Positions 1 through 29,713 of a stretch of DNA of 29,713 nt are shown piece after piece. The notes beneath the pieces are model-generated. The model saw nothing but the letters and a program-made list of their open reading frames with translations, ran no database searches and was not told the origin of the DNA. The DNA comes from a virus: positions 1 to 29,713 of IMG/VR virus record IMGVR_UViG_3300001589_000101; one strand, 5' to 3'. The translations under genes and the position numbers were made by a program. Position 1 is the first letter of the stretch. Each line of letters begins with the position of its first letter.

Positions 1-2
1 GA

Positions 3-428
3 TTTGGAGGAATCGGTGACACAACAGGGTACGCAAGTCCGGTTATGACAGGGCTTATGAATATGCCTGCCGATCTTGCTGGTCGTGATCGCACTGCTGC
101 TGCAATGTTGCCATTGGGTGCTACCCAAAGTATGCTCAAACAAGGATTCAAAGGTGGTTCAGCAGATACTATAAGGGCTTTAACGCAAGGGTTGGGGGCT
201 TCTGCCTTTGAAGAGGGCAGTGAACAAGCGTATTACACTCCGGCTATGCATGGGGCATTGACAGGAAACCCAATGGATGCATTAAAACGGCAGGAAACTA
301 ATACGTTTATGGGTGACGTTAGTGCTGAAGACCCCGACTATGAAGATAAATTCATGGAAAAAGGGGTAGAGTACAACCTGCAACGCCGAGATATTACGGA
401 CAGATATAACAATTTGTTGAAAAAATAG
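3..428 (+). CDS. 3' end of unidentified phage gene (5' truncated)
   Basis: The reading frame is open from base 3 with no stop, so the gene begins before the window and only about 141 C-terminal residues are visible, ending at TAG 426-428. An internal ATG at 45 exists, but there is no reason to prefer it as a start. The visible part has Gly/Ala-rich, mildly hydrophobic stretches (GLGASAFEEG and similar), then an acidic-basic C-terminal helix with residues such as EKGVEYNLQRRDITDRYNNLLKK split around its middle. No catalytic motif is visible. It lies just upstream of the capsid genes, in the same direction. Amphipathic, Gly-rich C-termini of this kind occur in large phage internal or structural proteins, but that is only a guess, and I do not recognise the family. 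Confidence 0.7.
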   Translation, partial: FGGIGDTTGYASPVMTGLMNMPADLAGRDRTAAAMLPLGATQSMLKQGFKGGSADTIRALTQGLGASAFEEGSEQAYYTPAMHGALTGNPMDALKRQETNTFMGDVSAEDPDYEDKFMEKGVEYNLQRRDITDRYNNLLKK

Positions 429-490
429 CCTCCGAAGCAGGGGGGGAGTAGGTATTATTTAGGAAGTCACGGTACTTAGGGAGAAATTAC

Positions 491-1528
491 ATGAGTGATG
501 AAGAAGTAGTAGAAGATTCTGGTGCAGAAGAAACACAACTAGAGGCTCCAGAAGCCGCTGGTGCTGCCGAAGGTGTGGAATCATCCGAAGCAACCGAGGC
601 TCCAGTAGAAGTTTGGAGTCATTTCAGGAACATGGAGCAGTTCCAAGGTCAAGAAGACGCAGCAATTGCTCAGTCTTTATACGAAGCAATGCAGCGTGAG
701 CAGCATGCAACGCAGGCATTACAGCAATATCAGTCAACAATCCCTATTGTTCAGGAGTACTTGAGCAACAGGAACACATACGAAGAGTGGAAAACAGGGC
801 AGAACCAGCCGCAACAGCAGGTTCCCCAGCAAGCACCACAGCCAGAAGAAAAGAACTGGTGGAGTCCTCCTACTGTTAAGGATGCACATCGTCGATGGCT
901 AACCAGAGATGAGAATGGTAGAGAGGTAATTGACAATAACGCACCTTTAGATGCACGTGCATCGCTTGAAGATTACATGACTTACCGTGCAGATTTTGCA
1001 CAAAAGTTTCTAGATAATCCTGAACAAGCGTTGGGTGGAATGGTTGAAAAGATCGCCACTCAAAAAGCCGAGGTCATGATTGACCAGCGTATGGGACGCA
1101 TGAAGGATGAAACTTATGTAAGTAGTTTAGAGAACGATAATAAAGATTGGCTGTATGACCAACAAGGAAATGTATCTCCAGAGGGTCTTGCAGTCCAGAA
1201 ATATATTAGTGATGCAAAAAGCGCAGGTATCAACGGAGCGCAAGCCCGATGGGATTATGCAACTAAGATGGTTGAACGTGACTTGTTGTTGCGATCAATG
1301 CAGTCGATGCAGCAACCCCAAAGGCAAGCAGTCCAGCAACAACCTGTGCAGCAGGCAGCACCGCAACAACCAAGTGTTGAACAGCAGAATATGAATTACT
1401 TGAGAAATCAAGCGATGAAAACTGCAAGCCAACGCTCGGCTGTTACGACAAACGCAAGAGTGCCAGAAAAAGCAATGACGTTCCATGAGCGTCTTTTGTC
1501 TGCCGCTCAAGAACAAGGAATGTACTAA
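491..1528 (+). CDS. Probable capsid scaffolding protein
   Basis: The product has 345 residues. The first 40 or so are strongly acidic and Ala/Glu-rich (MSDEEVVEDSGAEE). A helical segment rich in Gln follows (about 60-95), then a Pro/Gln-rich linker (about 104-117), a middle domain with many charged residues, a second Gln-rich tract (about 271-297) and a basic C-terminal end. No enzyme motif is seen. An acidic, helical, low-complexity protein coded directly before the major capsid protein is the usual signature of a scaffold, which guides procapsid assembly and leaves before DNA packaging. The start is supported by AGGGAGA at 478-484, six bases before ATG. The stop lies 21 bases before the capsid gene, so the two are probably co-translated from one mRNA. 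The assignment rests on composition and position, not on a recognised domain. Confidence 0.72.
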   Translation: MSDEEVVEDSGAEETQLEAPEAAGAAEGVESSEATEAPVEVWSHFRNMEQFQGQEDAAIAQSLYEAMQREQHATQALQQYQSTIPIVQEYLSNRNTYEEWKTGQNQPQQQVPQQAPQPEEKNWWSPPTVKDAHRRWLTRDENGREVIDNNAPLDARASLEDYMTYRADFAQKFLDNPEQALGGMVEKIATQKAEVMIDQRMGRMKDETYVSSLENDNKDWLYDQQGNVSPEGLAVQKYISDAKSAGINGAQARWDYATKMVERDLLLRSMQSMQQPQRQAVQQQPVQQAAPQQPSVEQQNMNYLRNQAMKTASQRSAVTTNARVPEKAMTFHERLLSAAQEQGMY

Positions 1529-1549
1529 TAACCTAGAGGAATAACTAAT

Positions 1550-2692
1550 ATGGCTAGTCCAACCGACTGGAGCAGAGTTATTGCGACTACGATTGTACAG
1601 CATCTCCGTGAGGAGGAGTTGACAACCTTTCGCAAATTTAAAGTCTTTGCAATGTTGGAGAGTTCCGGCAATGTTTTGATGAATCAATCAGGCCGAGGTT
1701 TTGATTGGAATGTTCGATACCGTAATGCCCCAGTAAGTGGCAATACAGGTGACACTCCAAGAACCTTCAGCCGTGTCAATATGTGGAAGAAAGCAGAGTT
1801 GCCTTGGCGTGGCTTTACGACAACTGACGCGATCTATCGTCGTGAAATGCTTGAAAACAGGGGCCAACAGGCTCTTGTCGATGTAGCATCAAAAATGGCA
1901 GAGCGACTTCAGGAGTCACTCGAACAGCACCTTTCGTACCAGCCTTACCGTGATGGTAATGCAAGTGGTCACGAAAATGATTTCCACGGAATGGAATCGT
2001 TCCTTGGTTACAACGGCACTGTAGATGAGTCAGCAGCAGGCGTTGCTGATGATGATGCTGCTGGTGGTGCTGCTGACCGATTCGGATACCCAGATGATAA
2101 CTACGCTGGTCTTTCGACCAAACTTGGTTACTACGGTGGTGGACGAATTGGTTCAACAACAGGTGTTTGGCCTGATGTTCCAGTTGATCCAGAACTAGAT
2201 TTTTATAGTCCTTTGATTATCAACTACAATGCTAACTCCTTCCACGGAGCGAGCGGTGGTTCGACTTGGAAAGACAATTGCGTCTTTGCAGTTCGAGAAG
2301 GTATTCATGGTTGCAAACGCAACGACACCAAGGAAGCACAGATCGACATGGTTGTTCTTGACCGTGGCCTCTATGTCACCTTGTTAAATACCTACAAGGA
2401 TCAAGAGCGAATTGTTGTAGAACGTGAGAACGGACTACGCGCTCTAGGATTTTCCGATGTGGTAAGTCTCGATGGTGTTGAACTAACGAGCGAGTACGCT
2501 GTGCCTAACGGTCAAGGGTACGGAATTTCAATCGGAAACATGGAACTTCGTTGCCTTGAGAACCAACTCATGGTTGCCGAGGGGCCATTTTTCTCGGAAG
2601 AAACGCAGTCGTATCGGTACGCCTGTAGCACACTTGGCAACTTCCGTTTCAAGTCGCCTCGTAATTTCTTTAAACTCGCTCCTGTAACCTGA
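1550..2692 (+). CDS. Major capsid protein
   Basis: The product has 380 residues and forms the head shell. Features matching phage major capsid proteins are an N-terminal helix, the FDWNVRYRNAPV segment (about 51-62), the AELPWRGFTTTDAI segment (about 82-95) with following helix (REMLENRGQQALVDVASKM), and a long C-terminal half of mixed beta character. I recall this pattern from HK97-fold capsid proteins of uncultured phages, but the fold itself is an inference. An insertion of Asp, Ala and Gly lies at about 158-178 and is coded by an imperfect trinucleotide run (2044-2077); it may be a surface loop. A good ribosome site (GAGGA 1536-1540) precedes ATG. It sits between the scaffold-like and decoration-like genes, which strengthens the call. 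Confidence 0.88.
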   Translation: MASPTDWSRVIATTIVQHLREEELTTFRKFKVFAMLESSGNVLMNQSGRGFDWNVRYRNAPVSGNTGDTPRTFSRVNMWKKAELPWRGFTTTDAIYRREMLENRGQQALVDVASKMAERLQESLEQHLSYQPYRDGNASGHENDFHGMESFLGYNGTVDESAAGVADDDAAGGAADRFGYPDDNYAGLSTKLGYYGGGRIGSTTGVWPDVPVDPELDFYSPLIINYNANSFHGASGGSTWKDNCVFAVREGIHGCKRNDTKEAQIDMVVLDRGLYVTLLNTYKDQERIVVERENGLRALGFSDVVSLDGVELTSEYAVPNGQGYGISIGNMELRCLENQLMVAEGPFFSEETQSYRYACSTLGNFRFKSPRNFFKLAPVT

Positions 2693-2705
2693 TAAGGATT
2701 TATAA

Positions 2706-3296
2706 ATGTCAAGTATTTTTAGTGATCCGTTCTGGCGCAGAGGGTCTACCCTTCTTAACGCAGAACCAATTGATCTAGACGGTGCTGGCAATCCAATTGC
2801 TGGTACAGAAGTTGTAGGTCAGGTCAAGGCATTTCAAGATGTACGCCCAACAGGTGACGGCATGCGGTTCAGCAATAAGTTAGTTTATTGCATCGCTGTT
2901 CGTTACACTGGTGCTACAGTTGCAAAAGCCGACGTACCTACGACCGTTGCTGGCGCACGCTATGTACTTAGTGGTGACCAGAAATCAATCGCTGCTAAAC
3001 GAACGAAGGCTAATGCTGATGCAGCAGTTCCTTCTGGCGTTGTAGATGAGTACCTCACTGGGGAACTCAGAGCCAACGACATTGTTTGGCTTGTAGTCAA
3101 AGGCCCAGCGGAAGTTAAAACCAATGGCAGTAGTTCTATTGCTGCTGGCGATAACGTCGTTGAAGGCTCTGTTGCTGGAGAAACAGTCAAGACAGGCACA
3201 GCAGGTGCTTCCGCGACTGTTGACGGTACTGCCCTTGCAGCATCCGCTTCCGCAGCAGTAGTCGGTCGAGTCAACCTTCACTGTAACTTCATCTAA
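2706..3296 (+). CDS. Probable head decoration (capsid cement) protein
   Basis: The product has 196 residues and is rich in Val, Ala, Gly and Thr, with almost no long helix. After an N-terminal arm (SSIFSDPFWRRGSTLLN) there is a beta-rich core. The segment at about 126-190 reads ANDIVWLVVKGPAEVKTNG, then AAGDNVV, a Gly/Thr/Ala stretch, and VVGRVNLHCNF at the end. The order of a V-x-G-P-x-x-V strand, an AGD turn and a final VGR strand is familiar from phage decoration-like proteins coded after the capsid gene, where they bind the outside of the expanded head. It starts 13 bases after the capsid stop, with AAGGA at 2694-2698. The family call is by pattern and position; another minor head protein is possible. 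Confidence 0.6.
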   Translation: MSSIFSDPFWRRGSTLLNAEPIDLDGAGNPIAGTEVVGQVKAFQDVRPTGDGMRFSNKLVYCIAVRYTGATVAKADVPTTVAGARYVLSGDQKSIAAKRTKANADAAVPSGVVDEYLTGELRANDIVWLVVKGPAEVKTNGSSSIAAGDNVVEGSVAGETVKTGTAGASATVDGTALAASASAAVVGRVNLHCNFI

Positions 3297-3324
3297 TGGA
3301 TGTTTACTTTAGGTAAAAATGCGA

Positions 3325-3354
3325 AACAGCCCGTGGGTAACCCTGCGGGCTGTT
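3325..3354 (+). terminator. Strong RNA hairpin after the capsid block (terminator or processing site)
   Basis: A perfect 9-bp inverted repeat, AACAGCCCG (3325-3333) and CGGGCTGTT (3346-3354), encloses a 12-base loop that can itself pair GGG with CCC. Weaker pairing of ATGC with GCAT may extend the base of the stem. There is no run of T after it, so it is not a textbook intrinsic terminator. It may be a partial terminator, an mRNA-processing or stabilising hairpin, or an attenuator between the capsid and packaging genes. It is the only clear structured intergenic element seen here. Confidence 0.6.
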
Positions 3355-3368
3355 AGCATATATGCGTT

Positions 3369-4070
3369 ATGAAAACAAAGACTTGTGCTATCTGCGGGGA
3401 AGACTTGCCGGTAGACAAAAAAAACTTCAGATATCGTGTTCAAAACGGCAAGGGCTATTACACTGCCGAGTGCCTAGAGTGCATCGCAGAAGCGAAGAAA
3501 ATCTCTAAGGCAAAGAAAGAATCACGACGACAAGAGGCACTTGTTGAAATAGAAAAAGCAGGCGTTGATGTCTTTCTCGCTAGTGCTAATAAAGGTGGAG
3601 CCAATGTTCCGCACACTGCGGAAGTTGTCGAGCGAGTCATGTCATACTTTGGAGGAGTCGGTGGGTTTAGCAGTGTGCTGGTAAAGCAATACTGGGATAG
3701 CGACCCCGGGGGTAGCCAAAGAAATAAACTGCTAGAAACGATCACTCGCCTTATCTCCAAGAATGTAGAATCAGGTGGTGCTAAGAAACCATTAGCATTG
3801 TGGAGTGAAGACGAATTAGAAGAAGAATTGAACCGGCGACTGCACGAAGCGGTAGCAGAATTTAATGGGGTAGTAATCAATGCCACGTCAGAAGAAGCAC
3901 CAAAAAGTCTCGGTCGATCCGATAGCGGAGAACCTGCCAAACAAAATAACCCAGTACCAAAAAGACTCGCTGAAGGAAATCCAGAACGAGTTGAGGGACA
4001 GGAGGCTGGAGGGTCTGAGGCTGTACAGGCCGAACATGAATCAAGAGAGGATACATCGGACGACGGCTAG
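3369..4070 (+). CDS. Zinc-ribbon protein, probable terminase small-subunit analogue
   Basis: The product has 233 residues. It opens with a zinc-binding pattern: C6-x2-C9, then C35-x2-C38, about 25 residues apart. A Lys-rich helix (44-56) and a compact helical domain follow, containing YFGGVGGFSSVLVKQYW and a DPGGSQRNKLLETITRLI segment. An acidic helix with DELEEELNRRLHEAV comes next. The last 60 or so residues are low-complexity. Genes with this kind of helical core often lie directly before the large terminase in uncultured phages, and the position supports a role in recognising DNA for packaging. That role is inferred, and the zinc ribbon would suit DNA contact. The last 191 bases overlap the large terminase gene in another frame, which explains the disordered tail. 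No clear ribosome site precedes ATG 3369; only the palindrome GCATATATGC (3356-3365) is there. Confidence 0.55.
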   Translation: MKTKTCAICGEDLPVDKKNFRYRVQNGKGYYTAECLECIAEAKKISKAKKESRRQEALVEIEKAGVDVFLASANKGGANVPHTAEVVERVMSYFGGVGGFSSVLVKQYWDSDPGGSQRNKLLETITRLISKNVESGGAKKPLALWSEDELEEELNRRLHEAVAEFNGVVINATSEEAPKSLGRSDSGEPAKQNNPVPKRLAEGNPERVEGQEAGGSEAVQAEHESREDTSDDG

Positions 4071-5586
4071 TGAGGTTCTTGTCATTGGTGGTAATAGGAG
4101 TGGCAAAAGCCTAAGTACTTTTGTCGAAGATGCTCGTGCTGCAACAGGTCAAGACCCATTCAAAAAGTATCCTGAAAAAGATGGTGTGCTTGTTATCATC
4201 GGCAAGGATTGGAAACATATTGGATTAGTCGTAGTACCTTATTTGTTTAAAGAAGGTGCGTTCAGGATTATAAAAGATTCTGAAACAGGCGAGTGGAGAT
4301 CATACAACCCAGCAATAGACATTGATCGCAGAGGTGAGACGCACCCTGCTCCCCCCCTCATTCCATCTCGTTTGATCAAAAGCACGTCTTGGGTGTTGAA
4401 GAGTGCAAACTATATGCAGCGTTGTGTCTTGATGAACGGGTGGGAAATAAACTTCTTCTCGTCAGAAGGTGATCCCCCGCAAGGATTTTCCTGCGACCGT
4501 TGCCATATCGACGAAGATATCAACAACGAGAGTTGGGTTCCTGAGATGCAAGCACGGCTTGTAGACAGGAAGGGTGTGCTGTGTTGGTCTGCTATGCCGC
4601 ACTCCACTAACAACGCACTGTTGGGTCTGAAGGAACGTGCTGACGCTGGAGAGGAGGTGCTTGGTGAGAAGGCCGACATACAACAGTTCAAGTTGAGATT
4701 CCTTGACAATCCTTATCTAGACGACGATGAGAAAAGAAAGTCACTTGAAAGATGGGCTGCTAGTGGCGAAGACGTATTAAGGATGAGAGCCGAAGGAGAT
4801 TTCATAACAGACTCCATCCTTGTGTATCCAACCTTTGACATGAGGATACATGGCATGGAAAGGAGCGAGTTGCCTAAAGGACAGATACCATACGATTGGT
4901 GTCGATACGCAGTCATTGATCCCGGTCATGCTGTAACTGCTATCTTATTTTGTGCTGTACCTCCTACAGAAGACTTCTGGTTGTGTTACGATCAGTTGTA
5001 TCTCAGGCAGTGCAATGCAACTATTTTTGGTGAAAGATTTGCTGAACGTGTTAAAGACTGGAATTTCCATGCTTTCATTATTGATGCCCACGGTGGAAGG
5101 TTGCGTGATATTGGCTCTGGTCGTTTACCTGTTGAGCAGTACACGGAACAACTAATAAAGCATGATGTCCGGTCAGAAGTCACAGGGTCATCGTTTATAG
5201 CAGGGTGTGATGACATACTTGCAAGAGGCGAGGCTACGAGGAATGCATTACATATACGCCCACAAGGCACTCCAAAATTGCGTGTACTTCGTCATTCATG
5301 CCCAGATTTAGAACGAGAACTAAAGCGTTATAGGAAAATGGTCAACAATGTAGCGGGTGTTTCTATTGTTACTGACAAGCCGAACACACGTGGGGAGTGT
5401 CATATATCCCAGTGTTTAGAGTATTTATGTGCATTTCGTCCTGCTTATCATGTCCCCCCAAAAAGAAACGGCGAGAAGGAGCCGTGGTGGGTAAAATGGC
5501 AGGCTGAAAGAAGGAAGAGACGGGGAGACAATTCCCCGGGTTATGTATTTTTAGGCCCGTCATCAGGAGATAAGAATGAGCGATAA
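3880..5586 (+). CDS. terL: Terminase large subunit (packaging ATPase and nuclease)
   Basis: The product has 568 residues. It powers DNA entry into the prohead and cuts the concatemer. The ATPase domain shows a Walker A site, GGNRSGKS at 70-77, preceded by the LRLYRPNMNQERIH segment usual in this terminase group. A Walker B-like CHIDED lies at about 208-213, with Asp-Glu as likely catalytic residues. The C-terminal RNase H-type nuclease has YAVIDPGH (Asp about 347) and AFIIDAHGG (Asp about 402) as probable metal ligands, with a final conserved EYLCAFRP stretch. The start at 3880 overlaps the upstream gene by 191 bases with only a weak GGGG site. A later ATG at 4036 would reduce the overlap but would cut the conserved LYRP segment, so I prefer 3880 or an internal non-ATG start between the two. 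Confidence 0.95.
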   Translation: MPRQKKHQKVSVDPIAENLPNKITQYQKDSLKEIQNELRDRRLEGLRLYRPNMNQERIHRTTASEVLVIGGNRSGKSLSTFVEDARAATGQDPFKKYPEKDGVLVIIGKDWKHIGLVVVPYLFKEGAFRIIKDSETGEWRSYNPAIDIDRRGETHPAPPLIPSRLIKSTSWVLKSANYMQRCVLMNGWEINFFSSEGDPPQGFSCDRCHIDEDINNESWVPEMQARLVDRKGVLCWSAMPHSTNNALLGLKERADAGEEVLGEKADIQQFKLRFLDNPYLDDDEKRKSLERWAASGEDVLRMRAEGDFITDSILVYPTFDMRIHGMERSELPKGQIPYDWCRYAVIDPGHAVTAILFCAVPPTEDFWLCYDQLYLRQCNATIFGERFAERVKDWNFHAFIIDAHGGRLRDIGSGRLPVEQYTEQLIKHDVRSEVTGSSFIAGCDDILARGEATRNALHIRPQGTPKLRVLRHSCPDLERELKRYRKMVNNVAGVSIVTDKPNTRGECHISQCLEYLCAFRPAYHVPPKRNGEKEPWWVKWQAERRKRRGDNSPGYVFLGPSSGDKNER

Positions 5587-5896
5587 AGAGTGGAACATGC
5601 CAATACCTAATATAGGAGACGTTGTTTTGTTCTCCAAAGACCTTACCGGGTTTAGCGACCCAGTAGTAGGGTTTGTTGCTAAAGAACCGGGGAGTAGCAC
5701 CATAAGCATTTTAGTATTTACTCAAAGTGGTTACTCAATGGTGCATAACAGTTGTCATCACAAGGATGATCCAGCACTTAATGGCGATCATGGATGGGAT
5801 GAATTAGGGGTGTGGGACTTTGCATCAATTACTAAACAACTACATCAATTAAAGGACGCAGGTGCTAACTGTGGCTCAAGAAAGTCTACCAAGTAA
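5576..5896 (+). CDS. Small protein of unknown function between terminase and portal
   Basis: The product has 106 residues. It begins inside the last 11 bases of the terminase gene and ends 35 bases into the portal gene. The core (about 10-60) alternates hydrophobic residues in a beta-like way: IGDVVLFSK, PVVGFVAKE, ISILVFTQSGYSMVHNS. A C-terminal region contains a His/Asp-rich stretch and HGWDELGVWDF. Small beta-barrel-like proteins with a GDVVLY...VVxxV...VNLxVF...W pattern occur in phage head-tail regions, and this one looks similar from memory. No function is established. The tight overlaps on both sides suggest translational coupling with packaging genes, so a minor head or packaging role is likely but unproved. 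Confidence 0.7.
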   Translation: MSDKEWNMPIPNIGDVVLFSKDLTGFSDPVVGFVAKEPGSSTISILVFTQSGYSMVHNSCHHKDDPALNGDHGWDELGVWDFASITKQLHQLKDAGANCGSRKSTK

Positions 5897-7883
5897 CAAT
5901 CCTTTGCGGCAGTGCGTAAGCATCTGGGTGAAGAAACTTAAAGCAGCAGAGAAATACAAAAAGCCTTTCACTGAAGATGCAAAAGAGGCTGGTCAATTCT
6001 TTGATGGCGATCACAATTGGATGTGGAAAGATTCTTACGCTAGAGGTGAGCGTGGGTACAACAGTAATGTTGCCCCACCTTCCTTCAGAATGCAACTGAA
6101 TAAAGTATTTGAGTTGGTCGAGATTTTTGCCAGCGTCATCTACCACAGAAATCCTGTGCGTACTGTATCCGTAATGGAGCCACCGGAGGTTCCTCTGTAT
6201 CAAATGGGTTTAGATGAACCCACTGGGCCAGAAGGCATGCCCAGCGAAGAACAGATGATGATTATTCAAACAGTGAAGGAGGAGGAGACACAAAGGCAGG
6301 AGCGTAAGTCTACTGCAAAAATCCTTGAGTCATATCTTAACTTCACCCCGGTAGAACTTGATCTTAAAAGGCATGCACGAAAAGTTGTCAACGAGGCAAT
6401 GATTAAGGGGGCTGGTGTATTTTGGACAGAGTTAGTTTCAATTGACACTTCCGCAGACATGCAGACTCCACCAATGAAAATGGTTGGTAGTTTTTATGAC
6501 ACGGTAGACAATCTTCTTATCGACCCAGATTATGACAATGAGGATGACTCGTTATGGTGTGCAAGGAAATGCACCCGTCCAATCCAAGAGGTAGCCGCAA
6601 CATACGGGGTTCCTGAGTCTGAGTTGCGAAAGCATCTTGATGGCAGCGAGTCTGTGCTGAAGAAAGAACCAAGGGGAAGGCGAAAGGATAGCACAAACCA
6701 GTTAGTCACATTCTTTAAGGTTTGGTCAAAAACTGGCATGGGGGATCGGTTCAAGGATTTTGATAAAGAGAACAAGGGCGTGTTCGATAGCCTTGGTAAG
6801 TATTGCTATTTAGTAATATGTGAAGGCGTAGACTTTCCTCTAAATCTCCCACCTTCAATAATGGAGGAAGAGGTTGAACCGCAAAGCGGATTGCCACCAA
6901 GTATAAATACGCGAGTAGCGTGGCCTATTCCTTTCTATGCTGATCCAAATGGTTGGCCTTTTACCATGCTGGCTTTTCACAGGAAACCCGGGTATGCGTG
7001 GCCCATTAGTCACATCAAGCCAGCAATCGGAGAACTAAGGTTGCTTAACTGGTGTTTCTCATTTCTTGCTACAAGAATTGCAACATCATGCGAGACTGTG
7101 GTGGCGATTCAAAAAGCAGCAGATCAAACAATTAAAGATCAGTTGCTCGCCCCTTCAGAAGGAGGTTTTAAATGCATTGAAATTTCTGAGTTGCTGGGAC
7201 GAAGCATTAATGATGTTGTGTCTGTTATGCAGATGCCGCAGGTAACCAAAGACCTGTGGGACATTATTAGTGCCATCATGGATCAGTTTGCTCAGAGGAC
7301 GGGGTTGTCGGAACTGGCTTATGGTTACACGAGATCAATGTTCCGAAGTGCAGCAGAAGCACAGATTAAAAACGAAAACATTTCTATTCGACCTGACAAT
7401 ATGGCGAATGAACTAGAGGACACGATGTCTCAACTGGCAAGGCGTGAAGCACTTGCCGCTAGATGGTTGTTAGAACCTGCCGATGTAAAACCAATACTTG
7501 GCAATCTAGGCACAAGTGCTTGGGTTCAAATGATTTCTAGAAGAGACATTGTTAGTTTGACGAGAGAGTTTTTGTTTAGAGTGGAGGCAGGTAGTAGCCG
7601 AAAGCCCAACAAGGCTACACGTGTCGAGCAGATGCAGATGTCAGTGCAGACTCTTGGGCCAATCCTTTCACAAATGGCTGGAGCAGGATTGGTCAATCCG
7701 TTTAATGCACTTATGAAAGACTGGGCAACTAGTCTTGATATTGATGCTGCTCCGTATCTATTACCTCCACCCGCCCCCCCTGCTGCGCCACCCGGATTAC
7801 CCTCCCCCTCTGGGCAGGATGCGCAGGGTGAGGGCGGCTCACCACCACCACAACCTCCCGCTGAATTACAACCAGACGGATAA
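5862..7883 (+). CDS. Portal protein
   Basis: The product has 673 residues, a size usual for portal proteins of short-tailed phages. It would form the twelve-subunit ring through which DNA passes. Supporting features are the position directly after the terminase, a helical N-terminus with FTEDAKEAGQFFDGDHNW, a segment FRMQLNKVFELVEIFASVI typical of portals, a clip or stem region, and a long helical C-terminal part (QRTGLSELAYGYTRSMFRSA, then many basic residues). The last 45 or so residues are Pro-rich (PPPAPPAAPPGL) and probably disordered. The likely start is GTG at 5862 with AAGGA about six bases before it; GTG at 5871 is a second option. The gene overlaps the previous one by 35 bases and ends with TAAATG, joining directly to the nuclease gene. 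Confidence 0.88.
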   Translation: MLTVAQESLPSNNPLRQCVSIWVKKLKAAEKYKKPFTEDAKEAGQFFDGDHNWMWKDSYARGERGYNSNVAPPSFRMQLNKVFELVEIFASVIYHRNPVRTVSVMEPPEVPLYQMGLDEPTGPEGMPSEEQMMIIQTVKEEETQRQERKSTAKILESYLNFTPVELDLKRHARKVVNEAMIKGAGVFWTELVSIDTSADMQTPPMKMVGSFYDTVDNLLIDPDYDNEDDSLWCARKCTRPIQEVAATYGVPESELRKHLDGSESVLKKEPRGRRKDSTNQLVTFFKVWSKTGMGDRFKDFDKENKGVFDSLGKYCYLVICEGVDFPLNLPPSIMEEEVEPQSGLPPSINTRVAWPIPFYADPNGWPFTMLAFHRKPGYAWPISHIKPAIGELRLLNWCFSFLATRIATSCETVVAIQKAADQTIKDQLLAPSEGGFKCIEISELLGRSINDVVSVMQMPQVTKDLWDIISAIMDQFAQRTGLSELAYGYTRSMFRSAAEAQIKNENISIRPDNMANELEDTMSQLARREALAARWLLEPADVKPILGNLGTSAWVQMISRRDIVSLTREFLFRVEAGSSRKPNKATRVEQMQMSVQTLGPILSQMAGAGLVNPFNALMKDWATSLDIDAAPYLLPPPAPPAAPPGLPSPSGQDAQGEGGSPPPQPPAELQPDG

Positions 7884-8303
7884 ATGCCGCAATGGAAACG
7901 GCCTAACTACAAGGAGAAACAATCACACAATCTGTGGACAAGGTACAGGATAACTGTCGAAGAATACGAAAGACTAGTTAGGGGAAGCAAGGGTCTTTGC
8001 GAAGTATGTAAAACCAAAAAGGCCAGAGTAATAGATCATTGTCATGTTACAGGTGAAATCAGAGGGTACGTGTGTCATGCGTGCAACAGGGGATTAGGTT
8101 TACTAGGGGATACGGAGAAATCAGTTGAAAAAGCATACGAATACATCAAAAGAGAACGCACTCATGGAATACCCATACGACGTAGAGTCAGCGGGGGAAC
8201 ACGCAAAAAAACATTACAGGAAGATGATCGAAGACGGTCAGACCCCAAGGTTCGCAGAAATGTGCGCAACACAAATCGCACCCGCAACAAGCGGAACCGA
8301 TAG
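7884..8303 (+). CDS. Endonuclease VII-like HNH nuclease
   Basis: The product has 139 residues. The family (T4 gp49 type) cuts branched DNA such as Holliday junctions. The signature is complete: C39-x2-C42, then VIDHCHVTGEIRG (Asp 51, His 52, His 54), then C64-x2-C67-N68 and GLGLLGD. The four Cys bind structural zinc and the DH/N residues form the beta-beta-metal active site. The domain ends near residue 95. The remaining 45 residues are extremely Arg-rich and lie over the start of the next gene, so the tail may be shaped by the overlap or may help DNA binding. ATG directly follows the portal stop (TAAATG). Placement among packaging genes suits a role in clearing branches before packaging, but a homing-type HNH gene is possible. 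Confidence 0.9.
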   Translation: MPQWKRPNYKEKQSHNLWTRYRITVEEYERLVRGSKGLCEVCKTKKARVIDHCHVTGEIRGYVCHACNRGLGLLGDTEKSVEKAYEYIKRERTHGIPIRRRVSGGTRKKTLQEDDRRRSDPKVRRNVRNTNRTRNKRNR

Positions 8304-8697
8304 AGCGTTGATGCAAGGTCGTCTTAATAACGAGCAGTTTGACAAGATGCCTAAAGACCAAGCACAGAAGATGATAAAGGCATGCAAGGAGGCTGGCATT
8401 AATCCTAACGGAAAATGGTATTCGTCCGGTCTTGCAGACAAACGTGGAGTCCATGATCCTGAAGCGTGGGTCGATAGTCAGGCAGACGTTATGCGTGTTG
8501 CAGCCAAACGGAACTTGACTGTCAAGGGTGCAGTAAACGTACAAGGCAGAAAGATGCCACGTCCTAAGTCTCCTGTACTTAGCGACAGATTAACTAAGGA
8601 AATGATGAACGTCGAGAAACCTAACCACCCGACCATGAAACAAGGTGAACTCAAAGAGATGGTGCAAGAGAAATACGGTCGCAAAAGGCGTAACTAA
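8164..8697 (+). CDS. Conserved phage protein of unknown function before the adaptor
   Basis: The product has 177 residues from ATG 8164. A TTG at 8125, with GGAG at about 8114-8117, would add 13 residues and is a serious alternative. The sequence is helical and polar: AGEHAKKHYRKMIEDG, then TPRFAEMCATQIAPATSGTDRALM, a middle helix, an ASN-Gly-like loop with GKWYSSGLADKRGVHDPEAWV, and VKGAVNVQG. I recall similar proteins with a TPRMAEM...APxxxTD...F pattern and an ending ExxGWxxxGxVxV from uncultured phage structural modules, in the same place. The role is not known. It overlaps the nuclease gene by 140 bases and ends with TAATG into the adaptor gene, so it is translated within this block. A minor virion protein is the most likely reading. 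Confidence 0.75.
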   Translation: MEYPYDVESAGEHAKKHYRKMIEDGQTPRFAEMCATQIAPATSGTDRALMQGRLNNEQFDKMPKDQAQKMIKACKEAGINPNGKWYSSGLADKRGVHDPEAWVDSQADVMRVAAKRNLTVKGAVNVQGRKMPRPKSPVLSDRLTKEMMNVEKPNHPTMKQGELKEMVQEKYGRKRRN

Positions 8698-9980
8698 TGC
8701 AAACAGCACAAGACATTGTAGCCTATCTTCTCGCAACCAATGGTGGTGGGGCGCAAGACGGTGAGAATACGGCTATTCGTCATGCAGTTATTCATGGCGT
8801 AAGAGAGGTAATGCAGTCAAAACACTGGCGTTACCACTTTGGCACAGGTCGATTCGAGACGGGTATCGTAGAAACAGTAGGCTCGACAACTAAAGGCAGT
8901 GCAAGAATAAATGTTGCCAGTGTCTCAGGGTTTGTAGCAGGACGAATTGTAGACGTTCCAAATTTCTCTAGTCCTGTGCGTATTACTTCTGTTGGCAGTA
9001 ACTTTATTAAGGTAGACAGACTTGCGACCTCGACTTCCTCAAGTGTTAAGGTTAGACCACAGCAGTACTACGACCTGCCTTTTGATCTAAGAGATATAGA
9101 CACTCTATCAACTAGAACTGTTGGTACTTTGCACACTCGCATATCTCCTATGGAGTGGCAGAGGCTTGAGGTTAATCACCGTGGGTCTGGAGAACCTTAT
9201 TACTACACAGTAATGAGATCAGACGTAAACCCTGATAGATACCAAGTGCGTTTCGTTGGCACACCAACTAACGCTGTGATGGTAAGTTTTACCTACCGAC
9301 GCACACCAAAACCAATCAAGTATCTTGGTTACGAAAAGATATGTCGCCAAGGCACAGTAGAAGTAAAGTCTGTAAGTGGGGCAATGTCAGCGGTTGGCAA
9401 CGGGACAGACTTCCCGCAGGATTGTGCTACTTGTTACATGAGGTTTGGAAGCCCCGGCATGGAAGCAGATGCTCATGGATCGACAAGTCCATTCATTATG
9501 GAACGTCGTATAGAGTCATGGGTTTCCGCAACAAACGTAAGTCTTAGTTCGACTTCTGTATACCAGCGTCCGGGTACTGATGGAGTGCCTATCGAGGCTA
9601 CTGATTTTGATGCAGGAGTTGTTGACCTTGATCCTCCTCCAGTTGAAGCGATAGATGGCAATACTACTGCCACGTATGTAACTAATGACTATGACTTAAT
9701 CGACACTCCGCTACCGGCACTAACTAGATACGCAATCACAGACGTTATTGATGCTAGTCCACAAATGTATACCGCTATCCTTTCGGCAGCAGAAATGTGG
9801 TACTCGCGTGTTGCAGGAAGAGATTACGGAACGGCAATGCAGGTGTACAACCGTGATCTGCGTATAGCAATGGAAAACGACACGATTACTCCTAAGAGTG
9901 GTCATGGTTCTTACGGGCAATCGTACCCAACAAGCACTAGCATGGGTTGGCAAAACAACCTTGAGGGCGACATTGGATGA
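8697..9980 (+). CDS. Adaptor / tail-tubular-protein-A-like structural protein
   Basis: The product has 427 residues. It opens with a helical part (IVAYLL to VREVMQSKHWRYHFGTGRF), followed by a mainly beta region with DLPFDLRDIDTL, ISPMEWQRLE, YYYTV and VSFTYRRTPKPIKYLGYE, and a C-terminal helical part (YTAILSAAEMWYSRVAGRDYGTAM, split in the middle here). A helical ends-plus-beta layout with a final helix of Tyr/Ala residues matches the gp11/adaptor group of short-tailed phages, which joins the portal to the nozzle. The position directly before the nozzle-like gene fits. At 427 residues it is larger than the T7 gp11 (about 196), because of a long beta insertion at about 50-300. The start overlaps the previous stop by one base. 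Confidence is moderate because the assignment rests on pattern and order. Confidence 0.65.
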   Translation: MQTAQDIVAYLLATNGGGAQDGENTAIRHAVIHGVREVMQSKHWRYHFGTGRFETGIVETVGSTTKGSARINVASVSGFVAGRIVDVPNFSSPVRITSVGSNFIKVDRLATSTSSSVKVRPQQYYDLPFDLRDIDTLSTRTVGTLHTRISPMEWQRLEVNHRGSGEPYYYTVMRSDVNPDRYQVRFVGTPTNAVMVSFTYRRTPKPIKYLGYEKICRQGTVEVKSVSGAMSAVGNGTDFPQDCATCYMRFGSPGMEADAHGSTSPFIMERRIESWVSATNVSLSSTSVYQRPGTDGVPIEATDFDAGVVDLDPPPVEAIDGNTTATYVTNDYDLIDTPLPALTRYAITDVIDASPQMYTAILSAAEMWYSRVAGRDYGTAMQVYNRDLRIAMENDTITPKSGHGSYGQSYPTSTSMGWQNNLEGDIG

Positions 9981-12900
9981 AAATTAGAGAGTGGCTAGGC
10001 TACAACGAAGACGCATCAAGATATCTTCTGCGTCCCGGTGAACTACAGATACTAAACAACCTTCAGTCCCGCAGACCGGGAATGCTGACTGGGAGAAAAG
10101 GTATCACCAAGTTTCATGGGAGATACGATGAAGAACGAATTGTTGGTGCTTTTAGAAACGCAAATCTTTTAGGCAGTTCCTCTGACATTATTCTTTTCCA
10201 AAGAGGTATTGCAGAGCGAGAGTTGTCAAATGTAGAGAATGCTGAAGGCGTGTACCCGTTTAAATTCGTATGGCAGTTAAGAAGGATTCTAGAAAACCAA
10301 GACCGGATTTTAGAAATTCTAGAAATTTCTCCAAATGCAAGTGCTATAGAAAACTTCTGTGTTGCCGAAGATCGGCACGGCAGGCTGTACATTACCTATG
10401 GTCATGGAGTGACACCAAGAATCTACGACCCAAAAGTGTTGAGCAATCCACTGCTGGAAGTTGGATTGACTCCTCCTCTTATAACTCCTTCTGTCTCGCC
10501 AACTGGCGATGGATTCTTTATAGAAAATGTTAAAGTTGATTTTTCTGGCGGGTCGTATAACGAAGCACCAACACTTACTGTATCAGGAGGAACGCCTACT
10601 CGTCCTGCGAAGGTCAAAGCAATCATGGAAAATGGCATGGTTGTTGGTGCAGATATTATTGATGGAGGTTCTAATTATTCTAAGCCTCCAAAGATAACCA
10701 CCGAGCCGGGGAACATGGGCGGTGGCTTTAGGGCAAGGGCAAACAAGAACGCCGCATCTACTCAGATACTTGGGTTTAGTGACAACGATCCAGCAGCGAT
10801 ACTTGGAGCCGCTCCTACCTCAACCGAAACATACGGAACAAACGAAGGTACTGAAGATCAGTACATTATGTATAAAGGAGAGCAGTCTTCTGCCGAAACA
10901 CAGGTTATTGATCACAACAACTACCTGTCTTGGGATCGCACAACAAGCCCCACCACAATCAACGGAGGGACTATTGGAATCCAACGCACGGCTGGAATTG
11001 AGGTAGGCAATCTTGTCTCAGTCACAAGTTATAATGCTTCTACTGGCGCAATCTCCGGTAATGCTTGGCGAAATGTTACAGCAGTCGATCATGTCTTAAA
11101 GACATTCACGATGGACTGGCCCAACAGTACTAACACATTCAATCAATCGTACAACTACAACTTCCGTTTTTACACAAAAAATATATGCGTACAAGACGCT
11201 AGTGTGTTCAGTGTAAATGATATAGTTCAGTTAAGCCCAAACAGAAGTGTTCAACCTAATGTAACACCTGTCGTTGGTGCAGTACCTGCGCAAGCCCCAA
11301 ACCATTCTACGCTTGGACAAGCCACAATAGATGCAATCGACACTACCAAGAATGTAATCACATTAAACATATACATTGATACTGGTTTGCTTGGTGGTGC
11401 AGATCACGACCCGGGTTTAACAACTTTTGCTCCTCCTCCAAATCTAACTTTGCAAAGGTCTTCAGGGTTAATAACCAAACAAGCCAAAGCAATATATGAT
11501 TCAGACCGCAGAAGGTTCACGGCTAACGTGCCAGTGACTTGTGACAATGAGTCTGCGTCTGGTGCAACCGCACGTCTTGAGTTTAGTCCATTGCCACTAG
11601 GTCAAAAACTTGCCTTAGACGGCACGTCCACAACGGCACAGGATTTTAACTTTCAGCATTACAACAGAGTACAATTTGGGCGTGGATCGAAACCCATAGC
11701 AACTGGATCGAGAGAATACTTGTATGGAGAGTACTGGCAAGGCAGTGAGTACAATCGCAAAGGAACCGCAGAAAACGTCAGTTACGGTGGACTGCAAGCC
11801 AGTGGCACTCGCTTAGTCAAAGGTTTTACTGGGGCTATACAAGGTGGTCGCCAAGCAGATGTTTATTTTCCTGATTATTCAAGCATTAGTATTTACTTTA
11901 ACACTGGAGTAAACGCAGCACACGGAGGGCAGTTTACGAGAGTCGATGTCCCCGTCACTATAGAAACCAATACTACGACTAACGTCACGTCTAGGTATAT
12001 AGAGTTTAAGTTAAAGCCAACAGCCAAAGCAAAAAAAGCAACATCGTTCTCTGGCACTACTAAGAATACAAATCTTGTGTTGCCTGAAGAACTACCGGAC
12101 ACGGTTTCTCCTACGGTTAGAATTAATCTAACTGAGTGTCCTGATGTCTGGCTTGTACCAGACAGTCAGTGTCGCCCAACGCACGTCAAAGAAAACTCCC
12201 AAAACAGACTTCCTTGGTTTAGTCTTGGCTCAAACATGGAACGTCCTGTCGTAGACATTCCACGAAATACAGATGGAAACATAGATGTTAATTCTGTAAC
12301 CATTACAGATGGCGGGTCAGGGTGGGAAAAGAACACAAGGTTTATGTTTAGGCTGTATCAGGCAAATGCATATTACCAACGCAATGATTTTAATACTGCA
12401 AGTAGTCCAACGTATGTAAAAGGTTTTCACCCGCCAACCAACCAGTTTGTTCAGTTTACTTTTCTTACATCTACACCAGATAACAATACTCCTCATGGGC
12501 CTCCACACACTCTGATAGAGCCTGCTTTAATTGGCAATCCCGGTTCTGGTTACAGATCGTCGGATTCAGGTACAGTCAGCCTAATGAAGAGAACGATTGA
12601 AACGGCAACAACTACCGCAATAGCCGGTCAAGAATGTACGTTTGAGGCTCGTGTTATTGCTACTTTGACAGGATCGTCAACAGGTTCTATTTCAAATGTA
12701 AACATTATCAGTGGTGGTAATAATTATTTTGTTGCACCAGCAATATTAACTCGTGGTGGCAAAGGTGGGTATGGACTAAAAGTTATTCCGCAATTGTCTG
12801 ATACTGGTCGAATCAATAATGTCGAAATAGTAGATGCTGGATTAGGTTACTTATCCGACCCGGAACTTTACACGGAGTCTAGACCAGCAATGTTGTCGCC

Positions 12901-15742
12901 CAAGATGCGACCGGCAATGCGAGGTAGATATAGATGTGCTTTTAGGTTTGTAGATAGACGGCAAACAGACCTTGGCACTGTAGAGGTTCGAGCATCAGAT
13001 CAAGGATTGGCTAAGGCTCCTACAACATTAGACCTTTTGCCTGCCTCAACAGTAGTAGAGCCGGGGTTTATTTTAGAATCCGACAATTTGCCACACAACG
13101 CAAGAGTTGTAAGTGTTCATGGAGATGGGCAGATTGAGATAAACCAAGATCATGGATTGTACCGACTTGCTCACTTTGCAGTGTTTGGAAGAGTTTATGA
13201 AACAGAAGTAGTAACTGACATAAATACGGGTCAGCCAGTTACCCAGAACAAACTAGACGCTAGCGGCAGTCCTATACTCCTGTATGCCACCTTTACCTTG
13301 TATGCCAATTCAGAAGGCGTTAAGACAGGACAACAAATAATCCTGCCCGGTGAAGTAGTCGGCCCAACTGTTCACTCTATTGCAAGTACGGTAGTTCGAT
13401 TGAGTGCAGACCTCCCAAGTTTCACCGAAGGTTCGTCGGTCACAATTCGGATTGAGGACGTTTTGACCGTCACAATTCGTGACATGACTAAACCAATAAC
13501 CTACAGCGACTTGTCTCCAATTGTAGATGTCGATGCAGGGCCAAACGAAGACCGAACTCATTCTTCCGAAATGAAGTGGAATCTTACTGGGGTAAATCCA
13601 CCAGAGCGGTCAGACAAGGTAGAACTGTGGAGAACTTCAGCAGATCAATCATTGGTTTTCTACAGAGTCGAGTCGTATGGAAAGCCTAGTCTCGACGGTG
13701 TAGAGATAGTCGGCAGAGACACACTGACAGACGAAGAGTTGTTTGATCCAGACAGACCGCATTACGCAGCATTGCCTGTTGTTCTTCCTAACGGTGCAGT
13801 AAATGCATATAGGTTTGGAACTCCAAGAGCGGACTTGGCAGTAGCAGTGTCTTTTCAAGACAGACTTTGGATGGGAGTCTCGACTTCAGGTGAAGACCTA
13901 AACACGTTGTACTACAGTGAGTTTGACGAATTTGAATCTTTGCCTGATGTAAACGAAATTCCTATTCAGAACAATCAAAAAAGCACTGACGTTCTTGTAG
14001 GTCTTGTTCCTTTTGGTTCGATGCTGCTTGCGATGCAGCACACGCATACTTATGCCTTAACATATAACTCTGACCCCGGTCTTGATGCTTCAATCCAATT
14101 GCTTACGCACAGAGGCGTGTTGCATCAGAGATGCTGGGACATACACGAGAATGTTTTGTATGCCGCAGACGAATCAGGCATCTACGCTATGGCTAGGAAT
14201 GGCGAGGTCTCTGACGTTAGCCTTCCCGTGAGAGACTTGTTCGTAAGCGAAGTAATTGATTTTAGTAAGAGAAGCACATTCTTTTTACAGACTGACCCAC
14301 GAACTCACATACTTCGATTCTTCTGCACGTTTAAGTCTCAGCAGTCAGAAACACCACCACAGGCTCTGTGCTTCGATATACAAGCCAGAACTTGGTGGAC
14401 TGAATCTTACCCAACAAGTATGACTGCTGCTGTTACGGGGCGACCTAGCACTCAGGCTGTTAATACTATTATCTTTGGTTCTGACGATGGGAACCTTTAT
14501 CATATAAAAGACAATAGAGATCACAGTACTCAGTCTATAACAGACACGCTTGTAAGTAATGGAGGGCGAGGATACAGAGAAGCACCTGAAATTACAATTC
14601 CAAATGTAGTTGGTGCAAAAGTGCAAGGCGTAGTTAGTGAAGGACAACTTGTTGATGTAGTAATCCAAGACTCTGGTTGGTATGCAAAACAAGGAATCAA
14701 CTTGTTGACTGAAGACGGTTTTGCTATCGCTGATCATGCTACCCAAAACGTGCAGGGTGCAGAGTACGCTTCTATCAATATTGATGTAGGCCCACCAATT
14801 GCTGGAGGCATACAGGCGGTTGCTGAAGCAAACTTCTCGGTAAACCCAGAAGTCAAAAGATTCGGCACTGCATCACAAGGTGAAAGTTTTATTCGTCTAG
14901 AGCCTCCTAGAGTTGGCTATCCAGAAGCATCTGCTGCTGTTGGAATAATGACAGAAGATGGATCGGACTTTATAACCGAAGATAATAACTCTGGAGTTCA
15001 TGGGCCTAACTACTTGTTGTCCTGTCAGCCACAGCACATAAAGATAGGTATGGAAGTTATTGGCAACTTTGTACCGAACAATTCCTTTGTCTCAAGGATT
15101 GACAGGTTAGATGTTTATATCGAGCATCCAGATGGAACGGCTGCTGTATTGCTAGGTGGTGAGGTGAGAACTAATCAGTCAGGCACAGACACAACATTTT
15201 TAGAACTTGGTGGATCAAGAATCTTTGTTCGATTTATAAACCCTTGCCATACACACATTCCGTTCCGGGCAGTCAGTGGATTCTCTCAACAGGTAAACGG
15301 AGACATAGATAAGAGGGCAGGGGGTGAGATCGAGAAATCCGTGACCGTTGTATACGATCCCACTAAGGGAGACAAGGAAATAGAACTGATTGAAAGGTTT
15401 AACGGTCAAGAAGAAATGAGAGCCAATGGGATGCGTAGGGAAAGGGGAGGCCCGGGTACTTTTGTACACAGGCAAGACAGTGCATCCACTGTGCTTAATA
15501 CAAATAAATCTGCTAGCAGCCTAGGTTTTGCAACTGGAGTAGCACAGGCTAAGTTTGCTAGCAGGGCTACTGCTGACCTAACAGGGGCAGATCAGTACGT
15601 TCAATGGGAGTTATACGGTAGGCCGGATAGAGCCGACCAGATACAAAGAACCAATTTCTGGGAAAGCGATGACACGGTTCGACCCCCTCTGCCTGTTACA
15701 ATACATTCAGTAACTGTTGAAGGAGTTGTAGATGGCGAGTGA
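9977..15742 (+). CDS. Very large nozzle / tail-tubular-protein-B-like protein with inserted beta modules
   Basis: The product has 1921 residues, against about 800 for T7 gp12. The N-terminus (ASRYLLRPGELQILNNLQ, then RRPGMLTGRKGITKF) matches the start of nozzle proteins. A central-to-late region coded by about 13565-14520 has propeller-like signatures: DKVELWRTS, AVSFQDRLWMGVS, TLYYSEFDEFE, GSMLLAMQHTHTYAL, GVLHQRCWDIHENVLYAADESGIYAM and RTWWTESYPTSM. Inserted beta modules with G-G-x-x-Y/W and x-P signatures lie near residues 185-250, 771-785, 889-970 and 1522-1571. The C-terminus is another beta region. It overlaps the adaptor gene by 4 bases (ATGA) and the next gene by 11. It is probably the tail nozzle, with extra domains for adsorption or tail stability. 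A separate tail-spike function for the inserts cannot be excluded. Confidence 0.78.
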   Translation: MKIREWLGYNEDASRYLLRPGELQILNNLQSRRPGMLTGRKGITKFHGRYDEERIVGAFRNANLLGSSSDIILFQRGIAERELSNVENAEGVYPFKFVWQLRRILENQDRILEILEISPNASAIENFCVAEDRHGRLYITYGHGVTPRIYDPKVLSNPLLEVGLTPPLITPSVSPTGDGFFIENVKVDFSGGSYNEAPTLTVSGGTPTRPAKVKAIMENGMVVGADIIDGGSNYSKPPKITTEPGNMGGGFRARANKNAASTQILGFSDNDPAAILGAAPTSTETYGTNEGTEDQYIMYKGEQSSAETQVIDHNNYLSWDRTTSPTTINGGTIGIQRTAGIEVGNLVSVTSYNASTGAISGNAWRNVTAVDHVLKTFTMDWPNSTNTFNQSYNYNFRFYTKNICVQDASVFSVNDIVQLSPNRSVQPNVTPVVGAVPAQAPNHSTLGQATIDAIDTTKNVITLNIYIDTGLLGGADHDPGLTTFAPPPNLTLQRSSGLITKQAKAIYDSDRRRFTANVPVTCDNESASGATARLEFSPLPLGQKLALDGTSTTAQDFNFQHYNRVQFGRGSKPIATGSREYLYGEYWQGSEYNRKGTAENVSYGGLQASGTRLVKGFTGAIQGGRQADVYFPDYSSISIYFNTGVNAAHGGQFTRVDVPVTIETNTTTNVTSRYIEFKLKPTAKAKKATSFSGTTKNTNLVLPEELPDTVSPTVRINLTECPDVWLVPDSQCRPTHVKENSQNRLPWFSLGSNMERPVVDIPRNTDGNIDVNSVTITDGGSGWEKNTRFMFRLYQANAYYQRNDFNTASSPTYVKGFHPPTNQFVQFTFLTSTPDNNTPHGPPHTLIEPALIGNPGSGYRSSDSGTVSLMKRTIETATTTAIAGQECTFEARVIATLTGSSTGSISNVNIISGGNNYFVAPAILTRGGKGGYGLKVIPQLSDTGRINNVEIVDAGLGYLSDPELYTESRPAMLSPKMRPAMRGRYRCAFRFVDRRQTDLGTVEVRASDQGLAKAPTTLDLLPASTVVEPGFILESDNLPHNARVVSVHGDGQIEINQDHGLYRLAHFAVFGRVYETEVVTDINTGQPVTQNKLDASGSPILLYATFTLYANSEGVKTGQQIILPGEVVGPTVHSIASTVVRLSADLPSFTEGSSVTIRIEDVLTVTIRDMTKPITYSDLSPIVDVDAGPNEDRTHSSEMKWNLTGVNPPERSDKVELWRTSADQSLVFYRVESYGKPSLDGVEIVGRDTLTDEELFDPDRPHYAALPVVLPNGAVNAYRFGTPRADLAVAVSFQDRLWMGVSTSGEDLNTLYYSEFDEFESLPDVNEIPIQNNQKSTDVLVGLVPFGSMLLAMQHTHTYALTYNSDPGLDASIQLLTHRGVLHQRCWDIHENVLYAADESGIYAMARNGEVSDVSLPVRDLFVSEVIDFSKRSTFFLQTDPRTHILRFFCTFKSQQSETPPQALCFDIQARTWWTESYPTSMTAAVTGRPSTQAVNTIIFGSDDGNLYHIKDNRDHSTQSITDTLVSNGGRGYREAPEITIPNVVGAKVQGVVSEGQLVDVVIQDSGWYAKQGINLLTEDGFAIADHATQNVQGAEYASINIDVGPPIAGGIQAVAEANFSVNPEVKRFGTASQGESFIRLEPPRVGYPEASAAVGIMTEDGSDFITEDNNSGVHGPNYLLSCQPQHIKIGMEVIGNFVPNNSFVSRIDRLDVYIEHPDGTAAVLLGGEVRTNQSGTDTTFLELGGSRIFVRFINPCHTHIPFRAVSGFSQQVNGDIDKRAGGEIEKSVTVVYDPTKGDKEIELIERFNGQEEMRANGMRRERGGPGTFVHRQDSASTVLNTNKSASSLGFATGVAQAKFASRATADLTGADQYVQWELYGRPDRADQIQRTNFWESDDTVRPPLPVTIHSVTVEGVVDGE

Positions 15743-16310
15743 TCTAGAAGCAAGCCTCATTGATGGCGGCATTGCAGCGTCTGCTGCGAAGATACTTTCT
15801 AATGCAATAGAAAATGCAGCAACGGGTAGAACCGCTACTAGCAGGCAGTTGGAAGACGCAACTCCAATTAAACAAATGAGAATGATTGACTCGGACACCA
15901 GAAAATACGTGCTGACCAATCTGGATCACCCTAAAGAAAACCCGTTTAAACAGCGTCTCGCTCATCCCGGCGACCCATATAAACCAGTTACAAACCAGCA
16001 TCCTTACGACAACAGTCAACCAGCAAGTTCTAATCCGACATTATCCACTCCTCTGGTAAAATCCGGTAATTTTCTTGAAACTGAAAGTAAAACTACGGAT
16101 CAAGTTTCTCAGGCTGAAGTAGGCTTGAGCATGGAGGAGATGGGGGGGCAGCATGCTAGACTAAATAAGTCTACCGGCAAAGTGGAAAACGTGCCGATTT
16201 CGTTGGATATACAACCAAAAGGATTAATAGAGGGTGAAGTTGTAGAAGAAGAAGGCAAGACGGTGCTTAGGCTCAGAGTAGTAAATCAGAGTCTGATTAA
16301 CTTTATATAG
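15732..16310 (+). CDS. Virion-block protein of unknown function
   Basis: The product has 192 residues, starting 11 bases inside the nozzle gene. The first 40 residues form an Ala-rich helix (LIDGGIAASAAKILSNAIENAATG). A charged, Pro/Asn-rich and probably extended middle follows (about 55-115). The C-terminus is more ordered, with GEVVEEEGKTVLRLRVVNQSLINFI giving beta-like hydrophobic alternation. A run of seven G (16142-16148) lies in the coding sequence but the protein on both sides of it looks continuous, so no frameshift is implied. It is the first gene of the block after the nozzle, where short-tailed phages code internal or ejection proteins. I do not recognise a family, and the role is inferred only from position. 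Confidence 0.7.
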   Translation: MASDLEASLIDGGIAASAAKILSNAIENAATGRTATSRQLEDATPIKQMRMIDSDTRKYVLTNLDHPKENPFKQRLAHPGDPYKPVTNQHPYDNSQPASSNPTLSTPLVKSGNFLETESKTTDQVSQAEVGLSMEEMGGQHARLNKSTGKVENVPISLDIQPKGLIEGEVVEEEGKTVLRLRVVNQSLINFI

Positions 16311-16318
16311 GAATAGAC

Positions 16319-16855
16319 ATGGGAAAACCGGCATCTATGCCCCCCTTGGGGCGTGGCCCAAAGCAAGGATACGACAGTCCACGATTTCCTACCGTGGGGC
16401 AGAAAGATGTATCTGCTCCTGCGGGTGGTTACAAAAGCATAATATCTACAAAAAACCCAATTGATCCGGGTCAGATGAAACGGATTACGGATGTTAATCA
16501 AGCATTCAAAAATGTAAGAGGTAGTTCAGGGACTGCTGGAGACAAGTCTCGTGATGCTTTCGCACGTTCTGTCAGAGACACGTCATCGAATGCTATAGGT
16601 CGAGCGGGAGATAAGTTTACAACTGACTACAAGAAGCAGGCAGAAAAATCCAGAGCGGAAGACTTGCTTGCGCAGCGACAGAATCAGTTAGACAGATACA
16701 GGCAAGATGTGTTCAAAGACATATTTGATGTAGACACTGGGACTCGTTATGACGAAGGTGGAAAAGACCTTAGCCAGTACTTCGACACAGAAAAGAAAAA
16801 CGAACAGGCGAAACGTACTGCTATGGTACTGTCGTTTATTGGGGGTTTAATCTAA
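16319..16855 (+). CDS. Possible internal virion protein, first of a small pair
   Basis: The product has 178 residues. It starts with Pro/Gly-rich, likely disordered sequence (MGKPASMPPLGRGPKQG). A strongly charged helical region follows from about residue 85 to 140 (KKQAEKSRAEDLLAQRQNQL and neighbours). The last 15 residues are hydrophobic, ending MVLSFIGGLI, which could insert into a membrane. A coiled-coil helix with a hydrophobic end is reminiscent of ejection proteins that enter the host envelope. No known domain is seen. AGGA at 16309-16312, six bases before ATG, supports the start. The stop and the next start are joined as TAAATG. Confidence 0.68.
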   Translation: MGKPASMPPLGRGPKQGYDSPRFPTVGQKDVSAPAGGYKSIISTKNPIDPGQMKRITDVNQAFKNVRGSSGTAGDKSRDAFARSVRDTSSNAIGRAGDKFTTDYKKQAEKSRAEDLLAQRQNQLDRYRQDVFKDIFDVDTGTRYDEGGKDLSQYFDTEKKNEQAKRTAMVLSFIGGLI

Positions 16856-17371
16856 ATGTTTTCTGAGTCATCTCCGCAAACTAATGTGCCAACGGCATAT
16901 AACACAGACAACACATTTGCCACATCATTCTCAGGGCCAATAACCCAAGATGCTAGGCAGCAAGATGTTACACGTAACGAATCAATGTCTCGTGCAGCGT
17001 TTCAGGGTGACACACGTCAGTACAACCAGCAGCAGGGAAAAGGCATTCAAGCAGGTGGTGCTGGTGCTGGATACCGTGCAGGAGTGCAGGCTGACACAGA
17101 ATCTGCAAAGGCACAGGCGCAGGCTCAACAAGACATGCTCACGAAGCAGGCAGACATATCCAGTGCTGACCTCCAGTTCCAAGAGCGTTTATCTGGCGAA
17201 AGAGGGTGGGTTCAAGATTTGTTGCTAGACAGAGATGAGACAAGAAACAGAGAACGGATGGCTGCTTACAAGCGATACGCCGACGTTAATCTCGGACAGT
17301 ACGAGCGTGAAATTAAAGAAGCGGTAGCAGCCGAACGAAGAAAAACAACAATCCTTGGAGGCTTACTCTAA
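16856..17371 (+). CDS. Possible internal virion protein, Gln/Ala-rich
   Basis: The product has 171 residues. The N-terminal third is polar and Thr/Asn/Gln-rich (QDARQQDVTRNESMSR). The middle contains a Gly/Ala patch (GKGIQAGGAGAGYRAGVQAD) followed by an Ala/Gln helix (SAKAQAQAQQDMLTKQ). A long charged helix follows (about 120-160). The end is ILGGLL, similar to the FIGGLI end of the previous protein, so the two neighbouring genes share a hydrophobic Gly-Leu/Ile C-terminus. The gene starts directly after the previous stop (TAAATG) and ends TAATG. Composition and position suit an internal head or ejection protein. No domain is recognised. Confidence 0.68.
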   Translation: MFSESSPQTNVPTAYNTDNTFATSFSGPITQDARQQDVTRNESMSRAAFQGDTRQYNQQQGKGIQAGGAGAGYRAGVQADTESAKAQAQAQQDMLTKQADISSADLQFQERLSGERGWVQDLLLDRDETRNRERMAAYKRYADVNLGQYEREIKEAVAAERRKTTILGGLL

Positions 17372-17676
17372 TGCGACTATCTCTAGAAAAGATTACTAAG
17401 ACTGGCTTGCGTGAAATGCTTGAAGATGCATTGATGCGTGAGCGTGATCGGTCGAAACCACGTCACAAGCGTGATGGTGAGAAAAAAGGAAAAGACGAAA
17501 TAGATGAGGATGCCGACGACGAAATGGAAAAGTTGGCAGACTTGCACGAAGAACACACTGGGTCTTCAAGGGACGTGGAACTGGATGACGAAGACATGTC
17601 CGACGATTCAATAGACGGGCTTAAAGAGGCTGTAAATGTAAAGCCAAAAGCAAAAGCAAAAACGAAGAAAAAGTAA
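17371..17676 (+). CDS. Small highly charged acidic protein with Lys-rich end
   Basis: The product has 101 residues. After a short helical start (MRLSLEKITKTGLREMLEDAL) it is almost entirely charged. A basic patch (RSKPRHKRDGEKKGK) leads to a long Asp/Glu region (about 40-85). The last 12 residues are KPKAKAKTKKK-like, giving sharp segregation of charge. No hydrophobic core is visible, so the protein is probably disordered. Similar composition occurs in small nucleic-acid-contacting or scaffold-like proteins, but nothing here fixes the role. One-base overlap with the previous stop (TAATG) and TAAATG at its own end tie it to the block. Confidence 0.65.
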   Translation: MRLSLEKITKTGLREMLEDALMRERDRSKPRHKRDGEKKGKDEIDEDADDEMEKLADLHEEHTGSSRDVELDDEDMSDDSIDGLKEAVNVKPKAKAKTKKK

Positions 17677-19353
17677 ATGCCGAAGAAAATTAGGTCGCTG
17701 TTAGACCTAGCAGAAAATCCTCTTAAAGACTACGGAGTGCCAACACGGTTTAGTGGTGGTGTGCGTGGTGGTATGACTGAAGCAGTTGGGAATGCTGCGT
17801 CTGATCGCATAGGACGATACAGGGATTTGTCTCGTCAGTATCAATCGGCAAAAGGCTCTAATCAAAAAGCCGAAGTGGTTGATGCCATAGCGGACGATAT
17901 TGTACGTGCTGCTATTGAGTCAGACCCATCAAAGCCGGGAGCAGACGGTGCTATCCTTGCTGACTTTGCCGCAGGTTTACAGGATTTATCCCAGACCGAC
18001 CCACGTCTGTTTGAAAGAGCAATGCGGAAAGCATATGCAAACGATTCAACAGGTCGAGTGGAAATGTTTGAGACTCTTAGGGAACCACTAGAAAACCCCG
18101 TATCTCCAGAGGCTCAACAAAATATTGATGCAGCCGCAAAAGAAACAGAAGATGTTTATTTCTCGCAGGATCAGGTTCCCGAGGAAGCAAGAGCGTCAAC
18201 TGCTATGCGGGATATGGTTTCTGCAAAAGGAAAAAACAAGGGCAAGCCTCTTGCGGACACAACAAAGTCTTACAAGGCTTATAAAAAATCTAATGACCTT
18301 AGATTAGTAAACGAACTTGAGGCCCAGTTCAAGGCTATTAACAAGAAGCACGGAACAACAAAATTTGACGACACACCTCGCGGCAAGATGACTGACGAGC
18401 AATCAGCCAAGCAAGATAAAGAGAACGTGGCAAGACTGCCACCAGTAGTAGGATCAAAGAATCCTAACCAACAAGACCTTTATCTTCAGGGTGGCGGCAC
18501 AAAAGTGGGATCAGGGTTTACTGCCCCAAACGCACAGCGTTTTGATGACACACAAATAACTGTTGACACTAAGAATGAAGCCAGTACTACCACGGAAAGC
18601 GAACGCCTCGTTGCTGATCTGTACAGGCTATCAGGTGTACCAGAATCTACTATTAGTCCAAACCAATTAGGGAACAGATTTACAACTCTTAATGAAGGAG
18701 AGATGGACGCTGCTTCTTTGCAAGGCGGGTGGGCTGCATCCGAAGAACAGTTAGCATCATTCTTAGACACCAGAGTAGCCGAGTGGCGAGGAAGATACCA
18801 AAGGGTTCGTCCAGATGGAACTGTAGAATATCCTCTGGTGGCTCCTTCATCAAAGTTTCTCTCTAACTTGATCGCAAGTATCCATCAGCCAAACGACGCT
18901 ACGTTTGCTGCACGAATAGAACCGTTAATTCAAAAAATGATTGACGTATCACCAGAGTCTCCTCCCCCGGGATCGAAGGCAGAATGGTTTAGCCAGCATC
19001 CATTTTCATTAGGGGAGACGTTTAGGTCAGATACTTTAGGAATTAAGCAGTTAGGCGATCAACCTAAGATTGCCCACGAAGTCTACGACGACAGGCTATT
19101 GCCTAAGAAAGTGCAAGGCCCACAGGTCTCCGTTCAAAAGGGAGATTTCTTCGAGACTTCGGATGGAGGTGGAGCAGGGTACGATAAGGCAACACCAAGA
19201 AAGAAACTCACCGATTTAGTCGAGCCGGTTGAAGGCGAAATAGAACTCGGTAAAGGCAACGTAAACATGGACTTAGGGGCTATTCCCGGTTTAATGAACC
19301 AACTAGCCATAAGCAGACCAGTGCAGGAGTCACCACTCAAAAGGTTAATTTAA
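17677..19353 (+). CDS. Possible large internal virion protein
   Basis: The product has 558 residues. It is mainly polar and helical, with a Gly-rich start (RFSGGVRGGMTEAVGNAASD) and long helical regions (e.g. DAIADDIVRAAIES, SKFLSNLIASIHQ). A disordered middle of Lys/Asp/Gln follows at about 185-270. A compact region at about 310-420 contains LYRLSGVPESTISPNQLG and RVAEWRGRYQRVR. No catalytic or membrane signature is evident, and there is no lysozyme or transglycosylase motif that I can see. The size and place after the nozzle suit one of the larger ejection proteins of short-tailed phages (gp15/gp16 role), but this is a positional inference. It follows TAAATG and overlaps the next start by one base (TAATG). 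Confidence 0.66.
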   Translation: MPKKIRSLLDLAENPLKDYGVPTRFSGGVRGGMTEAVGNAASDRIGRYRDLSRQYQSAKGSNQKAEVVDAIADDIVRAAIESDPSKPGADGAILADFAAGLQDLSQTDPRLFERAMRKAYANDSTGRVEMFETLREPLENPVSPEAQQNIDAAAKETEDVYFSQDQVPEEARASTAMRDMVSAKGKNKGKPLADTTKSYKAYKKSNDLRLVNELEAQFKAINKKHGTTKFDDTPRGKMTDEQSAKQDKENVARLPPVVGSKNPNQQDLYLQGGGTKVGSGFTAPNAQRFDDTQITVDTKNEASTTTESERLVADLYRLSGVPESTISPNQLGNRFTTLNEGEMDAASLQGGWAASEEQLASFLDTRVAEWRGRYQRVRPDGTVEYPLVAPSSKFLSNLIASIHQPNDATFAARIEPLIQKMIDVSPESPPPGSKAEWFSQHPFSLGETFRSDTLGIKQLGDQPKIAHEVYDDRLLPKKVQGPQVSVQKGDFFETSDGGGAGYDKATPRKKLTDLVEPVEGEIELGKGNVNMDLGAIPGLMNQLAISRPVQESPLKRLI

Positions 19354-20843
19354 TGGCAAAAGCAATACGAAAACTTGGCAAGGCCGCTCTCAAAACTGCA
19401 AAGGCTGACTTTATCAAAGGTCTTGGTGGAGACTTATCTAAATTAGATGAAATTCTTGCAGGCATGCCAGAACCTGATGCGCAGGCAATTGTTTCAAAAG
19501 TAGAGGCTTCGCCTGACAAAACTCCAAACACTATTATTGAAATTGTTGCGTCTGAACTGCACCCCGAGTCTACTCCTCAGACTGCCGCTCCTGCCAAGAA
19601 ACCTCGAAAGCCACGTGGCAAGAAAAAAGCAACGCCAGTAGAAGAGACTCCTGCATCTAATGTTAATGCAGCCGAAACCGTAGACTCATCAGATATTGGT
19701 GAGTCACCGTTCGAGCAGTTTAAGAGAGAGCAGCCTGAAGCATACAATTCGATTATTGCTCAAGGGGTCATGACCGATGATGACCTCGCTGGTTTTACTA
19801 TGGATCAGTTGATGACAACCGCAGAAGTTGGAGCAACTCCAAATCCTTCTAAAGCAACACCTGCGGTTGACGCAGAACTAGAAGCAGAGTTAGATGCTAA
19901 CATGCCTCAGTCTGCTGGTGCTGGTATGGCACTTCCTCCCAAGAGAGACACAGATGCTGCTGGGGTAGAGAACTACTTAGATGGCATGGAAGAAGAAATG
20001 ATGCCTATGGGTAACTCTCCTGTTGCGGAACAGGGTGGATTGTTTGCGGGTGCAACTCCACAAGTAATAGAGGAAGGATTGAACGCAGCAGAAAAAGCAG
20101 AGTTTAATCCCGGTTCATTTTCTGCTGACACCAATCAAATGAGTGGCATGCCCGATGATGCCTTAACACAATTGCAAGCAGTACTTAATCAACAACGTCC
20201 ACAAGTGACCTCATTCCCGCAGGCAGATGGCAGTATGCCTAGAGGTGGAGACTTTGATCGTAGGTTTGATACCGAAGCCGTAACTCCACGGCAGGGTGCT
20301 TTGGCTCCAGTGCAGAAGATGCCTTTCCCAAGCAACGACGGAACGAGGCCGTCTGATGTTATTAGAATGATGCAGCAGACTGGTGGCTATGGTAGTCCAG
20401 ATATGCCGCAGTCTGGCCCATCCACTCCAACCGGCGATCCTGCGGTACTGGGAATGATGGAGCAAGGAGACATGCAGCCGGGAGTTGGCGGGCTTGCTCC
20501 AGAAGCCATGCGACTAGGAGAAGAAGTCAAGGCAAATGTTGAACTTGAAAGCCAACCTACCAATTGGCCCGCCACAGAAAATATCCGACAAATGCTTGGT
20601 GGAAGCAAGGCTGGTGATTTAGTGGGTACGGTTGCTGATACGATCTACGGAAAAGATGGTAGAAACCTTGGTGGGATGTTGTCAGCCGGAGCGGGTGCTG
20701 GATTAGCATATCAAGCATACAACGCCATGACCGGCCCCGATGAGGTGCAAACTACACCCGAAATCGAAGCAGCAAAAAAAGCCGACTTTGATCGGAAAGT
20801 GCAAGCAGTACGAGAACAATTCATAAATAAGGACATGCAATGA
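19353..20843 (+). CDS. Possible internal/ejection protein with Lys-rich and Gly-Ala segments
   Basis: The product has 496 residues. A basic helical start (IRKLGKAALKTAKADFIKGL) leads to a Lys/Arg-rich stretch at about 80-92 (AKKPRKPRGKKKA), which could contact DNA. The middle is Met/Pro/Gly-rich and disordered, full of MPxxGxx segments. Near the C-terminus (about 438-460) a Gly/Ala hydrophobic segment, LGGMLSAGAGAGLAYQAY, could enter a membrane. The last 30 residues are charged and helical. This combination suits a protein held with the genome and released at infection, but no known family was recognised. The stop overlaps the next start as ATGA. Confidence 0.66.
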   Translation: MAKAIRKLGKAALKTAKADFIKGLGGDLSKLDEILAGMPEPDAQAIVSKVEASPDKTPNTIIEIVASELHPESTPQTAAPAKKPRKPRGKKKATPVEETPASNVNAAETVDSSDIGESPFEQFKREQPEAYNSIIAQGVMTDDDLAGFTMDQLMTTAEVGATPNPSKATPAVDAELEAELDANMPQSAGAGMALPPKRDTDAAGVENYLDGMEEEMMPMGNSPVAEQGGLFAGATPQVIEEGLNAAEKAEFNPGSFSADTNQMSGMPDDALTQLQAVLNQQRPQVTSFPQADGSMPRGGDFDRRFDTEAVTPRQGALAPVQKMPFPSNDGTRPSDVIRMMQQTGGYGSPDMPQSGPSTPTGDPAVLGMMEQGDMQPGVGGLAPEAMRLGEEVKANVELESQPTNWPATENIRQMLGGSKAGDLVGTVADTIYGKDGRNLGGMLSAGAGAGLAYQAYNAMTGPDEVQTTPEIEAAKKADFDRKVQAVREQFINKDMQ

Positions 20844-21178
20844 ACCAAGTAGCAAGATTTAGAAACACTCGCCCTAATCTTTCTTTAACAGCAGATGCAG
20901 CGACTACGCCACTTGTTGCAGTCGGTGCGTACAAACACTTTATCATTAGTGTTTTGACAACACCTTCTAGTGCAGCCCGCACTTTGAGATTTGCTGTGCA
21001 GTCAAACGACGGCGAAACACCACACGTATTGTATGACTCCTCCAACGCTGTTGTCGAGATGACAGTAGCACCGGGGCGGGCTTATGCATTGCCAGCAGAA
21101 CTAGCGGCAGCAGCCTTTGTGAAAGTGTTTCACACAGGTGCTGGAGTAGTAACAGCAACCATCGACATCAAGAGTTAA
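20840..21178 (+). CDS. Small beta-rich structural protein of unknown function
   Basis: The product has 112 residues and overlaps the previous stop by four bases (ATGA). The composition is Ala, Val and Thr-rich with alternating hydrophobic residues: LSLTADAATTPLVAVG, KHFIISVLTT, TLRFAVQSN, VEMTVAPGRAYALPAE and VVTATIDIKS. This is what a small beta-sandwich looks like. It sits immediately before the first fibre gene, with only two bases between. A small attachment, collar or decoration protein would fit, but I do not recognise a family. Confidence 0.72.
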   Translation: MNQVARFRNTRPNLSLTADAATTPLVAVGAYKHFIISVLTTPSSAARTLRFAVQSNDGETPHVLYDSSNAVVEMTVAPGRAYALPAELAAAAFVKVFHTGAGVVTATIDIKS

Positions 21179-21180
21179 AT

Positions 21181-22392
21181 ATGCCAACTTCCGTAAAGAT
21201 CACAGACCTACCGGCTATTACTAGCATCCAGCGTGGTGACCTTATCCCGGTGGTTGATGAGTCGCAGACGCAGACAAACAAAGCAACGCTCGGTCAAGTC
21301 AAAGACATGGAGTGTGGTGCTAACACTGTAGTTAATACTTCAATTGCTGACGCTGCCGTTACTGCAAATAAAACTGGATTTTTGACTAACGACAAAATTG
21401 CAGTTGCAACATCCGCACACCCGCAACTCGGTACAGCAGGCGTAACCAACTCGACTTCAAATGCAGACGGCACATTTAATGGTCGAGAGATTCAATGTAC
21501 TCCTTATATACAGGCATTGTTTGCATCTGCCAACGGCCCCGCAGCAAGAGCGTACTTAGATGCTTTGCAGTCAACAAACAATCCTACCTTTACTGGTCAG
21601 ATATTTGCTGCTGACGGAACTGAATCATTGCCGTCGTATACGTTTACAAACAACCCGAATACAGGGATGTACCTAAGTCAAAACAATGTTCTCGGATTTA
21701 GTTCTGAAGATATTGAAGTTGTAGAAATTAGTCCTACTGGATTTCGTTCTCGTATCGCCACGTCTGGTGGAACTTACGTTGGAACGTATCCGCACTTTGG
21801 CGTTCGGGCATGGGTATCGTTTAGCGCAACTGTTGGTGCTGTAAGATATATTCAGAATCCTCACACGATTGCTAGTCTTGTAGGTCTTTGGCCCGGAACT
21901 ATTTACAAGACCGCTGCGAACATCACAAAGATTAACGAGGCTGTTGGCAATACCAACTCCGATGAGTTTATTACTCTTACGGATCGCGGCAGTAGAGTAG
22001 GAGTATTCAACGCTCAAAGTGGATACTCTGGTCAACGAGATGACGGTCGTTATAACTACACCTCTCCGGGGGATAACTTTCATTACAATTGGAATGGAAC
22101 GTCTTGGGGTACAGTCGGCCCATCAGCACCATCCAACTGGATTGGTTCTCTTGCTATTGAGACTAACGCTAGCCTAAGTGTTGAAAGCGGTGGCAATGTA
22201 GCCACTGTTACAGTCACGGGAAGTGTGTACAAAATCCAATTTATAGAGGCTATGCCTGACCTCAAGTACTGTGTTGTTGGGGCGAGCGGTATAAGTGGTC
22301 GTGTTGATATAGTAAGCCGAAATCAGAACTACGTTGAAGTACAGGTTTCGGGAACTTTAACTAGCCCAATATGCGTAGCGGTATTGCAATAG
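21181..22392 (+). CDS. Tail fibre / receptor-binding protein 1
   Basis: The product has 403 residues. The N-terminus, VKITDLPAITSIQRGDLIPVVD, is a type found at the base of phage fibres and probably attaches to the virion. The fibre-like middle includes a short TNNPTFTGQI repeat, then a YTFTNNPNTGMYL module (153-165) of the D-x-x-TG-M/I kind common in fibres. A region at about 292-322 with SPGDNFHYNWNG is shared with the second fibre (23097-26714). The C-terminal 60 or so residues are beta-rich and end in SPICVAVLQ, a likely receptor-binding tip. ATG follows the previous stop by two bases, without a strong ribosome site (only weak AAGAG at about 21169-21173), so it may depend on the upstream gene. 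Stop TAG lies inside the ribosome site of the next gene. Confidence 0.82.
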   Translation: MPTSVKITDLPAITSIQRGDLIPVVDESQTQTNKATLGQVKDMECGANTVVNTSIADAAVTANKTGFLTNDKIAVATSAHPQLGTAGVTNSTSNADGTFNGREIQCTPYIQALFASANGPAARAYLDALQSTNNPTFTGQIFAADGTESLPSYTFTNNPNTGMYLSQNNVLGFSSEDIEVVEISPTGFRSRIATSGGTYVGTYPHFGVRAWVSFSATVGAVRYIQNPHTIASLVGLWPGTIYKTAANITKINEAVGNTNSDEFITLTDRGSRVGVFNAQSGYSGQRDDGRYNYTSPGDNFHYNWNGTSWGTVGPSAPSNWIGSLAIETNASLSVESGGNVATVTVTGSVYKIQFIEAMPDLKYCVVGASGISGRVDIVSRNQNYVEVQVSGTLTSPICVAVLQ

Positions 22393-22395
22393 GAG
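22391..22395 (+). promoter_or_regulatory. Ribosome binding site that fixes the start at 22401
   Basis: AGGAG lies five bases before ATG 22401 and overlaps the stop TAG (22390-22392) of the first fibre gene. An upstream in-frame ATG at 22371 has no such site and would run into the fibre coding sequence. This supports the 22401 start. Confidence 0.8.
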
Positions 22396-22400
22396 CAACA

Positions 22401-22715
22401 ATGGAAAAACAAATAATTATATACCCTTCTGAGTACGACGCTGAAAACGATCAATTGATTGAAGGATCAACGATTCATGTCATGCGCCCTACATTGGGAG
22501 GTCTAGAAGCATGCAAGAGTGTGTATGACTTTGCTGAAAAGCATGTGCCAGAGTTGCGTCCATTTATCCAAGTCTCTAACGAAGACCTACCAGAAGATGC
22601 AACTTTTGAAGCAGCATGGACTGCCGATTTTTCAGACCCAACAGGTGTAGGATTAGGCCCAGAAATGTACGCCTTACGTGCTTTAAAAGAAAAAGAAGGG
22701 TTTAGTATCGAATGA
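22401..22715 (+). CDS. Small fibre-accessory protein of unknown function
   Basis: The product has 104 residues from ATG 22401. It is acidic, with a beta-like start (MEKQIIIYPSEYD) and the motif TIHVMRPTLGGLEACKSVYDFAEKHV. A helix-rich acidic end follows (EDATFEAAWTADF, then ALRALKEKEGF). No family was recognised. It sits between a fibre and a DUF4376-like gene, with a 4-base ATGA overlap to the latter. Small acidic proteins beside fibre genes are often assembly factors or chaperones, and this would fit, but only by position. Confidence 0.72.
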   Translation: MEKQIIIYPSEYDAENDQLIEGSTIHVMRPTLGGLEACKSVYDFAEKHVPELRPFIQVSNEDLPEDATFEAAWTADFSDPTGVGLGPEMYALRALKEKEGFSIE

Positions 22716-23095
22716 CACTAATAACAATTAACGAAGAAAAGAAACTAGAAATCCAAAAAAGCGTTTGGAAGGTAGCCGCTGACAAGTGGTATGACTCCAA
22801 GTTGTCTGAAGGATTTGTTTCGCAGGGTGGGATTAAACTCGGCTTAACTCAAGGCGACGTAAGCCTGCTAACCGGAAACTTCGTGTTGGCAAAAGAAGCC
22901 GCTGCAATGGGCCTAGCCGTTCCTCCTATTGTTGACATGACAGGAACTGTTCGCTCATTGACTATGGAAGAACTAACTGGATTGATGCTGGAGTACGGTC
23001 AAGCACGAGCAATTATTTCAACAATATATGCTGACATTGCTGCGGGGAATATGCCAGAAGACGAACCAGTAGAAGACACACCAGAAGAGGAATAG
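22712..23095 (+). CDS. DUF4376-like fibre-associated protein (small copy)
   Basis: The product has 127 residues. It contains a pattern I recall from DUF4376, a domain found in phage tail-fibre neighbourhoods: an N-terminal KKLEIQKSVW helix, a middle of turns and a Leu/Val stretch, and IVDMTGTVRSLTMEEL followed by a long helix (LEYGQARAIISTIYADI). The final dozen residues are acidic (PEDEPVEDTPEEE). The same layout recurs in the larger protein at 27661-28338, supporting a shared domain. The function is not known; fibre assembly or trimerisation is the likely field. The gene starts in the ATGA of the previous gene and ends one base before the second fibre. Confidence 0.65.
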   Translation: MTLITINEEKKLEIQKSVWKVAADKWYDSKLSEGFVSQGGIKLGLTQGDVSLLTGNFVLAKEAAAMGLAVPPIVDMTGTVRSLTMEELTGLMLEYGQARAIISTIYADIAAGNMPEDEPVEDTPEEE

Positions 23096-23096
23096 C

Positions 23097-26000
23097 ATGC
23101 CTATTGTCCAGCAGCGTAGAGGTACAGCAGCATCGTTACAAACAGTAACTCTTTCTGCTGGGCAAATCGCCTATGAAACCGATACCGGAAAAGTAAAAGT
23201 CGGTGACGGCACAACCGTGTACTCTTCACTTGAGTACATCACCGATGCGTCTAATATCGCAGACGGTTCTATAGCCACCAATCATATTGCTGATGGTGCT
23301 ATCAATAACTCTAAATTAGCAAATACATCTGTGTCCCTAGAGAAGATGCAGAATGATTCCGTCACTACCAATGCGCTACAGCCTGCGTCTGTGACGCATG
23401 AAAAACTTGCGCAAAACTCTGTAGACAGAACAAACATAATAGACGGCGAGGTCATTGGTGCTAAACTAGCGAACAATGCTGTATTAACACCACAGATTTA
23501 TGACGCAGCAGTAACCACAGCAAAGATTGCTGATGACGCTGTTACGTTTGCAAAGATGCAGGATGTTAATGCAAACACTTTATTAGGTGCAGTTAATGCT
23601 GGAGCGGTCACGCAGATTACCTGTGGGCAAGTCGGCAGGAATATCCTCGCAGGTAGCACTGCGGCTGATGTTCGCACCACCATTGGTGCTGTTGATCAGG
23701 GAACCGTTAATACATCTATAACGAATGCAGTGGCAGGTACGGCGAACATTGCAGACGATGCAGTCACCTATTCAAAAATGCAGGACACAACAAACGGTGG
23801 TTGTGTGCTTGGCAGAACAGGAAACTATGGGGTTTCAGCAGGCGGTGAAATACAAGAAATTGCTCTGTCTGATTATGCCCGAACTTATATCAACCAGACA
23901 TCAAAGGCTGGCGTAAAGAATGTATTAGGGTTTGTTGAACAAGCCGAGATTGATACTGCTATTACGAATTTAGTAGGCACTGCACCTGTTGTTCTAGATA
24001 CGTTAGGTGAAATAGCAACAGCGTTAAATAATGATCAAAATCTAGCAAGCACTCTATCTACTAGCATTGGCACAAATACAGCAAGTGCTGCCACAAATGC
24101 AGCAAATGTTGCCACTAACACTGGGAACATTAATACAAACATCGGCAACATCGCTGCCAATGCAGCCAACATTTCTACGAACATTACCGACATTGCCGCC
24201 AAGATGCCGCTTGCTGGCGGCACGTTCACAGGAAGCACTCTGCACAGTGGCCCTGCCATCGACGGTGCAAGTGCTATCGGTAACAGAATCATAGGAGGCG
24301 GGTCAAAAACAATTTACGACGACCCGTCTGGTGTAAACCGTGCAAAAATACGAGAAGTAGAAAGAGCAAGTAATTTTTCAGTACGGGTAGGCTCGGTGTC
24401 AAACACTGATCCCACTAACAGCCGAGTTAATTACCTTAGTCCCCATGACGACGTACACTACAACTGGAACGGCAGTGCTTGGGTCACAGTTCCTGCATAC
24501 GCAGGGAATTGGATTGGTCATTACGACGTAGACCCACTTATCCGATGGACTTCTGTATCTTCTAATGAAACAGGAGAGGAAACAGAGTTCGGCAAAATAC
24601 AGTTGTACGACGGTGGCACTTCCATTGCGGGCATGGGCGTTTCCCCAAGTAACTTTAACATTGGTACTAAAGGTGGAATCAATTTCTCCATATACACCAA
24701 TGGTGCTTTACGCACTAGATACAGCAGCAACGGAAATGTAGACCATTCAGCAGGCACACATACTTTTGCTGGTGATGTTACCTCAAGCACCACCGTATCT
24801 GCCGTATCGTTTTTGGCAGGGAACGGATCATCGACCGCAGCAAGTTATGGCTTCACGGGTGATACAAACACAGGCATGTTTTGGAACGGATCGACCGGCC
24901 TAAATCTTGTGTGGAATGGCTCAGGGATTCAGGTCGCTTCTGCACACATCAATGCAGAAAAAAGAATCCTTGTTCCTACTGGAACACAGGCAGCCCCATC
25001 AATCGCACAGGCCGGAAACGATGACACTGGAATTAGTTTTGGTTCCGTAGGTGCAAACCAGATCAACCTGAACGTGGCTGGTGGTGCAAAGGTTTCCATT
25101 AACCCAACAGCAACCTATCTTGCTGGGCTTGTTCAGTTCAATGGGACGATCACGGACGGCACAACTACAAAAACCGCAGCAGAACTCATGGCGGCAATAT
25201 CACCAGCGGGTGGGTCAGTCCAAGTTAATGGGTATGGAACAGCAATAGACCCAGCGTTTGAGATAGAACACACCGTTGACGGCACAGGTTTTTACTCGCC
25301 GTCCAGCACGGTCAATGGTGGTAACAGTGCTGGCTATGGCTTCGCAATTTCTGCGGCACACAATCACGTTGCAGAGTTTGGTTACAAGTCTCACATTGGT
25401 AACGGTAGACCAACTATATATGGAGGGGCTGCGGCAGCACTCCTTGAGTTGAACGGAAACTCACGAAGGGGTTCGTTGTTTGGCTACAACACCTATGCCA
25501 CTTCTGCGTCAAACGCAAACGCAGCCATTGGTGGTGAGTTCCTTTGCATAGCGCAAGGCGGCACATCAGCAAATAGCCCCAAAGGGTTCAAGGCAAAACT
25601 CCAGTCGCAATCTGCTAATGGAAGCAGTGCTGTTGGTGGTCACTTTGAATTATCTCTGGAATCAGTAACCGGATCGTGGGGCAATGCCTACGGTGTGCAT
25701 TGTGAGTTAGGCATAGCAAGCAGTTGCACAGGCACACTCACAGGGACAGCAGCAGCACTTTTCATTGACGCAGTTGGCAAGACTTCTAACGCGACGTACA
25801 CCCAAACGGATGGTGTAGATCGGGTATACGCCATCTTCCAGACCGGCAACTCCGACAACAACAGATTTGACGGTACTTCGTGGTTCAGGAACAACGTACA
25901 CATCGTAGACAATGGTGACCTAGATATATCTACTGGCGTAGGCCAGATAATACTATCCAACGGAAGTGCGAATGATCCAGCCATTTGCTTTGGTGCAGAC

Positions 26001-26714
26001 ACAAACACGGGTATTAAACGAAACACAAACGGTAACTTGGATTTTGTTACCAATGCAACCAACAGATTAAGCATCACTACAGCAGGTGACATACACACGT
26101 CGTCTGCTGGCACTGTCTTTCTTAACAACCATGTAACAATCGGCAACACGCTGACTGTAACAAACGGTATGAACGTCAGCGAACTAGCACAATCTGGTGC
26201 TTCCACTGGTCAGACCATTCAGTGGGATGGTTCAGCGTGGGTTCCTGCCACCGTCAGTGGCGGTGGTGGTGGTGCAACCACAGTAGGTGGCTTGTCTGAT
26301 GTGACAGTAAGTAGTGTTGCGGACAACAACTTGTTGAGATACGACTCAGCAAACTCCAGATGGGAAAACTATAGCCCTGATGGATTCTCTTCTGCTTCGG
26401 GTGGTAACACAGCAATCAATCTGGCAGATGGAAACAAGATACACAAATGGACTTGTGCTTCTTCTGGAGTACAGGCGGTAATACTACTGAACGTACCAAG
26501 TGGTTCTGGAGTTTCTTGTTCTTTTACCTTAGTAATAGAGTATCCCGGCAGCGGAACAACAACTGCCATTGTCCAGTGGCCTTCTTCATTTAAATGGCCC
26601 GGAGGTGTTGCCCCAACACTCACAAACACTGGCGGCAAGCAGGACACGTTTACATTCTTGTCGCTCGACAATGGTGGTTCGTGGCTTGCTCATGTCGGTG
26701 GTCAAAACTTCTAG
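23097..26714 (+). CDS. Long tail fibre / receptor-binding protein 2
   Basis: The product has 1205 residues. Residues 1-48 (VQQRRGTAASLQTVTLSAGQ, then IAYETDTGKVKVGDGTTVYSS) match the small N-terminal domain seen in major-tropism-determinant and other phage fibres. A decapeptide-repeat zone follows (54-153), then a duplicated IADDAVT segment (144-291) and a heptad-repeat segment (326-367). Next come PLAGGTFTGS, a SPHDDVHYNWNG region shared with fibre 1, and fibre modules with D-x-TG-M/I cores at about 24838, 25020 and 25982. The C-terminal domain has VQWPSSFKWPGGVAP and ends GGQNF, a type often found at fibre tips. Fibres of this kind are trimers that recognise the host surface. It ends in TAGGAGG, coupling to the next gene. 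Confidence 0.88.
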   Translation: MPIVQQRRGTAASLQTVTLSAGQIAYETDTGKVKVGDGTTVYSSLEYITDASNIADGSIATNHIADGAINNSKLANTSVSLEKMQNDSVTTNALQPASVTHEKLAQNSVDRTNIIDGEVIGAKLANNAVLTPQIYDAAVTTAKIADDAVTFAKMQDVNANTLLGAVNAGAVTQITCGQVGRNILAGSTAADVRTTIGAVDQGTVNTSITNAVAGTANIADDAVTYSKMQDTTNGGCVLGRTGNYGVSAGGEIQEIALSDYARTYINQTSKAGVKNVLGFVEQAEIDTAITNLVGTAPVVLDTLGEIATALNNDQNLASTLSTSIGTNTASAATNAANVATNTGNINTNIGNIAANAANISTNITDIAAKMPLAGGTFTGSTLHSGPAIDGASAIGNRIIGGGSKTIYDDPSGVNRAKIREVERASNFSVRVGSVSNTDPTNSRVNYLSPHDDVHYNWNGSAWVTVPAYAGNWIGHYDVDPLIRWTSVSSNETGEETEFGKIQLYDGGTSIAGMGVSPSNFNIGTKGGINFSIYTNGALRTRYSSNGNVDHSAGTHTFAGDVTSSTTVSAVSFLAGNGSSTAASYGFTGDTNTGMFWNGSTGLNLVWNGSGIQVASAHINAEKRILVPTGTQAAPSIAQAGNDDTGISFGSVGANQINLNVAGGAKVSINPTATYLAGLVQFNGTITDGTTTKTAAELMAAISPAGGSVQVNGYGTAIDPAFEIEHTVDGTGFYSPSSTVNGGNSAGYGFAISAAHNHVAEFGYKSHIGNGRPTIYGGAAAALLELNGNSRRGSLFGYNTYATSASNANAAIGGEFLCIAQGGTSANSPKGFKAKLQSQSANGSSAVGGHFELSLESVTGSWGNAYGVHCELGIASSCTGTLTGTAAALFIDAVGKTSNATYTQTDGVDRVYAIFQTGNSDNNRFDGTSWFRNNVHIVDNGDLDISTGVGQIILSNGSANDPAICFGADTNTGIKRNTNGNLDFVTNATNRLSITTAGDIHTSSAGTVFLNNHVTIGNTLTVTNGMNVSELAQSGASTGQTIQWDGSAWVPATVSGGGGGATTVGGLSDVTVSSVADNNLLRYDSANSRWENYSPDGFSSASGGNTAINLADGNKIHKWTCASSGVQAVILLNVPSGSGVSCSFTLVIEYPGSGTTTAIVQWPSSFKWPGGVAPTLTNTGGKQDTFTFLSLDNGGSWLAHVGGQNF
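23256..23555 (+). repeat. Ten tandem decapeptide repeats in fibre 2
   Basis: Residues 54-153 consist of ten consecutive 10-residue units of the form [I/L/M]-x-x-x-[S/A/E]-[V/I]-x-x-x-[K/H/N/Q/A], for example IADGSIATNH, IADGAINNSK, LANTSVSLEK, LAQNSVDRTN and IADDAVTFAK. The period is exact, so a regular repeating fold such as a triple-stranded beta shaft is likely in the fibre stalk. An eleventh partial unit (MQD) follows. Confidence 0.9.
24072..24197 (+). repeat. Six tandem heptad repeats (likely coiled coil) in fibre 2
   Basis: Residues 326-367 form six 7-residue units: TNTASAA, TNAANVA, TNTGNIN, TNIGNIA, ANAANIS and TNITDIA. The position-6 residue is mostly V or I and position 3 is A, T or I, which is the spacing of a trimeric coiled coil with Asn/Ala-rich faces. 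It precedes the PLAGGTFTG motif seen in many fibres. Confidence 0.85.
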
Positions 26715-26718
26715 GAGG
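26713..26718 (+). promoter_or_regulatory. Ribosome binding site that fixes the start at 26723
   Basis: AGGAGG lies four bases before ATG 26723 and overlaps the stop of fibre 2 (TAG 26712-26714). An earlier in-frame ATG at 26594 lies within the fibre coding sequence without a comparable site, so the true start is taken as 26723. Confidence 0.85.
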
Positions 26719-26722
26719 CGAC

Positions 26723-27661
26723 ATGCAGGGTATACAAGCAGGTCTGATGGCAGCAGAGGGCGAGCGTAAAAGGCGTGATCAATTCGCAGATCGCAACCCC
26801 GGCTTAATTACAAGGCCCGGAATGGGTCGCACAAGACCTGCCTCAACTTTTACTGTGACTGTGTACACACGGAAGCAGTCTAAGTACCAAGGCTTCAGCA
26901 TGATGCCCTCGGATTATCGGGCCACGTCACATGAGCCGGGTGCTAACTTAACCGCAACAGTCACGAATTATGGCGAGGCCGGAAAACTTGTCGTACCTGC
27001 CGGAACGATGATTGATTGTATTGAGATAAAAGTTAAAGCAGGAATGCCTATACATCCAGACTTCATTCGTGCTACGGGCGATGAGAAAGATATGAGGCGG
27101 CATAAGAGTTTAAATTACTACAAAAGAGGTAGCCGTTCATATCACACAGAAATGGCTAGGTGGTACTACCCTACTACAACTGACGCTGCGGACATTACTA
27201 ATGCAACAAGTGGCAATCGGTTTTCTAACAGTTGGACTTTAACTAAAAGGTGGGGAGGTCAGTATGCGATTACTCAGCCCGTGTGTACTTTGGTTAAAGG
27301 AAGCAGTGTATTTGACGGGCAGACGTACAGGATATGGGATGCGTACAGGGGTTTGACGGGCTGGTATAACCAAGGTGCGAACGACTTTTATTACAGCGGA
27401 AGAGTTGGAAATCGCTCGCAGTTGTGGTACTGGGCAGATGATCAATACGAAACTGATTTCCTAAGACAACGCACCCTTGCAGCAGATGTACGAGGTTCGC
27501 TATACACCCAGTCTTATTGGTATCAGTACTTCCACCCAAGGATGGTAGGCAATCACTTCTTAACTACCGCATATAACTCTGGATTACCACGAATAGTGAA
27601 CTTTGATTTAAGCCCAATAGAAGCGGGCAAGCGTTTTGTCATTCAGCAGGAGTTTGAATAA
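26723..27661 (+). CDS. Tyr/Trp-rich fibre-block protein of unknown function
   Basis: The product has 312 residues from ATG 26723. The N-terminus is basic and helical (MQGIQAGLMAAEGERKRRDQ). A beta-rich part follows (STFTVTVYTRKQSKYQGFSM; ANLTATVTNYGEAGKLVVPAG). The later half is unusually rich in Tyr and Trp (DAYRGLTGWYNQGANDFYYS; QLWYWADDQYET; SYWYQYFHPRMVGN). Aromatic-rich stretches are often seen in carbohydrate-binding or tail-tip surfaces. No known family was recognised. It follows fibre 2 as the middle gene of the second cassette and shares one base with the next gene (TAATG). A minor tail or fibre-attached protein is the best guess. Confidence 0.78.
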   Translation: MQGIQAGLMAAEGERKRRDQFADRNPGLITRPGMGRTRPASTFTVTVYTRKQSKYQGFSMMPSDYRATSHEPGANLTATVTNYGEAGKLVVPAGTMIDCIEIKVKAGMPIHPDFIRATGDEKDMRRHKSLNYYKRGSRSYHTEMARWYYPTTTDAADITNATSGNRFSNSWTLTKRWGGQYAITQPVCTLVKGSSVFDGQTYRIWDAYRGLTGWYNQGANDFYYSGRVGNRSQLWYWADDQYETDFLRQRTLAADVRGSLYTQSYWYQYFHPRMVGNHFLTTAYNSGLPRIVNFDLSPIEAGKRFVIQQEFE

Positions 27662-28338
27662 TGCCAACATATATTGCACAGGCTGGTAGCCCTCCAGTCG
27701 TACTTGATGAGTTACGAAACATTGCAACTCAATACTCGTTCCCTCCAGAGGAACTCACCTCACTGTCGGACGTAGCCTCAATCCTTACTGCTGTTAGTTA
27801 CGCCGAGTGTACTATCACAAATGCTGAATCAGACATAACGCCTGCGTTCAACCAAAGAGTTCAACTTGGGAATGCCGCCAGTGTGGGCGGTAGCCTGCAA
27901 GCCTCTTACGCTGCTGTTAGTCTCACGGGAGACCTCAGCACCTCTGCATTGCAAAGACACAAGGATGACAAGAAAAGCGAAATTGAAGCAGACACATCGG
28001 CTAGGCAGCAAGACGCAACTAACTTCCCAAAGAGTAGCGGTGGGGCTAACGTCAGCCTGAAGTATGACGACGAAACTCGGGGTTACCTAGCACAGGTATT
28101 GCAGGTAGCACAGAACGCCAACACTGGTGCGACTATCAAGGACGCTGCTGGCACAAGCGTCACTCTTTCATTAGCAGAACTCAAGTATGTCTGTGCTGGA
28201 TTAATTAGCACCAACCAAACTCTTGTGGAAGCAAGGAATAAAGCAGCAATCGACATTGACGTTGCCACCACCAACACGGCTGTGACTAGCGTCAAAACTA
28301 CGTTCACAACTTCGTACCCTCCACCAAGCGGATCATGA
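27661..28338 (+). CDS. DUF4376-like fibre-associated protein (large copy)
   Basis: The product has 225 residues. The first 95 are beta/alanine-rich (PTYIAQAGSPPVV, then VGGSLQASYAAVSLTGD). Residues 98-205 match the DUF4376 pattern recalled for phage fibre neighbours: RHKDDKKSEIEADTSARQQ, a strand region, then TIKDAAGTSVTLSLAEL and a long Ala-rich helix (NQTLVEARNKAAIDID). The same end motif occurs in the gene at 22712-23095. The C-terminus is Ser/Pro-rich (TTSYPPPSGS). It joins the previous gene by TAATG and the sulfotransferase by ATGA. The function is unknown, but two copies of the domain beside two fibres suggest fibre assembly or attachment. Confidence 0.68.
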   Translation: MPTYIAQAGSPPVVLDELRNIATQYSFPPEELTSLSDVASILTAVSYAECTITNAESDITPAFNQRVQLGNAASVGGSLQASYAAVSLTGDLSTSALQRHKDDKKSEIEADTSARQQDATNFPKSSGGANVSLKYDDETRGYLAQVLQVAQNANTGATIKDAAGTSVTLSLAELKYVCAGLISTNQTLVEARNKAAIDIDVATTNTAVTSVKTTFTTSYPPPSGS

Positions 28339-28913
28339 GAAAGTTTAACCGACTATTCGGTATCGGGCCTTCTAAGAGCGGTACGCATTCTCTTAACGAT
28401 GCATTGCACAGGGTCGGTCTAGACTCAACCCATCTTGGTTCGGACGGTCACTACAAACGTGACATACATAAACAAGACGATTGGTTTTCTAGGCACATGC
28501 ACATAAACCATACAGAGGGCAGAGACATTCTTGATGGAGTGCCGCACCAGTGCGTATCAGATTGGCCTGTCAGCCAGTACTTTAAAGAACTCGACGAACA
28601 GAATCCAGACAGTCTATTCATTCTGACGTACAGAAACCCTGACGACATCGCGCAGAGTTGGTGCAGGATGTGTATGAAAATGGGCTTCGCAAACAACAAC
28701 CCGGACTATCTAAAAAAACTTTGGCAAGTCAGGCAGCACTATGACGCTGTGTTTAAATATTTCCGTGACAGAGCAAATGATATTCTCATGCTGGACACAG
28801 TTCACGGAGCAAAGACAAACATGTCTAAGTTGTGTGAGTTCCTGCGTATAGACACGCCTGAAGATACTACGTGGCCCCACTCATTCAATCATCAGGATTG
28901 GTACGCACCATGA
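28335..28913 (+). CDS. Sulfotransferase family protein (P-loop)
   Basis: The product has 192 residues. The family moves sulfate from PAPS to a hydroxyl or amine acceptor. The N-terminal P-loop is clear: FGIGPSKSGTHSLNDAL (8-24), with Lys 14 in the 5'-phosphosulfate site. The second signature is SDWPVSQYFKEL (75-86) followed by SLFILTYRNPDDIAQSW (93-109), with Arg 100 and Ser 108 in the place of the 3'-phosphate-binding site. DWPxxxxxxEL and LTxRxxxxxxxS are typical of the Sulfotransfer_4 type. The C-terminal LCEFLRIDTPEDTTWPHSFNH is also usual. The start overlaps the previous stop (ATGA) and the end overlaps the glycosyltransferase (ATGA). The acceptor is unknown: a virion glycan, a host surface glycan or a lipid are all possible. 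The length is on the short side of the family. Confidence 0.88.
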   Translation: MRKFNRLFGIGPSKSGTHSLNDALHRVGLDSTHLGSDGHYKRDIHKQDDWFSRHMHINHTEGRDILDGVPHQCVSDWPVSQYFKELDEQNPDSLFILTYRNPDDIAQSWCRMCMKMGFANNNPDYLKKLWQVRQHYDAVFKYFRDRANDILMLDTVHGAKTNMSKLCEFLRIDTPEDTTWPHSFNHQDWYAP

Positions 28914-29713
28914 TAGCATCAGTAATACTCGCATCGTTCTCTCCCGTTGACGCAGAGTTACCTAAGCAACACTTTCAGTCCACAATGGAGTACCTGCTTG
29001 GTCAAGGTCTAGACCTAGAAGTATGCGTAGCACAGGTTGTACGCAAGGGTAAGGAGCCAGTGCCAACACACGGTGCTGCTACCTCTCTTGTATTCGAGAG
29101 CGAAGACAAAGTGTTCTTCAAGGAAAACCTTTGGAACCTAGCAGCAGCACACGCGATCACAGACAAATTTATTTTCATTGACGCTGATCTGTATTACAAA
29201 GATAAAGATTGGCTCGATCAGTTATCTGCCGCTCTTGACGAATACGATGTAATACAGCCATTCGACATTGCTAACTGGGATATGAAGAACGGCGAAGTCA
29301 ATCCGACAGTAAGAAAGCCCTCGTGGTTTAATGCTATCCTAAACGGTGGCGCACCACTAACCGAAACGTATCACCCCGGATTCGGATTTGCTATGACCCG
29401 CAAGCACTACGATGCAATCGGAGGATTCTACGAACACGGATGTATGGGCGAGGGTGACCACATGTTTTGCGTTGCACACACTCCACAGAAGCAAGTTGAA
29501 TACGTCTTACAGTTTAGCCTCAATGCTTTGAATGATCCTGATTCTGGTATTCACCCAGACATACGCTCACACTGGAAGAATTTAGCACACCACTTCCTGT
29601 CACAAGACTACATCGACTACAAGGCCAACATACAGTCAATGGACTTCAAGGCGGGAGTGCCAAGGAATCTCAATATATTCCACAGATGGCACGGACTCCC
29701 AGCAAAAAGACAG
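28910..29713 (+). CDS. GT-A glycosyltransferase, 3' truncated by the window
   Basis: The frame is open from ATG 28910 to the last base with no stop, giving 268 residues. Residues FIFIDADLYYKD (87-98) hold the D-x-D metal and nucleotide-sugar site (Asp 91, Asp 93) of GT-A enzymes. GFGFAMTRKHYDAIGGFYE (157-175) and GCMGEGDHMF (177-186) match the acceptor and general-base region of galactosyltransferase-like members, where an acidic residue in GEGD is the likely catalytic base. The enzyme would add a sugar from a nucleotide-sugar donor. The ATGA overlap with the sulfotransferase shows coupled translation, so the two probably act on the same product. Neither the sugar nor the acceptor is known. 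The C-terminal region beyond DADLYY resembles family members with an N-terminal catalytic half. Confidence 0.85.
   Translation, partial: MIASVILASFSPVDAELPKQHFQSTMEYLLGQGLDLEVCVAQVVRKGKEPVPTHGAATSLVFESEDKVFFKENLWNLAAAHAITDKFIFIDADLYYKDKDWLDQLSAALDEYDVIQPFDIANWDMKNGEVNPTVRKPSWFNAILNGGAPLTETYHPGFGFAMTRKHYDAIGGFYEHGCMGEGDHMFCVAHTPQKQVEYVLQFSLNALNDPDSGIHPDIRSHWKNLAHHFLSQDYIDYKANIQSMDFKAGVPRNLNIFHRWHGLPAKRQ

Follow-up and report, generated by a model that had tools for sequence, protein, structure and literature searches.

The glycosyltransferases with which mycobacteriophages reportedly glycosylate their virions, said to have been described by Freeman et al. 2023, have no sulfotransferase partner known to us, nor are we aware of any phage whose virion bears a sulfated glycan. 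They are encoded by tailed phages, as is the glycosyltransferase considered here, for which we infer a target on the virion.

Phage sulfotransferases have been reported as auxiliary genes in OM43 phages and in Synechococcus phage S-SRM01 (PMC10580990), in viruses from glaciers (PMC8290583), and also in PMC10829341. The OM43-phage paper calls the function of the sulfotransferase unclear; its proteins are described as Sulfotransfer_3, whereas the one described below belongs to PF17784 (PMC10580990). An earlier note on the DNA analysed here had considered a sulfotransferase encoded with fibre genes to be unusual. Phage-encoded sulfotransferases are themselves not new, but the available portions of two of these sources (PMC10580990, PMC8290583) describe none with a fibre linkage or a glycosyltransferase partner. 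In the literature searched, no pairing or fusion of a glycosyltransferase with a sulfotransferase, and no link to APS kinase, was found for phages.

The window, by which is meant the whole stretch of DNA analysed, is the complete IMG/VR record IMGVR_UViG_3300001589_000101, from an uncultured bacterial virus. It is linear, 29,713 bases long, and probably a fragment of the virus genome. Because the window is the entire record, the contig could not be extended, and the nearest relative, L003 (a 47,440-base record, G001), was used as a proxy for the region downstream. The late genes all have the same orientation; in order, they encode the capsid, the terminase, the portal, a protein of 1,921 residues and then the fibres. 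At the 3' end of the window are a DUF4376-like gene, a sulfotransferase (here called ST) and a glycosyltransferase (GT). The features discussed below are as follows.

23097..26714, + strand: large tail fibre gene, 1,205 residues; matches PHROG tail fibre families with E down to 4e-15
26415..29713, + strand: exchanged cassette, starting in the part of the large fibre gene that encodes the C-terminal tip and including GT; blastn against L003/G001, right border beyond the contig
26723..27661, + strand: fibre-block gene without a family, 312 residues; 84% identical in L003
27661..28338, + strand: DUF4376-like gene, 225 residues, Ser/Thr/Pro-rich C-terminus; PF14301 match below the cut-off
28335..28913, + strand: sulfotransferase ST, 192 residues; PF17784 E 4.4e-19; AF2 pLDDT 83; SgdX2 Z 16.3
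28359..28394, + strand: predicted 5'-phosphosulfate (PAPS) loop of ST, GIGPSKSGTHSL, containing KSGTHSL
28560..28562, + strand: Asp76 of ST
28623..28658, + strand: predicted 3'-phosphate motif of ST, LTYRNPDDIAQS, LTYR(100)NPDDIAQS(108)
28910..29713, + strand: glycosyltransferase GT, GT-A fold, cut by the contig end; PF00535 borderline, fold Z 14.6, complete relative in L003
29180..29188, + strand: DxD motif of GT, DAD, predicted nucleotide-sugar/metal site
29447..29458, + strand: GEGD of GT, candidate catalytic region

Some other features of the record may be mentioned. The fibre genes at 21181-22392 and 23097-26714 are homologous to one another. An endonuclease VII-type gene (PF02945, 7884-8303) shares 179 bases with the next gene (8125-8697), which is read in a different frame. 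In G001 (L009/L010, about 27109-34210) the homologous counterpart of the 1,921-residue protein is split into several open reading frames, through either assembly errors or genuine breaks. Another virus record, L014 (7,825 bases), has a terminase identical to that of the window and is probably the same virus again.

ST matches PF17784 (Sulfotransfer_4) with 69.6 bits against a cut-off of 22.8, and relatives score 75.3 and 61.0; the P-loop protein thus falls within the sulfotransferase family and not outside it. Both predicted PAPS signatures are intact. The core residues of the 5'-phosphosulfate loop are conserved in an alignment of 33 members, and the 3'-phosphate motif retains R100 and S108. 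Asp76 is invariant in the 33 sequences and aligns with Asp91 of the schistosome enzyme SmSULT, which bonds the accepting hydroxyl (PMC4618941). The AF2 model, generated from the 33-sequence alignment, superimposes on SgdX2 with an rmsd of 3.5 over 172 aligned residues, indicating a sulfotransferase fold, and SgdX2, Cpz8 and SmSULT all match it above every kinase, the best of which reaches a Z of about 11. ST therefore shares with these three PF17784 enzymes the profile, the PAPS loops, the acceptor-side aspartate and the fold. It differs from them in its length of 192 residues, having fewer residues from the 3'-phosphate motif to the C-terminal part, in its long branch, and in its location in a phage fibre cassette. 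Judged by profile and modelled fold, ST is a PF17784 sulfotransferase, which would use PAPS. It sits on a long branch of its own, and for this reason its position in the tree is not fixed. A hydropathy scan found no membrane segments in ST, and a search of INPHARED phages found no match to it, nor anything convincing even at E 10. A relative on a Roseobacter litoralis plasmid is set among glycosyltransferases and an ABC transporter.

GT starts with an ATG at 28910 and its frame remains open to 29713, so that 268 residues are visible; the complete relative in L003 has 327, and about 60 residues are thus absent from the window. The match to PF00535 is 22.8 bits against a cut-off of 23.3 (24.1 in a six-frame search), and the relatives in L003 and L004 fall below the cut-off. 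The DxD motif (DAD/DSD), an HPGF stretch, a G-x-GD and a C-terminal HxWHG are all kept in four relatives. A model of the complete L003 protein (pLDDT 71) matches 6p61 with an rmsd of 3.0 over 179 aligned residues and resembles many inverting GT2 enzymes, which indicates a GT-A fold. GT is, on its predicted fold and motifs, a GT2-like GT-A glycosyltransferase. It too has no membrane segments in a hydropathy scan, its only match in INPHARED phages is a weak one to a Xanthomonas jumbo phage protein, and the six-frame search found no other GT2 gene. The enzyme identities proposed in the earlier note are thus borne out, ST by profile, motifs and fold and GT by fold and motifs, and both reading frames, with their KSGTHSL, DWP...LTYR, DAD and GEGD motifs, are present as listed above.

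ATGA overlaps join the DUF4376-like gene to ST (28335-28338) and ST to GT (28910-28913). Four-base overlaps of the same kind occur at 5 of the 25 gene junctions in the window, and the overlaps are therefore evidence for an operon with shared transcription, and nothing beyond this. The linkage emphasised previously holds as joint transcription with the fibre genes. Near the pair no promoter or terminator was found above chance, and no structured RNA was found. The upstream gene bears a resemblance to DUF4376 that falls short of membership (PF14301 E 0.002, 18.9 bits, cut-off 25). It accompanies GT in both G001 and G002, and on composition its Ser/Thr/Pro-rich C-terminus is a candidate acceptor.

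The same pair is found in relatives. L003 carries the DUF4376-like gene, ST and GT in the order seen in the window, with identities of 96, 89 and 86%. Downstream of them are a 649-residue gene, a 223-residue gene and then a conserved 1,265-residue protein; the operon therefore runs on past GT, and the pair lies inside it and not, as had been thought, at the end of the tail-fibre block. In L004 (32,881 bases, G002) the DUF4376-like gene is joined straight to GT and ST is absent, from which it follows that sulfation is not obligatory. The survey comprised 44 virus records, retrieved because they share the terminase or carry the pair; in these records, many of which are fragments, profiles detected the DUF4376-like gene and GT only in L003 and L004, and ST only in L003. 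The cassette flanked by fibre genes on one side and the 1,265-residue protein on the other varies widely across the phage group, and no Pfam enzymes were identified in its other cassettes, only fn3/lectin-type domains.

A more distant phage, L298, has two other gene families and parts of the fibre in common with the group. Here the fibre gene is joined by ATGA to GT (298 residues) and GT by ATGA to ST (200 residues), followed by tail-fibre/virion-like genes; a DUF4376-like gene was not seen in this phage. ST is 35% and GT 38% identical to the window proteins, and the gene order is swapped. That the two genes have stayed together despite this divergence and rearrangement argues strongly for a common function. 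They are not neighbours by chance, and the suggestion that relatives might never carry the two genes together does not apply.

The region from 26415 to the end of the contig aligns with L003/G001 as a single blastn alignment of 3,303 columns, with 86.4% identical DNA. Elsewhere the DNA identity between the window and L003 is mostly 66–77% over alignable genes (terminase TerL 70%, portal 69%). Synonymous divergence (dS) is 0.76 for ST and 1.04 for GT, and is saturated for terminase and portal. The higher identity and lower dS suggest that the fibre tip, the two genes after it, ST and GT were exchanged as one block. Against this nearest relative the dN/dS is 0.09 for ST and 0.08 for GT, indicating purifying selection on both. 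The block from the fibre tip through GT has thus most likely been exchanged as a unit and kept by selection.

When viral sequences were scanned with a wider ST alignment, 16 additional records emerged. Nine of these encode fusion proteins in which the ST domain follows a GT-A domain from a different family, Glyco_transf_7C in all nine. Using the fusion as query, 58 full-length fusion proteins were found on 58 IMG/VR contigs (L210-L283), with an ST part of the PF17784 type. Several of the contigs that carry ST have clear phage genes (terminase, DNA polymerase or endolysin). The fusions resemble the pair described here in combining a GT-A domain (Glyco_transf_7C / Glyco_tranf_2_2) with a PF17784-type sulfotransferase, and differ in being one polypeptide, in their other GT family, and in having a separate ST clade (support 100/99), outside which the window ST falls; the window enzymes, as two genes, are not members of the fusion family. 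Homology between the window GT and the fusion GT domain was not supported (hhalign E 0.085), and no full-length fusion was found in INPHARED.

APS kinase is the enzyme that makes PAPS, the sulfate donor. In five contigs (L231, L258, L260, L263, L269) it is encoded next or next-but-one downstream of the fusion, with matches of E 2e-47 to 6e-60, one having an internal stop; a sixth contig has a weaker partial match. Phages with this arrangement may supply their own sulfate donor. In a third lineage, L221, ST is located between two GT2 genes, and in another phage group (L215, L216, L217, L220, L223) it closely follows two genes that, as read from sequence, are epimerase-like. It may be added that two cyanobacterial contigs (L140, L174) seem to encode proteins in which a GT-like domain precedes a PF17784-type sulfotransferase domain, so that such fusions appear to be cellular too. 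Within four genes of the fusion, 17 contigs (L227, L229, L231, L232, L234, L248, L252, L257, L258 and others) have a member of a peptidase-like family, one of which matches phrog_19005, a family without an assigned function.

On the basis of these observations, we hypothesise that ST and GT form a glycan-decorating pair in an exchangeable tail-fibre-tip cassette, and that the sulfated glycan is most likely on the fibre or its tip; we give this reading a probability of about 0.5. Both enzymes would be soluble and expressed late, as part of the structural operon. GT would glycosylate an acceptor with a nucleotide sugar as donor, and ST would take sulfate from host-made PAPS and add it to the glycan made by GT, a choice of substrate that the natural fusions strengthen. 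Extension before sulfation, as proposed in the earlier note, would be the chemically natural order, but the arrangement of the genes is no guide to it, being reversed in L298. Late expression and co-exchange suggest that the likeliest acceptor would be a fibre or tip protein encoded in this cassette; one candidate is the Ser/Thr/Pro-rich C-terminus of the DUF4376-like product. The virion would thus bear a negatively charged sulfated glycan affecting receptor binding, spread from debris, or recognition. The pairs in L003 and L298, the cassette exchange, the purifying selection, the fusions, L221 and the R. litoralis plasmid all support this reading. Against the reading stand the GT without ST in L004/G002, the different GT family of the fusions, the failure to find APS kinase in the lineage of the window (G000-G002), and the lack of a second GT2 gene; L298, where the DUF4376-like gene was not seen, speaks against the candidate acceptor. 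The earlier idea of a sulfated glycan is supported; the suggestion that it marks infected cells is not.

Host glycans, too, can be the target of genes in a fibre cassette. The main rival, which we consider rather unlikely, is that the pair adds sugar and sulfate to a host surface glycan such as O-antigen or capsule, giving superinfection exclusion or preventing progeny from binding to debris; the pair would then travel with the fibre since both concern one receptor. Co-exchange with the fibre tip fits this equally well, and the R. litoralis relative of ST lies in a polysaccharide locus. However, expression from a late structural operon is late timing for exclusion, neither protein has a membrane segment, and the genes seen beside the pair included no membrane GT, flippase or exporter. 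Less probable again is that ST has a substrate unconnected with GT, either a metabolite or a protein tyrosine, and that the two are neighbours only because accessory genes collect at this spot. The sulfotransferase fold is indeed common to tyrosyl-protein and small-molecule enzymes, and GT occurs without ST, but the survival of the pair at 35% identity with its order swapped argues against independence, as do the natural GT-ST fusions of other phages and the APS kinase genes found near some of them.

Hypermodification of phage DNA with a sulfated sugar is very improbable. There are DNA-modifying phage GTs, and sulfotransferase-based nucleotide modification in phages has been mentioned (PMC10829341), but ST and GT belong to a fibre cassette away from the DNA genes, and no thymidylate synthase/dCMP hydroxymethylase-type gene (PF00303) was found in nine records including G001. 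We give as little credence to the view that these are still useless accessory genes, recently acquired from a host and present by drift or coincidence. Their GC3 (0.52 for ST, 0.49 for GT) is slightly above most of the window and their distribution is narrow, but a dN/dS of 0.08–0.09 at a dS near 1 makes drift unlikely, and recurrence in unrelated phages also speaks against it.

Returning to decoration of the fibre, since unrelated viruses also pair or fuse GT and ST, it is probable that phages make sulfated sugars, for which the tips of their own tails are the likeliest site. More tentatively, tailed phages could repeatedly have evolved a sugar-plus-sulfate module that gives virions a sulfated glycan, and that here moves with the fibre tip in receptor switching. 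It might take the form of separate genes in either order or of a single gene for a GT-ST fusion, in some cases accompanied by an APS kinase. The repeated tie to GT, the fusion, the swapped order, the co-exchange with the fibre tip and the APS kinase point to a specific and testable function, the making of sulfated glycans. A sulfated glycan on virions, if found, would represent a novel chemistry at the phage surface, bearing on receptor use and recognition.
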